Positions 1-64,000 of a DNA stretch of 64,000 nucleotides are shown piece by piece. Source of the DNA: Streptomyces meridianus (GTDB lineage Bacteria; Actinomycetota; Actinomycetes; Streptomycetales; Streptomycetaceae); assembly GCF_023703325.1 (NCBI RefSeq), contig NZ_JAMQGM010000029.1, forward strand, positions 1 to 64,000. The letters are read 5' to 3'. Within the stretch, counting starts at the first letter, position 1; each line of letters opens with the position of its first letter. The translations under genes were made by a program, and so were the position numbers. The notes beneath the pieces were generated by a model that was not told the origin of the DNA, searched no databases, and saw nothing but the letters and a program-made list of their open reading frames with translations.

Positions 1-571
1 TGCCGGTCAACTCCCGCAGGTCCAGACCGCTTTCCCGGGCGAGGCGGCGGACCAGCGGCGAGATCACGGGAACGGGGCCGGAGTCCGCGGGCCGGGTCGC
101 CCGGGCCGGGGGCCCGGCGGTCACGGACGGCACGGGGGAGGCCGGTGGCGCGGACTGCGCCGGGGCCGCCTGCGCGCTGTGCACCGAGGCGCCGTTGACC
201 GCGGGCTCGCGGCGCACCCGCCGCCGGCGGGCGGCGGGCGCCGCGGTGCCGTACCCAACGAGGACGTTGCCGGAGCCTTCCTCCCCGGAGGTCTGCGGGG
301 CGGCCTCCTGCGCGGTGCCGGCGGCCGCGCCCACGGCGACGGTCAGCAGCGGTGACCCGACGGGGAGTTCGGTGCCCTCCTCGCCGAAGCGTGCGGTCAC
401 CACACCTCCGTAGGGGCACGGGACCTCCACCATCGCCTTGGCGGTCTCGACCTCGACGACCGTCTGGTCGACGGCCACGACGTCCCCGACCTGGACCAGC
501 CAGCGGACGATCTCCGCCTCGGTGAGCCCTTCGCCGAGGTCGGGCAGCTTGAACTCGCGTACGACGGCCAT
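1..571 (-). CDS. bkdC: Branched-chain 2-oxo acid dehydrogenase E2 (dihydrolipoamide acyltransferase), N-terminal part
   Basis: E2 core of the branched-chain 2-oxo acid dehydrogenase complex, which accepts the acyl group from E1 on a swinging lipoyl arm and passes it to CoA. Only about 190 residues are inside the window; the acyltransferase domain lies beyond base 1. Residues 1-77 form a lipoyl domain with the acceptor Lys45 in VETAKAMVEV. An Ala/Pro-rich linker follows, and PVISPLVRRLARESGLDLRE begins the peripheral subunit-binding domain. The ATG shares one base with the bkdB stop (TGATG), so the two genes are translationally coupled. Third gene of the bkdABC operon. Confidence 0.93.
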   Translation of the reverse strand, partial: MAVVREFKLPDLGEGLTEAEIVRWLVQVGDVVAVDQTVVEVETAKAMVEVPCPYGGVVTARFGEEGTELPVGSPLLTVAVGAAAGTAQEAAPQTSGEEGSGNVLVGYGTAAPAARRRRVRREPAVNGASVHSAQAAPAQSAPPASPVPSVTAGPPARATRPADSGPVPVISPLVRRLARESGLDLRELTG

Positions 572-1623
572 CAGTTCCCCGCCTTCCCGGGCGTCCAGTC
601 GGCTTCCCACTGGAGCCGGGCGACCGCGTCGAGGATGCGGTCCACTCCGGGCAGGTGATGCTGCTCGAGCATCGGGGCGGGATAGGGAATGTCGAAGCCG
701 GTGACCCGGAGCACCGGCGCCTCCAGGTGGTGGAAGCAGCGCTCGCCGATCCGGGCGGCGATCTCGCCGCCGGGGCCGCCGAAGCCGGAGGACTCGTGGA
801 CCACGACCGCCCGGCCCGTCCGCCGCACCGAGGCGAACACCGTCTCCTCGTCGAAGGGGACGAGCCCGCGCAGGTCCAGGACCTCGAGGTCCCAGCCCTC
901 GGCCCGGGCCGCCTCGGCCGCTTCCAGGCACACCGGCAGCGAGGGGCCGTAGGTGATCAGGGTGGCGCTGCGCCCCGTACGCCGGACCACGGCGCGACCG
1001 ATCGGCTCGACCGCCTCGGGCCGTTCCGGCGACCAGTCCGCCTTCGACCAGTAGAGCCGCTTGGGCTCCAGGAAGACGACCGGGTCGTCGGAGGCGATGG
1101 ACGCCCGCAGCAGCCCGTACGCGTCGGCCACGGTCGCCGGGGCCACCACGTGCAGCCCGGGCGTGGCCATGTAGTACGCCTCGGAGGAGTCGCTGTGGTG
1201 CTCGACGCCGCCGATCCCGCCGCCGTAGGGGACCCGGATGGTGATCGGCATCGGCATCGCTCCGCCGGTGCGGTTGCGCATCTTGGCGACGTGGCTCAGC
1301 AGCTGTTCGAAGGCCGGGTAGGCGAACGCGTCGAACTGCATCTCGACCACGGGCCGCAGACCGTACATCGCCATGCCGACCGCGGCGCCGAGGATGCCGG
1401 CCTCGGCGAGCGGGGTGTCCGTGCAGCGGTCGTCGCCGAACTCCTTCGCCAGGCCGTCGGTGACCCTGAAGACCCCGCCGAGTGTGCCGACGTCCTCGCC
1501 GAGGACGTGGACGTCCGGGTCCGCGGCCATGGCGTCGCGCAGCGCCCTGCCGAGCGCCTGCGCCATGGTGGCCGGCCTGCGTGTCACGGCGGCCGGCTCT
1601 GCGGTTGCTGCTGCGGTGGTCAC
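571..1623 (-). CDS. bkdB: Branched-chain 2-oxo acid dehydrogenase E1 beta subunit
   Basis: Beta subunit (350 aa) of the thiamine-diphosphate E1 enzyme that decarboxylates the 2-oxo acids of valine, leucine and isoleucine, giving the branched starter acyl-CoAs for fatty acids and polyketides. Visible family segments are VHVLGEDVGTLGGVFRVTDG near the N terminus, TPLAEAGILGAAVGMAMYGL and the C-terminal VVHESSGFGGPGGEIAARI. The GTG start (VTTAAATAEP) overlaps the bkdA stop by four bases (GTGA). Longer in-frame readings upstream would run antisense-like through bkdA and are not used. Length matches the family. The substrate is inferred from the operon and its AsnC-type neighbour; pyruvate-specific E1 beta is the alternative. 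Confidence 0.95.
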   Translation of the reverse strand: MTTAAATAEPAAVTRRPATMAQALGRALRDAMAADPDVHVLGEDVGTLGGVFRVTDGLAKEFGDDRCTDTPLAEAGILGAAVGMAMYGLRPVVEMQFDAFAYPAFEQLLSHVAKMRNRTGGAMPMPITIRVPYGGGIGGVEHHSDSSEAYYMATPGLHVVAPATVADAYGLLRASIASDDPVVFLEPKRLYWSKADWSPERPEAVEPIGRAVVRRTGRSATLITYGPSLPVCLEAAEAARAEGWDLEVLDLRGLVPFDEETVFASVRRTGRAVVVHESSGFGGPGGEIAARIGERCFHHLEAPVLRVTGFDIPYPAPMLEQHHLPGVDRILDAVARLQWEADWTPGKAGN

Positions 1624-2762
1624 CGGTTCTCCTCCCCCGCTTCCGCGGCTGCCTCGAGCTCTGCCCGCAACTGCTCCGCCTGGTCGCGCAGTTGCACGGT
1701 CCGTTCCGCGTAGACGTGGGCGAAGAGGTCCATCGGGTCGAGGACCGGGTCCTCGTTCATCCGCTCCCGCAGGTCGGAGGCCATGGCCTCGGCCGCCTCC
1801 TGCGCGGACCGGGAGGTGTCGTCGTCGAGCAGCCCGGCCGAGCGCATTTCCCGCTCCAGCAGGGCTATCGGGTCGTGGCCGCGCCACTCCTCGACCTCGT
1901 CGTCCTCCCGGTAGCGGGTGGCGTCGTCGGCGTTGGTGTGGGCCTCCATGCGGTAGGTGACCGCCTCGACCAGGGTGGGGCCGCCGCCGCTGCGGGCCCG
2001 GCGCACGGCCTCGCCCAGCACCTCGTGGACGGCGACCGCGTCGTTGCCGTCGACCAGCCGGCCCGGCATGCCGTACCCGACCGCCTTGTGGGCCAGCGAG
2101 GGGGCCGCGGTCTGCTTGGCGAGCGGCACGGAGATGGCGAACCCGTTGTTCTGCACCAGGAAGACCACCGGAGCCTGCCAGACGGCGGCGAAGTTCAGCG
2201 CCTCGTGGAAGTCGCCCTCGCTGGTGCCGCCGTCGCCGACCATCGCCAGGGCCACCACGTCGTCGCCCTTGAGCCGGGCGGCGTGCGCCAGGCCCACGGC
2301 GTGCGGCAGCTGGGTGGCGAGCGGGGTGCACAGCGGCGCGATGCGGTGCTTGCGGGCGTCGTATCCGGTGTGCCGGTCGCCGCGCAGCAGGGTGAGCGCC
2401 TCGACCGGATCGAGGCCGCGGGCGACCGCCGCGAGGGTGTCGCGGTAGCTGGGGAACAGCCAGTCCCGCTCCTCCAGCACGGCCGCCGCCGCGATCTCGC
2501 AGGCCTCCTGGCCGGTGCTGGACGGGTAGACGGCGAGCCGCCCCTGCTTGGTGAGGGCGGTTGCCTGGGCGTTGTACCGGCGGCCGAGCACCAGCTGGGC
2601 GTGCAGCCGGCGGAGCAGGTCCGGGTCGGCGGCCGCGGCCGCGGGCGTGCCCAGCACGCGGTGGGGCTCGGCATCCGGCAGCAGCGGCGCGGGGTCGACG
2701 CGCGGCCGCCAGGCCGGCGGCGGAACGGGATGGTACGACCCTGGCTGCTCCAAGACCGTCAT
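1620..2762 (-). CDS. bkdA: Branched-chain 2-oxo acid dehydrogenase E1 alpha subunit
   Basis: Alpha subunit (380 aa) of the E1 decarboxylase. The thiamine diphosphate binding motif runs from GDG at residues 176-178 (MVGDGGTSEGDFHEA) to NN at 205-206 (VQNNGFAIS). PSSTGQEACEI and LFPSYRDTLA are typical E1 alpha segments. The ATG at 2762 is chosen because an AAGGAGGT Shine-Dalgarno lies 7 bases upstream (2770-2777); longer readings would enter the regulatory region. First gene of bkdABC, divergent from bkdR. The leader contains a palindrome shared with the paa promoters (2818-2831), so control by a TetR repressor in addition to the Lrp-type regulator is likely. Confidence 0.96.
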   Translation of the reverse strand: MTVLEQPGSYHPVPPPAWRPRVDPAPLLPDAEPHRVLGTPAAAAADPDLLRRLHAQLVLGRRYNAQATALTKQGRLAVYPSSTGQEACEIAAAAVLEERDWLFPSYRDTLAAVARGLDPVEALTLLRGDRHTGYDARKHRIAPLCTPLATQLPHAVGLAHAARLKGDDVVALAMVGDGGTSEGDFHEALNFAAVWQAPVVFLVQNNGFAISVPLAKQTAAPSLAHKAVGYGMPGRLVDGNDAVAVHEVLGEAVRRARSGGGPTLVEAVTYRMEAHTNADDATRYREDDEVEEWRGHDPIALLEREMRSAGLLDDDTSRSAQEAAEAMASDLRERMNEDPVLDPMDLFAHVYAERTVQLRDQAEQLRAELEAAAEAGEENR

Positions 2763-2817
2763 GACGAGCACCTCCTTGTGGGCAGGCCAGCAGAGCGCGT
2801 TCGGTGGACGCTCACCT

Positions 2818-2831
2818 ACCGATTGTTCGGT
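2818..2831. promoter_or_regulatory. PaaR-like operator upstream of bkdA
   Basis: ACCGATTGTTCGGT, 56 bases upstream of the bkdA start. It differs at one base from the sites at 5624-5637 (paaH/paaN) and 10401-10414 (paaA, reverse complement). The common form ACCGNNYGNNCGGT resembles the palindrome I recall for actinobacterial PaaR-type TetR repressors. The TetR gene at 3456-4040 is the obvious candidate. Binding is inferred. Confidence 0.6.
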
Positions 2832-2865
2832 TGCCGGCACATTTTGGCTACAGGGGGGTTCAGCC

Positions 2866-2874
2866 TGTGGACAA
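2866..2874 (-). promoter_or_regulatory. DnaA box in the bkdA/bkdR intergenic region
   Basis: The minus strand reads TTGTCCACA, an exact match to the Streptomyces DnaA box. It lies 34 bases from the PaaR-like operator on the bkdR side. A role in regulation is not shown. Confidence 0.4.
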
Positions 2875-2932
2875 ACGGCTCTCCACAGCCTGAGATGGCT
2901 GCAGGACGTCCACGACGGGGAGGCGCACGGGG

Positions 2933-3424
2933 ATGGAACCTGAACGGATGGCCGGAGACGGATCACTGCCGCCCGCGCGGCGGCTGGACGCCATCGACCG
3001 GGCGATCCTGCGGATGCTGAGGTCCGACGGCCGCGCCTCGATACGCTCGGTCGCCGACCAGGTGCACATATCCCGGGCCAATGCCTATTCCCGCATCAAC
3101 CGGCTCATCGACGACGGCGTGATCCGCGGCTTCAGCGCCCGCGTCGACCACGAACGGGCAGGTCAGGGGGCTTCCGCGTACATCACCCTGAAGATCGTGC
3201 AGAACTCGTGGCGCACGGTGCGGGCCCAGCTCGAGCAGCTCCCCGGAGCCGCCCACATAGCCCTGGTGAGCGGCGACTTCGACGTTCTGCTGCTCGTCCA
3301 CTCGGAGGACAACCGGGCGCTGCGGGAGCTGGTCCTCACCCGTATCCAGTCGATCCCCGAGGTGCTCAGCACCCGCACCCTGCTGGTCTTCGAGGAGACC
3401 GACCTGGAGCCGGAGAGCAGCTGA
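2933..3424 (+). CDS. bkdR: Lrp/AsnC family regulator of the bkd operon
   Basis: Transcription regulator of 163 aa, normal for Lrp/AsnC. Residues 16-75 form the winged helix-turn-helix (LDAIDRAILRMLRSDGRASI, then ISRANAYSRINRLIDDG); the rest is the RAM ligand-binding domain (GDFDVLLLVHSEDNRALREL). ATG 2933 has GGGGAGG at 2917-2923 upstream, spacing about 9; an internal ATG at 2948 would remove five residues. Divergent position next to bkdABC is the known arrangement for BkdR, which senses branched-chain amino acids in related systems. Product class is certain; target is inferred from position. Confidence 0.92.
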   Translation: MEPERMAGDGSLPPARRLDAIDRAILRMLRSDGRASIRSVADQVHISRANAYSRINRLIDDGVIRGFSARVDHERAGQGASAYITLKIVQNSWRTVRAQLEQLPGAAHIALVSGDFDVLLLVHSEDNRALRELVLTRIQSIPEVLSTRTLLVFEETDLEPESS

Positions 3425-3455
3425 CGGCCCGGCGCGGGGCACGGTCACCGGGCGC

Positions 3456-4040
3456 TCAGGTCGTGCGCAACCCCGAGAAGGCCATCCGGACGACCGCGTC
3501 GGCCACCTGCTCGCGGTCCGTCGCACCGCGGCCGTGCGGGCGGTACCACTCGACGATGGAGTTGATCATTCCGAACAGCAGCCGGGTCGCGAGGCCGAGG
3601 TCCACGTCGTCCCGCAGGTCGCCGTCGGCCGCCGCCCGCTCCAGCAGCTGCCGGACCTGGTGGTCGAACTCCCGGCGCCGCTCCATCGCCCAGCGCTCGG
3701 TGTCGGTGTTGCCTCGCACCCGCAGCAGCAGGGTGACGTACGGCAGCTCCGCCATCAGCACGTCCGCCGTGCGCCGGGTGACGTGCTCCAGCCGGTCGAT
3801 CGCCCGCCCCCGGCACGCGCCGGGCTCCCGGAGGATGGCGAACAGGCCGTCCAGGGCCCGGCTTATCGCAAGCCGCAACAGCTCTTCCTTGCTGCGCACA
3901 TGGTGGTAGATCGACGACTTGGAGATCCCCGCGGCGCGCGAGAGGTGCTCCATGGACGTGCCGTCGTAACCGCGCTCGATGAACACCTCGACGGCGACCG
4001 CGAGCAGCGATTCGGGCGTGTAGGTGTCGCGCTTGGCCAT
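3456..4040 (-). CDS. paaR: TetR family repressor, probable PaaR
   Basis: TetR-type repressor of 194 aa. The N-terminal DNA-binding domain is seen in YTPESLLAVAVEVFIERGYD and GISKSSIYHHVRSKEEL (helix-turn-helix around residues 33-52). It follows paaH by 8 bases on the same strand, so it is probably cotranscribed. No good ribosome binding site precedes ATG 4040, consistent with coupling to paaH. PaaR-type repressors release DNA on binding phenylacetyl-CoA. Three near-identical palindromes upstream of bkdA, paaH/paaN and paaA fit the palindrome I recall for this group. The gene symbol is an inference from context; the TetR call is firm. Confidence 0.85.
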   Translation of the reverse strand: MAKRDTYTPESLLAVAVEVFIERGYDGTSMEHLSRAAGISKSSIYHHVRSKEELLRLAISRALDGLFAILREPGACRGRAIDRLEHVTRRTADVLMAELPYVTLLLRVRGNTDTERWAMERRREFDHQVRQLLERAAADGDLRDDVDLGLATRLLFGMINSIVEWYRPHGRGATDREQVADAVVRMAFSGLRTT

Positions 4041-4048
4041 GGTCACGA

Positions 4049-5569
4049 TTACAGCAGCTCCCCGGCGGCCACCGCACGGCGGCGAAGACGCTGCGAGGCG
4101 GCGTACCGGCCCGTCGGGTACTCCCGGTGGAGACGGTCCAGCGTCCGGCACAGCCAGGGGGCACCGAGCCGTTCGCTCCACTCCAGGGGGCCGAGCGGGT
4201 AGTTGACGCCCAGGCGCATCGCCGTGTCCACGTCCTCGGCCGTGGCCACACCCCGGCCCACCGCGTCGTGCCCGAAGTCGGCGAGCATCGCCACGGTCCG
4301 GGCGACGATCATGCCCGGGATGTCGTCGATGATGCTGACCTCCTTGCCGATGGCCTGGAACAGGCCGGTCGCGGCCTCCACGTCCTGCGGGAACGCGGTG
4401 TCGGACGGGGCGAGGGCGACACGTCCGGCGGTCCGGTAGTCGAGGGCGAGGTCGACGTGGATACGCCCGGCGCGCCGAACGTCCGTGGCCCGGCCGCCGT
4501 CGGTGAGGGCGAGCCGTGCGCCGCCGGGGAGCTCGATGCCCGGCTCGTGCCCCGGCTCGGCGTGGGTCACCGGGATGCCGGCCTCGGCGATCAGCTGCGG
4601 GAGGGCGGCCGCCGGTCCCAGGTCACCGGGGTGCAGCAGGATGCCGGCCGGCGCCTTGGCCGGTGCGGCGGTGTGCGGTACCGGCCGGCCGACCGCTCCG
4701 GCGTCGCCGTACGCATACCACCCGCGCCCCGACTTCCGCCCGTGCAGACCGGATTCGACGAGCCGGCGCTGGGCGAGCGACGGGGCGAACTTCGGGTCCT
4801 GCCCGAAGGAGTCCCACACCGACCTGGTGACGGCTTCGTTCACGTCCTGGCCGATGAGATCGGTCAGTTCGAACGGGCCCATCCGGAAGCCGCCGGATTC
4901 ACGCAGCACGGCGTCGATGGTGGCGGGGGACGCGGCCCGCTCCTCGTGGACCCGGAACGCCTCGGCGTAGAAGGGGCGCGCCACCCGGTTGACGACGAAC
5001 CCCGGGGTGTCGGTGCAGCGCACCGGCGTCTTGCCCCAGGCCGCCGCGATCTCGTACGCCCGGTCCGCCGCCGCGTCCCCGGTGGCGAAGCCGCTGACCA
5101 CCTCGACCAGGGGGAGCAACGGCGCGGGATTGAAGAAGTGGAGTCCGACGAAGCGTTCCGGCCTGCGCAGCACCGCGGCGACCGCGGTCACCGAGAGCGA
5201 GGACGTGTTGGTGGCGAGGAGGCAGTCCTCGGGGACGACGGACTCGAGCTCGGCGAACAGCTGCTGCTTGACCGCCGCGTCCTCGACGATCGCCTCGACG
5301 ACGAGCGCTGCGTCGGCCAGGTCGGCGAGCGCGCCGGCCGGCCGGAGCCGGGAGCGGGCGGCATCCCGTTCGGCGGAGTCGAGGCGGCCCTTCTCCACCA
5401 GCCGGTCGAGCCGTCCGAGAACGGTCCGGGCCGCCTCGGCGGCCCGCCCGGGAACGGCGTCGTACAGCCGTACGGTGTGCCCGGCGGTCAGCGCGACCTG
5501 GGCGATTCCCTGGCCCATCGTGCCGGTTCCGACGACGGCGACGGTGCTGCTGCGCGTCACGGTGTCCAT
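4049..5569 (-). CDS. paaH: 3-hydroxyacyl-CoA dehydrogenase
   Basis: NAD-dependent 3-hydroxyacyl-CoA dehydrogenase (506 aa) that oxidises 3-hydroxyadipyl-CoA late in phenylacetate degradation. The Rossmann motif VVGTGTMGQGIAQVAL is at residues 12-27. ATNTSSLSVT, GLHFFNPAPLLPLVEVV and TPGFVVNRVARPFYAEA follow in family order, and a second C-terminal 3HCDH-type module contains VNYPLGPLEWSERLG. ATG 5569 is preceded by GGGGAGG with good spacing. It is divergent from paaN and shares a palindromic operator region with it. A general beta-oxidation role is possible, but the paa context favours PaaH. Confidence 0.92.
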   Translation of the reverse strand: MDTVTRSSTVAVVGTGTMGQGIAQVALTAGHTVRLYDAVPGRAAEAARTVLGRLDRLVEKGRLDSAERDAARSRLRPAGALADLADAALVVEAIVEDAAVKQQLFAELESVVPEDCLLATNTSSLSVTAVAAVLRRPERFVGLHFFNPAPLLPLVEVVSGFATGDAAADRAYEIAAAWGKTPVRCTDTPGFVVNRVARPFYAEAFRVHEERAASPATIDAVLRESGGFRMGPFELTDLIGQDVNEAVTRSVWDSFGQDPKFAPSLAQRRLVESGLHGRKSGRGWYAYGDAGAVGRPVPHTAAPAKAPAGILLHPGDLGPAAALPQLIAEAGIPVTHAEPGHEPGIELPGGARLALTDGGRATDVRRAGRIHVDLALDYRTAGRVALAPSDTAFPQDVEAATGLFQAIGKEVSIIDDIPGMIVARTVAMLADFGHDAVGRGVATAEDVDTAMRLGVNYPLGPLEWSERLGAPWLCRTLDRLHREYPTGRYAASQRLRRRAVAAGELL

Positions 5570-5590
5570 GGCGGCGATCCTCCCCGAGGG

Positions 5591-5599
5591 TTGTCCACA
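5591..5599 (+). promoter_or_regulatory. DnaA box between paaH and paaN
   Basis: TTGTCCACA, an exact consensus DnaA box, located 24 bases from the PaaR-like operator. The same pairing occurs at the bkdA and paaA promoters. Confidence 0.4.
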
Positions 5600-5615
5600 G
5601 GTTCGACCGGACCCC

Positions 5616-5643
5616 TTGTCCCGACCGATCGTTCGGTTAGAGT
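5616..5643 (+). promoter_or_regulatory. paaN promoter with embedded PaaR-like operator
   Basis: A candidate promoter TTGTCC (5616-5621) and TAGAGT (5638-5643) with a 16-base spacer. The spacer is filled by the palindrome ACCGATCGTTCGGT (5624-5637), so a bound repressor would block RNA polymerase. The site is the exact reverse complement of the paaA operator. It sits between the divergent paaH and paaN genes and could serve both. Promoter elements are assigned by eye. Confidence 0.6.
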
Positions 5644-5730
5644 ACCTTCCAGGGCCTCCTGTCCCGCCGGCTCCCGGGACATCGGAGTCCACAACCGTTC
5701 CCGCCCGGCTCGACGAGGAGTTGGTCATCG

Positions 5731-7431
5731 ATGGCCGCCGAACTGTCCGCAGTGCAGTTGATCGAGAAGCACCGCCCCACTCTGGACCGGGCCCTGGAGG
5801 CCATCCGCTCCCGCGCCTACTGGTCACCGCACCCGGAACACCCCAAGGCATACGGCGAGGGCGGCGCCCCCGGCAGCCTGGGTGCGGCCGAGGGGCAGGC
5901 TGCCTTCGACGCCCTGAGCGGCACCCGCATCGAGCTCGACCAGCCGGGGACCGACGGCTGGGTGGGCGGCGAGGTGTCCCCGTACGGCCCCGAGCTGGGC
6001 GTGGAGTACCCGCACCCGGACGTCGACGTGCTGCTCCCGGCCATGCGCAAGGCCGTCCCCGCATGGCGGGACGCCGGCGCGGAGGCCCGTTCCATGGTCT
6101 GCCTGGAGATCCTCTCCCGCATCAGCGCCCGCACCCACGAGTTCGCCCATGCGGTCATGCACACGTCCGGCCAGGCGTTCATGATGGCGTTCCAGGCGGG
6201 CGGCCCGCACGCCCAGGACCGCGGCCTCGAGGCCGTGGCGTACGCGTACGTGGAGCAGGTCCGCACCCCGGACGCGGCCGACTGGTCGAAGCCGCAGGGC
6301 AAGCGCGACCCGCTGAACCTGCGCAAGCAGTTCACCCCGGTCCCGCGCGGCGTGTCCCTGCTCATCGGCTGCAACACCTTCCCGACCTGGAACGGCTACC
6401 CGGGACTGTTCGCCTCGCTGGCGACGGGCAACCCGGTGCTGGTCAAGCCGCACCCGCGGGCCGTGCTCCCGCTCGCGCTGACCGTGGCCGTGGCCCGCGA
6501 GACGCTCCGTGAGGCCGGCTTCGACCCCAACCTGGTGTGCCTGGCCGCCGAGCGGCCCGATGAGGGGCTGGCCAAAACACTCGCGGTCCGCCCGGAGATC
6601 CGCATCATCGACTACACCGGGTCCACCTCCTTCGGCGACTGGCTGGAGGCCAACGCCCGCCAGGCGCAGGTCTACACGGAGAAGGCCGGCGTCAACACCG
6701 TGGTCGTGGACTCGACCGACGACTACAAGGGGATGCTGGGCAACCTCGCCTTCTCGCTCTCCCTCTACAGCGGGCAGATGTGCACCACCCCGCAGAACCT
6801 GCTGATCCCGCGGGACGGCATCGACACCGACCAGGGCCACCGCTCGTACGACGAGTTCGTGGCGGACCTGGCCACCGCGGTGGAGAAGCTGCTCGGGGAC
6901 GACGCCCGGGCGAACGCCCTGCTGGGCGCGATCGTCAACCCGCAGGTGAAGGAGCGGCTCGAGGCGGCCTCCGGACTGGGCGAGGTCGCGCTCGCGTCGC
7001 GTACCGTCCAGAACCCGGACTTCCCCGGCGCCACGGTGCGCACCCCGGTCATCGTCAAGCTCGACGGGTCGAAGCCGGACGACGAGGCGTCGTACATGTC
7101 GGAGTGCTTCGGCCCGGTCTCCTTCGCCGTCTCCGTGGACTCGGCGGCCGACGCGGCCGCCCTGCTGCGCCGCACGGTCCGGGAGAAGGGCGCCATGACG
7201 GTCGGGGCGTACACGACCTCCCCCGAGGTCGAACGACTCGTCGAGGACGTCTGCCTGGAGGAGTGCGCCCAGCTCTCCCTCAACCTGACCGGCGGGGTCT
7301 ACGTCAACCAGACGGCGGCGTTCTCCGACTTCCACGGATCGGGTGGCAATCCGGCCGCGAACGCCGCGCTGTGCGACGGCGCCTTCGTGGCGAACCGCTT
7401 CCGGACGGTCGAGGTCCGCAGGCCGGCCTGA
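5731..7431 (+). CDS. paaN: Phenylacetic acid degradation protein PaaN (aldehyde dehydrogenase family)
   Basis: Aldehyde dehydrogenase-fold protein of 566 aa that matches the single-domain PaaN type; it lacks the C-terminal hydratase domain of E. coli PaaZ (about 680 aa). Visible features are GSTSFGDWLE in the NAD site, Glu317 in VYTEKAGVN and the presumed catalytic Cys351 in YSGQMCTTPQN. The role is oxidation of the ring-cleavage semialdehyde CoA. ATG 5731 has GAGGAG at 5713 with rather long spacing. It is transcribed alone, divergent from paaH, from a promoter with a PaaR-like operator. The hydrolase that opens oxepin-CoA in fused enzymes is not encoded here. Confidence 0.92.
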   Translation: MAAELSAVQLIEKHRPTLDRALEAIRSRAYWSPHPEHPKAYGEGGAPGSLGAAEGQAAFDALSGTRIELDQPGTDGWVGGEVSPYGPELGVEYPHPDVDVLLPAMRKAVPAWRDAGAEARSMVCLEILSRISARTHEFAHAVMHTSGQAFMMAFQAGGPHAQDRGLEAVAYAYVEQVRTPDAADWSKPQGKRDPLNLRKQFTPVPRGVSLLIGCNTFPTWNGYPGLFASLATGNPVLVKPHPRAVLPLALTVAVARETLREAGFDPNLVCLAAERPDEGLAKTLAVRPEIRIIDYTGSTSFGDWLEANARQAQVYTEKAGVNTVVVDSTDDYKGMLGNLAFSLSLYSGQMCTTPQNLLIPRDGIDTDQGHRSYDEFVADLATAVEKLLGDDARANALLGAIVNPQVKERLEAASGLGEVALASRTVQNPDFPGATVRTPVIVKLDGSKPDDEASYMSECFGPVSFAVSVDSAADAAALLRRTVREKGAMTVGAYTTSPEVERLVEDVCLEECAQLSLNLTGGVYVNQTAAFSDFHGSGGNPAANAALCDGAFVANRFRTVEVRRPA

Positions 7432-7473
7432 GCCCCGTCCGGCTTCCCGGCGGGGGCGGCACCGACAGGTTCC

Positions 7474-7496
7474 GCACCCGCCGGCCCCGGCGGTGC
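7474..7496. terminator. Hairpin between convergent paaN and the TrmH-type gene
   Basis: GCACCCGCCG and CGGCGGTGC pair with one bulged C around a 4-base loop. It lies in the 105-base gap between convergent genes, so it may stop transcription from both sides. No U-run follows, as is usual in Streptomyces. Confidence 0.45.
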
Positions 7497-7536
7497 TGCC
7501 GGGGGCGGCGCCGCCGCTTTCCGGCAGCCGTGGCTG

Positions 7537-8202
7537 TCAGATCTCGGCGTGCCGGCTGATCCAGGCATGCATGGCGATGGCCGCCGCCGCCCCGGCGTTG
7601 ATCGAGCGGGTCGACCCGAACTGGGCGATGGAGCACACCATCGCCGCGTGCTCACGCGCCTCCTCGGTCAGTCCGGGGCCCTCCTGGCCGAACAACAGCA
7701 CACAGTTCCGGGGCAGTTCGGTCGTCTCCAGCGGCACCGCCCCCGGCAGGTTGTCGATGCCGATGATCGGCAGTTCCTCGGTGGCCGCCCACGCCGTCAG
7801 CTCGGCCGTGCCCGGATGGTGCCGCACATGCTGGTATCGGTCGGTCACCATCGCCCCGCGCCGGTTCCACCGGCGTCGTCCGACGATGTGGACCTCTTTG
7901 GCGAGGAACGCGTTGGCGGTGCGCACGACGGAGCCGATGTTGAAGTCGTGGCCCCAGTTCTCGACCGCGACGTGGAAGTCGTGGCGACGGGTGTCCAGGT
8001 CGGCCACGATGGCCTCCCTGGTCCAGTAGCGGTAGCGGTCGACGACGTTCCGCCGGTCGCCGTGCTCGAGCAGCTCGGGGTCCCAGTGGGCTCCGGACGG
8101 CCAGGGCCGGCTGTGCGGGCCGACCCCGACCTCCGCCCCGGCAGCGCCGCCGGGTGCGAAGGCTTCGTCGTACTGGACGGGCTCGGTGGTCTCGCTGGTC
8201 AC
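7537..8202 (-). CDS. SpoU/TrmH family RNA 2'-O-methyltransferase
   Basis: RNA ribose 2'-O-methyltransferase of 221 aa with all three SpoU motifs: NIGSVVRTANAF (motif 1), VLLFGQEGPGLT (motif 2) and STRSINAGAAAAIAMHAW (motif 3), which form the trefoil-knot SAM site. The N-terminal 60 residues are not recognised and may bind RNA. The GTG start at 8202 overlaps the stop of the HTTM gene by four bases (GTGA), so it is the third gene of a coupled operon. Target tRNA or rRNA cannot be told from sequence. The start could be later, but the overlap supports this one. Confidence 0.9.
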   Translation of the reverse strand: MTSETTEPVQYDEAFAPGGAAGAEVGVGPHSRPWPSGAHWDPELLEHGDRRNVVDRYRYWTREAIVADLDTRRHDFHVAVENWGHDFNIGSVVRTANAFLAKEVHIVGRRRWNRRGAMVTDRYQHVRHHPGTAELTAWAATEELPIIGIDNLPGAVPLETTELPRNCVLLFGQEGPGLTEEAREHAAMVCSIAQFGSTRSINAGAAAAIAMHAWISRHAEI

Positions 8203-9497
8203 CCGACGAGGGTACGTTCCCGTTCCGCCGGCCCCGCTTCCGAGACTCCCGGTTTCCGTCGGTGCACCAGCCGGGCCCGGAGGCCGGCCGCCCGGTGCCC
8301 GAGCCGGCGCAGGAAGGACGTGGGAAGGAAGACTGCGTCCGCGGCGATCATGGCCAGGGAGAAGAACGGCAGACCGAGCAGCACCGCGATCCCGGCGTGC
8401 TCGGTGATCATCAGCGCGAGCAGGACGTTCTTGACCCGGCGGTTGAACAGCGTGAACGGGAACGCGACCTGGACGATCACCGTGCCGTAGGTGATGAGCA
8501 TGACCATGACGCCGCTGGCGGCCAGCGCCTCCGAGAGGGCGGGCCAGGGCGAGAAGTAGTCGAGGTGCATCGGGTAGTACAGCGCGGTGCCGTCCTGCCA
8601 GCGTGATCCCTGGATCTTGTACCAGCCGGCCGTGGCGTAGATCAGGCAGACCTCCGTGACGATCACCAGGAAGGCGCCGTTGTGCACGAGGTTCCCGACG
8701 ATCCGCATGACCGCGGGGATCTCGGAGCCGACGGCGTGACGGCAGGCGAGCCACCAGAGGGCGTGCCCCGTCCACAGTCCCCAGAAGAGCAGGGCCCAGC
8801 CACCGCTCAGCAGGCCGAGAAGGGTGGCCGTCACGAGTCCGGCGCCCAGCAACGACCAGAGCACGACGCCCGTGGCGTCCCGGCCGGACCTGGTGGACCG
8901 CAACTTCGTGGCGACGGCGGCGCCCGCCGTCGGTGCGTCCGCCGGTTCCTCCGGCGCGTCCGGCGCCTCCGAGGGCTTCCCCGACGCGTCGGCGGGAGCG
9001 CCCGTGGCCGCCGCCCGCCGGGCGCGACGGCGCGCGTCGAGCGACCACACCGTCCCGCAGCGGAGGAACATCAGGTAGAGCGCCATCAGCCGGATGACGT
9101 TGTCTCCCCCGTCCCCCATGAACACACTGCGGTTCTGCATGGCCAGGACGCCGAGCATGAACAGCACCGACATGGTGCGCGTGCGCCAGCCGAGCAGCAG
9201 GAGCGCCGCAGAGGTCAGAGCCAGCAGGTAGACCAACTCGAACCAGAATCCGCTGTCGGACCACATCAGCACCGTGAAGGCGTCGTTGTCGGCGATGAGC
9301 CGGCGCGCCATGTCCCAGCTCCACGGGCCGTCGGGCCCGTACAGCTCGGCCCGGTGCGGCCACTCCCGCAGCAGGAAGACGAACCAGGTGAAGGAGAACC
9401 CGATGCGCACGACGGCGGCCTGGTAGGGGCCGAGGGCGGTACGGGTGATCCGGTTCAGGCCGCGCGCGAGGGCGTTCTCGAATCGCATGTCGTTCAC
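8199..9497 (-). CDS. HTTM domain membrane protein (vitamin K-dependent gamma-carboxylase-like)
   Basis: Polytopic membrane protein of 432 aa of the HTTM group (horizontally transferred transmembrane domain), related to the membrane part of vitamin K-dependent gamma-glutamyl carboxylase. Typical segments include RIGFSFTWFVFLLREWPHR, NRSVFMGDGGDNVIRLM and YATAGWYKIQGSRWQDGTAL. A charged Ala/Pro-rich cytoplasmic loop is inserted near residues 155-205. The GTG start at 9497 overlaps the upstream stop by four bases and has a purine-rich GGAGGGGAAGG upstream. Bacterial HTTM proteins next to DUF5819 partners are common in actinomycetes; their substrate is unknown, so carboxylase activity is only a possibility. 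Confidence 0.85.
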   Translation of the reverse strand: MNDMRFENALARGLNRITRTALGPYQAAVVRIGFSFTWFVFLLREWPHRAELYGPDGPWSWDMARRLIADNDAFTVLMWSDSGFWFELVYLLALTSAALLLLGWRTRTMSVLFMLGVLAMQNRSVFMGDGGDNVIRLMALYLMFLRCGTVWSLDARRRARRAAATGAPADASGKPSEAPDAPEEPADAPTAGAAVATKLRSTRSGRDATGVVLWSLLGAGLVTATLLGLLSGGWALLFWGLWTGHALWWLACRHAVGSEIPAVMRIVGNLVHNGAFLVIVTEVCLIYATAGWYKIQGSRWQDGTALYYPMHLDYFSPWPALSEALAASGVMVMLITYGTVIVQVAFPFTLFNRRVKNVLLALMITEHAGIAVLLGLPFFSLAMIAADAVFLPTSFLRRLGHRAAGLRARLVHRRKPGVSEAGPAERERTLVG

Positions 9498-10216
9498 CGG
9501 GCCGCCTTCCCCTCCGCGGTGCGTGACGCGCGGGCCTCGTCGAGGGGCAGGTCCTGGTCGGTGACGTACCACCAGGGCAGCACCCGGCGCTCGGGCTTCA
9601 TGTCGGTCTTCTCCCGGCTGTACGGCGGAGTGCCGATCGGCGTCGAGACGGAGCGCAGCTGGATGCGCTCCACCTTTCCGCCCTCGTGCTCGCGGCCGAA
9701 ACGGAGCATGACTATCCGCTTCAGGTACTCCTCGGAGAGCCGGCCGCGCAATCCGTTCGGCTGCCCCTCGGTGTCGTGCGATCCCGTGAAGAAGTCCCAG
9801 GCACGGCGCAGTTCGTTCTGCTGGGTGTGGCTGGGGAGCGGATGATGGAGGATCGCGCGGCCGTCCTGGCCGGAGAGGTTCGTCCACCCGGTCTTCCGCA
9901 GGCCGCCGTCGGCGGTGCGGATCTGCGCCCGGGCGTGCACGGTGATGTTCTGCTGCAGCGGGTTGGGAGCGAAGAGCTTCCAGTTCTGCTCGAACTCGGG
10001 GTAGACATAGCCGTTGATCCGGTCCCCGTGCCGCTTGGTCAGCGTGTTCGACGGGGCGACGTGCAGGAAGACCATCGCCAGATGGAGGCCGACCGCGACC
10101 GTCACCACCGCGACGGCCAGCGCGACGGCTGCGCGAGCGGGCAGCGACAGCGAGGACACGCCTCGCGGTACCTCCGGATCCGGCTCCGCCCCTGCGGCGG
10201 TGTCGTGCCGCTCCAT
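9494..10216 (-). CDS. DUF5819 family membrane-anchored protein
   Basis: Protein of 240 aa with one transmembrane helix (about residues 27-51, AAVALAVAVVTVAVGLHLAM) and an outside domain. The conserved stretch YPEFEQNWKLFAPNPLQQNI marks the family I know as DUF5819, usually encoded with an HTTM protein. ATG 10216 has GGGGGAG 6 bases upstream. First gene of the DUF5819-HTTM-TrmH operon, divergent from paaA, with a shared 230-base intergenic region. Function unknown; the constant pairing with HTTM suggests it is a partner or substrate-presenting subunit. Confidence 0.82.
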   Translation of the reverse strand: MERHDTAAGAEPDPEVPRGVSSLSLPARAAVALAVAVVTVAVGLHLAMVFLHVAPSNTLTKRHGDRINGYVYPEFEQNWKLFAPNPLQQNITVHARAQIRTADGGLRKTGWTNLSGQDGRAILHHPLPSHTQQNELRRAWDFFTGSHDTEGQPNGLRGRLSEEYLKRIVMLRFGREHEGGKVERIQLRSVSTPIGTPPYSREKTDMKPERRVLPWWYVTDQDLPLDEARASRTAEGKAAR

Positions 10217-10356
10217 TGCCACTCCCCCTGGTCCACCGCCGCGGGGCAGTCGCCCCACGCCGTCCTTGCGCTGCGGTACGGCCCCTCCGGCACAACGGTG
10301 GTCCCGCACCGGAAGAACGGTACTCAGCCGACCGCACCCGGCACACCCCAACCGGG

Positions 10357-10365
10357 TTATCCACA
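10357..10365 (+). promoter_or_regulatory. DnaA box upstream of paaA
   Basis: TTATCCACA, a strong DnaA-box form, just upstream of the putative -35 of paaA and 35 bases from the PaaR-like operator. Confidence 0.35.
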
Positions 10366-10368
10366 GCC

Positions 10369-10414
10369 TTGACACCTTACGAGACGGGCCGCACCATTGA
10401 ACCGAACGATCGGT
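10369..10414 (+). promoter_or_regulatory. paaA promoter and PaaR-like operator
   Basis: TTGACA at 10369-10374 is a perfect -35; a weaker CACCAT -10 follows after 17 bases (10392-10397). The palindrome ACCGAACGATCGGT at 10401-10414 covers the expected transcription start and is the exact reverse complement of the paaH/paaN site. Repression by the TetR protein of this cluster is inferred. Confidence 0.6.
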
Positions 10415-10447
10415 CGGTCGGCTCGGACGGGAAGAAGGGGGCGCCGC

Positions 10448-11398
10448 ATGGCGACGACGGTGGAAGCCGGAGGCGTACGCGAGGCCGCGTTCGACGCCGC
10501 GGTTGCGGCGGACGAACGGATCGAACCGCGCGACTGGATGCCTGACGCCTACCGGGCCACGCTCGTGCGGCAGATCGCCCAGCACGCCCACTCGGAGATC
10601 ATCGGCATCCAGCCCGAGGCGAACTGGATCACCCGCGCCCCCTCCCTGCGCCGCAAGGCCATCCTGATGGCCAAGGTGCAGGACGAGGCCGGTCACGGGC
10701 TCTACCTCTACAGCGCCGCCGAGACCCTGGGCGTCGGCCGCGACGAGCTGCTCGACAAGCTTCACACGGGCCGCCAGAAATACTCGTCGATCTTCAACTA
10801 CCCGACGCTGACCTGGGCCGACGTCGGCGCGATCGGCTGGCTGGTCGACGGCGCCGCGATCACCAACCAGGTCCCCCTGTGCCGCTGCTCGTACGGCCCG
10901 TACGCCCGCGCGATGGTCCGGATCTGCAAGGAGGAGTCCTTCCACCAGCGACAGGGATACGAACTCCTCCTCGCCCTCAGCCAGGGCACCGAGGCACAGC
11001 ACGCGATGGCCCAGGACGCCGTGGACCGCTGGTGGTGGCCGTCGCTGATGATGTTCGGCCCGCCCGACGACGAGTCCTCGCACTCGGCACAGTCCATGGC
11101 CTGGAAGATCAAGCGCCATTCGAACGACGAACTGCGCCAGCGCTTCGTCGACATCTGTGTCCCGCAGGCCGAGGCCCTCGGTCTGACACTCCCGGACCCC
11201 GACCTGGTGTGGAACGAGGAGCGGGGCCATCACGACTTCGGACCCATCGACTGGGACGAGTTCCGTGAGGTGCTGCGCGGCAACGGACCGTGCAACGACG
11301 AACGGATCGGCCGGCGCCGCAGGGCCCACGAGGACGGCGCATGGGTACGGGAGGCCGCCGCGGCCTACGCGGCCAAGCACGGAGAGGCGAAGGCATGA
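10448..11398 (+). CDS. paaA: 1,2-phenylacetyl-CoA epoxidase, catalytic subunit A
   Basis: Diiron catalytic subunit (316 aa) of the multicomponent oxygenase that turns phenylacetyl-CoA into its ring 1,2-epoxide. The ferritin-like four-helix bundle carries the iron-ligand segments [13 protein letters not shown] and [18 protein letters not shown] 10448 is chosen because the longer TTG-started reading would begin inside the promoter-operator region. First gene of paaABCDE; its stop overlaps paaB (ATGA). The palindrome at 10401-10414 makes induction by phenylacetyl-CoA through the TetR repressor likely. Length and motifs agree with PaaA. Confidence 0.95.
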
Positions 11399-11682
11399 GC
11401 TCGACCGACTGGCCCCTGTGGGAGGTGTTCGTGCGCAGCCGCCGCGGCCTGTCGCACACACACGCCGGAAGCCTGCACGCCCCCGATGCCGAGATGGCCC
11501 TGCGCAATGCCCGGGACCTCTACACCCGCCGGGCCGAGGGCGTGTCCGTCTGGGTCGTGCCCTCCACCGCGATCACGGCCTCGTCACCGGACGAGAAGGA
11601 CCCCTTCTTCGCCTCGGCCGCCGACAAGCCCTACCGGCACCCGACCTTCTACACGATCCCGGACGGGGTGAAGCACCTGTGA
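11395..11682 (+). CDS. paaB: 1,2-phenylacetyl-CoA epoxidase subunit B
   Basis: Small 95-aa subunit of the phenylacetyl-CoA epoxidase. [20 protein letters not shown] and [19 protein letters not shown] are the family hallmarks. PaaB binds the PaaAC complex and is needed for activity; it has no cofactor of its own. ATG 11395 overlaps the paaA stop by four bases, and its own stop overlaps paaC in the same way, so stoichiometric synthesis by coupling is likely. Confidence 0.95.
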
Positions 11683-12431
11683 GCGCGGGCCCCGTGGAGA
11701 CCGGAACCGCCCCCATACGGCCGGCGGACAGGACCGCGGCCCTCGCCCTCGGCGACGACGCGCTCGTACTCGCCCAGCGCCTGGGGGAATGGGCCGGCCA
11801 CGGCCCCGTACTGGAGGAGGAGGTCGCCCTCGCCAACATCGCGCTGGACCTCCTCGGACAGGCCCGGCACCTGCTGTCCCTGGTTGGGAACGAGGACGAA
11901 CTCGCCTATCTCCGCGAGGAGCGCGAGTTCCGCAACTGCCAGCTGGTGGAGCAACCCAACGGGGACTTCGCGCACACCATCGCCCGGCAGCTGTACTTCT
12001 CCACCTACCAGGAGCTGCTCCACAACCGCCTGGCCCGCACCGGGACCCCCTTCGCCCCGCTGTCCGCGAAGGCGGTCAAGGAGATCGCCTACCACCGCGA
12101 TCACGCCGAGCACTGGACGCTGCGCCTCGGCGACGGCACCCCGGAGAGCCGCGAGCGGATGCAGCGGGCCACCGACGCCCTGTGGCGCTACACCGGTGAG
12201 CTGTTCGAGCCGGTCGGGGAACTCCCCGTCGACTGGACCGAGTTGAACGACAGCTGGCTCGCTTCCGTCACGTCGGTGCTCGAGCGGGCCACGCTGACGG
12301 TGCCCGAGGGCCCCCGACGCGGAGCCTGGACCGCCGGCGCCGGCCGCGAGGGTCTCCACACCGAACCCTTCGGCCGGATGCTCGCGGAGATGCAGCACCT
12401 CCACCGCAGCCACCCGGGGGCGTCGTGGTGA
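11679..12431 (+). CDS. paaC: 1,2-phenylacetyl-CoA epoxidase subunit C
   Basis: Structural, iron-free ferritin-like partner of PaaA, 250 aa. Family segments are LGDDALVLAQRLGEWAGHGP, NIALDLLGQARHLL and EIAYHRDHAEHWTLRLGDG. The GTG start at 11679 overlaps the paaB stop (GTGA). PaaAC forms the heterotetramer or larger core of the oxygenase. Third gene of the operon; its stop overlaps paaD. Confidence 0.94.
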   Translation: MSAGPVETGTAPIRPADRTAALALGDDALVLAQRLGEWAGHGPVLEEEVALANIALDLLGQARHLLSLVGNEDELAYLREEREFRNCQLVEQPNGDFAHTIARQLYFSTYQELLHNRLARTGTPFAPLSAKAVKEIAYHRDHAEHWTLRLGDGTPESRERMQRATDALWRYTGELFEPVGELPVDWTELNDSWLASVTSVLERATLTVPEGPRRGAWTAGAGREGLHTEPFGRMLAEMQHLHRSHPGASW

Positions 12432-12934
12432 CGACGACACCGGCCGGACGGACACCCGTCGAGGAGGAACTGCGACGGCTCGCGGGATCCGTCCCCGATC
12501 CGGAACTCCCGGTGGTGACGCTGGAGGAGCTCGGCGTGCTCCGGGACGTCAGGATGCCCGCCCCCGGCCGCGTGGAGGTCGAGCTGACCCCGACCTACAC
12601 CGGCTGCCCCGCCATCGAGGCGATGAGCAGCGACATCGAGCGGGTGCTGCACGACCACGGCATACCCGACGTCGAAGTCCGCACGGTACTCTCCCCGGCC
12701 TGGTCGACGGACGCCATCAGCGCCGAGGGGCGTCGCAAGCTGGAGGAGCACGGGGTCGCCCCGCCCCGGCCCGGAGGCAGCCGGGGACCGGTGCCGGTCG
12801 GCCTGTCGGTGCGGTGCCCGCACTGCGGCTCCACCGACACGGAACTGCTGAGCCGCTTCTCCTCCACCGCCTGCAAGGCACTGCGCCGCTGTGTCTCGTG
12901 CCGCGAACCCTTCGACCACTTCAAGGAGCTGTAG
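12428..12934 (+). CDS. paaD: Phenylacetate degradation protein PaaD (DUF59 / metal-sulfur cluster assembly type)
   Basis: MIP18/DUF59-type protein of 168 aa thought to mature the iron-sulfur or diiron centres of the PaaABCE oxygenase. The DUF59 core is PDPELPVVTLEELGVLRDV and TPTYTGCPAIEAM. A C-terminal zinc ribbon has CPHCGS, CKALRRCVSC, spaced as two cysteine pairs. GTG 12428 gives the usual four-base GTGA overlap with paaC; a GTG three bases earlier is equally possible. The stop directly abuts the paaE start (TAGATG). Confidence 0.92.
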   Translation: MTTTPAGRTPVEEELRRLAGSVPDPELPVVTLEELGVLRDVRMPAPGRVEVELTPTYTGCPAIEAMSSDIERVLHDHGIPDVEVRTVLSPAWSTDAISAEGRRKLEEHGVAPPRPGGSRGPVPVGLSVRCPHCGSTDTELLSRFSSTACKALRRCVSCREPFDHFKEL

Positions 12935-17495
<4,561 letters not shown>

Positions 17496-17599
17496 GCCGC
17501 CGGCCGTCGGCCCTCCCGAGCGGCTGACCGGCCGGCCACCGCCGTCCGCCCCACCGAAGCCCCGTACCCACGGCAGCCCGGCCGCCTCCGGACACACCG

Positions 17600-17634
17600 C
17601 GGGGACCGCGCCGGACGAAGCCGCGCGGTCCCCG
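17600..17634. terminator. Bidirectional terminator
   Basis: CGGGGACCGCGC (17600-17611) pairs perfectly over 12 bases with GCGCGGTCCCCG (17623-17634), loop 11. It separates the convergent cstR-like and GlsB-type genes. Confidence 0.7.
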
Positions 17635-17657
17635 TGTACACGCTGCACCGGGCAGGG

Positions 17658-17921
17658 TCAGCGTCGCGCCTTCGCCCGGTCCAGAGCTGCCACTCCCAGT
17701 GCGGCCAGCACGATCTGGATCAGCCACTCGATCCAGTCCACCCCGCCGCTGTCCGAGACTCCGAGTCCCTGGGCCAGGGCGGTGCCCAGCAGGGCTGCGA
17801 CGATGCCGACCAGAATCGTGACCAGTACGCCTATGCGCTGGCGGCCGGGTACGACCAGGCGCCCCAGTACACCGATCACGATGCCGATGACGATGGCGCT
17901 GATGATGCCGGAGATCTCCAC
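17658..17921 (-). CDS. GlsB/YeaQ/YmgE family small membrane protein
   Basis: Hydrophobic protein of 87 aa with three predicted transmembrane helices and Gly-rich pattern (IISAIVIGIVIGVLGRLVVP, ILVGIVAALLGTALAQGLG), as in the transglycosylase-associated/YeaQ family. The family is stress-induced in many bacteria; molecular function is unknown. Last gene downstream of the rhodanese-TauE group on the same strand, 83 bases away, and may be read through from it. Confidence 0.85.
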   Translation of the reverse strand: MEISGIISAIVIGIVIGVLGRLVVPGRQRIGVLVTILVGIVAALLGTALAQGLGVSDSGGVDWIEWLIQIVLAALGVAALDRAKARR

Positions 17922-18004
17922 GGGTACCGTCCCTTTCCTGCAGAAGTTGTGCTTGCCGCATGCCCCGGCAGCGGCACGTCACGCCACTTCGAGGACGGCC
18001 GTCC

Positions 18005-18574
18005 TCATCCGCGCAGTGCGGCAAGGGTGGCGTCGAGGTCGGCCGGCCGGGGCCGGTTGTGGGGCAGCTTGGCCAGCATCGCGGCCATCCCGCAGGTGTC
18101 GGTCAGCGCGGAGAACACCAGGCCGCCCGCGATGCCGGCCGACAGCAGCATCGCCCAGGGGAACACGAGCCCCAGCAGCAGGCCGATGAGCACCAGGCTG
18201 CCCGCGACGAGCCGGACCTGACGCTCCATGCCCCAGGTGGTGCGGGCGCCCTCGGGCCGGTGCAGGTCGTGTCCGCGCTCGCGCCAGGCGTTCGTGCCGC
18301 CCGCGAGGGTGGTAGCGGTGATGCCCTCGGCGGCCAGCTTCCGGACCGCCTGGGCGGAACGGGCGCCGGAGGCGCAGACGACGAGCAGGTCGCCGCGGCC
18401 CGCCGCTTCCCGCAGGGCGGGCAGCGCGTGGTCCAGCCGGTCCAGCGGGACGTTGTGAGCGGCGGGCAGGTGCCCCGAGGCGTACTCGCCGGGCGTACGG
18501 ACGTCGATGACGGTCAGGTCCTGGATCCGGGCGCCGGCCCGGTCGACGCCGATTTCGGTGGGGGTGGTGTTCAT
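18005..18574 (-). CDS. Rhodanese fused to DUF2892 membrane domain
   Basis: Residues 1-105 form a rhodanese domain with active Cys67 (CASGARS); residues 115-165 form two transmembrane helices of the DUF2892 type (QVRLVAGSLVLIGLLLGLVF, AMLLSAGIAGGLVF). Total 189 aa from ATG 18574. An ATG at 18586 is also in frame, but the AAGGAG there touches it, so the downstream start is preferred. It is a membrane-tethered sulfurtransferase that may feed the TauE/SafE exporter encoded just upstream. Separated from tauE by 189 bases containing a G-rich repeat. Confidence 0.87.
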   Translation of the reverse strand: MNTTPTEIGVDRAGARIQDLTVIDVRTPGEYASGHLPAAHNVPLDRLDHALPALREAAGRGDLLVVCASGARSAQAVRKLAAEGITATTLAGGTNAWRERGHDLHRPEGARTTWGMERQVRLVAGSLVLIGLLLGLVFPWAMLLSAGIAGGLVFSALTDTCGMAAMLAKLPHNRPRPADLDATLAALRG

Positions 18575-18630
18575 GGTGCTGCTCATCTCCTTTGCGTGCG
18601 TCGGCGGGACGCTCTTCTCGGGGTTTCCGA

Positions 18631-18668
18631 GGGTTCGGGGTTCGGGGGTTCGGGGGTTCGGGGTTGGG
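18631..18668. repeat. Short G-rich tandem repeat
   Basis: Four to five imperfect copies of GGTTCGGG(G) in 38 bases between the tauE and rhodanese-DUF2892 genes. The plus strand has several G4 runs and could form a quadruplex; the mRNA of the minus-strand operon would be C-rich here. Likely a slippage-prone spacer. Confidence 0.6.
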
Positions 18669-18763
18669 GAGCATGGGTCCGGTGCGGCCCACGAGGGCTC
18701 GCGGGCGAGGGCCGGGTGTCCGGGGCGGCCGTTCGCGGCGCGGCCGGCCGCCGTCGGAAAGCC

Positions 18764-19519
18764 TCACATCACCGCGTCCACCAGCATGAACACGGCCACG
18801 GCAAGCAGGGCGACCGCGAAAGCGCGCTGCAGCACGGTGCCCGACACCTTGGCGGCCAGCCGCTTGCCGTCCCATGCGCCGAGGACGGCCGCTGCGGTGA
18901 ACGGGGCGACGACCGCCCAGTCCAGCCCGCCGAAACTGTCTCCCCGGGCAGTCAGAGCGGCCAGAGAGTTGACCGCGATCACCAGCAGGCTGGTGCCGAT
19001 GGCGGCCCGCATGCGGAACCCCAGCACGTTCACCAGGGCCGGCACGACGAGGAAACCGCCGCCCACACCCAGCAGGCCGGTCACGCCGCCCAGTCCCGCC
19101 CCCGTGACCGCCGCCGGACCGGGACGGGCCGGGCGCGCAGCCTCTTCGGACTCGGCCGCGGGCCGCGGACGCAGCATCGTCACGGCGACGACGCCGGCGA
19201 GCACGGCGAATGCGGCCGTCAGGACCCCCTGCGGCAGCCGGGCGGCGGCGGCCCCGGCCAGCGCGGCCGGGATCAGGCCGGCCGCCGCGAAGGCGGCTCC
19301 CTGTTTCCAGCGGACGTTCCCCGCCCGGGTGTGGGTGACCAGCGCGGTCAGCGAGGTCGCGGTGACGATCAGCAGGCTCGCCGTCGTCGCGGCCACCGGG
19401 CTGAAGTGCAGCAGGTAGATCAGTGCGGGGACGGCCAGCACGCTGCCGCCGCCGCCGAGGCCGCCGAGCGCCAGACCCACCACCGCACCTGCGACGAGCG
19501 CGAGGATCAGCGCGGTCAC
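18764..19519 (-). CDS. TauE/SafE family sulfite/sulfur-anion exporter
   Basis: Integral membrane protein of 251 aa with about eight helices and the two-repeat TauE/SafE pattern: LALGGLGGGGSVLAVPALIY in the first half and GVTGLLGVGGGFLVVPALV in the second. The family exports sulfite, thiosulfate or sulfoacetate. The GTG start at 19519 overlaps the rhodanese stop by four bases (GTGA). In the cst operon of Staphylococcus a TauE protein exports products of persulfide oxidation; the same job is inferred here from the neighbouring dioxygenase. Confidence 0.9.
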   Translation of the reverse strand: MTALILALVAGAVVGLALGGLGGGGSVLAVPALIYLLHFSPVAATTASLLIVTATSLTALVTHTRAGNVRWKQGAAFAAAGLIPAALAGAAAARLPQGVLTAAFAVLAGVVAVTMLRPRPAAESEEAARPARPGPAAVTGAGLGGVTGLLGVGGGFLVVPALVNVLGFRMRAAIGTSLLVIAVNSLAALTARGDSFGGLDWAVVAPFTAAAVLGAWDGKRLAAKVSGTVLQRAFAVALLAVAVFMLVDAVM

Positions 19520-19908
19520 GCCACCACGCCGCGTCCACCGCGGCCGTCGACGACGGGCAGGCCCGCGGACTGCCAGGCCTCCATGCCGCCCTTGACGTCG
19601 ACCACGTCGAACCCGCGCTCGGCCAGCAGCGTCGCGGCCTTCTGCGAGCGGTTTCCCGAGCGGCAGATCGCCACCACCGGGCGCCCCTGCGCGGCTTCGG
19701 GCAGGGACGTACCCGCTTGCAGGTCCGCGAGCGGGACGTGCACGGCATCGGGCGCGTGCCCGACCCACCACTCCCGCAGGTCCCGCACGTCGAGCAGGAC
19801 GGGACTGCCGGGTGCGGACGCGCCGGTGCGCTGGTGGGCCTCGGCCGCAGTGACCCGCTCGGGACGGGACGGGCGGTCCGACGAACGGGAGAAGAAGCGC
19901 GAGAACAT
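19516..19908 (-). CDS. Single-domain rhodanese (cst-type operon)
   Basis: Rhodanese of 130 aa with active Cys82 in CRSGNRS and LLDVRDLREWWVGHAPDAVH. ATG 19908 has GGAG 8 bases upstream; a GTG nine bases earlier is too close to it. It sits between the persulfide dioxygenase fusion gene (51 bases upstream) and tauE (four-base overlap), so it works in the same sulfur-detoxification operon, probably moving sulfane sulfur to glutathione-like or mycothiol carriers. Confidence 0.9.
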   Translation of the reverse strand: MFSRFFSRSSDRPSRPERVTAAEAHQRTGASAPGSPVLLDVRDLREWWVGHAPDAVHVPLADLQAGTSLPEAAQGRPVVAICRSGNRSQKAATLLAERGFDVVDVKGGMEAWQSAGLPVVDGRGGRGVVA

Positions 19909-19959
19909 CAGGATCACTCCAGTTGTGCCAGGTGTGGTGGCCGCCGGGGGCGGTCGGAA

Positions 19960-21321
19960 TCAGCGGTCGGTGGTGAGGCGCAGTCCGGCGTCTCCTGCGG
20001 CGTCGAAGCCGTCGTCGACGGCGACCACGTCACGGCCCACCGCGTCCAGCAGCGATGCCGCGATACCGGCCCGCATACCACCGGCGCAGTGCACCCAGAC
20101 GGTGCCGGGCGGCACCTCGCCGAGCCTGTTGTGCAGTTCGTGGACGGGGATGTGGACCGAACCGGCGATGAAGCCGGCCGCGCGCTCGGAGTCCCGCCGG
20201 ACGTCGAGCACCACGACGTCGGTGCGGTCCGTTCCGGCCAGGTCGGCGAACGTGGCGCGCGGGAGTGACCGCAGCGCGTCGCCGTCCTCGAGCCAGTCGC
20301 GGGGGTCTCCGGTCGCGGCCGCGGCCGGGCGGTCGATGCCGACCCGCACCAGTTCGCGCTGGGCCGCGGCGATCTGCTCGGCGGTGTCGGCGAGCAGGGT
20401 GACCGGCTTGCCCCACGGGATCATCCAGGCCAGGTAGGTGGCCAGCTTGCCCTCGAGTTCGAAGTTGAACGTGCCGGCCACGTGACCCTCGGCGAAGGCG
20501 ACCCGGTTGCGCAGGTCGACGACCCACTCACCGGCCGCCAGCCGCTGGGCGATCTCACGGCTGTCCGCCTGCTGCGGCGGGGTGAGATCGACGCCGGCCG
20601 GGCCCTCGGCGTTCCGCGGTGCCATGTGCGTGTAGTACGCGGGCACGTTCTCCAGCCCGGCCAGCATGTCGGCGACGAACGTGTCGACGTCCTTGGCGAA
20701 GGCGTCGTTGCCGGCGCGCTCCTTGCCGATCGTGGTGGCGTCGCCCCCGGCCTGGGAGGAGGAGCAGAAGCTGCCGAATCCGTGGGTGGGCAGCACCGGG
20801 ACCTCGTCGTCGAGTTCGCCGACCAGGCGGTGCGCCGAGTCGTACTGGGCGCGGGCGAGCTGCTCCGTCAGACGCGGGTCGACCAGGTCGGGGCGGCCGA
20901 CGCTGCCGATCAGCAGCGATCCGCCGGTGAACACCGCGACCCCCTGGCCGGCTTCCTCGAGAACGTAGGAGGTGTGGTGCGGCGTGTGGCCGGGGGTGGC
21001 CATGGCCCGCAGGGTCAGCCCGTCGCCGAGGTCTGCGGTGTCGCCGTCGGTGACCGGGGTACGGGCGAAGGCGACATCGGCGGCAGCGGGTACGAGGTAG
21101 CGCGCTCCCGTCACCCGGGCCAGCTCCAACCCGCCGGTGACGTAGTCGTTGTGGATGTGGGTCTCCACCACGTGCGTGATGCGTACTCCGCGCCGGGCGG
21201 CCGCCCCGACCACCTGGTCGATGTCGCGCGGTGGGTCGACCGCCACTGCCGTCCGGGTACCGCCCGCGAGATAGCTGCGGTTGCCCAGTCCCTCCAGCTC
21301 GATCGTGTCGATGAAGAACAC
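19960..21321 (-). CDS. Persulfide dioxygenase-rhodanese fusion (CstB-like)
   Basis: Fusion of 453 aa. Residues 1-235 are a metallo-beta-lactamase-fold persulfide dioxygenase: ETHIHNDY with His55, His57 and Asp59, His112 in GHTPHHT, and LLIGSVGRPDL. Residues 250-335 are a rhodanese-like domain whose active loop (LLADTAEQ) has no cysteine. Residues 352-453 are a normal rhodanese with Cys412 in HCAGGMR. This three-part layout matches CstB, which oxidises low-molecular-weight persulfides to thiosulfate. GTG 21321 has AGGGAG upstream. First gene of the operon, divergent from a cstR-like gene, with three palindromic operators between them. Confidence 0.9.
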   Translation of the reverse strand: MFFIDTIELEGLGNRSYLAGGTRTAVAVDPPRDIDQVVGAAARRGVRITHVVETHIHNDYVTGGLELARVTGARYLVPAAADVAFARTPVTDGDTADLGDGLTLRAMATPGHTPHHTSYVLEEAGQGVAVFTGGSLLIGSVGRPDLVDPRLTEQLARAQYDSAHRLVGELDDEVPVLPTHGFGSFCSSSQAGGDATTIGKERAGNDAFAKDVDTFVADMLAGLENVPAYYTHMAPRNAEGPAGVDLTPPQQADSREIAQRLAAGEWVVDLRNRVAFAEGHVAGTFNFELEGKLATYLAWMIPWGKPVTLLADTAEQIAAAQRELVRVGIDRPAAAATGDPRDWLEDGDALRSLPRATFADLAGTDRTDVVVLDVRRDSERAAGFIAGSVHIPVHELHNRLGEVPPGTVWVHCAGGMRAGIAASLLDAVGRDVVAVDDGFDAAGDAGLRLTTDR

Positions 21322-21345
21322 GCTCGTACTCCCTTCGCTGTCACG

Positions 21346-21359
21346 TACCCCAGGGGGTA
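21346..21359. promoter_or_regulatory. CstR-type operator, persulfide dioxygenase side
   Basis: TACCCCAGGGGGTA, near-perfect inverted repeat 24 bases upstream of the dioxygenase start. One of three such sites in the 147-base divergent region. Confidence 0.75.
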
Positions 21360-21375
21360 TCCTCGATCAACGTAA

Positions 21376-21735
<360 letters not shown>

Positions 21736-22069
21736 GATTCCGGCCGTCGAGGGCGAAGAGGCTGCCGGGCCCGGCGGCAGTGGACGTGAGCGAGCGGGGC
21801 CGCCGCAGCCGCGAGCGCTCCCGGGACGAGGCCGGGGCACCCGACACACAGAGCGGACCGCGAACACGGGAGAGGCCCCGCGGAGCACTGCTTCAGCGGC
21901 GGCTCCCGCACGGCCGACTCGGTGGGGCCGAGGCCAGGGGCCGGGGTGACGGGCCCGTCCTCGCTTCGAAAACACCCGATCGGGGACGACGTCGCCCACG
22001 CTCCTCGTCTCGCCACCTCCCTGGTCTAAGGTGACGCTTGTTGTCGGTACGAGGAAGGTTCGTTCTGCC
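21736..22069. other. Intergenic region, no gene seen
   Basis: 334 bases between the cstR-like gene and the lipoprotein gene. Open readings here lack start signals and family features. The only useful element is GAGGAAGG at 22051-22058, the ribosome binding site of the next gene. No CstR-type palindrome was found in it. Confidence 0.5.
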
Positions 22070-22471
22070 ATGCCGGTCACGCGCCCCACGCAGCGGTTCG
22101 CCGCGGCGCCCGCGCGTGCCCTGCTCCTGCTGCTGACCGCCCTCCTCGTCATGGCCTGCGGGCCGGGCCACGCGTCAGCGGACAACGACCGGCAGCGCAC
22201 CCGGACCGTCTCCGCCGTCCAGGTGGACGCTCCCGCGGACATTCCCCAGGCCGAGTCCGCCCCCGACGGCAAGGACCACTGCGGGGGGAAGCAGGTCCCG
22301 GCCACCCAGCCCGCCGTGCACGACAACGGCCACCGGGACCAGGACACAGCGCACGACGTCCGCGCGTCCTCGAAGACTGTCACTCTGCAGCGTCCCGCCG
22401 GCCGCCCCCACCCGGGTGGCCCCGCGCCGCCGGCACCCGACCTCGCCCAGCTCTCCGTTCTGCGGATCTAG
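22070..22471 (+). CDS. Small secreted protein, possible lipoprotein
   Basis: Hypothetical protein of 133 aa. Residues 1-36 form a signal peptide with an Arg-containing start, a hydrophobic core ALLLLLTALLVMA and Cys30 in a lipobox-like VMAC; cleavage as a normal secreted protein after ASA is the alternative. The mature part is polar, Pro- and His-rich, with one further Cys (DHCGGKQ) and no known domain. It precedes a CPVC membrane protein, a DsbA-like protein and a CcdA-like protein on the same strand, so an extracytoplasmic thiol role is possible but unproven. Confidence 0.65.
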   Translation: MPVTRPTQRFAAAPARALLLLLTALLVMACGPGHASADNDRQRTRTVSAVQVDAPADIPQAESAPDGKDHCGGKQVPATQPAVHDNGHRDQDTAHDVRASSKTVTLQRPAGRPHPGGPAPPAPDLAQLSVLRI

Positions 22472-22523
22472 ACGCGCCCGTTCACGCGCGCCTTTTCGAT
22501 CCGAACAGAACGGACATGAACCC

Positions 22524-23039
22524 ATGATTCTCGCGTCCCGATCGCGCGGGTCCAGTGACGTGCAGACGTCGCTACGCCTGGCCTCCGCGACTCTCGCGGC
22601 CTGGCCGCCCTCCCGCTGGGCCGCAGCAGGCCTCGGCGCCCTGCTGACCGCACTCGTCGTCGGCATCCCGACCGACGTCGTCCCCAACCCCCTGTTCAGC
22701 CGGTCCGTGCCGGTCCAGTGGTGGAACTACCCGGTCCTGGCGCTCACCGCCGTGCCGGCCGGCCTGGTGCTGGCGACCTACGTCCGGCGACCGGCCGGCG
22801 GCGAAACGGAACCGGCCCTCTCCAAGGCCGGATCCGTCGGCGGTGTGCTGTCGTTCCTTGCGGTGGGCTGCCCCGTGTGCAACAAGCTGGTGCTGCTGCT
22901 CCTCGGCACCTCCGGTGCACTCACGATCTGGGCACCTCTGCAGCCGTTCGTCGCGCTCGCGTCCGTCGTGCTGATGGCCTTCGCCGCCGTGCGCCGGCTC
23001 TCGACCGAGGCCGCCTGCCCGGCGCGCCCCTCGGCCTGA
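22524..23039 (+). CDS. Membrane protein with CPVC motif, unknown
   Basis: Protein of 171 aa with four likely transmembrane helices (about residues 33-50, 69-87, 104-128, 138-155). A CPVC motif (Cys116, Cys119) in FLAVGCPVCNKLVLLLLG lies in the third helix, a position typical of membrane thiol shuttles. Not recognised as DsbB, VKOR or DsbD. ATG 22524 has no strong ribosome binding site. It lies 48 bases before the dsbA-like gene, which with ccdA suggests that it exchanges electrons with them. The tail has one more Cys (EAACPARPS). Confidence 0.7.
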   Translation: MILASRSRGSSDVQTSLRLASATLAAWPPSRWAAAGLGALLTALVVGIPTDVVPNPLFSRSVPVQWWNYPVLALTAVPAGLVLATYVRRPAGGETEPALSKAGSVGGVLSFLAVGCPVCNKLVLLLLGTSGALTIWAPLQPFVALASVVLMAFAAVRRLSTEAACPARPSA

Positions 23040-23087
23040 CCTTCCTCACGACCTTCCGTCCTCCTTCACAGGGAGAGGTGCATCCGT

Positions 23088-23822
23088 ATGTCCACCACGC
23101 CCACGAAGCCCGCGTCACGTCGCCGGCTCGTCATCATCGTGCTCGCCGTCGTCCTGGCGGGCCTCCTGACCGGCCTCGTCGCCCTCGTCACGGGAGAGGG
23201 CGGCCGAACCTCGGAGTCCGGCCCCGATTCCGCGCCGGCCTCCGTGTCCCCCGGGGAGCAGACCGGCCCCGACCTCTCACGCCGCGACAAGGACGACGTA
23301 CACGCCATGGGCCGTCGCAACGCGCCCGTCGTGCTGGTCGAGTACTCCGACTTCCAGTGCCCCTTCTGCGGCAAGTTCGCCCGGGACACCGAGCCCGAAC
23401 TGATCAAGAAATACGTCAAGAAGGGGGTCCTGCGGATCGAGTGGCGGGACTTCCCGGTGTTCGGTGAGGAGTCCGTCACGTCGGCACGGGCGGGCTACGC
23501 GGCCGGACAGCAGGGCAGGTTCTGGGAGTTCCACGATGCCCTCTACGCCGAGCCCCGCCGCAGGAACGCGGGCGAGTTCGCCCCCGGGAAGCTCGTCGAG
23601 TACGCGCGCAAGGCGGGCGTCGCCGACCTGGAGCGCTTCCGCACGGACATGAACGGCGAAGCAGCCCGGAAGGCCGTCGAACGCGACCGCGAGGAAGGCT
23701 ACAAAATCGGCGTCACGAGCACCCCCGCCTTCCTCGTCAACGGGCAGCCGATCCTCGGCGCCCAACCGACGGAGACCTTCGCCGAAGCCATCGAGAAGGC
23801 CGCGGCCGAGGAAGCCGAATGA
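23088..23822 (+). CDS. Membrane-anchored DsbA-like thioredoxin-fold protein
   Basis: Thiol-disulfide oxidoreductase of 244 aa. A transmembrane anchor spans residues 13-35; a Ser/Pro-rich linker leads to a DsbA/thioredoxin domain with CPFC at residues 91-94 (VEYSDFQCPFCGKFAR) and the cis-proline loop TSTPAFLVNGQ. It acts outside the membrane, probably forming disulfides in secreted proteins. ATG 23088 has an AGGGAGAGG site upstream. Its stop overlaps the ccdA-like start (ATGA), so the two products work together. Confidence 0.93.
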   Translation: MSTTPTKPASRRRLVIIVLAVVLAGLLTGLVALVTGEGGRTSESGPDSAPASVSPGEQTGPDLSRRDKDDVHAMGRRNAPVVLVEYSDFQCPFCGKFARDTEPELIKKYVKKGVLRIEWRDFPVFGEESVTSARAGYAAGQQGRFWEFHDALYAEPRRRNAGEFAPGKLVEYARKAGVADLERFRTDMNGEAARKAVERDREEGYKIGVTSTPAFLVNGQPILGAQPTETFAEAIEKAAAEEAE

Positions 23823-24682
23823 CCGACATCGGCTACGCCGCCGCATTTCTCGGCGGCCTGCTGGCCCTGCTCAGTCCCTGCAGCGCACTGCTGCTGCCGG
23901 CCTTCTTCGCCTACTCCTTCAGCAATCCGGTGCGCCTGATGAACCGGACCGCGCTCTTCTACGCCGGCCTGTGCGTGACGCTGATTCCCCTCGGCGTGGC
24001 GGGCTCGTTCGCGAGCCGGCTCTTCTACGGCAACCGTGACCTGCTGATCGCGGTCGGCGGATGGACCGTCATCGCCCTCGGCGTCATGCAGGCCCTCGGC
24101 CTGGGTTTCGGCTCTCGCCGCATGCAACAGGCAGCGGGCCGGGTACGTCCCGGGTCGGGCCCGTCGGTCGTCGCACTGGGCGCGGTCTACGGCCTGGCCG
24201 GATTCTGCGCGGGCCCGATTCTCGGGGGCATTCTCACCATCGCCGCCGTGCACGGCAGCCCCTGGTACGGCGGCACGCTGCTGGCGGTGTACGCCCTCGG
24301 CATGACGCTGCCGCTCTTCGTCATGGCCCTGCTGTGGAAGCGCTTCGAGCTCGGTTCACGACGGTGGCTGCGCGGCCGTCCCGTCACGGTGGGACGGCTG
24401 ACCCTGCACAGCACCTCACTGCTCACCGGACTCATGTTCGTCCTGCTCGGCAGCGTCTTCCTGCTGTTCGACGGCACCTCGGCGCTCCCGGGACTGCTGA
24501 GCGTCGAGACCGAGTTCGCCCTGGAGGAGGTGATCACCCGGGCCGGCGGGGCGGTGCCGGACGCCCTTCTGCTCGGCTTGCCGGCGGTGGCGGCCCTCCT
24601 CACCGCCGGCGCCGTCGCGTTCCGGCGCTCCGTCCGGAAACCGCGCCGTGACGAGGAGGCGCCGACGCGAGCGGAAGGCTGA
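23819..24682 (+). CDS. CcdA/DsbD-type cytochrome c biogenesis transmembrane protein
   Basis: Membrane protein of 287 aa with six or seven helices, of the CcdA/DsbD-beta family that carries reducing equivalents across the membrane. The two conserved cysteines are Cys21 in LLSPCSALLLPAF and Cys130 in GLAGFCAGPILGG. ATG 23819 overlaps the dsbA-like stop. The expected electron acceptor is the CPFC protein encoded just before. The C-terminal tail is basic and lies in the cytoplasm. Distinct from the usual resA-ccsB-linked ccdA because no ccs genes are near. Confidence 0.9.
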   Translation: MTDIGYAAAFLGGLLALLSPCSALLLPAFFAYSFSNPVRLMNRTALFYAGLCVTLIPLGVAGSFASRLFYGNRDLLIAVGGWTVIALGVMQALGLGFGSRRMQQAAGRVRPGSGPSVVALGAVYGLAGFCAGPILGGILTIAAVHGSPWYGGTLLAVYALGMTLPLFVMALLWKRFELGSRRWLRGRPVTVGRLTLHSTSLLTGLMFVLLGSVFLLFDGTSALPGLLSVETEFALEEVITRAGGAVPDALLLGLPAVAALLTAGAVAFRRSVRKPRRDEEAPTRAEG

Positions 24683-25001
24683 TCCCCGTGCCGGGGCGGC
24701 CGAGGCCGCCCCGGCACCTCCGCCCGCCCCCGGGACTCCGGGCGGCCGACCCGGATCCGGATACGGGCACCGTCCCGATGCCGCTTCGATTCGGTAACAA
24801 GCCCCCGGCCGCCCCCGCCGGGTGAAAGCCCCCTGCGTAGGCTCGTGGAAATCCCGCACATCGCCGGAACCCTCCTCGACGGAGCGCACGTTGCATCTCC
24901 GTACATCCGGTCACGGAACGGGAGCACGATCGAAGCCCGAGGCAACGTCGCGCCACTCGCCCGGGCCGTGAAGCAGCCCACGCAGCGAGCCGGAGCGCAC
25001 C
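24683..25001. other. Intergenic region, no gene seen
   Basis: 319 bases between ccdA-like and the phosphatase gene. No convincing open frame, hairpin or operator was found; the promoter of the next gene is presumably here. Confidence 0.5.
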
Positions 25002-26078
25002 TTGGCCGAACAGCCCGACCCGAGCGCGAGAGTGCTGGCCGTCCTGCCGTTCGTGGCCATGACGCTGGTGGCGGTCATGGACATCGCCAGCGGACCCGGC
25101 GCCGGACTCCTGGCACTCGTCTCGCTGGGGCCTGCCTTCTCCGGGCTGGTCGGCGGGTGGCGGCGCACGGCGGTCGTCGGCGCCTGCGCGCTGGCCCTCT
25201 GCGTGGGGCTCGGCTTCTACAACGGGCTGTTCGTGCAGAAGCGGGGGTTCTCGGCCATGGCGTCCGTCGCCGGCGTGACGGTGGCCGGTCTGGTGGCGGC
25301 CCGGATGCGACAGCGGCGCGAGGCCGAGCTCGCCGGCGTCCGCACCATCGCCGAGGTCGCGCAACGGGTCCTCCTGCGCCCGGTACCGAAGTACGCCGGA
25401 CCGTTGCGCATCGCCGTCTCCTACACCTCCGCGGTCGCCGACGCCCGCATCGGCGGGGACCTCTACGAGGTCGTGGCCTCGCGGCACGGCGTACGCGCCA
25501 TCATCGGCGACGTCCAGGGCAAGGGACTCGACGCCGTGGAGACGGCGGCGGTCGTCCTCGGCGCCTTCCGGGAGGCCGCCTACGACGAGCCGGACCTGAC
25601 GGCCGTCGGCGAACGGCTCGAGCGCGCGCTGGCCCGGCACCTGTCGGGGGAGATGTTCGTGACGGCCGTACTCGCCGAAGCCGCGGGTCCGAGCATCACC
25701 CTGCTGAACTACGGTCACCCGGCCCCGCTGCGCGTCCGGCCCGACGGCACCGTCGACTACCTCGTGCCTCCGGAGCGTGCCCTCCCCCTCGGCCTCGCGG
25801 CCCACGGCGCCGAGCCGCCCGTCGGCCACACGTCGGACTTCGCTCCCGGCGACCAGATCCTCTTCTACACCGACGGCGTCGCCGAGGCGCGCGATGACGC
25901 GGGCCGCTTCTATCCGCTCGACCACCGGGCCTTCCTCCTGAAGGATCCCGACCCCGAGATCGCGCTGGACGCGATCCGGCGGGACCTGGCGGAGCACCTG
26001 CAAGGTCCCGGCCACGACGACGCGGCGATGCTGCTGCTGCGCTACCGCACGCCCGGCCCACCCGCCGCGTCCGGCTGA
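25002..26078 (+). CDS. Membrane-bound SpoIIE-type PP2C phosphatase
   Basis: Protein of 358 aa. Residues 10-105 hold three or four transmembrane helices without a sensor domain. Residues 130-350 are the PP2C/SpoIIE catalytic domain: ARIGGDLYEVV, GDVQGKGLDAVETAAVV, LNYGHPAPLRVRPDGT and FYTDGVAEARD carry the metal-binding Asp and Gly residues. Such enzymes usually dephosphorylate anti-sigma factor antagonists. The likely start is TTG 25002 with GGAG 6 bases upstream; no ATG or GTG fits better. Transcribed alone. Confidence 0.9.
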   Translation: MAEQPDPSARVLAVLPFVAMTLVAVMDIASGPGAGLLALVSLGPAFSGLVGGWRRTAVVGACALALCVGLGFYNGLFVQKRGFSAMASVAGVTVAGLVAARMRQRREAELAGVRTIAEVAQRVLLRPVPKYAGPLRIAVSYTSAVADARIGGDLYEVVASRHGVRAIIGDVQGKGLDAVETAAVVLGAFREAAYDEPDLTAVGERLERALARHLSGEMFVTAVLAEAAGPSITLLNYGHPAPLRVRPDGTVDYLVPPERALPLGLAAHGAEPPVGHTSDFAPGDQILFYTDGVAEARDDAGRFYPLDHRAFLLKDPDPEIALDAIRRDLAEHLQGPGHDDAAMLLLRYRTPGPPAASG

Positions 26079-26321
26079 CCGCCGGGAACACACCCCGCCG
26101 GGCACAGCCATCGACTCGGCGCGCGTGCGCGGCCGACGTCCCCTCCGCATCGAGGAGGGTTTCGGCACCCGGTTGCCCCGCGGGTTCCGTCGTCGCTCGT
26201 GTCATTCGCCGATCTCCCCGGCTCGCGACACCGATGTCGGTACGGTCGTCGCCGGGGGCGTTCAGCTGATCACGACGGACCGCGGGTGAGGGGGCCGCGC
26301 GCCATCGGAGGTGGGTGCCGT

Positions 26322-28061
26322 ATGACCACTGCGGAGGATGCTGTCAGCGCTCCGGCGAAGGAGCACGTCGGAGGAAGGCCCCGGCCCGGACAGATCGTCG
26401 TCGACTGGCTGACCACCACCGATCACAAGACCATCGGCACGCTCTACCTCGTGACCTCGTTCGCCTTCTTCCTGGGGGGAGGCGTACTCGCGCTGGCTCT
26501 GCGGGCCGAACTCGCGCGACCCGGCCTCCAGATCGTGTCGAACGAGCAGTACAACCAGGCGTTCACGATGCACGGCACGGTCATGCTGCTGATGTTCGCG
26601 ACGCCGCTGTTCGCCGGCTTCGCGAACTGGATCATGCCGCTGCAGATCGGCGCGCCCGACGTGGCGTTCCCGCGGCTGAACATGTTCGCCTACTGGCTCT
26701 ACCTGTTCGGTTCGCTGATCGCGGTGGGTGCCTTCCTCACCCCGCAGGGCGCGGCCGACTTCGGCTGGACCGCCTACACCCCGCTGTCCGACGGAGTGCG
26801 TTCGCCGGGCATCGGGGGCGACATGTGGATCATGGGTCTGGCCTTCTCCGGATTCGGAACGATCCTCGGCTCGGTCAACTTCATCACCACGATCATCTGC
26901 ATGCGCGCACCGGGCATGACGATGTTCCGCATGCCGATCTTCACCTGGAACGTGCTGCTCACCGGTGTGCTGGTGCTGCTCGCCTTCCCGGTGCTGGCCG
27001 CCGCGCTGCTCGTCCTGGAGGCGGACCGGAAATTCGGGGCGCACGTCTTCGACCCCGCGAACGGCGGCCCCCTGCTGTGGCAGCACCTGTTCTGGTTCTT
27101 CGGCCACCCCGAGGTGTACATCATCGCGCTGCCGTTCTTCGGCATCATCACCGAGATCCTGCCGGTGTTCTCGCGCAAGCCCGTCTTCGGCTACATCGGT
27201 CTGATCGCCGCCACCATCGCCATCGCCGGACTGTCCATCACCGTGTGGGCGCACCACATGTTCGTCACAGGTGCCGTCCTGCTGCCGTTCTTCTCCTTCA
27301 TGTCGTTCCTGATCGCCGTACCGACGGGGGTGAAGTTCTTCAACTGGATCGGCACCATGTGGAAGGGAAGCATCAGCTTCGAGACCCCCATGCTGTGGTC
27401 GGTCGGTTTCCTCGTCACCTTTCTCTTCGGGGGCCTGACCGGCGTCCTCCTCGCCTCGCCGCCGATGGACTTCCACGTATCCGACTCGTACTTCGTGGTG
27501 GCGCACTTCCACTACACCGTCTTCGGAACCGTCGTCTTCGCGATGTTCGCCGGCTTCTACTTCTGGTGGCCGAAGTTCACCGGCAAGATGCTCGACGAGC
27601 GGCTCGGCAAGATCCACTTCTGGACGCTGTTCATCGGCTTCCACACCACGTTCCTGGTCCAGCACTGGCTGGGCGCCGAGGGCATGCCCCGCCGGTACGC
27701 GGACTACCTTGCCGCCGACGGCTTCACCGCCCTCAACACCTTCTCCACCATCGGGTCCTTCCTTCTCGGACTCTCGGTGCTCCCCTTCGGCTACAACGTG
27801 TGGAGAACCGCGCAGTACGGCCGCAAGGTGGAGCTCGACGACCCGTGGGGCTACGGCCGCTCGCTCGAGTGGGCGACCTCGTGCCCGCCTCCCCGGCACA
27901 ACTTCGTCACCATCCCCCGGGTCCGTTCCGAGTCCCCGGCGTTCGACCTGCACCACCCCGAAGTGGCGGAGCTGGACCGGATCGCGAACGCGCCCCACCG
28001 GGACGTCGTCGAGCCCGGCGAAGGGACGGCCCCGCCGATGCAGGACCGGGACGAGGAATGA
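26322..28061 (+). CDS. ctaD: Cytochrome c oxidase subunit I, stand-alone copy
   Basis: Catalytic heme-copper oxidase subunit of 579 aa with 12 transmembrane helices. Heme ligands are seen in [11 protein letters not shown] and HFHYTVFG, the copper-B ligands in [11 protein letters not shown] (with the cross-linked Tyr) and AHHMF. ATG 26322 follows GGAGGTGG with 7-base spacing. Subunits II and III and the qcr genes, which accompany the main ctaD in Streptomyces, are absent, so this is probably a second, conditionally used subunit I. The next gene overlaps its stop (ATGA). Confidence 0.94.
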
Positions 28062-28423
28062 GGGGGCGCCCCGAGGAGGGGACGGACGACTTCGCGCAGG
28101 GCCTGGCCAAGCTGGAGGGGTACCTGCTGTGTCACGCCGAACGGTCCTCCGCCCGGGCCCGGGCGGAGGCTTTCGCGCGCCGGATGCCGTGGTTGACGCG
28201 TGCCCAGCACGACGAGGTGGTGCGGCTCTACACGGAGGACCACATGGAGGTCACGCGCGAGAAGCTGCGAGCCATCGAGAAGCGGTGCCGGGAACTGCGC
28301 GGAGAATACGGCGACCGCTACGCAGAACTGCGACGGCGCCTGCTCTGCACCGGTGCCGTCCTCGTACTGAGCGCATCCGCACTCTGCGTGTGCACCGTGC
28401 CGTTCGCCCGGCTCGGGGTGTGA
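28058..28423 (+). CDS. Hypothetical tail-anchored protein coupled to ctaD
   Basis: Unrecognised protein of 121 aa. Residues 1-85 are charged and helical ([20 protein letters not shown]); residues 92-113 form one transmembrane helix with two cysteines ([20 protein letters not shown]), leaving a very short tail. ATG 28058 overlaps the ctaD stop by four bases, so it is made together with the oxidase subunit and may assist its assembly or stability. No domain known to me. Confidence 0.75.
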
Positions 28424-28720
28424 CGCCCGGGGGTGGCAGGGCAGGCGCGAGGAACCGGCCGGACCGCACAGCGGTCCCGGCAGATGCGGCGGCCGTGGCC
28501 TGCCGGAGCCGTCACGATCCCGGGGCCGGCCCGCAGCGTCCGTGGCAGTCGGGCGCTGGGGTGTCCGGGCACCGCATGCGGCGCAGGCAGCGGCCGGGCG
28601 CCGGGCGCGCCCCCGACCGTGCCGCCCTGACCGCAACGGTCCGGTCCGCGAACACCTCCCGTCGACGAGCACGTGCGTTCCGGGGTCCGGGCCGGGTCGG
28701 TCCCCGGGAGCCGGGCCGGG
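28424..28720. other. Intergenic region, no gene seen
   Basis: 297 bases between convergent genes. Very GC-rich, with short overlapping repeats but no clear hairpin or coding sequence. Confidence 0.45.
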
Positions 28721-29239
28721 TCAGTGCCCTGGAGCCGGATCGGCCCAGCCCAGCGGATACAGGTCCTTCGCGTCGACGGCCGGCTCGCCGCCCGCCGCGG
28801 CGAAGGCCGCCAGGGCGTCGACGAGTGCCGCCCGCCGGTCGGGGGCCATGCGGGCGACGATCCGCGCGATCTCGTCCCGCCTCCGGGACGTGGTCTCGTC
28901 GACGATCCGGCGGCCGTCCGGCGTGAGTCCCAGCAGCGTCTCGCGCCGGTCGTCGGGGTTGGGCCGGCGTTCGACGAACCCGGTGGACACCAGCCGGTCG
29001 ACCATCCGCATCGCGGTGGACGGGTTCACTCCGAGGTGCTCGGCGACCTTCACCAGTTTGACCGGCCCCTGAGCGGACAGCACCACCAGCAGCCGGAACT
29101 GATGCAGCGTCACCGCGTCCTGGACCGCGGCGAGCGATCGCGCCGAGACCGCCACCAGCAGCCGGGAAGCGGTCAGTACCGCGCGGGTCACCGCATCCAC
29201 GTCCTCCGCACCCCCGGGGGCGCCCACTCGCTCAGCCAC
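28721..29239 (-). CDS. MarR family transcription regulator
   Basis: MarR-type dimeric winged-helix regulator of 172 aa. The DNA-binding part is VKLVKVAEHLGVNPSTAMRM and the wing RRPNPDDRRETLLGLTPDGR. It starts with GTG at 29239 and is divergent from the ClC channel gene. A perfect palindrome TTGCACAGTGCAA (29310-29322) lies between the two, the probable operator. Ligand unknown; regulation of the channel is inferred from position. Confidence 0.9.
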   Translation of the reverse strand: MAERVGAPGGAEDVDAVTRAVLTASRLLVAVSARSLAAVQDAVTLHQFRLLVVLSAQGPVKLVKVAEHLGVNPSTAMRMVDRLVSTGFVERRPNPDDRRETLLGLTPDGRRIVDETTSRRRDEIARIVARMAPDRRAALVDALAAFAAAGGEPAVDAKDLYPLGWADPAPGH

Positions 29240-29309
29240 AGCCTCTTTCTACCCCGGAGACCCGCGCCCCGGACCGGCCACCCGGACAGGAATCGGCAGG
29301 GCGTAACCT

Positions 29310-29322
29310 TTGCACAGTGCAA
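29310..29322. promoter_or_regulatory. Probable MarR operator
   Basis: TTGCACAGTGCAA, a perfect 6+1+6 inverted repeat 32 bases before the ClC start and 70 bases before the MarR start. Confidence 0.6.
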
Positions 29323-29354
29323 TGGAGTCGGCGCAGAGGCATGGAGGCACACGC

Positions 29355-31163
29355 ATGGACGGCGGAACGAGGACCGCGGCCGGGACGACCGCGGGCGGCG
29401 GCACGGTGCGCGTCCGCACCGGCAGGTCCTCCCTGGCGACCGGGATCCGCGAAGCCCCCTGGGGACTGACGGTCCTCGCCCTGACGGTCGGTGCCGGAGC
29501 CGGGCTCGGCTCGATCGCCTTCCGGTGGCTGATCGAGACGTTCACCCGCCTGTTCTCCGGCCACGCCGACTACGCAGGCGCCGGTCACGCCGCCAACCCG
29601 CACGTTCCCGGACTCGGCCCGTACTTCGTCGTGCTGGCCCCGGTGCTGGGCGGGCTGCTGTACGGCCCGCTCGTCGACCGCTTCGCCAAGGAGGCCCGCG
29701 GCCACGGCGTCCCCGAGGTGATGCTCGCGGTGGCCCAGCGCGGCGGACGCATCAACCCCAACGTCTCCGTCGTCAAGGCCCTGGCATCGGCCCTGTGCAT
29801 CGGCTCCGGAGGATCGGTGGGCCGGGAGGGCCCGATCGTGCAGATCGGCTCAGCACTCGGCTCCACCCTCGGACGCATGGTCGCGGTCGCCGAGGGCCGG
29901 ATGCGGCTGCTGGTCGCGTGCGGCGCGGCCGGAGGGATCGCCGCCACCTTCAACGCCCCGCTGGCCGGGGTCTTCTTCGCCATGGAGCTGATCCTCAGCG
30001 ACTTCGCCGTCGACGCGTTCGGCGCCGTCGTCCTGGCCTCGGTGTCCGCCTCCGTCATCGGCCGCGCCGCCTTCGGCGACACCGCCTTCCTGACCCTGCC
30101 CGCCTTCCACGTCGACCACGTCGCGCAATACCTGCTGTTCGCCCTGCTCGGCATCGTCGCCGGACTCGTCGGGGTCGGATTCACCCGCGTCCTCTACGCC
30201 GTCGAGGACGCCTGCGACTGGGCCTGGCGCGGCCCGGAGTGGCTCCGGCCCGCCGTGGGCGGCCTGCTGCTCGGGCTGCTGCTGCTCGTCCTCCCGGAGA
30301 TGTACGGCGTCGGCTACCCGGTGCTGGAGAAGGCGACCCGGGGGGACTACGTCGCCGTGTTCCTGCTCCTGCTGCTCGCCGGCAAGATCCTGGCCACCGC
30401 CCTCACCATCGGCATCGGCGGCTCCGGCGGCGTGTTCGCCCCGAGTCTGTTCATCGGCGCAATGCTCGGGGCGGCCTTCGGGTCGACCGTGCACGGCCTG
30501 CTGCCCGGCACGGCGGGCGCGGTCGGCGCCTACGCACTGGTCGGCATGGGGGCGGTGTTCGCCGGGTCCTCGCGCGCGCCCATCACCGCGGTGGTCATCC
30601 TGTTCGAGTTGACCGGGCAGTACTCGATCATCCTGCCGCTCATGCTCGCCATCGTCACGGCCACCCTGACCAGCCGTCTGCTGTCGCGCGACACCGTCTA
30701 CACCCTCAAGCTCCGCCGCCGCGGCATCGACCTGGCCGGGCCGGCGCCCCGCGCGCGCCTCGGCTCTCGCACGGTGTCGTCCGTGATGGAGGGTCTGCCC
30801 CCGACGCTCCCGGCATTCACCGCCCTCGACGAGGCGGCGCCTCTCCTGAGCCTGTCCGAGCACGGGGTTCTGCCGGTGCTCGACTCCGACGGCCGCTACC
30901 TGGGGACCCTGACGGCGCGATCAGTGGCGGAGGCACTCGCCGAGAGTCCCGGGGACGGGCCGGCGCCCCCTGAGACCGCCGGCGAACTGGCGGAACTCCC
31001 CACCCCGGTCACCGCCGACATGGCACTGGCCACCGCACTGCACGCGCTGGTCGCCGCCCCGGGCACCGGTTTGCCCGTACTCGACGCGGACCGGACCCGC
31101 CTGGTCGGCTGGCTCACCCACCAGAGCGCGCTGCGCGCCGTCCATCCGCCCGCGCCGGCCTGA
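29355..31163 (+). CDS. ClC family chloride channel/antiporter with CBS domains
   Basis: Protein of 602 aa: a ClC membrane domain (residues 35-465) followed by two CBS domains (about 490-600). Signature segments are SGGSVGREGPIVQIGSALGS with gating Glu158, and IGGSGGVFAPSLFIGAMLG. The usual GSGIP motif is GHGVP at 117-120, so anion selectivity may differ from E. coli ClC. ATG 29355 has GGAGG 7 bases upstream; an earlier ATG at 29322 overlaps the MarR operator and lacks a binding site. Halide transport fits the fluoride genes 4 kb downstream. Confidence 0.92.
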   Translation: MDGGTRTAAGTTAGGGTVRVRTGRSSLATGIREAPWGLTVLALTVGAGAGLGSIAFRWLIETFTRLFSGHADYAGAGHAANPHVPGLGPYFVVLAPVLGGLLYGPLVDRFAKEARGHGVPEVMLAVAQRGGRINPNVSVVKALASALCIGSGGSVGREGPIVQIGSALGSTLGRMVAVAEGRMRLLVACGAAGGIAATFNAPLAGVFFAMELILSDFAVDAFGAVVLASVSASVIGRAAFGDTAFLTLPAFHVDHVAQYLLFALLGIVAGLVGVGFTRVLYAVEDACDWAWRGPEWLRPAVGGLLLGLLLLVLPEMYGVGYPVLEKATRGDYVAVFLLLLLAGKILATALTIGIGGSGGVFAPSLFIGAMLGAAFGSTVHGLLPGTAGAVGAYALVGMGAVFAGSSRAPITAVVILFELTGQYSIILPLMLAIVTATLTSRLLSRDTVYTLKLRRRGIDLAGPAPRARLGSRTVSSVMEGLPPTLPAFTALDEAAPLLSLSEHGVLPVLDSDGRYLGTLTARSVAEALAESPGDGPAPPETAGELAELPTPVTADMALATALHALVAAPGTGLPVLDADRTRLVGWLTHQSALRAVHPPAPA

Positions 31164-31313
31164 GAGTTCGGCACCCGAGCGGCGGGTCGGGCGCGCGCTC
31201 CCGGCGCAGTGCCTGCGACCTCCGGCGTCCTCCGCTGCCTTCCGGGGACAGCAGGGCGCCGGGGCTCCCGCATGCCCGGCCCGGCCGGCCGGGGACCCGT
31301 CCACACATGACCC

Positions 31314-31353
31314 GGCCCTCCCGGAGCGCGGTGGTGAGCGCTCGGGGAGGGCC
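31314..31353. terminator. Bidirectional terminator between ClC and acyltransferase genes
   Basis: A 16-base stem with one mismatch (31314-31329 and 31338-31353) and an 8-base loop, between convergent genes. Confidence 0.7.
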
Positions 31354-31377
31354 GTGAACGACCGACGGGACCGGCTC

Positions 31378-32583
31378 TCAGCGGCCGGCCGGTACCGGAG
31401 TCCGCTGCGCATCCGGGCGGACGTCGTCCGCCGTGCGGCTGCGGGCCGTCCCGGCGGGGTCCTTCCGGAAGGCCCACTCCATCCTGGGCTCCATCGCGAA
31501 CCGGAACATCCGCTGGACGGGCGGGGTGCACAGGGACGTCACCAAGGCGGCCGCGAAGACCGTCAGGGCGATCATGCCGTCGGCCGTGTGCAGCCACGGC
31601 AGCTCGTACCAGTCCCAGAACCGCGAGCCCTTGGCGAGGAAACCGTGCAGCAGATAGCCGTACAGGGTGCCTGCGCCGAGTGCGGTGAACCACATGGTCC
31701 GCTTCGGCACCCAGACGAAGAAGCACGCGGCCAGAAGCGTCGAGCAACCGAAGAGGGCGAGCGTCATGAGTCCGCCGGTCCAGGCCGGGGCGCCGAGTTC
31801 CTGGGCGCTGTCGCGCTTGTAGAACCAGGCGGCGTTCATGCGCGGCGCGGCCCAGTAGGCGAAGAGCAGCGCGCCGGAAATCACCGGCAGGGAGAGGAGT
31901 TTGGCCTCGCGGCGGCGCAGCAGCTGAAAATGCTCGGGCTTCAGTACGAGACCGAGGACGAAGAACGGCATGAACTGCAGCACGCGCTGCAGATCGAGAT
32001 CGTCACCGATGTCCGGTGACACTGCGGCGAGTACGGCAATCGCCAGCGCGAGCGGAACGGGCCACCGGGCGATTTTCCACAACGGTGTGGACAGCCGCCA
32101 GACGACCAGCGCGACCAGGAACCAGGTGAGATACCACGGATCGAGAAGGCTGATCGGATACGTGGGGTCGTCGTTCGCCACCCGTTTGAACAGCGTGTAC
32201 GCCACCTCGAAGATGATGTACGGCACCGCAACGCCCGTGATCAGGCGCTTCAGCTGAGCCGGCCTCGCGGTGAAGCTGCGCGAGAAGTAGCCGGAGATGA
32301 TGATGAACGCCGGCATGTGAAAGGCGTAGACGAAGATGTAGAGCGCGGCAGCGGTGCGGCTTCCGTCCCTCAGCGGTTCCCACGCGTGACCGCAGGCGAC
32401 GAGGGCGATCGCCAGGTACTTGGCATTGTCGAAGAAGGGGTCCCGTTCCTTGGGTCTGCCCGTCTCCGGTGATCCGGCCCTGCTGTTCTCGGCGTTACCG
32501 CCTCTTTCCTCGTTCCGTGCGGACGCGTCTCCGGCCGGCTGACTCTCCGGGGACTTCCGGCTGTGAAGTGAGGCACTCGTCAT
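31378..32583 (-). CDS. Membrane acyltransferase, family 3 (fucose 4-O-acetylase-like)
   Basis: Integral membrane O-acyltransferase of 401 aa with about ten helices. The N-terminal hallmark is FFDNAKYLAIALVACGHAWE with the catalytic-type His, then AFHMPAFIIISGYFSRSF. A polar, Ser/Glu-rich stretch of 50 residues precedes it. Members acetylate sugars or cell-surface polymers using acyl-CoA. ATG 32583 has GAGGG 6 bases upstream; the longer in-frame extension into the spacer has no coding character. Substrate unknown; it stands alone. Confidence 0.88.
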   Translation of the reverse strand: MTSASLHSRKSPESQPAGDASARNEERGGNAENSRAGSPETGRPKERDPFFDNAKYLAIALVACGHAWEPLRDGSRTAAALYIFVYAFHMPAFIIISGYFSRSFTARPAQLKRLITGVAVPYIIFEVAYTLFKRVANDDPTYPISLLDPWYLTWFLVALVVWRLSTPLWKIARWPVPLALAIAVLAAVSPDIGDDLDLQRVLQFMPFFVLGLVLKPEHFQLLRRREAKLLSLPVISGALLFAYWAAPRMNAAWFYKRDSAQELGAPAWTGGLMTLALFGCSTLLAACFFVWVPKRTMWFTALGAGTLYGYLLHGFLAKGSRFWDWYELPWLHTADGMIALTVFAAALVTSLCTPPVQRMFRFAMEPRMEWAFRKDPAGTARSRTADDVRPDAQRTPVPAGR

Positions 32584-33379
32584 GGGCACCCTCGCCAGGT
32601 ATGGGTGGATGAACGAATTGATGTCGATGCACGACCGCGATGTTGGGCTCGTGACGGCACCCGGGCACCCTAGTAGTGATCTCCTGCGCGTGAAAAATTC
32701 GTTCCGCCCGACGGGGATCCCGACCGCCCGGCACCGAGTGCCGCATTCCGCTCCGGGGATCACACGACTCCGGCTCGCCTGTCGTCGGTGCGCTGCGGTC
32801 CCGTCCCCCGGCATGCCCGACGCGACGGGACGGAACCGTGCCGTCCCGGCGTCCGCGAGCCGCATCCGGGACCGACGGCACTCCGTGACGTGCCTCTCCC
32901 GCCCCGGACGTGACGATGTGACGAAGTCGTCACCCGGAAGGCCCACCGGCCTCTTTCGAATGACGACTCCATCGGCGATGACGGTCGACGACATCCGCCG
33001 AACGGGCGACCGCCAAGATGTCGTGATCATGTTCGCTTCCGCCCGGCGGGCCGCGCCGGCCCGGCGGTTGCGCCATCCGCCGTGACGTGGCCGTGCACCA
33101 CCTCGACCGCTGAACCGCGCTGCTGTTCACTCGAGTTCAGGCGATGGATCCCGCCTGGGCCGCTCAGGCCCGAACCGCCCCTCGGTGGCTGACGGACCCT
33201 GACCACGGGTCAGGAGCGCACGCCCCGAGGAGGTGCCCCCGGTGAAGCCGGCCTCGTCCGCTGCCGAAGTTCCTTCCGGAACGCTCGCCCGGCGTCGGCA
33301 CGCCGCACACTCCTCGCCGCCCTGTCCGAGGACCTCCGTGCGGCACCCGGGCGCGCCCGACGAGAAGGGAACACCAGCG
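32584..33379. other. Long intergenic region, no gene seen
   Basis: 796 bases between the divergent acyltransferase and DUF2180 genes. Composition is less biased than in genes and all open frames look accidental. A small perfect hairpin (CCTGACC, loop ACG, GGTCAGG at 33198-33214) may be an operator or attenuator for the DUF2180 gene. Nothing else supported. Confidence 0.5.
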
Positions 33380-33586
33380 ATGAACTGCTACGACTGCCAC
33401 GCCACCGGAAGTGACACCACCGCCGTCGCCGCCTGCCGCACATGCGGAGCCGGCATCTGCGGCGACCACGCCCACAGCCGACCCGAGACCCTCCACCGCA
33501 TCTCCGGCACGGGGGTGGCCACCCTCCCCCGCTCCGCTCGCCGCATCACCTGCGGCACCTGCACAGCAGCGGAAACCCGGCTGTGA
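33380..33586 (+). CDS. DUF2180 family small zinc-binding protein
   Basis: Protein of 68 aa beginning MNCYDCHATG, the hallmark of DUF2180. Cysteines at 3, 6, 19, 22, 27, 58 and 61 with His30 and His32 can bind two zinc ions in a crossed ribbon. Function unknown; in Streptomyces these genes are often stress-linked. ATG 33380 has GAGAAGGGA about 10 bases upstream. A very strong terminator starts three bases after the stop, so it is a single-gene unit. Confidence 0.85.
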   Translation: MNCYDCHATGSDTTAVAACRTCGAGICGDHAHSRPETLHRISGTGVATLPRSARRITCGTCTAAETRL

Positions 33587-33588
33587 GC

Positions 33589-33634
33589 GGGTGGGGGGCT
33601 GTCCGGCTCTCCGGGCCGGGGCAGCCCCCCACCC
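33589..33634 (+). terminator. Strong terminator of the DUF2180 gene
   Basis: GGGTGGGGGGCTG (33589-33601) pairs perfectly over 13 bases with CAGCCCCCCACCC (33622-33634); loop 20. Confidence 0.78.
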
Positions 33635-33850
33635 GGATCGGGGACGGTTGCGATCACCGACGCCCGGGTCGTCGGCTGCCGGGACCACCTCCCGCCCCCG
33701 GTCAGGAAGCCGATTGACCGGCACCGGCCGGGGCACCCGGAAGACGTCCCGGGCCCGTACCCCCGCGGTGCACCCGGCCTCGCTCGGGGGCCCCGGGCCG
33801 TTCGCGCACGGCCGCGGCCACGGCACGGCACTCCCGGCCAGGAGGACACG

Positions 33851-34351
33851 ATGGAACCGTTCGACGTGATCGTGGAGATCCCCCAGGGCTCCCGCAACAA
33901 GTACGAGATGGACCACGAGCAGCACCGGATCCGGCTGGACCGGCTGCTCTTCACCTCGACCCAGTACCCGGCGGACTACGGCTACATCGACCACACCCTC
34001 GGCCGGGACGGGGACCCGCTGGATGCGCTGGTCACGGTCGGCGAGCCGACGTTCCCCGGCTGCACCATCCGGTGCCGGGCCATCGGCATGTTCGTCATGC
34101 GGGACGAGAAGGGCCCCGACGAGAAGGTCCTCTGCTTCCCCTCCCACGACCCGCGCTATGCGGCGGTCCAGGACATCACGGACGTGAGCGAGTTCGACCG
34201 GCTGGAGATCACCCATTTCTTCGAGGTCTACAAGGACCTCGAACCCGGAAAATCGGTCGAGGGGTCGCACTGGGAGGGCCGGGAACGGGCCTACGGCGAG
34301 ATCGAGGCCTCCCGCAGCCGCGCGGCGGGTCCGGCGGGGCATCCGGGGTGA
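33851..34351 (+). CDS. ppa: Inorganic pyrophosphatase, family I
   Basis: Soluble magnesium-dependent pyrophosphatase of 166 aa. The signature DGDPLDALV with its three Asp residues is present, as are IPQGSRNKYEMD and PADYGYIDHTLGRDG. It hydrolyses pyrophosphate to drive biosynthesis. ATG 33851 follows AGGAGG. Streptomyces normally has one core ppa elsewhere, so this may be a second copy. Family I enzymes are strongly inhibited by fluoride, which makes its place just before the crcB operon notable. Confidence 0.93.
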   Translation: MEPFDVIVEIPQGSRNKYEMDHEQHRIRLDRLLFTSTQYPADYGYIDHTLGRDGDPLDALVTVGEPTFPGCTIRCRAIGMFVMRDEKGPDEKVLCFPSHDPRYAAVQDITDVSEFDRLEITHFFEVYKDLEPGKSVEGSHWEGRERAYGEIEASRSRAAGPAGHPG

Positions 34352-34399
34352 GCGGTCGGCCAGGCACCGTACAAGGAGGGCTCGGTACTCTGGGCGTCT

Positions 34400-34468
34400 G
34401 CGGTGATCCGTTCGCCGCGCGGCGGTGGGGCCCGCCGCACCCAACCGCGGCAGCGCTGCCGCCAACGG
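34400..34468 (+). promoter_or_regulatory. Structured leader of the crcB operon, possible fluoride-responsive element
   Basis: The hairpin GCGGTGA-TCCGT-TCGCCGC (34400-34418) has loop-side bases CCGTT (34408-34412) complementary to AACGG at 34464-34468, giving a possible pseudoknot. Two more hairpins lie between. A stem-loop plus distal pseudoknot upstream of crcB recalls the fluoride riboswitch, but the conserved GATG and CTCCTGC bases are not matched, so this is at best a divergent form. Confidence 0.25.
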
Positions 34469-34544
34469 TCCCTGCTTGCGTCGAGGTGCGTCCGCCGGGA
34501 ACGGCCGACGCCCTGCGAGTGGGGAGTGGTATGGGTGAAAGGCC

Positions 34545-35018
34545 GTGGCAAGAGTCGTGAACGAGCCCAGGGATCCCGATGTCGATCTCCATGTGCCGGC
34601 GCAGCGGCGCGAGTGGAGTCGAGGACAGCTGACACTGGTGGCCACCGTGGCCCTCGGCGGCGGCGTGGGGGCCACCGCCCGGTACGGGGCATCGCTGCTG
34701 TGGCCGACGGCACCCGACTCGTTTCCGTGGACGACACTGGCGGTCAACGCGGTGGGCTGTGCGGTCATCGGCGTCTTCATGGTCGTGATCACCGATGTGT
34801 GGGCGGCCCACCGGCTGGTGCGGCCGTTCTTCGGCACCGGTGTGCTGGGTGGCTTCACGACGTTCTCCACCTATGCGGTGGACATCCAGCAACTGGTCGT
34901 CCACGGGCGGGCCGCCGCCGGCCTCGCCTACATGGCGGCAACGGTGTGCGTGGCGCTGGCGTCGGTGTGGGCCGCGGCCGCGGCGACGCGGCGCCTGGTC
35001 GACGGGAGGCAGCGATGA
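34545..35018 (+). CDS. crcB: Fluoride channel subunit CrcB/Fluc (1)
   Basis: Fluoride channel subunit of 157 aa with four transmembrane helices. Family motifs are [26 protein letters not shown] and [15 protein letters not shown]. The 25-residue polar N-terminal extension is longer than usual; GTG 34557 is an alternative start. Followed by DUF190 (ATGA overlap) and a second crcB, so the functional channel is probably a heterodimer of two subunits, as in other Gram-positive bacteria. It expels fluoride passively. Confidence 0.9.
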
Positions 35019-35362
35019 CGAGACTCACCGGCAGGGCACTCCGGCTGACGGTGTTCATCGGGGAGAACGACGTCTGGCATCACAAACCGCTGTTCTCCGA
35101 GATCGTGCATCGTGCGCATGCAGCGGGCCTGGCCGGCGCCTCGGTGTTCCGCGGAATCGAGGGCTTCGGCGCCTCGTCGCTGATCCACACCGCCCGATTG
35201 CTGTCGCTCAGCGAGGATCTGCCGGTGGCGATCGTGATCGTCGACGACGAGACGAGGATCCGTGCGTTCCTGCCACAACTCGACGAGTTGGTGCGGGAAG
35301 GACTGGTGATGCTCGACGCGTGCGAGGTCATCCGCTACGAGGGCCGGGACCAGAAGAAGTGA
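35015..35362 (+). CDS. DUF190 family protein
   Basis: Small cytoplasmic PII-like fold protein of 115 aa. [20 protein letters not shown] and [16 protein letters not shown] are the DUF190 signatures. Genes of this family are very often placed with crcB. It overlaps the stop of the first crcB and the start of the second by four bases each, so it is made in step with the channel and may regulate it. Mechanism unknown. Confidence 0.9.
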
Positions 35363-35712
35363 ACTGGGTACTCGTCATCGCCGGTGCCATGGTCGGAGCG
35401 CCCCTGCGCTATCTGACCGACCGGGCCGTGCAGCGGCGGCACGACTCGGTCTTTCCGTGGGGGACGTTCACGGTGAACGTCGTGGGGTGCCTGACCCTGG
35501 GAGCAGTGACCGGTGTCGCGTCCCCGCACGTCCAGCTGCTCCTGGGGACCGGACTGTGCGGGGCTCTGACCACCTACTCCACGTTCTCCTACGAGACGCT
35601 GCGGCTGGCCGAGGACGGCGCGGGCTTCTTCGCTGCGGCGAATGCCGTGGCGAGTGCGGTCGCGGGGCTCGCGGCGGCATTCGCCGGTGCGGCGGTGGCG
35701 CAGGCGCTGTGA
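35359..35712 (+). CDS. crcB: Fluoride channel subunit CrcB/Fluc (2)
   Basis: Second fluoride channel subunit, 117 aa, four helices. Motifs: [27 protein letters not shown] and [18 protein letters not shown] 35359 overlaps the DUF190 stop (GTGA). Sequence differs clearly from subunit 1, as expected for a heterodimeric pair. Last gene of the operon. Confidence 0.92.
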
Positions 35713-35937
35713 CGGGGTCCCGCGTCCCGGCCGGCCACGGGACGGTGCCTGCGCGCCGACAGTGACCGCGCGGCCGGACCGCGAATGTCGGCAGGTCCGC
35801 CGGGGCCGACCGGGAACGTACACGGCGACCGCCCGGCAGCCGTCGGGTCCGACGGGCCCGAGCGGGGGCAGCCGTTCCCCGAATCCGGCCGGCTCCCTGC
35901 CGACGGCCCGCACCCGAGTTCCCCGCCATCACTATTC

Positions 35938-35971
35938 GTGTTAGTCTATAACTAAAGTTAGTGACTAACAC
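35938..35971. promoter_or_regulatory. Nested palindromic operator upstream of the FAD monooxygenase
   Basis: Outer arms GTGTTAGT (35938-35945) and ACTAACAC (35964-35971) and inner arms TAACT and AGTTA (35949-35953, 35956-35960) share one centre. The AT-rich 34-base site ends 9 bases before the ATG. It is a probable operator for the TetR protein encoded next in the operon. Confidence 0.7.
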
Positions 35972-35980
35972 GGAGTGTCC

Positions 35981-37516
35981 ATGTCCACTGTGGTGATCGC
36001 CGGTGCCGGCCCGACGGGGCTCGCCCTCGCCTGCGGGCTCGCCGCCTCCGGCGTCCGGGTCCGTCTGCTGGAGAAGCGCGAGGAGCCCGCGCTCACCTCG
36101 CGCGCGCTCGGTCTGCAGCCACGCGGAGCGGAGGTACTGGACCGCCTCGGCGCGCTCGCGGATCTGCCCGACCGTTCCGTGCCCGTCGCCCGGGTCGTCA
36201 CCCACGTCAACGGCACGCCGGTGGCCGACCTGCCCGTGGGCCGGCCCACGCCGCTGGTGACGAGGCCCGGACTGCTCATCTCCCAGGCGGAGATCGAAGC
36301 GTCCCTGCGCCATCGGCTCCGTGAACTGGGATGCGAGGTGGAGTGGGGAAAGGAGATCCACGCCGTCGCCCAGGACGCCTCCGGCGTGAGCGTCTCGTGC
36401 TCCGGGGAGAAGATCCGGTCCTCGTGGCTGATCGGGTGCGACGGCGCACACAGCCGCGTGCGCAAGGCGGCGGGGATCGGTTTCCCCGGAGTGCCCGTCG
36501 CCGAGGACTTCCTCCTGGCGGACGTGCGGGCCCCTCTGCCACTGCCGCGGGACGCCGTGTCCGTGTGGCTCCGGGCCGACAGCATGCTCGGTGCCTTCCC
36601 GCTGCCCGGCGACGGGATCTGGCGTCTCATGGCGCCCGCACGGGCCGAGAGCGTGAGCCCCGGATCCGGAGGCGTCCCGGACGAACTGACCCGGCAGCTG
36701 CGGGACCGGACCGGCCTCAAGCCCCCCGTGGCGGAAGAAGTGCTCTGGTCCTCACGGTTCCGCATCCACCGACGACTGGCGTCGACCTACCGGAGCGGCC
36801 GCGTTCTGCTGGCCGGCGATGCCGCCCACATCCACAGCCCCTTCGGCGGACAGGGCATGAACACCGGCCTCGGGGACGCGGAGAACCTCGCCTGGAAGCT
36901 GGCGCTCGTCGCCCACGGGGCCGCCCCCGGCACCCTGCTGGACACCTATGAGGCCGAGCGCAGGCCCGTCGCCCGCGAGGTGCTGGCTTCCACGAGTTCG
37001 CTCACGCGCCTGGTCGTCGGGGACACCGCCCTCGCCCGGGCCGCGCGCGACCGCGTCTTCGTACCGCTGATGAACCGGCCGCTGGTCCAGAGGCTCGTCC
37101 GGGAGCGGTCCTCGCAGCTGAGGATCCACTACCGCGGCGGTCCGCTGGGCGCCCGGCTGCGCGAGCGGTGGGCGCCGGGCCCTCCGCGGGCGGGGGACCG
37201 GGTGCCGGATCTGGTATGCCGGCACCCCGACGGCTCGCCGACCCGGCTCCATGCGGAACTGGGAGCCCGCTGGGCACTGCTGATCCCCGGACCGGGCAAC
37301 GGGGCGGCGTACCGCACGACCGCCGAGCGTCACCTGGGACCGGAGACCCGCGTCATTCCGCTGGTGCCGTGCACGGCCGGGCACCGTTGCGTCATGCTGG
37401 TGAGGCCGGACGGTCATCTGGCCTGGCGGGGCAGTTCCGCCGCCTCGCTCGACGCATGGCTGAGGCACGGACTCGGCATCACCGAGCCCCACCCCCCGGA
37501 GGACGACGACGCATGA
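35981..37516 (+). CDS. FAD-dependent aromatic monooxygenase (class A)
   Basis: Flavoprotein monooxygenase of 511 aa. VIAGAGPTGLALACGLAASG near the N terminus is the FAD Rossmann motif, IGCDGAHSRVRKAAG the DG motif, and LLAGDAAHIHSPFGGQGMNT the GD motif. A C-terminal thioredoxin-like extension is typical of the PheA/TfdB-like group. It hydroxylates an aromatic or polyketide compound using NAD(P)H. ATG 35981 has CGGAG just upstream. It is coupled to a TetR gene (ATGA) and preceded by a dyad-symmetric operator, so it is likely induced by its substrate; resistance by drug modification is possible. Confidence 0.9.
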   Translation: MSTVVIAGAGPTGLALACGLAASGVRVRLLEKREEPALTSRALGLQPRGAEVLDRLGALADLPDRSVPVARVVTHVNGTPVADLPVGRPTPLVTRPGLLISQAEIEASLRHRLRELGCEVEWGKEIHAVAQDASGVSVSCSGEKIRSSWLIGCDGAHSRVRKAAGIGFPGVPVAEDFLLADVRAPLPLPRDAVSVWLRADSMLGAFPLPGDGIWRLMAPARAESVSPGSGGVPDELTRQLRDRTGLKPPVAEEVLWSSRFRIHRRLASTYRSGRVLLAGDAAHIHSPFGGQGMNTGLGDAENLAWKLALVAHGAAPGTLLDTYEAERRPVAREVLASTSSLTRLVVGDTALARAARDRVFVPLMNRPLVQRLVRERSSQLRIHYRGGPLGARLRERWAPGPPRAGDRVPDLVCRHPDGSPTRLHAELGARWALLIPGPGNGAAYRTTAERHLGPETRVIPLVPCTAGHRCVMLVRPDGHLAWRGSSAASLDAWLRHGLGITEPHPPEDDDA

Positions 37517-38100
37517 ACCGCCCGGCGAGACCACCCGCGGGCCTGCGGGAACGCAAGAAGGCACAGACCCGGCGCACCATCCAGGAACAGGCACTCCGCC
37601 TGTTCCTGGACCAGGGTTACGACAACACCACCGTCGGGCAGATCGCCCGGGCCGCCGACGTCTCGAGCATGACGTTCTTCCGCCACTTCCCGACCAAGGA
37701 GTCCGTGGTCGAATCCGACGACTACGACCCCCTCGTCGTGCGACTCATCGAACAGCGGCCGCCCGAGGAGACACCGCTCGCCGCGCTCCGGCACGCCCTG
37801 CAGGAGGGCCTGGCCGGCGTCTACGCCACCGACCGGGAGGCGCTCTTCGTCCGCACCCGCCTCATCCTCACGACCCCCGCGCTACGTGCCCGCCTCTGGG
37901 AGAACCAGCACGCCACGGAGGAGATGCTCACCACGGCCCTCGCGGCCCGCTGCGGGCAGGAACCCGCCCTGCGGCTCCGCGTCACGGCCGCCGCCGCTCT
38001 GGCCGCGCTCACCGCGGCCCTCACGGTCTGGGTGGAGGGCGACGGCGAGGCCCATCTGCCCGCCCTGGTCGAGGAGGCCTTCGCAGCGCTGCGACCGTGA
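37513..38100 (+). CDS. TetR family regulator of the monooxygenase operon
   Basis: TetR repressor of 195 aa with an N-terminal helix-turn-helix (TTVGQIARAADVSSMTFFRH) and a C-terminal ligand domain. The start overlaps the monooxygenase stop by four bases. It is likely to bind the palindrome at 35938-35971 and so control its own operon. Ligand unknown. Confidence 0.9.
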   Translation: MNRPARPPAGLRERKKAQTRRTIQEQALRLFLDQGYDNTTVGQIARAADVSSMTFFRHFPTKESVVESDDYDPLVVRLIEQRPPEETPLAALRHALQEGLAGVYATDREALFVRTRLILTTPALRARLWENQHATEEMLTTALAARCGQEPALRLRVTAAAALAALTAALTVWVEGDGEAHLPALVEEAFAALRP

Positions 38101-38437
38101 GGCACCGGTGCGCGCCCGCCCGGGTACGGACGTCGATGGTGGCGGCGGCCGACCGGGGCCGCCCTCGGCGGGCGTCCGCACGGTCCGGTCCGCAGGGGTG
38201 GCCGAACACCCGCCGAACCTGCCCGTCCGGTCCGGGGCGGGTTGGAACAGCACACGCGGAAAAAGGCTGTCGGCGTGCCGGTGCACCGTCAGGAAGGTCC
38301 GTCCGGCACCGCGTCCCGGGACCGCTCGCGGACGCCTGCCGGTCCGGGGCGGCCAACCGGTAGTGTGTTCCGCGGTGTGCCGGGAAGCCTGGTCGGCGAA
38401 CAACGCAGTGGTCTGTTCACCGATCGGGGGGAACGTC
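38101..38437. other. Intergenic region, no gene seen
   Basis: 337 bases between tetR and the antiporter gene. No supported coding sequence or operator; it probably holds the antiporter promoter. Confidence 0.45.
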
Positions 38438-39724
38438 GTGGTACTCGTCGCGGTCTTCGGGGTCGCTCTGCTCGTCGCCGTCCTGGTGTCGGGACTCGCG
38501 GCCCGTTCGGTGCTCTCCACCTCTCTGCTGTTCCTCGTCGCCGGTGCACTGGTCGGCGACGAGTTCCTCGGGCTGATCCACATCACCCCGGACAACCCGA
38601 TGGTCGCGGCCACGGCCGATCTGGCCCTGTTCACCGTACTGTTCACCGACGGGATGCACGTCTCCTTCCCCGCCCTGCGCGGGGCGTGGCGCAATCCCGC
38701 CCGGGCCCTGGGGCTGGGCATGCCGCTCGCTTTCGCCGGCATGGCGCTGATCACGCACTATCTGGTCGGGCTCGACTGGACGACGTCCTTCCTCGTCGGG
38801 GCGGTCCTCGCGCCGACCGACCCCGTGTTCGCCTCGGCCATCGTCGGGCGCAAGGAAGTCCCGGCACGGCTGCGGCAGTTGCTGAACGTGGAGAGCGGGA
38901 TCAATGACGGGCTGGCCCTGCCGGTCGTCCTGATCCTGATCGCGACGGCGGGCCCGACCTCGGGCCCCGCCCAGGCATCGCTACCGCAGATCGCCGCCGA
39001 ACTCGTCGGCGGACTGGCACTGGGCGCCGTCCTGCCGTACGTGGTGAACCGGCTCGTCCGCCTCCCACTGCTCGGCGCCGAGCCCAAGCTGCAGCCACTG
39101 CTGCCCCTGGCGACCGGGGTGATCCTCTACGCGGTGTGTCATCTGACGCACGCCAACCCCTACCTGGCCGCGTTCTCGGCCGGCGCGGTCCTGGCATCCG
39201 TGTCGCCGGAGAGCCGGGCTGCCTTCGAGGGCCTCGGCGACGCCCTGGCGGAGCTGAGCAAGTTCGCCGCCCTGCTCGTCTTCGGAGCCCTGCTCACACC
39301 TCAGCTCTTCGGCGACCTCTCCGTCGGCGGCTACGTCGCGGTCGTCCTCGCCATCGTGCTGATCCGGCCGGCCTCCCTGCTCCTGTCGCTGGTCGGCAGC
39401 CGGTTCGACCGGCGCGAGCGGCTGGCGGCAGCGTGGTTCGGGCCCAAGGGGTTCGCCTCGGTCGTCTACGGGCTGCTGGTGCTGCAGTCCGGCATCCCCC
39501 AGGGAAGCGAGGCGTATGCCCTGATCGCGGTGTGCATCGCGTTCTCCATCGCCGCGCACAGCAGCACGGACGTCCCCATCGCCCGGCTCTTCGACGTCGA
39601 GGACCTCGTCGGGATCCCGGACGACGACGAAGACGGCAGACGCGCGCAGGTGGAGCGGGCGTCGCAGGCAGAGCGGGAGTCGCGGCCCGCGGACGCGCAA
39701 GGGTACGGCCGGGTGCGCACCTGA
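38438..39724 (+). CDS. Cation/proton antiporter, CPA1 family
   Basis: Membrane antiporter of 428 aa with 11-13 helices. GAVLAPTDPVFASAIVG and LNVESGINDGLALPVV contain the CPA1 Asn-Asp pair that carries sodium or potassium and protons; GPKGFASVVYGLLVLQSG is also typical. GTG 38438 follows GGGGGG with 7-base spacing. The C-terminal 40 residues are charged and cytoplasmic. Ion selectivity cannot be read from sequence. Transcribed alone. Confidence 0.9.
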   Translation: MVLVAVFGVALLVAVLVSGLAARSVLSTSLLFLVAGALVGDEFLGLIHITPDNPMVAATADLALFTVLFTDGMHVSFPALRGAWRNPARALGLGMPLAFAGMALITHYLVGLDWTTSFLVGAVLAPTDPVFASAIVGRKEVPARLRQLLNVESGINDGLALPVVLILIATAGPTSGPAQASLPQIAAELVGGLALGAVLPYVVNRLVRLPLLGAEPKLQPLLPLATGVILYAVCHLTHANPYLAAFSAGAVLASVSPESRAAFEGLGDALAELSKFAALLVFGALLTPQLFGDLSVGGYVAVVLAIVLIRPASLLLSLVGSRFDRRERLAAAWFGPKGFASVVYGLLVLQSGIPQGSEAYALIAVCIAFSIAAHSSTDVPIARLFDVEDLVGIPDDDEDGRRAQVERASQAERESRPADAQGYGRVRT

Positions 39725-40200
39725 TCAGCCGGGCGCCCGTCCTCGCACCGCACCCCCGGGGGGCCGGCCACTCAGGCTGACGGCATGCGGTCATCCGGCG
39801 CGCACACGGTGGGCATGCCGAGATCCGTACTGGCCGGGGCGGTGAGGCGGGGAGCAGCCCTGTGCCGTCGGCGCACGACGAGGATCCCGACCCCTTACCC
39901 TGCGCGGACTGACCTGTCGGATCTACGCAACGCCCGACGGCCACGCCGGGGCGCGCACCGTCGACCAGCTCGTCCAGGCGCTTCCCAGCGGATTCCCGGT
40001 ACGTGGCAACGCTCGCCGAAGGTCTGGCGGTCTGCTCGGCATCATGCGCCCCGGGCCGGGGACCTGACTTCGACCGGCCATGAAGCGCATGCGCTCTTCG
40101 CCGGGTGCTCGAGGTGGGATCGGAGCGTGTCGAGAGGTGTGGCGCTGGACCGGACTGCGCTCCTCGGGGCGAGGCCCGAATTGTCCCGAGGACAAGCGCG
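39725..40200. other. Intergenic region with possible gene debris
   Basis: 476 bases between convergent genes. One short frame near 39905-40060 gives LTCRIYATPDGHAGARTVDQ, which looks like decayed coding sequence, but no start and no recognisable family. A small inverted repeat TTGTCC-CGA-GGACAA lies at the right end. Confidence 0.35.
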
Positions 40201-40713
40201 TCAGTGAGAGGCGTGGACCGCGGCGTGGCCCTGGCCGCGGCCGATCATCCACTTGTTGACCGGGGTCGTGATCAGGAAGGCGACGGCGAAGCCGCCCAGC
40301 AGCGAGGACCAGAACAGGGCGTCGGAGAGGTGGGCGTCCATCGCCCCCGGCACCACGGCGATGATGCCGTTGTCCACGAGCTCCATCACGGCGATGGACA
40401 CGGTGTCCGCGGCCAACGCCACCTTGATCGCGCTCTTCCAGCCCAGGTGTGACCTCCGCACGGCGAGCAGCGTGAGCGAGTAGCCGAAGAGGAACGCGAA
40501 AGCGATCGCCAGGAGCATGGTGGGCACGTTGCCCCACATCAGGGCGGTTCCGATGACCATGCCGAGGATTTCACCGATCGCACAGCCGGTCAGGCAGTGC
40601 AGGGTGGCCTTGGCCGCCATTCCCCAGGAGGCGCCGCCGTGAGCACCGTGATCTGCGTCCGCCATGTGCGCGGCGTGGTCGTGGGCGGTGTCGGTGTGGT
40701 CCGTCACAGTCAT
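40201..40713 (-). CDS. DUF4396 membrane protein with His-rich N terminus
   Basis: Membrane protein of 170 aa with four helices, DUF4396 type. The N-terminal 30 residues are rich in His and Asp (HTDTAHDHAAHMADADHGAH), a likely metal-binding tail, and TLHCLTGCAIGEILGM has Cys40 and Cys44 at the start of the first helix. ATG 40713 has GACGGG 6 bases upstream; an ATG six bases earlier is too close to it. A CsoR-type palindrome 41 bases upstream suggests metal or persulfide induction. Next to a P1B ATPase and a DUF305 gene; transport or chaperone role inferred. Confidence 0.82.
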   Translation of the reverse strand: MTVTDHTDTAHDHAAHMADADHGAHGGASWGMAAKATLHCLTGCAIGEILGMVIGTALMWGNVPTMLLAIAFAFLFGYSLTLLAVRRSHLGWKSAIKVALAADTVSIAVMELVDNGIIAVVPGAMDAHLSDALFWSSLLGGFAVAFLITTPVNKWMIGRGQGHAAVHASH

Positions 40714-40753
40714 CCCCATCCCGTCCAGTGCGGTTCGGTTCCCGCGGCCACCA

Positions 40754-40768
40754 TACCCCCACGGGGTA
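40754..40768. promoter_or_regulatory. CsoR/CstR-type operator upstream of DUF4396
   Basis: TACCCCCACGGGGTA, an inverted repeat closely like the sites at 21346-21437. It lies upstream of the DUF4396 gene and could be bound by the cst-region repressors or by a CsoR encoded elsewhere. Confidence 0.65.
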
Positions 40769-40839
40769 TTCCCCACTCTCTCCGGATGCCGACGCTCACC
40801 AACTCCTCACACGTCGCGGACCGCTCGTGCTGTCAGGGG

Positions 40840-41193
40840 TGATGGCCGTCCTGGTGGGCGGGATCGCCGGCCGCGGGAGTCCCTGGACTCGAGTGGACGG
40901 TGCCGGGCCGGGGGCGTCTTCGGAAGGTGGTGCCGTCTCGTCGGGTTTCTCGTCTTCCTCCTCGCCACCGCTGTGGCTGTGCCCGCCGGAAGGCTGCTCG
41001 CCCATGGAGTCGGCCACGGAGCGAAGAGAGCCACCTCCCGCCCCCGGCCCGCCTGCGGGGCAACCGCGCGGCCTTGGAGGCCGGGGAACAGTGGTGCGTG
41101 GGCCTGCGGCTGCACGGGCGCATCGACGCAACCGCGTACCAGCGACGCATGAGCGACCCGGCCCACGGCCGGTTCACCCCGGCCCGCCGGTGA
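40840..41193 (+). pseudogene. Probable frameshifted small membrane protein (SHOCT-like tail)
   Basis: Coding character jumps between frames. From 40840 one frame reads MMAVLVGGIAGRGSPWTRVD; a second frame at about 40945-41035 gives a helix LVGFLVFLLATAVAVPAGRL; a third ends at 41193 with LRLHGRIDATAYQRRMSD, which resembles a SHOCT tail. At least two frameshifts are needed to join them. I read this as a decayed gene for a small membrane protein. No single intact frame covers it. Confidence 0.35.
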
Positions 41194-41322
41194 CCCCGGG
41201 AGGCCCACGGGGAAGCCGGTTCGTGCTGACGTTCCGACCCTCGGCAGTGACAATCGACGTGAGGTGTGCAGATCCCGCAGAATCGGCCGGGTCGGCAACA
41301 TCCCCTCGAGGGAGGGACGAGC

Positions 41323-43749
41323 GTGCACGACGTCGAAGACGGTCACGGCCGGTACGACACGGTGGCATCGCGCGACGGGCGCCGGAGGGCTGTGCTGGAT
41401 GTGAGCGGGCTGGCGTGGGCGTCGCAGCAGAGCACGGTCGCCGCCGTGCTGGGCCGGCGCCCCGGGGTCCTCGAGGTCGAGGTCAATCCACTCGCCCAGT
41501 CGGCGACGGTCACGTTCGACCCACGGCGGACGTCGACGCTCCAGCTGCGGCGCTGGGTGACCGAATGCGGCTACCACTGCGCCGGACAGGTCGTGCCTTC
41601 GCACATCTGTGACCCGCTCGTGGATCCCGGCCGGGTCGTCGTCCCCGAAGCTCTCGCGCACGGCGCACCGACCCCGGAGGCAGAGCCTGTAGAGACACCT
41701 GCGGTCCCGGAAGCCGCGGCACCGCCCGAGGCTGTGGGCGAGCACGACCAGAAGTCGATGGCGGCGATGGTCTCCGACATGCGCAACCGCTTCCTGGTCG
41801 CGGTGCTGTTCTCCGTCCCCGTCGTCATCTGGTCGCCCATCGGCGAGGACGTATTCGGCCTCCACGCCCCCGTCCCGTTCGGTCTCCGGCAGGACGTGTG
41901 GGCGCTGCTGCTGAGTCTGCCGGTGATCTTCTATTCGTGCACGATCTTCTTCACCGGCGCCCTGCGCGCCTTGCGGGCCCGCACCCTGGACATGATGGTG
42001 CTGGTCGCGGTCGCCGTCGGCTCCGGCTGGCTGTACTCGCTGATCGTCACCCTGACCGGGGGCGGGGACGTCTTCTACGAGGCGGCCACCGTCCTGGCCT
42101 CCTTCGTCCTGCTCGGCCACTGGTTCGAGATGCGTGCCCGCGGCGGTGCCAACGACGCCATCCGCACGCTTCTCGACCTGGCCCCGCCCAAGGCCCTCGT
42201 CCTGCGTGACGGCGAGCCCGTCGAAGTCCCCACGGCCGAAGTCGAGGTCGGCGATCTCCTGCTGGTCCGCCCGGGCGGGAAGGTCGCCGTCGACGGGACC
42301 GTGGAGGAGGGCGAGAGCGAGGTCGACGAGTCCATGGTCACCGGCGAGAGCCTGCCGGTGCACAAGGCCCCCGGCGACCAGGTCGTCGGCGCCACGATCA
42401 ACGCCAACGGCACGCTGCGGGTCCGTGCCACGAAGGTCGGCTCGGACACCGCGCTCGCGCAGATCGTCGAACTCGTCCAGGAAGCGCAGAACTCGAAAGC
42501 TCCCGGCCAGCGGCTCGCGGACCGGGCCGCGTTCTGGCTGGTGCTCGTCGCCCTCGTGGGCGGGATCGCGACCCTGGCCGTGTGGCTGCTGGCCACCGAC
42601 CGTCCACTGGGCGCTGCGATGCTGTTCGCCATCACCGTCGTGGTGATCACCTGCCCGGACGCTCTGGGCCTGGCCACTCCGACGGCGATCATGGTCGGGA
42701 CGAGTCTCGGGGCGAAACGCGGCGTACTGTTCAAGAACGCCATGGCCCTGGAGGCCTCCGCTTCCATCCGGACCGTGGTGATGGACAAGACCGGGACCCT
42801 GACCCGGGGGGAACCGGAAGTCACCGACCTGGTCACCGCTCCCGGGACGGATGAGGTACGCCTGCTGCAGCTGGTCGCAGCGGTGGAGCGCGAGTCCGAA
42901 CATCCACTGGCCGACGCCGTCGTCCGTTACGCCGAGGCGCAAAGCTCCGGCACCACCGGGGGCACCCAGCAGTTCGAGAACGTTCCCGGGCAGGGCGCGG
43001 TGGCTGTGGTCGACGGCCGCCGGATCGCGGTCGGCAACCGCCGCCTCGCCGAGCAGGAGGGCGCCGATCTCGGCGAGCTCGCCTCGGCCCGTGAGGAACT
43101 GGCCGCAACGGGCCGCACCGTCGTCATCGCCTGCATCGACGGCCGGGCCGCCGGACTGATCGGCATCGCGGACGCGCCTCGCGAAACGTCGGCCGACGCT
43201 GTGGCCGAACTCCACGCCCTCGGTGTCGAGGTCGTCATGCTCACCGGCGACAACCGGGCGACGGCCGAGCGGATCGCTCAGCGGCTCGGCATCGACACGG
43301 TCATCGCCGAGGTGCTCCCCCGCGACAAGGCCGCCAGGATCGCCGAACTCCAGCGCGACGGCCGCAAGGTCGCCATGGTCGGCGACGGCGTCAACGACGC
43401 ACCCGCACTCGCCCAGGCCGACCTGGGCATCGCGATCGGCGCCGGCACCGACGTCGCCATCGAAACCGCCGACCTCGTCCTGATGCGCTCCGACCCCCTG
43501 GACGTGCCCACGGCCCTGCGCATCGGCCGCGGCACCCTGCGCAAGATGCGGCAGAACCTCGGCTGGGCCATCGGCTACAACGCCATCGCCCTGCCCATCG
43601 CCGCCGGGGTCTTCGAACCCGCGACCGGGCTGATCCTCCGGCCCGAGATCGCCGCCGTGTCCATGTCCGGCTCCAGCATCATCGTCGCCGTCAACGCCCT
43701 CGCCCTCAAGCGACTGCACCTGCCGCGGCACGTCCCTGGCATCCGATGA
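41323..43749 (+). CDS. P1B-type heavy-metal ATPase with CPD motif
   Basis: Metal-exporting ATPase of 808 aa. An HMA-like N-terminal domain (residues 25-90) lacks the CxxC site (WASQQS instead). TGES, the phosphorylation motif DKTGTLT with Asp488, SEHPLA and [10 protein letters not shown] are intact. The membrane metal site reads CPD at 444-446 instead of CPC or CPH, while helix 7 [14 protein letters not shown] and helix 8 [16 protein letters not shown] look like copper ATPases. GTG 41323 follows GAGGGAGGGA. Copper is the best guess but not certain. Neighbours are DUF4396 and a DUF305 remnant. Confidence 0.9.
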
Positions 43750-43840
43750 GCCCTCCTGACCCGAACAGCTGCACCTGCCGGCGTCCGATGCTCCGGCGCC
43801 GGGCAGGTTCAACGACGCGGACGTCACGTTCGCCCAGTCG

Positions 43841-44296
43841 ATGATCCCCCGCCACCAGCAGGCGGTGGAGATGGCGCAGCCGGCGGACGGCCGGGCCTCC
43901 GACCCGGAGATCAAGAGCCTGGCCTCGAAGATCGAGAAGGCCCAGGACCCCGAGATCACGACCATGCGAGCATGGCTGAAGTCCTGGGACAAGCCGGAGT
44001 CGGGTTCGGCGCACGGCATGGACCACGGCTCCGGTGACATGGAGGGCATGGACCACTCCGGGATGGCCGGGATGATGTCGAAGAAGGACATGGCCGGCCT
44101 CGAGGCCGCGAAGGGCACCGACTTCGACAAGAAGTTCGCCCGGATGTTGATCGCCCACCACGAGGGCGCGATCAACATGGCCGAGGACGAGCAGAGCAAG
44201 GGGCGCAACGCCACCGCCAAGGAGCTCGCCGGCGTGATCATCAAGGCCCAGACCGCCGAGATCGAGCAGATGAAGGCCCTGCTCGAACGGCTCTGA
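43841..44296 (+). CDS. DUF305 protein, N-terminally truncated
   Basis: Met/His-rich DUF305 protein linked to copper handling. From ATG 43841 it has 151 aa: MIPRHQQAVEMAQ and RMLIAHHEGAINMAEDEQS are the two DUF305 repeats, with a Met/His-rich middle (GMDHGSGDMEGMDHSGM). The conserved start of the family, FNDADVTFAQS, is encoded in frame just upstream (43808-43840), but reaches a stop at about 43752 without ATG or GTG, and no signal peptide remains. The 5' end therefore seems deleted, probably by fusion to the end of the ATPase gene. It may be a pseudogene. Confidence 0.75.
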   Translation: MIPRHQQAVEMAQPADGRASDPEIKSLASKIEKAQDPEITTMRAWLKSWDKPESGSAHGMDHGSGDMEGMDHSGMAGMMSKKDMAGLEAAKGTDFDKKFARMLIAHHEGAINMAEDEQSKGRNATAKELAGVIIKAQTAEIEQMKALLERL

Positions 44297-44312
44297 CCGT
44301 CAGTAGGACGAC

Positions 44313-44349
44313 GCTGTTCCGGGCCCGCCGGTCGCGGGTCCGGAACAGC
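44313..44349 (+). terminator. Terminator after DUF305
   Basis: A 16-base stem with one G-U pair (44313-44328 and 44334-44349), loop 5, just downstream of the DUF305 stop. Confidence 0.75.
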
Positions 44350-44540
44350 CCTGCCCAACTCCCCCCCGATCGCTGCGCGGTGCCCGTTCTCCTGCCTGCC
44401 GCACCCGCCTCAGGACGAGGAACGAACAAGACCCCCAACACCGCCGGCGCCGCAGTGCTCACCTTCGCCCTGACTCGCGTTCACCGGCCGGCCGGGAGGA
44501 CGAGACGCGCATCACACCGGCACCCGGTGCGGCAACGCGA

Positions 44541-44585
44541 GACGGGCTCCTCCGGCGTGACCTTCGTCACTCGGAGAAGCCCGTC
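44541..44585 (-). terminator. Terminator of tRNA-Leu
   Basis: ACGGGCT/AGCCCGT stem, internal loop, TCCG/CGGA, then GTGAC-CTTC-GTCAC at the tip. It starts 11 bases past the tRNA 3' end on the minus strand. The rest of the 299-base gap (44297-44595) has no gene. Confidence 0.65.
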
Positions 44586-44595
44586 TCGGTACTTC

Positions 44596-44682
44596 TGGTG
44601 CGCGAGGGGGGAGTTGAACCCCCACGCCCTTTCGGGCACTGGAACCTGAATCCAGCGCGTCTGCCTATTCCGCCACCCGCGC
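44596..44682 (-). tRNA. tRNA-Leu (anticodon CAG)
   Basis: An 87-base cloverleaf read on the minus strand. Acceptor GCGCGGG pairs with CTCGCGC (one G-U), the 3' CCA is encoded, the anticodon loop is TTCAGGT on the stem CTGGA/TCCAG, and the long variable arm TGCCCGAAAGGGCG is of the class II type of leucine tRNAs. The T arm has GGTTCAACT. It reads CUG, the main leucine codon at this GC content. The 3' end faces the 14-44 kb accessory region. Confidence 0.95.
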
Positions 44683-45005
44683 ATGGGTGCTGTCGCTCGG
44701 CTCTCGTTCCGGACCGTCCGGTCCTGGGAGCGCCTCCCGACATCGAAAACACTAGCACGCTGGCGGGAGTGGTCTCACATGCCCGATCGGCCGCCCGGAG
44801 CGCACCGGGCTACCCTCGACAGCCCCGCCCCGTCGAGGAGGTCGCCGGTTGCGGGACACTGTCCGGACACCGCCCCTACGATCCCTGTACGAGCCGACAC
44901 CGAGCCCGGGGCAGGAAAGGGGAACCACCGGCCCTTGCGGCTCGTGGATACGATCAGTCAGCAGTACGACGACTTCGACACCGACATCAGGGAAGGAGGT
45001 GCCCC
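44683..45005. other. Promoter region between tRNA-Leu and fhaA
   Basis: 323 bases between divergent units. It should hold promoters for both. No canonical -35/-10 pair is clear. GGAAGGAGGT at 44991-45000 is the ribosome binding site of fhaA. Confidence 0.45.
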
Positions 45006-45815
45006 GTGGGAGTACTGAAACGGTTCGAGCAGCGGCTCGAAGGTCTCGTGAACGGCACCTTCGCCAAGGTGTTCAAGTCGGAGGTCCAGCCGGTCGAGAT
45101 CGCCGGCGCCCTCCAGCGCGAGTGCGACAACAACGCAACGATCTGGAACCGCGACCGGACGGTCGTGCCCAACGACTTCATCGTCGAGCTGAGCACCCCC
45201 GACTACGACCGCCTCAGTCCGTACTCCGGACAGCTCGGCGACGAGCTGTCCGCGATGGTGCGCGACTATGCGAAGCAGCAGCGGTACACCTTCATGGGTT
45301 CCATCAAGGTGCACCTCGAGAAGGCGGACGACCTCGACACCGGCCTCTACCGGATCCGCAGCCGCACGCTCGCCTCCAGCGAGTCCCGGGGCCGGCAGCC
45401 CTCGGCCGCACCCCATCCCGGCGGCTACCCTGCACAGCCCTCGGGCCCGCCGCCCATGCCCGCTTCCCCGCCTCCCGGCGGGCGCCCCTCCACGGACGAC
45501 CGTCCCGGTGAAGCCGGCCCCGTGCCGAGCTCCCGGGCCCGTCGCTGGATCGAGATCAACGGCACCCGCCACCAGATCTCCCGGCCGACACTCGTCCTGG
45601 GACGCAGCACCGACGCCGACGTGCGGATCGACGATCCGGGCGTCTCGCGCCGACACTGCGAGATCCGCGTCGGTGCCGCCGCGACCGTCCAGGACCTGGG
45701 GTCGACCAACGGCATCGTGGTGGACGGGCAGCACACCACCCGCGCTACGCTCCGCGACGGCTCGCGAATCGTCGTGGGCAGCACCACCATCGTTTACCGG
45801 CAAGCCGAAGGGTGA
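45006..45815 (+). CDS. fhaA: FhaA: DUF3662 and FHA domain protein
   Basis: Signalling adaptor of 269 aa. Residues 1-115 are DUF3662 (MGVLKRFEQRLEGLVNGTFA); a Pro/Gly-rich linker follows; residues 180-265 are an FHA domain with LGRSTDADVRIDDPGVSRRH and DLGSTNGIVVDG, which binds phosphothreonine. FhaA binds phosphorylated partners of PknB-type kinases and affects peptidoglycan synthesis. GTG 45006 has a very strong GGAAGGAGGT 5 bases upstream. First gene of the fhaA-fhaB-pstP-ftsW-pbpA-pknB cluster. Confidence 0.94.
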   Translation: MGVLKRFEQRLEGLVNGTFAKVFKSEVQPVEIAGALQRECDNNATIWNRDRTVVPNDFIVELSTPDYDRLSPYSGQLGDELSAMVRDYAKQQRYTFMGSIKVHLEKADDLDTGLYRIRSRTLASSESRGRQPSAAPHPGGYPAQPSGPPPMPASPPPGGRPSTDDRPGEAGPVPSSRARRWIEINGTRHQISRPTLVLGRSTDADVRIDDPGVSRRHCEIRVGAAATVQDLGSTNGIVVDGQHTTRATLRDGSRIVVGSTTIVYRQAEG

Positions 45816-45825
45816 AGCGGGGGCA

Positions 45826-46347
45826 ATGTCAGAGCTGACCCTGACGGTCATGCGGTTGGGCTTTCTCGCCGTACTGTGGCTGTTCGTCATCGTGGCCGTG
45901 CAGGTCATCCGTAGCGACCTGTTCGGAACCCGGGTGACCCAGCGCGCGTCGCGCCGGGGCGCCGAGCAGAGCCGCGCGTCCGGCGGGCGGCAGCAGCCCC
46001 CGCCCCAGCGCCAGCAGAGCGGGCGCGGCTCGGGCGGCCGCCAGCGCCGCGGCGCCCCCACCAAGCTGGTCGTGTCGGAGGGCACCCTGACCGGTACCAC
46101 CGTCGCGCTCCAGGGCCAGACGATCAGCCTCGGCCGGGCCCACGACTCGACCATCGTGCTGGACGACGACTACGCCTCCAGCCGGCACGCCAGGATCTAC
46201 CCGGACCGCGACGGACAGTGGATCGTCGAGGACCTCGGGTCGACGAACGGCACGTACCTCGACCGGACCCGGCTCACCACGCCCACACCGATTCCGCTGG
46301 GCGCACCGATCCGCATCGGCAAGACCGTCATCGAGCTGCGGAAGTAG
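45826..46347 (+). CDS. fhaB: FhaB: membrane-anchored FHA domain protein
   Basis: FHA protein of 173 aa. One helix at residues 9-29 (LGFLAVLWLFVIVAVQVIR) anchors it; a basic Gln/Arg-rich linker leads to the FHA domain (residues 78-172) with SLGRAHDSTIVLDDDYASSR and DLGSTNGTYLDRTR. It reads phosphothreonine on cell-division and wall proteins near PknB. Ten bases separate it from fhaA, so they are cotranscribed. Confidence 0.93.
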   Translation: MSELTLTVMRLGFLAVLWLFVIVAVQVIRSDLFGTRVTQRASRRGAEQSRASGGRQQPPPQRQQSGRGSGGRQRRGAPTKLVVSEGTLTGTTVALQGQTISLGRAHDSTIVLDDDYASSRHARIYPDRDGQWIVEDLGSTNGTYLDRTRLTTPTPIPLGAPIRIGKTVIELRK

Positions 46348-46476
46348 TACGACAATGAGCGAGCGAGCCATGACCACCTTGGTCGCCTTGTCGGTCCCCG
46401 AACGGGACTGCGGCACGCTCCCGACCGGAGGGTGGGCACCGTGCGGATGTACCCGGAGCCGACAGGCGAGGTGCGC

Positions 46477-48006
46477 ATGAGTCTGTCACTGCGTTTCGCC
46501 GCGGGATCCCACAAGGGGATGATCCGTGAGGGCAACGAGGACTCCGGCTACGCCGGTCCTCGCCTCCTCGCGATCGCGGACGGCATGGGCGGTCAGGCCG
46601 CCGGTGAGGTCGCGAGCTCCGAGGTGATCTCCACGCTGGTCGGCCTGGACGACGACGTCCCCGGCTCCGACATCCTCACCTCGCTCGGCTCGGCGGTTCA
46701 GCAGGCCAACGACCAGCTGCGCGTCATGGTCGAGGAGGACCCCCAGCTCGAGGGGATGGGCACGACCCTCACCGCCCTGCTGTGGACCGGCCGGCGGCTC
46801 GGGCTCGTCCACGTCGGCGACTCGCGCGCCTACCTGCTCCGCGATGGCCGTCTCACCCAGATCACGCAGGACCACACCTGGGTCCAGCGGCTGGTGGACG
46901 AGGGCCGGATCACCGAGGAGGAGGCCACCACGCACCCGCAGCGCTCGCTGCTGATGCGGGCCCTCGGCAGCGGCGACCACGTGGATCCCGACCTCTCCGT
47001 CCGCGAGGTCCGCGCCGGTGACCGCTACCTGATCTGCTCCGACGGGCTCTCGGGCGTCGTGAGCCACCAGACGCTCGAGGAGACCCTCGCCGGTTACCAG
47101 GGCCCGCACGAGACGGTGCAGGAGCTGATCCAGCTGGCCCTGCGCGGCGGCGGCCCCGACAACATCACCTGCATCGTGGCCGACGTGCTCGACGTCGACG
47201 GCAACGAGACCCTCGACGGGCAGCTCAACGACACCCCCGTGGTGGTCGGCGCCGTCGCCGAGAACCAGTCCCAGCTCGGTGACGCCGGGGCCATGCACAC
47301 GCCGGCCGGACGGGCGGCCGGACTCGGCCGCGGCGTCCCCCACCAGGCGGCCACCCCGCCCGCCGGCGGCTTCGGCCCGCCCGGAAGCGGCGACGCGTCG
47401 CACGAGGACGGGGCCTACGAGCTCTACAGCGACGACGAGCTCACCAAGCCGCGCCGCGGCCGGTGGCTCAAGCGGTCCCTGATCCTGGTGCTCGGCCTCG
47501 GCGCCGTCGGTGCGGCGCTCTACGGCGGCTATCGCTGGACCCAGACCCAGTACTACGTGGGCGCCAAGGAAGGCCACGTAGCGCTGTACCAGGGGGTCAG
47601 CCAGGACTTCGCCTGGTTCAGCCTCGGCAAGGTGCGCGAGGAGCGCCGCGACGTCGAACTCAAGTACCTCCCCGCCTACCAGCGGAACCAGGTCAAGGAG
47701 ACCATCGCCGTCGGCAGCCTCGACCAGGCCCGGGACAAGCTCCAGGAGCTCGGCAAGCAGGCGTCGGCCTGTGAGAAGCGCGCCGTACTGGCCAAGCAGG
47801 CCGAGGAGCGTCGCAAGGCCGAGGAGCGCAAGAAGGCCGAGGAGAAGGAGAAGGCCGCCGCCGAGCGCACCAGTGCGTCCGGCAGCGCGCCCGTGACCCG
47901 TACGGTCAGCGCCGGCGCGCAGAGCACGAGCACGCCGAAGCCAGGTCCCAGCCTCTCGGAGGATGAGCAGCTGCTGGCCAAACAGTGCGATAGCACCCAG
48001 CAGTAG
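46477..48006 (+). CDS. pstP: PP2C-type Ser/Thr phosphatase PstP
   Basis: Phosphatase of 509 aa that reverses PknB signalling. Residues 5-240 are the PP2C domain: EGNEDSGY (Glu21, Asp22), ADGMGGQ (Asp35), VHVGDSRAYLLRDG, CSDGLSG and GGGPDNITCIVAD contain the metal ligands. One transmembrane helix lies near 334-354, followed by an outside domain ending in a Lys/Glu-rich helix. ATG 46477 has GAGG 5 bases upstream; starts at 46432-46447 would add 10-15 residues. Cotranscribed with fhaB and ftsW. Confidence 0.93.
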   Translation: MSLSLRFAAGSHKGMIREGNEDSGYAGPRLLAIADGMGGQAAGEVASSEVISTLVGLDDDVPGSDILTSLGSAVQQANDQLRVMVEEDPQLEGMGTTLTALLWTGRRLGLVHVGDSRAYLLRDGRLTQITQDHTWVQRLVDEGRITEEEATTHPQRSLLMRALGSGDHVDPDLSVREVRAGDRYLICSDGLSGVVSHQTLEETLAGYQGPHETVQELIQLALRGGGPDNITCIVADVLDVDGNETLDGQLNDTPVVVGAVAENQSQLGDAGAMHTPAGRAAGLGRGVPHQAATPPAGGFGPPGSGDASHEDGAYELYSDDELTKPRRGRWLKRSLILVLGLGAVGAALYGGYRWTQTQYYVGAKEGHVALYQGVSQDFAWFSLGKVREERRDVELKYLPAYQRNQVKETIAVGSLDQARDKLQELGKQASACEKRAVLAKQAEERRKAEERKKAEEKEKAAAERTSASGSAPVTRTVSAGAQSTSTPKPGPSLSEDEQLLAKQCDSTQQ

Positions 48007-48026
48007 CCGTAGGGGGCCATCCAGCC

Positions 48027-49451
48027 ATGAGCAGCAGCACCACGAACACCACCACCATCGGCGCGATGGGCGCACCGAGCCGGCGCAACACCGAGCTCGC
48101 CATGCTCGTCTTCGCCGTGATCATCCCCGTCTTCGCCTACGCCAACGTCGGCCTGGCCCTGAACGACGAGCTGCCGGCGGGCATGCTCGCCTACGGCCTG
48201 GGCCTCGGCCTGCTCGCGGGCGTCGCGCACCTGGTGGTGCGCAAGTTCGCGCCGTACGCGGACCCGCTGATGCTGCCGATCGCCACCCTCCTCAACGGGC
48301 TGGGCCTGGTGCTCATCTGGCGGCTCGACCAGTCGCCGCGCCTGATCCGGCAGGCGGCCGGGCAGGGCATCTCGAACAGCTCCGCCCCCACCCAGCTGAT
48401 GTACTCGGCGATGGGCATCGCGCTCTTCGTCGGCGTGCTGCTGCTGCTCAAGGACCACCGCGTCCTGCAGCGCTACACGTACATCAGCATGGTCGTCGCG
48501 CTGATCCTGCTGATCGCCCCGGTGTTCTTCCCGGCCCGCTTCGGCGCCCGGATCTGGATCACCATCGGCGGATTCTCCATCCAGCCGGCCGAGTTCGCGA
48601 AGATCATCATCGCGGTCTTCTTCGCCGGCTACCTGATGGTGAAGCGGGACGCGCTCGCGCTCGCCAGCCGCCGCTTCATGGGCCTGTACCTGCCGCGTGG
48701 CCGTGACCTCGGGCCGATCCTGGTGATCTGGGCGATGAGCCTGCTCATCCTCGTCTTCGAGACCGACCTCGGCACCTCGCTGCTGTTCTTCGGCCTCTTC
48801 GTGATCATGCTGTACGTGGCCACCGAGCGCACCAGCTGGATCGTGTTCGGTCTGCTGATGTCGGCGATCGGAGCGGTGGTCGTCGGCTCGGTGGAACCGC
48901 ACGTCAACGTCCGTGTGATGGCGTGGCTGCACCCCTTCGCGGTCTACGCCCCGAACCCGCCGTCTTGGGCGACGACCGAGCAGATCGCGCAGTCCCTCTT
49001 CGCGTTCGGGTCGGGCGGCATCTTCGGAACCGGCCTCGGCCAGGGCAACTCGGACCTCATCGGCTTCGCCGCCAAGGCCGACTTCATCCTGGGCACCGTC
49101 GGCGAGGAGCTCGGGCTCGCGGGCATGATGGCGTTCCTGCTGCTGTACGCGCTGCTCGTGGAGCGCGGCGTGCGGACCGCGCTCGCGGCCCGCGACCCGT
49201 TCGGCAAGCTGCTCGCGGTCGGCCTGTCCGCAGCGTTCGCCATCCAGATCTTCGTCGTCACCGGCGGCGTCACCGGCCTGATCCCGCTGACCGGCATGAA
49301 CATGCCGTTCATCGCCCAGGGCGGTTCGTCGGTGATCGCCAACTGGGCCCTGATCGCGGTCCTGCTGAGGATCAGCGACACGGCCCGCAGGCCGGCTCCG
49401 ACGCCCGCACCGTCCACCGACGCCGAGATGACCCAGGTGGTCCGACCGTGA
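48027..49451 (+). CDS. ftsW: FtsW/RodA/SpoVE family peptidoglycan polymerase
   Basis: SEDS-family glycosyltransferase of 474 aa with ten or more helices. RFGARIWITIGGFSIQPAEF, ETDLGTSLLFFG and GGVTGLIPLTGMNMPFIAQG are family hallmarks; the Asp in ETDLG is the presumed catalytic residue. It polymerises lipid II and works with the transpeptidase encoded next. The start follows pstP by 20 bases; the stop overlaps pbpA (GTGA). Position with pbpA suggests a RodA-like or sporulation role rather than the essential division FtsW, which is in the dcw cluster. Confidence 0.93.
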   Translation: MSSSTTNTTTIGAMGAPSRRNTELAMLVFAVIIPVFAYANVGLALNDELPAGMLAYGLGLGLLAGVAHLVVRKFAPYADPLMLPIATLLNGLGLVLIWRLDQSPRLIRQAAGQGISNSSAPTQLMYSAMGIALFVGVLLLLKDHRVLQRYTYISMVVALILLIAPVFFPARFGARIWITIGGFSIQPAEFAKIIIAVFFAGYLMVKRDALALASRRFMGLYLPRGRDLGPILVIWAMSLLILVFETDLGTSLLFFGLFVIMLYVATERTSWIVFGLLMSAIGAVVVGSVEPHVNVRVMAWLHPFAVYAPNPPSWATTEQIAQSLFAFGSGGIFGTGLGQGNSDLIGFAAKADFILGTVGEELGLAGMMAFLLLYALLVERGVRTALAARDPFGKLLAVGLSAAFAIQIFVVTGGVTGLIPLTGMNMPFIAQGGSSVIANWALIAVLLRISDTARRPAPTPAPSTDAEMTQVVRP

Positions 49452-50917
49452 ACAAGCCCCTGCGCCGGGTCGCCATCTTCTGCGGCCTGCTCGTCCTCGT
49501 CCTCATGGTCCGCGCGAACTGGGTTCAGTTCGTGCAGGCCGAGGAGTTGAAGACGCACGACAACAACCGCCGGGTGGCCATCGAGCGCTACAGCCAGAAG
49601 CGCGGCAACATCATCGTCGACGGACACGCGATCACCGGGTCCAAGGCGACGAACGGCACGGACTACAAGTACAAGCGCACGTACGAGAACGGCCGGATGT
49701 GGGCGCCCGTCACCGGGTACGCCTCGCAGGCCTACGGCGCGAACCAGCTCGAGAACCTCAACGACGGCATCCTCACCGGCACCGACGACCGGCTGTTCTT
49801 CACCCGGACCATCGACATGATCACGGGAAAGGGCAAGCACGGCGGCGACGTCGTCACCACGCTCAACGGCAAGGCGCAGCGCGCCGCTTACGAGGGACTC
49901 GGCAGCAAGAAGGGTGCCGTCGCCGCGATCGACCCGAAGACCGGAGCGATTCTCGCGCTGGCCAGCACCCCGTCCTACGACCCGTCGTCCTTCGCGGGCA
50001 TGAGCAACGACGACGAGAACGCCTGGAAGCGGCTGGCCAAGGACAAGGACCAGCCGATGCTCAACCGGGCGCTGCGGCAGACCTACCCGCCCGGCTCCAC
50101 CTTCAAGGTCGTCACCGCCGCCGCCGCGCTGGAGAACGGCAAGTACGAGGACATCGACGAGAAGACCGACTCGCCGCTGCCCTGGCAGCTGCCACTCAGC
50201 AGCAAGAACCTCGTCAACGAGGGCAACATCCCGTGCGAGGACGCGACGCTCCGGGACGCGCTGCGGGTCTCCTGCAACACCGTCTTCGGCAAGCTCGGCG
50301 ACGACCTCGGCAAGGACAAGATGCGGGAGCAGGCCGAGAAGTTCGGCTTCAACGACCCCGAGGTCGACACCCCGGTCCGAGCCGCCGAGAGCGTCTACCC
50401 CGAGGAGATGGACCGGCCGTCCAACGCCATGGCCGCCATCGGCCAGTTCGAGACCCGGGCCACGCCGCTGCAGATGGCGATGATCGCCGCAGCCGTTGCG
50501 AACGACGGCAAGCTGATGAAGCCCTACATGGTCGACCAGTTGCGGGCGCGGAACCTGAACGTCGTCGAGCAGCACCGCCCGCAGGAGATGGACCGCCCGC
50601 TCTCCGCGGAGAACGCACAGAAGCTCCAGGAGATGATGGAGACCGTCGTCAAGGACGGCACCGGAACGCGGGCGCAGATCCCCGGCGTGACGATCGGCGG
50701 CAAGACCGGTACTGCGCAGCACGGCGTCGACAACAGTGAGAAGCCCTACGCGTGGTTCATCTCCTACGCCAAGACCGACCAGGGTTCGCCGGTCGCCGTC
50801 GCCGTCGTCGTCGAGGACGGATCCGCCGACCGCGGTGACATCTCCGGTGGCGGCCTGGCCGCGCCCATTGCCCGCGACGTGATGGAAGCGGTACTGGAAA
50901 GCGAAGGGAACAGGTGA
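49448..50917 (+). CDS. pbpA: Penicillin-binding protein 2 type transpeptidase PbpA
   Basis: Class B penicillin-binding protein of 489 aa. One N-terminal helix (7-22) is followed by a dimerisation domain and the transpeptidase domain with active Ser217 in PPGSTFKVV (Lys220), SCN in LRVSCNTVFG, and KTG in IGGKTGTAQHG. It cross-links glycan strands made by the SEDS protein encoded just before (GTGA overlap). Followed after 163 bases by pknB. Confidence 0.95.
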   Translation: MNKPLRRVAIFCGLLVLVLMVRANWVQFVQAEELKTHDNNRRVAIERYSQKRGNIIVDGHAITGSKATNGTDYKYKRTYENGRMWAPVTGYASQAYGANQLENLNDGILTGTDDRLFFTRTIDMITGKGKHGGDVVTTLNGKAQRAAYEGLGSKKGAVAAIDPKTGAILALASTPSYDPSSFAGMSNDDENAWKRLAKDKDQPMLNRALRQTYPPGSTFKVVTAAAALENGKYEDIDEKTDSPLPWQLPLSSKNLVNEGNIPCEDATLRDALRVSCNTVFGKLGDDLGKDKMREQAEKFGFNDPEVDTPVRAAESVYPEEMDRPSNAMAAIGQFETRATPLQMAMIAAAVANDGKLMKPYMVDQLRARNLNVVEQHRPQEMDRPLSAENAQKLQEMMETVVKDGTGTRAQIPGVTIGGKTGTAQHGVDNSEKPYAWFISYAKTDQGSPVAVAVVVEDGSADRGDISGGGLAAPIARDVMEAVLESEGNR

Positions 50918-51080
50918 CTTCCGTCACCTCTTCACCGGTCCGACTCCCCGTACCGATGAGGTATCAGGTTACGGTCACCCCCGGGCCCCGTGATGCGGGC
51001 CGGGTACGGTATGCGCGAGCAGCACACCGCCGGACCCCACATCGGTGCGGTCGGGAATGACGGAGAGGGCTGGAGAAGTT

Positions 51081-53054
51081 ATGGAAGAGCCGCGTCGCCT
51101 CGGCGGCCGGTACGAGCTGGGTTCGGTGCTCGGCCGTGGTGGCATGGCCGAGGTCTACATCGCCCACGACAGCCGCCTCGGCCGCACGGTGGCCGTGAAG
51201 ACGCTGCGTGTGGACCTGGCCCGTGACCCGTCGTTCCAGGCCCGGTTCCGCCGGGAGGCCCAGTCGGCCGCCTCGCTCAACCACCCGTCGATCGTGGCCG
51301 TGTACGACACCGGCGAGGACTACGTCGACGGCGTCTCCATCCCGTACATCGTGATGGAGTACGTCGACGGATCCACGCTGCGTGAGCTCCTCCACTCCGG
51401 CAGGAAGCTGCTGCCGGAACGATCGATGGAGATGACCACCGGGATCCTCCAGGCGCTGGAGTACTCGCACCGGGCCGGGATCGTGCACCGCGACATCAAG
51501 CCCGCGAACGTCATGCTGACCCGGACCGGTCAGGTCAAGGTCATGGACTTCGGCATCGCGCGGGCCATGGGCGATGCCGGCATGACCATGACGCAGACCG
51601 CGGCGGTCATCGGCACGGCCCAGTACCTCTCCCCCGAGCAGGCCAAGGGCGAGCAGGTCGACGCCCGCTCCGACCTCTACTCGACGGGCTGCCTGCTCTT
51701 CGAGCTGCTCACCGTCCGGCCGCCGTTCGTGGGCGACTCCCCGGTCGCGGTGGCCTACCAGCACGTGCGCGAGGAGCCGCAGCCGCCCAGCACGTACGAC
51801 CCCGAGATCTCGCCGGAGATGGACGCGATCGTCCTCAAGGCGCTGACGAAGGACCCCGACTACCGCTACCAGAGCGCCGACGAGATGCGGGCCGACATCG
51901 ACGCCGCACTCGACGGGCAGCCGGTGGCGGCCACTGCCGCGATGGGTGCGATGGGCGCGGTCGGCTACGGCGGGTACGGCGACCACCCGACGACCGCTCT
52001 GCGCACCCACGACGCGGCAGGCCAGACGTCCATGCTCCCGCCGATGCGGGACGACGACGGCGGTTACGAGGGCGACCGCCCCGACCGGCGTCGGGCCGGA
52101 AACCGGAGGAACAACACCTCGACCATCCTGCTGGCGGCCGCCGGCATCCTGGTACTGATCGGCGCGATCTTCATCGGCCGCGCGATCTTCGGCGGCAGCC
52201 CGCCGGACTCCGTCGAGGTGCCGAACCTCGTCGGTGACACCGTGGCCGAGGCGAAGCAGTCGGGCGAGAACGGCAACTTCACCGTCTCGGTCGGAGGCAA
52301 GAAGTTCTGCGAGGAGAAGAAGGGCCGCATCTGCTCGCAGGATCCGGAGAGCGGCGGCACCGTCGAGCGGGACGGCACCGTCACCGTCGTCGTCTCCAAG
52401 GGCGTGGAACGCGTCTCGGTCCCGGACGTCCGCGGCATCTCCTTCGGCGACGCCAAGTCCGAGCTCGAGGGCAAGGGCTTCGACGTCGAGCGCAAGGAGG
52501 TCGAGTCCGAGCGGACGCCGGGCACCGTCGCGGGCCAGGACCCGGAGGCCGGAACCCGCCAGCCGAAGGGCAGCACCATCACCCTCTCGGTGGCGACGGA
52601 GGCCCCCAAGGTCTCGGTGCCCGACGTCACGAACAAGCCGCTCGACCAGGCCAAGGCTCAGCTCGAGGCCGTGGGCCTCAAGGCCGAGGCGTCGACGGCC
52701 GACCGCTCCGATGTTCCCCCGAACACGGTCGTCTCGCAGTCGCCCGGGCCCAACAGCGAGGTCAAGCGCGGATCGACGGTCACCCTGACCGTCGCGCAGC
52801 CGGCGGAGAAGTTCGCGATGCCGGATGTGCGCGGGCAGAGCGTGAAGGACGCCCGGAAGGCGCTCACCGACGCCGGCCTCGTGGTGGGCAGCGTCGTCGG
52901 GGAGCAGGGACCGAACTCGACGGTCGTCGGCACCAACCCGCAGCCGGGCCAGGAGGTCAAGAAGGGCGACAGCGTCACCCTCATGGCCACCAAGGGAGGC
53001 GGCGGCGGGGGCGGCGGCTTCTTCGGCGGGACGACGGGCCAGCCGGACGGCTGA
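51081..53054 (+). CDS. pknB: PknB-type Ser/Thr protein kinase with four PASTA repeats
   Basis: Membrane kinase of 657 aa. Residues 10-275 are the kinase domain: LGRGGMAEVY, Lys40 in VAVKTLR, HRD at 136-138 and the DFG in VMDFGIARA. One helix near 347-370 leads to four extracellular PASTA domains that sense muropeptides or lipid II. The protein ends in a poly-Gly stretch (about nine residues) and FFGG. ATG 51081 has GGAG 5 bases upstream. It phosphorylates wall-synthesis and division proteins read by FhaA/FhaB and reversed by PstP. Confidence 0.95.
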   Translation: MEEPRRLGGRYELGSVLGRGGMAEVYIAHDSRLGRTVAVKTLRVDLARDPSFQARFRREAQSAASLNHPSIVAVYDTGEDYVDGVSIPYIVMEYVDGSTLRELLHSGRKLLPERSMEMTTGILQALEYSHRAGIVHRDIKPANVMLTRTGQVKVMDFGIARAMGDAGMTMTQTAAVIGTAQYLSPEQAKGEQVDARSDLYSTGCLLFELLTVRPPFVGDSPVAVAYQHVREEPQPPSTYDPEISPEMDAIVLKALTKDPDYRYQSADEMRADIDAALDGQPVAATAAMGAMGAVGYGGYGDHPTTALRTHDAAGQTSMLPPMRDDDGGYEGDRPDRRRAGNRRNNTSTILLAAAGILVLIGAIFIGRAIFGGSPPDSVEVPNLVGDTVAEAKQSGENGNFTVSVGGKKFCEEKKGRICSQDPESGGTVERDGTVTVVVSKGVERVSVPDVRGISFGDAKSELEGKGFDVERKEVESERTPGTVAGQDPEAGTRQPKGSTITLSVATEAPKVSVPDVTNKPLDQAKAQLEAVGLKAEASTADRSDVPPNTVVSQSPGPNSEVKRGSTVTLTVAQPAEKFAMPDVRGQSVKDARKALTDAGLVVGSVVGEQGPNSTVVGTNPQPGQEVKKGDSVTLMATKGGGGGGGGFFGGTTGQPDG

Positions 53055-53090
53055 GCCCCCGCCCGGGCCCGGACCGGCAGAGCGTGAACC

Positions 53091-53126
53091 GTGCCCCGGC
53101 ACCCCTCATCGGGGGTGCCGGGGCAC
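53091..53126. terminator. Bidirectional terminator after pknB
   Basis: GTGCCCCGGCACCCC (53091-53105) pairs perfectly over 15 bases with 53112-53126; loop TCATCG. It lies between convergent pknB and sortase genes. Confidence 0.82.
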
Positions 53127-53258
53127 CCGCGTCCCCCGCTTCGCCCCGGCCGGGCGCGCACTGCTGCGGCACGGCGGCCGGCCGTGGTTCCGGTTGCCCG
53201 CCGTTCTTCTCCGGCCGGGCCGCGGAGTCCGCACGCCGGGGGACGTCCACGCAGGACG

Positions 53259-54005
53259 TCAGCCGTGGCGAAGTTCCTTCGGCGGCGTGCGGTCCGCGTC
53301 CACCTTCTCGGTACGCTCCAGCTCCGCCCAGACGATGTACCGGTAGTCCGAGGTGTAGACCGGCGTGCAGGTCGTCAGCGTGAGGTACCTGCCCCGCTTC
53401 TTCCTTCCCGACCCTTCCGGCACGTCCTTCAGCACGCCCACGTCGAACTTCGAGGTCTGCGGCAGCTCCGCGAAGACCTTGTAGACGTACCAGGTGTCGC
53501 GGGTCTCGAAGACGACCGCGTCGCCCGGGTGCACCTGGTGGATGTTGTGGAACTTGGCGCCGTGTCCGTCGCGGTGCGCCGCGAGCGTGAAGTTGCCCTT
53601 GGCGTCCCACGGCATCGCGGACTTGAAGGGCTTAGTGTAGTAGCCGGCGACGCCCGCGTTGAGGTTCTTGGTGCCCGTCCCCTTGGTGACGAGCACCTCG
53701 CCCTCGTCCATCGCCGGCACGTGCAGGAAGCCGATGCCCTTGCCGGTGTCCAGCTCGCCCGGCCCCTCGTCCGCCCAGGCGTTGCGGATGCTGTCGCCCC
53801 TGCGTGAGGCGTCCCGGTCGGCCAGGACGTTCGTCCACCACAGTGAGTAGGCGACGAACAGCCCGAGGACCAGGCCCATGGTGATGAGGAGCTCGCCGAT
53901 GAAGCCGACCGTGGCGGCGATGCGCCCGCGCCGCCTGGACGGCCTTCGGCGGACCGGCTGCGCCGGCGCCCCGGTGCTCTCGTCGTGATCGGTCGTGGCT
54001 GCCAC
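53259..54005 (-). CDS. srtE: Class E sortase (1)
   Basis: Sortase of 248 aa. A basic N terminus and one helix (about residues 33-56) leave the catalytic domain outside. LAAHRDGHG has the catalytic His, LTLTTCTP the nucleophile Cys213, and SDYRYIVWAEL Arg222. Class E enzymes of Streptomyces prefer LAxTG signals and anchor chaplins and other surface proteins. GTG 54005 has GGGGGG 7 bases upstream. It lies 50 bases after a second sortase gene; the pair are probably the SrtE1/SrtE2 paralogues. Confidence 0.93.
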   Translation of the reverse strand: MAATTDHDESTGAPAQPVRRRPSRRRGRIAATVGFIGELLITMGLVLGLFVAYSLWWTNVLADRDASRRGDSIRNAWADEGPGELDTGKGIGFLHVPAMDEGEVLVTKGTGTKNLNAGVAGYYTKPFKSAMPWDAKGNFTLAAHRDGHGAKFHNIHQVHPGDAVVFETRDTWYVYKVFAELPQTSKFDVGVLKDVPEGSGRKKRGRYLTLTTCTPVYTSDYRYIVWAELERTEKVDADRTPPKELRHG

Positions 54006-54055
54006 CGCAGTGCCCCCCGTTTGGTTCCGTGCTGCTTGCCGTTCCGGTGCCGCGC

Positions 54056-55588
54056 TCACTGGACGAGCGCGTCCGGTTTGCCCTTGCTCCGCGGCCGCTC
54101 GTCGACCAGCTTGCCCCAGACGATCAGCCGGTAGGTGCTGGTGAACTCCGGCGTGCACGTGGTGAGCGTGATGTAGCGCCCCGGCTTCGTGAACCCGGAC
54201 CCCCGGGGGACGGGATCGATCACCGAGGTGTTCGACGGCGAGGTCTGCGGCAGGATGCTGGTCATCTTGTAGGTGTAGAAGGCGCGCCGGGTCTCGACCA
54301 CGATCTCGTCGCCGGGCCGGAGACGGTTCACGTACCGGAACGGCTCACCGTGGGTGTTGCGGTGGCCGGCCAGCGCGAAGTTCCCCTTCTTCGACCAGGG
54401 CATGGCGGTCTTCAGCGGTGCTTCGCCGTAGTGGCCGACCATGCCGCGGTCGAGCACCCGGTGCTTGTCGATCCCCTCGGCGATGGGGGCCTTCACGTCC
54501 AGCTTCGGGATGTAGATGATCGCGAATCCCTGGCCGGGCGAGAACGCGCCCGGATCGCGCTGCTTCTTCGCCCACTCGTCCTGCAGGGTGCTGGCGGCGC
54601 CGCCGGCCTCCTGGTGCGCGAGGACGTTGGTCCACCAGAGCTGGTAGGTGACGAAGAGCAGCATGAGGACACCGAGGGTGATGAACGCCTCGCCGATCCA
54701 GCGGCTGGCTATCACACCCGGCGGCTCCTTGGCGGCCCGTGCCGCCCGGCGCGCCTCGAGCCGCGTTCTGGGAGCCTGCACGGGACCGTCGGACGCCGCG
54801 GAGGCGGCGCCGGGCGAGTGGCGCCCCCGGGCCCGTCTGCCGCCGCGTCCGGCCGAGTTCTGCGCGGCCCTGCGCCGGGCCGCCCGTCCGCCGGGCGCGG
54901 GATCGCCGGTGTCGCCCGCGTTCGTGTCCTCGCCGGCCGGTCTCCTCCGGCCCGGCATCCGCAGGGCGACGGTCTCGTCGTGGGACGGGTGAAGCTCCCG
55001 GCCGGCCCGGACTGCGGGGCCCCGCTCCCCCGTTGCAGGGCCGGGGCCCGCAACGGGGCTCTCCGCGTCCTGCGCGCCCGTCCGTTCCCGGCCGCCCCGG
55101 GGGCCGGGAGCCGCCGGTTCGCCGTACGCCGTTTCGCGCCGGCCGGGCCCGGCGTACCCCGCATCGCGGAACCCGGGATCGCGGTACCCGGCGGCCGGCC
55201 GTGCCGCGGGGGCCTGCCGGTCGTAGGGGCCCGGCGCACGGCCGGCCTCCCCGTCGGAGCCCTGGCCGGGCGGGTACCAGCCCGAGGCGCCCTGGCCGGG
55301 CGACGGCCGTTCCGCATGCGCGGGATACGACGGGCCGGGCATGGGATCGAGGAGCGGGTCGCCCGCCGGTGCTCCGTACCAGTCCTGGGACGCCCCTGCG
55401 GAGGCCTCCCCGCTCGGGTGCCCGTACGAGCCGCTCCGGAACCGGTCCGGGTAGGACGGGTCCGGCAGCGGGTCGTTCAGGGGATCGTCGAGCCGTCCGA
55501 CGGCGTCTTCGAACGCGTCGCCGTCACGGTACGGGGAGGGCCGTCCGCCGCCGTAGGCACTGTCGCCATCGGGGCGGAACGTGGTCAC
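54056..55588 (-). CDS. srtE: Class E sortase (2) with long N-terminal extension
   Basis: Sortase of 510 aa. Residues 1-265 are a low-complexity Pro/Gly/Arg/Tyr-rich cytoplasmic region; one helix follows (SRWIGEAFITLGVLMLLFVT); residues 310-510 are the class E sortase domain with LAGHRNTHG, Cys478 in LTTCTPEF and Arg487 in STYRLIVW. GTG 55588 overlaps the pabA stop by four bases. The long cytoplasmic tail is unusual for a sortase but known in Streptomyces copies; its role is unknown. Confidence 0.92.
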   Translation of the reverse strand: MTTFRPDGDSAYGGGRPSPYRDGDAFEDAVGRLDDPLNDPLPDPSYPDRFRSGSYGHPSGEASAGASQDWYGAPAGDPLLDPMPGPSYPAHAERPSPGQGASGWYPPGQGSDGEAGRAPGPYDRQAPAARPAAGYRDPGFRDAGYAGPGRRETAYGEPAAPGPRGGRERTGAQDAESPVAGPGPATGERGPAVRAGRELHPSHDETVALRMPGRRRPAGEDTNAGDTGDPAPGGRAARRRAAQNSAGRGGRRARGRHSPGAASAASDGPVQAPRTRLEARRAARAAKEPPGVIASRWIGEAFITLGVLMLLFVTYQLWWTNVLAHQEAGGAASTLQDEWAKKQRDPGAFSPGQGFAIIYIPKLDVKAPIAEGIDKHRVLDRGMVGHYGEAPLKTAMPWSKKGNFALAGHRNTHGEPFRYVNRLRPGDEIVVETRRAFYTYKMTSILPQTSPSNTSVIDPVPRGSGFTKPGRYITLTTCTPEFTSTYRLIVWGKLVDERPRSKGKPDALVQ

Positions 55589-56223
55589 GCGTGAACCTTG
55601 CCGACCACCGGGGCGAGTCCCGCCGACCGTTCCACCGCAGTGCTGTCCCCGCACTCGGCCAGCCAGTTGGCCAGCATCAGGTGGCCCCACTCGGTGAGGA
55701 CGGACTCGGGGTGGAACTGCACGCCCTCGACCGGCAGATCGCGGTGGCGCAGCCCCATCGCGATGCCGTTCTCGGTCCATGCGGTGACCCGCAACTCGTC
55801 CGGGATCGTGTCCCGTTCGACCGCGAGCGAGTGGTAGCGGGTGGCGGTGAACGGCGACGGCAGGCCGTGGAAGACGCCCACGCCCTCGTGGGTGACGAGC
55901 GATGTCTTGCCGTGCAGCAGCTCGGGGGCGCGGCCGACCACTCCGCCGTAGGCCACCGCCATCGACTGCATGCCCAGGCAGACACCGAAGACCGGGACGC
56001 CCTTCTCCGCGCAGTGCCGGACCATGTCCACGCAGACTCCGGCCTGCTCGGGCGTTCCCGGGCCGGGTGACAGCAGGACGCCGTCGAAGCCGTCCCGGGC
56101 GTGCTCGGGCCGGACCTGGTCGTTGCGCAGCACCTCGCACTCGGCACCGAGCTGGTACAGGTACTGGACGAGGTTGAAGACGAAGCTGTCGTAGTTGTCG
56201 ACGACGAGGACGCGTACGCTCAT
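55585..56223 (-). CDS. pabA: Glutamine amidotransferase, aminodeoxychorismate/anthranilate synthase component II
   Basis: Class I glutamine amidotransferase of 212 aa that supplies ammonia for 4-amino-4-deoxychorismate (folate) or anthranilate synthesis. VDNYDSFVFNLVQY, SPGPGTP, the nucleophile Cys82 in FGVCLGMQSM, and His171/Glu173 in VQFHPES complete the catalytic triad. No component I gene is nearby. It overlaps the small membrane protein gene upstream (ATGA) and the sortase downstream (GTGA), an odd but conserved metabolic insert in a surface-protein operon. Confidence 0.94.
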   Translation of the reverse strand: MSVRVLVVDNYDSFVFNLVQYLYQLGAECEVLRNDQVRPEHARDGFDGVLLSPGPGTPEQAGVCVDMVRHCAEKGVPVFGVCLGMQSMAVAYGGVVGRAPELLHGKTSLVTHEGVGVFHGLPSPFTATRYHSLAVERDTIPDELRVTAWTENGIAMGLRHRDLPVEGVQFHPESVLTEWGHLMLANWLAECGDSTAVERSAGLAPVVGKVHA

Positions 56224-56396
56224 CGGGCCGCTCCTGCGCCGTTGTCCACCGTCACGTCACCGAACGGGAGCAGAGGTTCCGCCCAGGGGAAGACGTATTG
56301 GAACAGGACGAGGACGACAGCCAGCACGAGCACGACCGAGATGGCCGCGCGCACCCAGACGTTGCCCGGCAGATGCCGCCAGATCCAGCCGTACAT
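56220..56396 (-). CDS. Small single-pass membrane protein (58 aa)
   Basis: Protein of 58 aa beginning MYGWIWRHLPGNVWVRAAIS; one helix spans about residues 17-38, with an acidic outside tail. The stop overlaps the pabA start by four bases, which supports that it is real and coupled. Too short for most gene finders. Function unknown; it may belong with the sortase and wall genes. Confidence 0.7.
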   Translation of the reverse strand: MYGWIWRHLPGNVWVRAAISVVLVLAVVLVLFQYVFPWAEPLLPFGDVTVDNGAGAAR

Positions 56397-56544
56397 GCCG
56401 CCCCTACTTGCCGATACCGAAGTCGCTTGCAGGAACCAGACTAAGGGGCGGCGAGGGATCCGGGGGCTCAGCCGGGCAAAGGACCCGGTCGCCGGACGAG
56501 GCGCACCGGGCGGGCCGTGGAGGGCATCCGCCGACTGCGGGCGG

Positions 56545-57324
56545 TCAGTCCACCGGACGCGCGTAGTGCAGATCGACAGCGCCCGAGTACCCGGGCAGCT
56601 TCACCGACGTGCGGCGCTCCACGTCCCAGCCCAGCCCGTAGGCGTTGACGTACTGCATGTAGTTGACGATCGCCGGTGCTGTGGCGAGCTTCTCCTGGAG
56701 CTCGGACGGGTCGCCGACCGCCGTGATCCGGTAGGGCGGCGAGTAGACCCGGCCCTGGAGGATCAGGGTGTTCCCGACGCAGCGGACCGCACTGGTCGAG
56801 ATCAGCCGCTGGTCCATGACCTTGATTCCCCGGGCACCGCCCTGCCAGAGCGCGTTGACGACCGCCTGCAGGTCCTGCTGGTGGATCACGAGGTCGTTCG
56901 GCTGGGGCTGCGGGACGCCCGGGATGCGGGCGGTCGCGTCCGGCGGGGCGTCGTTGAGGGTGACGGTGATGCCGGCGCCGCTCACCTCCTGGGTGCCGGA
57001 GGCCTTCTCCAGCCCCTTGATCCTGCGGTCGCGGGCCTCGGAGGAGCCGTCGTCGCGGCGGGCGAGGGAGTCGACGTCGGAGCGCACCGCGGCCGCGGAC
57101 GTCTCGAGGGCGTGGTTCCTGCGGCTGCGCTCCTGGATCAGGTCCGAGAGCTTGAGCAGGGAGTCGTCGGTGCGCAGGTTGGTACCGCGGGCGGTGTTGA
57201 AGCTGGTGACGAAGAGAAGCCCCGCGAGGGCGAAGACCGCGGCCGTGAGCAGCCGCACCGGCCGCAGACGGCGGGCAGCGAAGGGCTTGGACGGCTCGGT
57301 GGGGGAGCCCGCAGAATTGCTCAA
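56545..57324 (-). CDS. DUF881 membrane protein
   Basis: Protein of 259 aa with one N-terminal helix (residues 23-43), a coiled-coil-like stretch (SLLKLSDLIQERSRRNHALE) and the DUF881 domain (GAGITVTLNDAP, VNALWQGGARGIKVMDQRLI). The family is found beside division and wall genes of actinobacteria; function unknown. The start appears to be TTG 57324 after ATAAGGG; no ATG or GTG fits upstream. Divergent from crgA. Confidence 0.9.
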   Translation of the reverse strand: MSNSAGSPTEPSKPFAARRLRPVRLLTAAVFALAGLLFVTSFNTARGTNLRTDDSLLKLSDLIQERSRRNHALETSAAAVRSDVDSLARRDDGSSEARDRRIKGLEKASGTQEVSGAGITVTLNDAPPDATARIPGVPQPQPNDLVIHQQDLQAVVNALWQGGARGIKVMDQRLISTSAVRCVGNTLILQGRVYSPPYRITAVGDPSELQEKLATAPAIVNYMQYVNAYGLGWDVERRTSVKLPGYSGAVDLHYARPVD

Positions 57325-57465
57325 CGTACCCTTATCTCCTTGGACGCCGCGGAAGCACTACGCTAACGGACGCGTCCGGGGAGGAAGTAGCCCCGTGGCC
57401 CCCGCCCCCTGCCCCAGTCCAGGATCACCGCGCGGTCACGCAACGCATCGACAGGAGAGTCCCTC

Positions 57466-57723
57466 GTGCCGAAGTCACGGATCCGCAAGAAGGCCGACTT
57501 CACCCCGCCTCCGGCGAAGCAGGCCACCAATGTGAATCTGAATGCGGGCCGCAACTGGGTGGCGCCGCTGATGCTGGCGCTCTTCCTCATCGGGCTCGCC
57601 TGGATCGTGGTCTTCTACGTCACCACCGGTGACATGCCGGTCGGAGCGCTCGGCAACTGGAACATCGTGGTCGGGTTCGGCTTCATCGCCGGGGGATTTG
57701 TCGTCTCCACGCAGTGGAAGTAG
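57466..57723 (+). CDS. crgA: Cell division regulator CrgA
   Basis: Small membrane protein of 85 aa with two helices (about 31-52 and 65-82). [16 protein letters not shown] and the GNWN...[16 protein letters not shown] end match CrgA, which in Streptomyces delays FtsZ ring formation in aerial hyphae and in mycobacteria recruits divisome proteins. GTG 57466 follows AGGAGAG. Its presence beside ftsW, pbpA and pknB is the conserved order. Confidence 0.95.
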
Positions 57724-57770
57724 CGTCTGCGGAGCAGCTTCGAGCGTCGGACGCAAGCCTTGCCCCAAGG

Positions 57771-57968
57771 TTGTCCACACGGTTATCCACAGCAGGGGAA
57801 AAGGTCGGAAGATCTGTGGATAACCCAACGCTCGGTTGACGCCGGTGATACTGGTCATACGGTCCGCTCGACGTGATCAACCCGGTCTCCCTTGGGAAAC
57901 CGCAGATCCGTGCGATTGTGCACACGTTCCCCACGTCATGCACAAGATCCGGGAACGGCTGTGGACAA
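57771..57968. promoter_or_regulatory. Cluster of five DnaA-box-like sites
   Basis: TTGTCCACA at 57771-57779 (+) and 57960-57968 (-), TTATCCACA at 57783-57791 (+) and 57815-57823 (-), and TTGTGCACA at 57916-57924 (+). All lie in the 285-base space between convergent crgA and rhomboid genes, which contains no promoter need. dnaA and dnaN are not nearby, so this is not oriC; a DnaA-titrating or replication-control site is likely. Confidence 0.75.
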
Positions 57969-58008
57969 CCGGCCCCACGCACCCCTTCCCGGACCCCGGA
58001 ACCCCTGC

Positions 58009-58905
58009 TCAGCCCGTGAGCTGAAGCGTCCGGAGGACCACCACGACGACGACCACCAGCAGGGCCGCCGCACAGGTCGCGCGCTGCACCGCCACCCGGT
58101 GTCCCCGGGGCGCGTGCACCATGCCGAAGGCGACCGCCGCACCGACCACCAGGCCGCCCACGTGGGCCTGCCAGGAGATCTGGCTGCCGGGGAAGAACGT
58201 GAAGGCCAGATTGATCGCCAGCAGGACGAACACGGGCCGCATGTCCTGCCGCATCCGCCGCAGCAGCACGGCCATCGCGCCGAACAGCCCGTACACCGCG
58301 CCCGAGGCGCCGAGGGACGGCTGGTTCGGATCGGCCAGCAGATAGGCCAGCGCCGAACCCCCCAACCCCGAGAGCAGGTAGAGGGCGAGGTAGCGGGACC
58401 GTCCCAGGGCGGCCTCCAACGGGCCGCCGAGCCACCACAGCGCCAGCATGTTGAACGCGATGTGCATCGGCTGCTCGTGCAGGAACGCCGAGGTCAGCAG
58501 CCGGTACCACTGGCCCTCGGCGACACCCTCCACGCCTGAGGGGGTCAGCGCCCGGCCGAACAGGTCCAGATCGCGCACGAGGCGGTCGCCCACCACCATG
58601 ACCGCGACCCAGACGGCGATGTTGATGCCGAGCAGAACCTTGGTGACCAGCCGGGGGTCGGCGCTGACGACACCGCCCGCGACCGTCCGCGGCCGCATCG
58701 ACTCCGGTGCCGGACCCGTACCGCCCCCGTCGCGCACGCAGTCCGGACACTGGAACCCGACCGAGGCGCTGACCATGCACTCCGGGCAGATCGGCCGCTC
58801 GCAACGCGTGCAGCTGATCCCGGTGGCCCGGTCCGGGTGGCGGTAACAGCCGGGGGGACCGCCTGCCGCCGCGTGGTCCCCCGCACTCCCTGGCACCTGG
58901 TCCAT
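58009..58905 (-). CDS. Rhomboid family intramembrane protease with zinc-binding N terminus
   Basis: Protein of 298 aa. Residues 20-56 hold eight zinc ligands (Cys20, His23, Cys32, Cys35, Cys40, Cys43, Cys53, Cys56), a B-box-like module. Six or seven helices follow; the serine protease pair is Ser201 in LGASGAVYGLFG and His248 in WQAHVGGLVVG. It cleaves membrane proteins within the bilayer; targets unknown. ATG 58905 has GAAGAGGG 5 bases upstream and is preferred over ATG 58923. Downstream of the cyclophilin gene. Confidence 0.92.
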   Translation of the reverse strand: MDQVPGSAGDHAAAGGPPGCYRHPDRATGISCTRCERPICPECMVSASVGFQCPDCVRDGGGTGPAPESMRPRTVAGGVVSADPRLVTKVLLGINIAVWVAVMVVGDRLVRDLDLFGRALTPSGVEGVAEGQWYRLLTSAFLHEQPMHIAFNMLALWWLGGPLEAALGRSRYLALYLLSGLGGSALAYLLADPNQPSLGASGAVYGLFGAMAVLLRRMRQDMRPVFVLLAINLAFTFFPGSQISWQAHVGGLVVGAAVAFGMVHAPRGHRVAVQRATCAAALLVVVVVVVLRTLQLTG

Positions 58906-58983
58906 CAGTCCCTCTTCTCCCATCCGGCCCGCGGCCGCTGTCGGAGCGCACGGGCCACCGGGCGGCTCCCCGGACGCACCACG

Positions 58984-59011
58984 CCCCGCCCATCCAGACG
59001 GACGGGCGGGG
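58984..59011 (-). terminator. Hairpin after the cyclophilin gene
   Basis: CCCCGCCC and GGGCGGGG (8 bp) plus TCC/GGA closer to the tip. It lies between the cyclophilin stop and the rhomboid start on the same strand, so it may attenuate rather than end transcription. Confidence 0.5.
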
Positions 59012-59058
59012 CCGGTTTGTTCCCGCCGGCCGGCCCGCCGGGCCCAGGCCGGCGGTAC

Positions 59059-59592
59059 TCAGCCCTGTCGGGTCTCCACGACGACGGACTCGATGACGAC
59101 GTCCTCCACCGGACGGTCGGTGCGCGGGTTGGTCTTCACGGCACCGATGGCGTCCACCACCTGCCGGCTCTTCGGGTCGACGACCTCGCCGAAGATGCTG
59201 TGCTTGCGGGTCAGCCACGCAGTGGGCGCCAACGTGATGAAGAACTGCGACCCGTTGGTGCCCGGCCCGGCGTTCGCCATGGCCAGCAGGTACGGCTTGT
59301 CGAAGGCGAGGTCCGGGTGGAACTCGTCCTCGAACTCGTAACCCGGGCCCCCGGTGCCGTTGCCCAGCGGGTCACCGCCCTGGATCATGAAGCCACTGAT
59401 CACCCGGTGGAACACCGTGCCGTCGTACAACCGGTCCTGGGTCTTCTTACCGGTCTGCGGGTGGGTCCACTCGCGAGTGCCCTCGGCGAGTTCGACGAAG
59501 TTCTTGACGGTCTTCGGCGCATGGTTCGGCAGCAGCCGGACCTCGATGTCGCCGTGATTCGTCTTCAGGGTGGCGTAGAGCTGCTCGGCCAC
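59059..59592 (-). CDS. Peptidyl-prolyl cis-trans isomerase, cyclophilin type
   Basis: Cytoplasmic cyclophilin of 177 aa that speeds prolyl isomerisation in folding proteins. YDGTVFHRVISGFMIQGGDP and GTNGSQFFITLAPTAWL contain the catalytic Arg, Phe and Gln residues. GTG 59592 has GGAAGG 6 bases upstream; longer readings extend through a non-coding spacer. No signal peptide. Confidence 0.95.
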   Translation of the reverse strand: MAEQLYATLKTNHGDIEVRLLPNHAPKTVKNFVELAEGTREWTHPQTGKKTQDRLYDGTVFHRVISGFMIQGGDPLGNGTGGPGYEFEDEFHPDLAFDKPYLLAMANAGPGTNGSQFFITLAPTAWLTRKHSIFGEVVDPKSRQVVDAIGAVKTNPRTDRPVEDVVIESVVVETRQG

Positions 59593-59864
59593 GGTCAACC
59601 TTCCATAGTCTTCACTGACGTTTCCCGATCCTCGCACGGACGCCTGCGGTGGCGAAGCCGTCCAAGAGGTGCAGACGGTTGTGCACACCCCCGAAACCCG
59701 AGAAATCCGCAGCAGCCGCAGCAGCCGACAGGCCCGGGCTTCATCAGAATTCGTGAAGCTTGACCCGGATGCCCGTCCGCGCATGCCGTCGGACCTGCGA
59801 GCGGGCATGATCTCTAATCGGGTGGAAAGGCGAATACCGTACCGCCACCGAGGAGGAGGATCCT

Positions 59865-60593
59865 GTGACCCGCATCGACAGCATGCGCGCTGCAACCGGC
59901 ACCGCCAAGGACAGCGTGCTGCACGCAGCGGAGGTGGTGGCGCCCTACGCCGGCACAGCCAAGGACCAGGCTGCGCACTACGCGCAGGAAGCCCGCGCCC
60001 GGCTGGCACCCGTGGTCGCCCAGGCCGCACAGCAGGCGCGTTCCACCGCACTCGAGAATTACGGCGCGCACCTGCAACCCCGGATCGAGCACGCACGCGG
60101 GGCGCTGCCGCCCAAGGTGGACGCCGCCGCCCAGCGCGCCGCCCGGCACACCCGCAAAGCGGCCCGGCAGGCGACCGACTACGCGAGGCCGCGGGTCGAG
60201 AGCGCGGTCGCCGAGGCCCGCGCCGCCGCCGAGCCCGTACGCGAGGAGGCGTTCGCCCGCGGCGGCGCCGCGTTCGCCGCACTGCGCGGCCAGGTGAGCG
60301 CGAAGGACGTCGAGCGGTTGGTGCGCAGGCGCAACCGCCGCATGCAGCGGGGCCGGGTGGCCAAGCGACTGCTCGTCCTCGGCCTGGTGGCCGGCGGCGC
60401 GGTGGCGGTCTGGAAGTGGTGGGACAAGCAGGCCAACCCGGACTGGCTGGTGGAGCCGCCGGCGGCAACCGAACTCGGCGACCCCGGAACACTCGGCTCG
60501 GTCGACGGCAGCAACCGGGCCGCGCTCGACCCCGAGGTGCAGGCGAAGCAGGACTCGGAGGCCGAGACCGACGAACGCGGCAAGCGGGACTGA
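59865..60593 (+). CDS. DUF5324 family protein
   Basis: Protein of 242 aa. Residues 1-165 are Ala/Arg-rich amphipathic helices (a probable coiled coil), with one transmembrane helix near 168-186 (RLLVLGLVAGGAVAVWKWW) and an acidic C-terminal tail. Matches the actinobacterial DUF5324 family; function unknown. GTG 59865 follows GAGGAGGAGG. Divergent from the cyclophilin gene, ends in a clear terminator. Confidence 0.85.
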   Translation: MTRIDSMRAATGTAKDSVLHAAEVVAPYAGTAKDQAAHYAQEARARLAPVVAQAAQQARSTALENYGAHLQPRIEHARGALPPKVDAAAQRAARHTRKAARQATDYARPRVESAVAEARAAAEPVREEAFARGGAAFAALRGQVSAKDVERLVRRRNRRMQRGRVAKRLLVLGLVAGGAVAVWKWWDKQANPDWLVEPPAATELGDPGTLGSVDGSNRAALDPEVQAKQDSEAETDERGKRD

Positions 60594-60613
60594 CCGTTCC
60601 CGTCCCGCCCCGG

Positions 60614-60643
60614 GCCGCCGTCCTCCCTGCAGAGGGCGGCGGC
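60614..60643 (+). terminator. Terminator of the DUF5324 gene
   Basis: GCCGCCGTCCTC (60614-60625) pairs over 12 bases with one G-U with GAGGGCGGCGGC (60632-60643); loop 6. Confidence 0.75.
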
Positions 60644-60817
60644 TTCTGCACTTCCGCTCCCCGCCCCACCGGCGGCACCCCTCGCGGCGGCGCGTCGAGG
60701 TGCCGGTTGCCGCGCCCCGGCCGGGGCCCGCCGGCCGGGGCGGAAAGCCCTTAAGGTCCGGTGACACGACGTACGGAAACGCCCTGCGCGGGGCGGCGGG
60801 ATCCCTAGGGTGACGCC

Positions 60818-61903
60818 ATGCGCGTACTGGTCACCGGCGGTGCCGGATTCATCGGATCACACATCGTGGAAGCGCTCGAGGGCCGCGGACACGAACCCGT
60901 GGTGTACGACACGATGCTGCCCTCGGGGCAAGGGGGAGCCACTCGACTCACCGACGAGCGACGGCGGTTCGTCGCTGACGTACGGGACCGGGACACCGTG
61001 GCGAAGGCGTTGCGCGGGGTCGACGCCGTGTGCCACCAGGCGGCCATGGTCGGCCTTGGGAAGGACTTCGCGGACGCGCCGCGCTACGTGGGCTGCAACG
61101 ATCTGGGGACGGCGGTCCTGCTGGCCGGAATGGCCGAGGCGGGGGTCCGGGACCTGGTGCTCGCCGGCTCCATGGTGGTCTACGGGGAAGGACGCTACGA
61201 CTGCCCGCGCCACGGACGCACCCGCCCGGGACCGAGGGCCGTCGCCGACCTGGAGGCCGGCCGGTTCGAGCCGCGCTGCCCCTCCTGCGGGGCCGGCCTG
61301 ACACCAGGACTGGTCACGGAGGACGCCCCCGCCGACCCGCGGAACGTGTACGCCGTCACCAAGCTCACCCAGGAGCACCTGGCATCCGCCTGGGCGCGCG
61401 CCACCGGCGGCCGCGCGCTGTCCCTGCGCTACCACAACGTGTACGGCCCCGGGATGCCCCGCGACACCCCGTACGCGGGGGTCGCCTCCTTCTTCCGCTC
61501 TGCGCTGGCACGCGGCGAGGCCCCACGGGTCTTCGAGGACGGCGACCAGCGGCGGGACTTCGTGCACGTACGGGATGTAGCCGCAGCGAACGCCGTCGCG
61601 CTGGAAGCCGTACGCGACCGGCCCTCCGAGGACTTCGCGGCGTACAACACCGGCAGCGGCGAACCCCGGACCGTCGGGCAGATGGCCGAGGCGCTCGCCG
61701 CGGCCCACGGCGGTCCCTCCCCCGTGGTCACCGGCGAGTTCCGGCTCGGGGACGTCCGCCATGTCACGGCGGACTCCCGGCGGCTGCGCGAGGAGTTGGG
61801 CTGGCGGCCGGAAGTGGGGTTCGCCGAGGGAATGGCGGAGTTCGCGACCGCACCGCTCCGCAGCGGCCGGGCACCGCAGGCCGCGGCCCTGGCCGGCTCC
61901 TGA
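60818..61903 (+). CDS. NAD-dependent sugar-nucleotide epimerase/dehydratase with zinc-knuckle insertion
   Basis: Extended SDR of 361 aa. Rossmann motif TGGAGFIGSH (residues 6-15), catalytic Ser118, Tyr178 and Lys182 (YAVTK) are intact. An insertion of about 35 residues after the Ser carries Cys129, His132, Cys154 and Cys157 (CPRH, CPSCG), a probable zinc knuckle near the active site. A similar insertion is known to me in dTDP-rhamnose 4-epimerase-like enzymes, but the substrate is not certain. Convergent with the histidine kinase gene, 6 bases apart. Confidence 0.88.
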   Translation: MRVLVTGGAGFIGSHIVEALEGRGHEPVVYDTMLPSGQGGATRLTDERRRFVADVRDRDTVAKALRGVDAVCHQAAMVGLGKDFADAPRYVGCNDLGTAVLLAGMAEAGVRDLVLAGSMVVYGEGRYDCPRHGRTRPGPRAVADLEAGRFEPRCPSCGAGLTPGLVTEDAPADPRNVYAVTKLTQEHLASAWARATGGRALSLRYHNVYGPGMPRDTPYAGVASFFRSALARGEAPRVFEDGDQRRDFVHVRDVAAANAVALEAVRDRPSEDFAAYNTGSGEPRTVGQMAEALAAAHGGPSPVVTGEFRLGDVRHVTADSRRLREELGWRPEVGFAEGMAEFATAPLRSGRAPQAAALAGS

Positions 61904-61909
61904 AGGCGT

Positions 61910-63022
61910 TCACGCACCGGCCGGCGGCAGTGTGACCTCGAAACGGCAGCCGCCCACCACGTTCCGCACGGCGGCCCGCCCGTGGTGCGCCTCCACGATG
62001 CCTCTGACGATGGCCAGGCCGAGACCCGCGCCGGCCGGGGGCGTCCGCGCGTGGTTGCCCCGCCAGCCGGTGTCGAAGACACGGGGCAGGTCCTCCTCGG
62101 GAATGCCGCCGCAGCCGTCGGTCACCGACAGCACCACTCCGTCCGTGCCGGACCGTGCGCTCACAGCGACCGTGCCGTCGGCGGGCGTCCGCCGGATCGC
62201 GTTGATGAGCAGGTTGCCGAGGACCCGGCTCATCTCTTTCACGTCCACCTCCACCGGGGCCTCCTCGAGGTGCCCTCCCACCAGACGCACGCCGTGTTCA
62301 CGCGCCAGCGCGTCGGCCCCGGCGAGCGCGTCGCCGACCAGGTCGTGGACCCGGATCCGGGCGGGGGCGAGCGCGAGTGCTCCGGCATGGATCCGGGAGA
62401 GCTCGGAGAGGTCGCCGACCATGTCGTTCATCCGCTCGACCTCGGTGCGGATCTGCCGCAGATAGCGGCCGGAGTCCGCAGCCATGCCGTCCTCCAGGGC
62501 CTCGGACATGGCCCGCAGACCGGCGAGCGGCGTGCGAAGGTCGTGCGATATCCAGGCGACCAGTTCACGCCGCGACGACTCCAGCCTCCGCTCCCGCTCG
62601 CGGGACTCCGCGAGCTTGGCACTGGTGGCCACCAACTCCTCTGTGAGGGAGTCGAGTTCGGCGGTCGACGGACCGTCCGGGGCCGCGAAGCTGCCGCCGT
62701 CGCCGAAGGAACGGGCGGCGGCGGTCAGCGCCCTGCTGCGCCCGACCACCCAGCGGCCGAGCAGCAGCGCCGTCGCCAGCGATGCCACGGCGGCCATGGC
62801 GACCACGACGGTGACCACGGTGAGGTCGTGCGGGGACAGGAACATCTCCCGGGCCACCGCGAGCGTCCCCGCCAGCATCGCGATGACCGCGACGGCCGCG
62901 ACGACGGCCAGCGACGCCACCAGGGAACGGTGCCGCAGCAGCCTCAGGACGACCCCTCCCAGCAGTGCGGCGGCTGCGGCACCCACGAACGCGTACAGGG
63001 CGATGACCAGCAGATCGTTCAC
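61910..63022 (-). CDS. Sensor histidine kinase
   Basis: Histidine kinase of 370 aa. Three N-terminal helices (about 5-28, 36-56, 67-90) leave almost no outside sensor domain. HAMP-like linker, HisKA box with phospho-acceptor His160 (WISHDLRTPLAGLR), then the ATPase domain with N box (NLLINAIRRTP), G1 (DGCGGIP) and G2 (GAGLGLAIV). It starts at GTG 63022, 4 bases after its response regulator, so they form one operon. Stimulus unknown; a membrane-perturbation sensor is plausible. Confidence 0.93.
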   Translation of the reverse strand: MNDLLVIALYAFVGAAAAALLGGVVLRLLRHRSLVASLAVVAAVAVIAMLAGTLAVAREMFLSPHDLTVVTVVVAMAAVASLATALLLGRWVVGRSRALTAAARSFGDGGSFAAPDGPSTAELDSLTEELVATSAKLAESRERERRLESSRRELVAWISHDLRTPLAGLRAMSEALEDGMAADSGRYLRQIRTEVERMNDMVGDLSELSRIHAGALALAPARIRVHDLVGDALAGADALAREHGVRLVGGHLEEAPVEVDVKEMSRVLGNLLINAIRRTPADGTVAVSARSGTDGVVLSVTDGCGGIPEEDLPRVFDTGWRGNHARTPPAGAGLGLAIVRGIVEAHHGRAAVRNVVGGCRFEVTLPPAGA

Positions 63023-63026
63023 CGGA

Positions 63027-63737
63027 TCAGTCCTCCGCCGGGTCGAACCGGTAGCCCACGCCCCACACCGTCCGGATCAGGCGGGGCCGGGCGGGGTCCT
63101 CCTCCACCTTTCCGCGCAGCCTGCGCACATGGACGGTGACCGTCGACAGATCACCGAAGTCCCAGCCCCAGACCTCCCGCATCAGCTCTTCGCGGCCGAA
63201 CGCCGTTCCCGGATGCCGCAGGAAGAAGGACAGCAGGTCGAATTCACGCAGGGTGAGGGCCAGTTCACGACCGTTCTTCACCGCCCGGCGGGCGACGGGG
63301 TCGATGCTGAGCCCGGCCGTGCTCAGCCCGGTCCGCGATCCGCCGTCGTCCGCGTCGCCGGCACGCCCCCGCCGCAGCACTGCCTCGACGCGCAGAACCA
63401 GCTCGCGCGGACTGAACGGCTTCGTCACATAGTCGTCCGCGCCCACCTCCAGGCCGAGGATCCGGTCGTCCTCGTCTCCTCGCGCGGTGAGCATGATGAC
63501 CGGCACGGGGCCCCTCTCCCGCAGGGTCCGGCACACGTCGAACCCGTTCACGGCCGGCAGCATCACATCGAGGACGACGAGGTCGGGCGGCCGCGCAGCG
63601 GCCATGGCCAGTGCTTCGGCACCGTCCTCGGCCCGGTCCACGGCATATCCGGCGCGGGCGAGGTACTGCTCGACGACCTCGGCGACGGTCGGGTCGTCCT
63701 CCACCACGAGCACATGTCCGTGCGCAGCGTTCTGCAT
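63027..63737 (-). CDS. OmpR/PhoB family response regulator
   Basis: Response regulator of 236 aa. Receiver domain 8-120 with acidic pocket Asp14/Asp15, phospho-acceptor Asp57 (LVVLDVMLP), Thr84 and Lys106 (YVTKPFSPRE); C-terminal winged helix 140-232 (REELMREVWGWDFGDLSTVT). ATG 63737 is chosen because the receiver fold starts here, although no clear ribosome binding site is seen. Partner of the histidine kinase encoded 4 bases downstream; divergent from a glycosyltransferase gene it may control. Confidence 0.93.
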   Translation of the reverse strand: MQNAAHGHVLVVEDDPTVAEVVEQYLARAGYAVDRAEDGAEALAMAAARPPDLVVLDVMLPAVNGFDVCRTLRERGPVPVIMLTARGDEDDRILGLEVGADDYVTKPFSPRELVLRVEAVLRRGRAGDADDGGSRTGLSTAGLSIDPVARRAVKNGRELALTLREFDLLSFFLRHPGTAFGREELMREVWGWDFGDLSTVTVHVRRLRGKVEEDPARPRLIRTVWGVGYRFDPAED

Positions 63738-63851
63738 GCGCAGACCATCGCACGACTCGGCCGGCACGGCCGAGGGCAAGTCCGGTGCCGGCACCGACGT
63801 CCGCATTCCGTAAGGCTTTTCAGCCCTGAATGTCCGTTTCGAGTCCGTACA

Positions 63852-64000
63852 GTGAAGCCCGTGACCGACTTCACCTCCACCGACATCGCGTCAACGGACC
63901 CTGCCCGTCCCGCAGGTGAGGCGCACGCGCACACCCCACGGGCCGACGTCGTCCTTCCCTGCCTGGACGAGGCCGCAGCACTGCCCGAGGTGCTCGGGCG
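63852..64000 (+). CDS. Glycosyltransferase family 2, N-terminal fragment
   Basis: Only about 49 codons are in the window. After a polar leader the frame reads ADVVLPCLDEAAALPEVLG, which fits the nucleotide-binding strand and loop of GT2 enzymes (VVLPxxDE). GTG 63852 or GTG 63861 is the start. It is divergent from the two-component system, so a regulatory link is possible. The donor and acceptor cannot be told from this part. Confidence 0.7.
   Translation, partial: MKPVTDFTSTDIASTDPARPAGEAHAHTPRADVVLPCLDEAAALPEVLG

Follow-up and report, generated by a model that had tools for sequence, protein, structure and literature searches.

According to two reviews (PMC5742627 and PMC4585315), the DnaA-box clusters of Streptomyces coelicolor repress untimely initiation of replication, the clusters of Bacillus subtilis are named alongside them in the same role, and one of the two accounts places both sets close to oriC. 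The DARS sites of Escherichia coli, as described in PMC5742627, lie between oriC and terC and share one spacing, with box I opposed to boxes II and III. In the MG1655 genome, where the map positions of that review and the boxes themselves locate them, the cores of both DARS1 and DARS2 read + -14- minus -12- minus (the strand of each box and the step, in nt, to the next). Little is known of how actinobacteria keep initiation to a single round in each cycle. To our knowledge, no equivalent of Hda, SeqA or datA has been established in these bacteria. Three DnaA-box clusters of S. coelicolor, H69, H24 and D78, were reportedly described by Smulczyk-Krawczyszyn in 2006, and deletion of D78 is said to have raised initiation.

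DnaA boxes between crgA and a rhomboid gene

The window, the whole stretch of DNA that was analyzed, covers 64,000 nt of one contig of the Streptomyces meridianus genome, and within it crgA and a rhomboid protease gene converge on a gap of 285 bases (Table 1). A preliminary description had placed five DnaA boxes, in both orientations, between these two genes. The placement was confirmed by the open reading frames and by the Pfam matches to CrgA and Rhomboid, and all five boxes were found again (A, B, C and D, and a one-mismatch box between C and D). Nevertheless, the list was incomplete: it overlooked the degenerate box B', which completes a conserved triad with A and B and is the counterpart of the minus box in the class-wide triad described below, and it lacked both the conserved GTTGACGCCGGT motif that follows box C and the degenerate minus box E. 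The fourth box of that list, TTGTGCACA, exists but has no recurring position in other loci. Scored as a triad, the window copy carries 2 mismatches, with steps of 12 and 11 nt.

Table 1. Features of the crgA–rhomboid gap and its two neighboring genes in the S. meridianus window.
Feature	Position	Strand	Basis
crgA (85 aa), neighbor 5' of the element	57466..57723	+	ORF; Pfam CrgA, E 5.2e-29
DnaA box A, TTGTCCACA, triad box 1	57771..57779	+	Box scan; triad score
DnaA box B, TTATCCACA, triad box 2, 12 nt from A	57783..57791	+	Box scan; triad score
Degenerate DnaA box B' (TTTTCCCCT), triad box 3, 11 nt from B	57794..57802	-	Triad score
GATC directly before, and abutting, box C	57811..57814		In 140/146 Streptomyces loci
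DnaA box C, TTATCCACA	57815..57823	-	Inverted pair with A or B, 146/149 loci
Non-DnaA motif GTTGACGCCGGTGATAC (commonest genus form GTTGACGCCGGTGTGAC)	57835..57851	+	Conserved consensus
TTGTGCACA (one mismatch), fourth box of the preliminary description	57916..57924	+	Position not conserved
Degenerate DnaA box E, TTGTGCATG (top strand CATGCACAA)	57937..57945	-	Conserved; GATC one base on
DnaA box D, TTGTCCACA	57960..57968	-	Box scan; strict minus box beyond C, 133/146
Rhomboid protease gene, convergent neighbor	58009..58923	-	ORF; Pfam Rhomboid, E 1.1e-40

The DnaA-box cluster is not a product of chance. The window contains 15 boxes that match TTGTCCACA exactly or with one mismatch, compared with a mean of 5.9 and a maximum of 12 in 100 shuffles of it, and simple arithmetic gives an expectation of about 0.02 for five boxes in 198 bases. 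Across the whole genome (5.64 Mb in 93 contigs) the pattern TTRTCCACA occurs 33 times and a reversed control pattern 10 times; four of the 33 copies fall within the crgA–rhomboid gap, inside those 198 bases. Elsewhere in the window, a second triad-like group (score 5) is present at 2844-2874, around a consensus box at 2866, and two one-mismatch DnaA boxes face each other, 13 nt apart, at 32073-32094.

The preliminary description had also taken the cluster to lie far from dnaA and dnaN, which is wrong. Both dnaA (C22:84275-86230, C22 being the contig that carries the cluster) and the dnaN open reading frame (82288-83472) are on the same contig, and the oriC gap between them (C22:83473-84274) is about 26 kb from the cluster. 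The idea that the cluster is itself oriC, or an autonomous origin, was rejected, the dnaA–dnaN gap being elsewhere. No TTRTCCACA is found in the oriC gap of S. meridianus, which has ten one-mismatch boxes instead; the crgA–rhomboid gap, with its four copies, presents several consensus boxes outside yet near oriC. This closeness recurs: crgA and dnaA are 20-40 kb apart in all eight Streptomyces genomes, 15-38 kb apart in six of six other Streptomycetaceae and 14-56 kb apart in seven of the eight tested genomes of other families with a triad at crgA (one of the seven distances assumes a circular contig). In the eighth, G234, crgA is about 131 kb from dnaA if the contig is circular.

Further groups of consensus DnaA boxes occur on the opposite side of oriC (C22:119043-119131, 168596-169110 and 171463-171781). 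A similar four-box group, which may be the D78 cluster, is found 114 kb from crgA here; in the complete genomes G121 and G008, whose groups are among the matches listed, the distances from crgA are about 104 and 107 kb. At dnaA itself, all eight Streptomyces loci (L217-L224) carry, on the far side of dnaA from the oriC boxes and perhaps in the dnaA promoter, one consensus TTGTCCACA with a one-mismatch box at a distance of 12 nt; they have at most one consensus box in the covered part of the dnaA–dnaN gap. S. meridianus has no strict box on that side of dnaA.

Conservation in Streptomyces and across the class

Comparison of the region downstream of crgA among relatives, which the preliminary description had proposed, found the boxes kept. 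CrgA is present in 149 of 150 genomes of the genus, and all 149 loci were scanned; 146 of them contain an inverted pair, defined as a strict plus and a strict minus box no more than 80 bases apart in the first 600 bases after crgA. The exceptions are L093 and L128, which have no box, and L153, which has one. An inverted pair also occurs in every one of 80 named loci of the genome collection, nearly all from Streptomyces. Among other Streptomycetaceae, 51 genomes were found and 32 loci analyzed, of which 30 have such a pair. A rhomboid-like sequence is present in 146 of the 149 Streptomyces loci. The usual Streptomyces order is A (+), B (+, 12-13 nt on and often degenerate), C (-) and D (-), with a start-to-start offset of 20 or 21 nt from box C to the TTGAC of the GTTGACGCCGGT motif (128 of 146 loci) and with the degenerate minus box E (TTGTGCAT) shortly ahead of box D; a loose pattern for box E, resembling TGCACAAGAT and no more than 600 nt from the crgA stop, was matched in 97 of 149 loci. 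A conservation profile was built on 132 of the 146 loci. The DNA between the boxes is variable, and the boxes, their order and their spacing are kept.

The distance between boxes C and D, which is 145 nt in the window, falls at 145-150 nt in 96 of the 133 loci that have a strict box D and at 155-161 nt in 26, the remaining 11 values being 115, 135, 136, 136, 137, 143, 167, 169, 180, 191 and 267. Helical phasing was assessed in these 133 of the 146 loci, with a midpoint-rooted tree of all 146 from which 16 independent pairs differing by at least 5 were taken. Changes in the C–D distance favor a period of 10.5 nt, with a mean cosine of 0.53 (p about 0.001 under uniform phase). As a control, the stretch between the crgA stop and box C (52 pairs) gave a mean cosine of 0.12 at 10.5 and itself leans toward 11, with 0.26. 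This is evidence of moderate strength for a complex that would bridge boxes C and D. Helical phasing between A/B and C does not count toward this evidence, which uses the C–D distance alone, because a tandem arrangement of boxes every 12-13 nt gives the same steps.

To extend the comparison beyond the genus, 59 genomes of the class were drawn, of which four belonged to the same genus and were dropped; the 55 that remained represent 28 families, and all of them encode CrgA and had their crgA 3' flank read. The recurring arrangement there is a triad of a plus box, a second plus box 12-13 nt on and a minus box a further 10-11 nt on. The first 250 bases after crgA were searched for + -13- + -10- minus or its mirror, with each step allowed to vary within 1-2 nt and mismatches counted over 27 positions. 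Triads with at most five mismatches were found in 47 of 55 genomes and 23 of 28 families, 33 in one orientation and 14 in the mirror orientation, with steps of 13 and 10 in 36 of them; the eight misses scored 6, 7, 8, 10, 10, 11, 11 and 11. None of 275 shuffles of the crgA-flank stretches scored below 7 mismatches, and among 339 pieces of real flanking DNA one scored 5 and the remainder at least 8. The box variants were fixed after the sequences had been viewed, making these numbers somewhat favorable, and the controls used the same set. By the same threshold, 130 of 149 loci from Streptomyces and 28 of 32 from other Streptomycetaceae contain the triad, while the shuffle control covered the stretches from the other families. 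Kept at one spot in most of the actinobacterial families sampled, the core triad is probably an old switch in the control of chromosome copying.

A sequence-only model built from 24 elements was searched in 56 genomes with stricter filters. Its 27 top matches, each from a different genome and with E no higher than 1.9e-10, are without exception in the 3' flank of crgA; 24 of them are members of the model and three are not. The genome of S. meridianus gave no match to the model, because its form of the element has diverged. In three of the eight genomes that missed the triad at crgA, weaker model matches, rather than a blind scan, led to a triad with 3-4 mismatches at a rhomboid 3' end (G222 of family f22, 3; G203 of f3, 4; G237 of f21, 4); in these genomes crgA is 1.8 kb beyond it or at another place. 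From dnaA, the displaced element is about 10 kb away in G237 and about 46 kb in G222. Counting these, 50 of 55 genomes, from 25 of 28 families, have a triad at the crgA or the rhomboid end; the other five genomes showed none in the crgA flank, the one stretch read there. Conversely, no rhomboid match was obtained in nine loci that carry the triad and for which 1.5 kb of sequence downstream was available, so that either neighboring gene can be lost, and the rhomboid-end elements indicate that the element tracks a place near oriC rather than crgA alone. The suggestion of a replication–division link, made because the neighboring crgA times septation, draws weak support from position, further weakened by the three genomes with the element at the rhomboid 3' end.

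Two further observations concern individual genomes. In family f21 (L228, L229 and L232, from genomes of 1.3-1.4 Mb) the crgA flank is without a triad in three of three cases, one of them being G237 with its rhomboid-end triad. A second triad with 2 mismatches (L372, G239:C9:489109) lies 16 kb from the crgA triad of the same genome.

The palindrome and the Streptomyces motif

Outside the Streptomycetaceae, a palindrome of the form TTACAC-NN-GTGTAA (consensus GAATTACACCGGTGTnATTC) often abuts the triad, its right arm running into the first triad box. This class-wide form is an inverted repeat that is very variable between families, and many of its copies are imperfect. Two strict searches proved too strict to count the palindrome family: one gave six distinct sites, four of them at crgA, in five of 12 genomes, and the other, which used another strict form, had matches in 7 of 55 crgA flanks.

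The palindrome is also present in nrdR–nrdJ promoters, where it adjoins DnaA-box-like sequences. Among 20 extra sites picked for reading (18 weaker model matches and two palindrome hits), 13 have nrdR just downstream (L353-L361, L363, L364, L370 and L371) and one further site has nrdJ (L362), all in other families; lexA is near in three of these loci. In five of the 14 nrdR/nrdJ loci the palindrome is flanked by two NrdR-box-like 10-mers, defined by a pattern of our own, exactly 31 nt apart. In the published geometry of the NrdR box (PMC9110341), GC pairs are conserved at 9/18 and again at 40/49, a step of 31 nt. NrdR boxes were dropped as a candidate at crgA, where inspection by eye revealed no 31-nt pair.

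Streptomyces loci carry their own motif on the opposite side of the boxes relative to the palindrome. In one comparison by eye, its commonest form, GTTGACGCCGGTGTGAC, and the palindrome copy of L189, TGACACCGGTGTCAT, are alike at 12 of 15 bases, and homology of the motif to the class-wide palindrome is likely on this basis. Except for one base, the Streptomyces TTGAC-N6-GTGAC matches the MtrA site [GT]T[GA]ACC-N5-GT[GT]AC (Zhang 2017, PMC5650626), and MtrA binds oriC, dnaA and dnaN in S. venezuelae (PMC5487470). With the C at position 6 ignored, 82 of 149 loci have the MtrA pattern, on either strand, at most 400 nt from the crgA stop; there is none in the window, whose copy has lost the right half-site. 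A promoter role for the TTGAC motif was rejected, as TANNNT follows at a spacer of 16-19 nt in just 2 of 130 loci. A BldD site, whose consensus we take to be nTnACnC[AT]GnGTnAn, was compared with the motif and set aside as a weak lead, the center of the motif being one base too wide. Between the motif and box D, a hairpin, perhaps a terminator for the convergent genes, has a z score below -2 in 91 of 133 loci (mononucleotide shuffles). The corresponding hairpin of the window, at about 57850-57950, is weak (z -1.3).

Candidate roles and comparison with known systems

The reading that we favor, with confidence only modestly on its side, is that the crgA–rhomboid gap contains an ancient, origin-proximal control element that would hold DnaA away from oriC after initiation. 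DnaA would bind the triad A-B-B', together with the additional Streptomyces boxes C, E and D, to form a compact complex. Because the site is a few tens of kb from oriC and has better boxes than oriC, it would be copied just after initiation, and its two copies would then take up DnaA, lower the free DnaA and help to block re-initiation. We infer here that consensus boxes bind DnaA better and that the net effect on initiation is negative. The neighboring palindrome would recruit a second factor. A pure sink would not need a fixed order and phase, and these features suggest that the complex may do more than bind, for example by changing the nucleotide state of DnaA in either direction. The alternatives of titration or reactivation, offered in the preliminary description, still frame the best reading of boxes that are conserved across genus and class, even though the distance to oriC had been misjudged.

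Reactivation in the manner of DARS, with ADP-DnaA gathering on the triad, losing its ADP and leaving as ATP-DnaA to promote initiation, would make good use of a fixed triad that exceeds the needs of a sink, and the box order and the II–III step are those of DARS1 and DARS2 or close to them. It is an unlikely explanation all the same: the I–II step is shorter than in both E. coli sites, the element is near oriC rather than between oriC and terC, and the S. coelicolor clusters are reported to be repressive in PMC5742627 and PMC4585315. By mere inheritance, the boxes would persist as a relic because they are in a rarely rearranged stretch next to oriC. Although crgA does stay near dnaA in most of the genomes tested, boxes, order and spacing are kept amid intervening DNA that varies, neither shuffles nor flanks match the triad, and its fixed spacing speaks against such a relic, which we regard as highly improbable. 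A local role, in which the boxes would act as a DnaA roadblock or a terminator between the convergent genes and tune crgA expression, fits the usual position at the crgA 3' end and the hairpin scores of many Streptomyces loci. It fits poorly with the three genomes whose element has the rhomboid 3' end, instead of crgA, as its neighbor, with a partner gene that changes (the nine triad loci lacking a rhomboid match), with the near absence of TANNNT after TTGAC and with the weak hairpin of the window, and we consider it very unlikely.

The palindrome raises the further prospect of coupling to nucleotide supply or another signal, with a second regulator occupying it, as at the nrdR–nrdJ promoter, and gating DnaA; for Streptomyces, MtrA is one candidate. 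In favor, many other families have the palindrome directly against the triad, and it is found upstream of nrdR in 13 of the 20 chosen sites and of nrdJ in a fourteenth, and TTGAC-N6-GTGAC departs by one base from the site of a protein that, in S. venezuelae, binds oriC, dnaA and dnaN. However, the MtrA pattern is confined to 82 of 149 loci and is absent from the window copy, the class-wide form is an inverted and not a direct repeat that varies much between families, and the homology of motif and palindrome comes from a single visual comparison (12 of 15 bases), so that this coupling seems quite unlikely as the main explanation.

A bolder account is put forward tentatively and remains doubtful in its full extent. 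It would see at rhomboid–crgA an Actinomycetia-specific DnaA control element near oriC that combines a DARS-like triad with a palindrome common to the nrdR–nrdJ promoter; one regulator reading both palindromes would couple DnaA availability to dNTP synthesis, and Streptomyces would have added helically phased boxes. Should the palindrome have one reader, a link between initiator control and nucleotide supply would become directly testable. In any case, an element of fixed geometry at the crgA or rhomboid end of 50 of 55 genomes from other families offers one defined site to delete, footprint or move.

In the literature searched, which was mostly without subscription papers, we found neither the class-wide triad and its geometry nor the nrdR–nrdJ link, and co-mentions of DnaA boxes and crgA were confined to reference lists or to oriC boxes; the novelty of the class-wide triad is provisional, because most subscription papers lay outside that search. 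For H69, H24 and D78 in particular, the same literature yielded no triad, conservation beyond Streptomyces, palindrome or spacing rule of the kind described here.

Among the E. coli systems, datA is likewise a DnaA-box cluster in an intergenic region. It represses initiation, its function depends on spacing and it needs IHF at a defined site between its boxes, which stimulates the hydrolysis of ATP bound to DnaA. With DARS1 and DARS2 the crgA triad shares a three-box core in which one box is opposed to two (57771-57802 in the window), and the II–III step, 12 nt in both DARS sites, is 12-13 nt in the triad and 12 nt in the window. The I–II step differs, at 14 nt in DARS1 and DARS2 and mostly 10-11 nt in the crgA triad (12 in 4 of 47 and 11 in the window), as does the location, about 26 kb from oriC in the window compared with a position between oriC and terC for DARS. 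The crgA triad is DARS-like in order but, on spacing and location, is not classed as a DARS. Closest to it are the clusters of S. coelicolor itself: crgA (SCO3854) is reportedly on cosmid H69, and the cluster described here is probably H69. Like H69, H24 and D78, it is a group of consensus boxes outside but near oriC, and the Streptomyces cluster is probably one already described for S. coelicolor.
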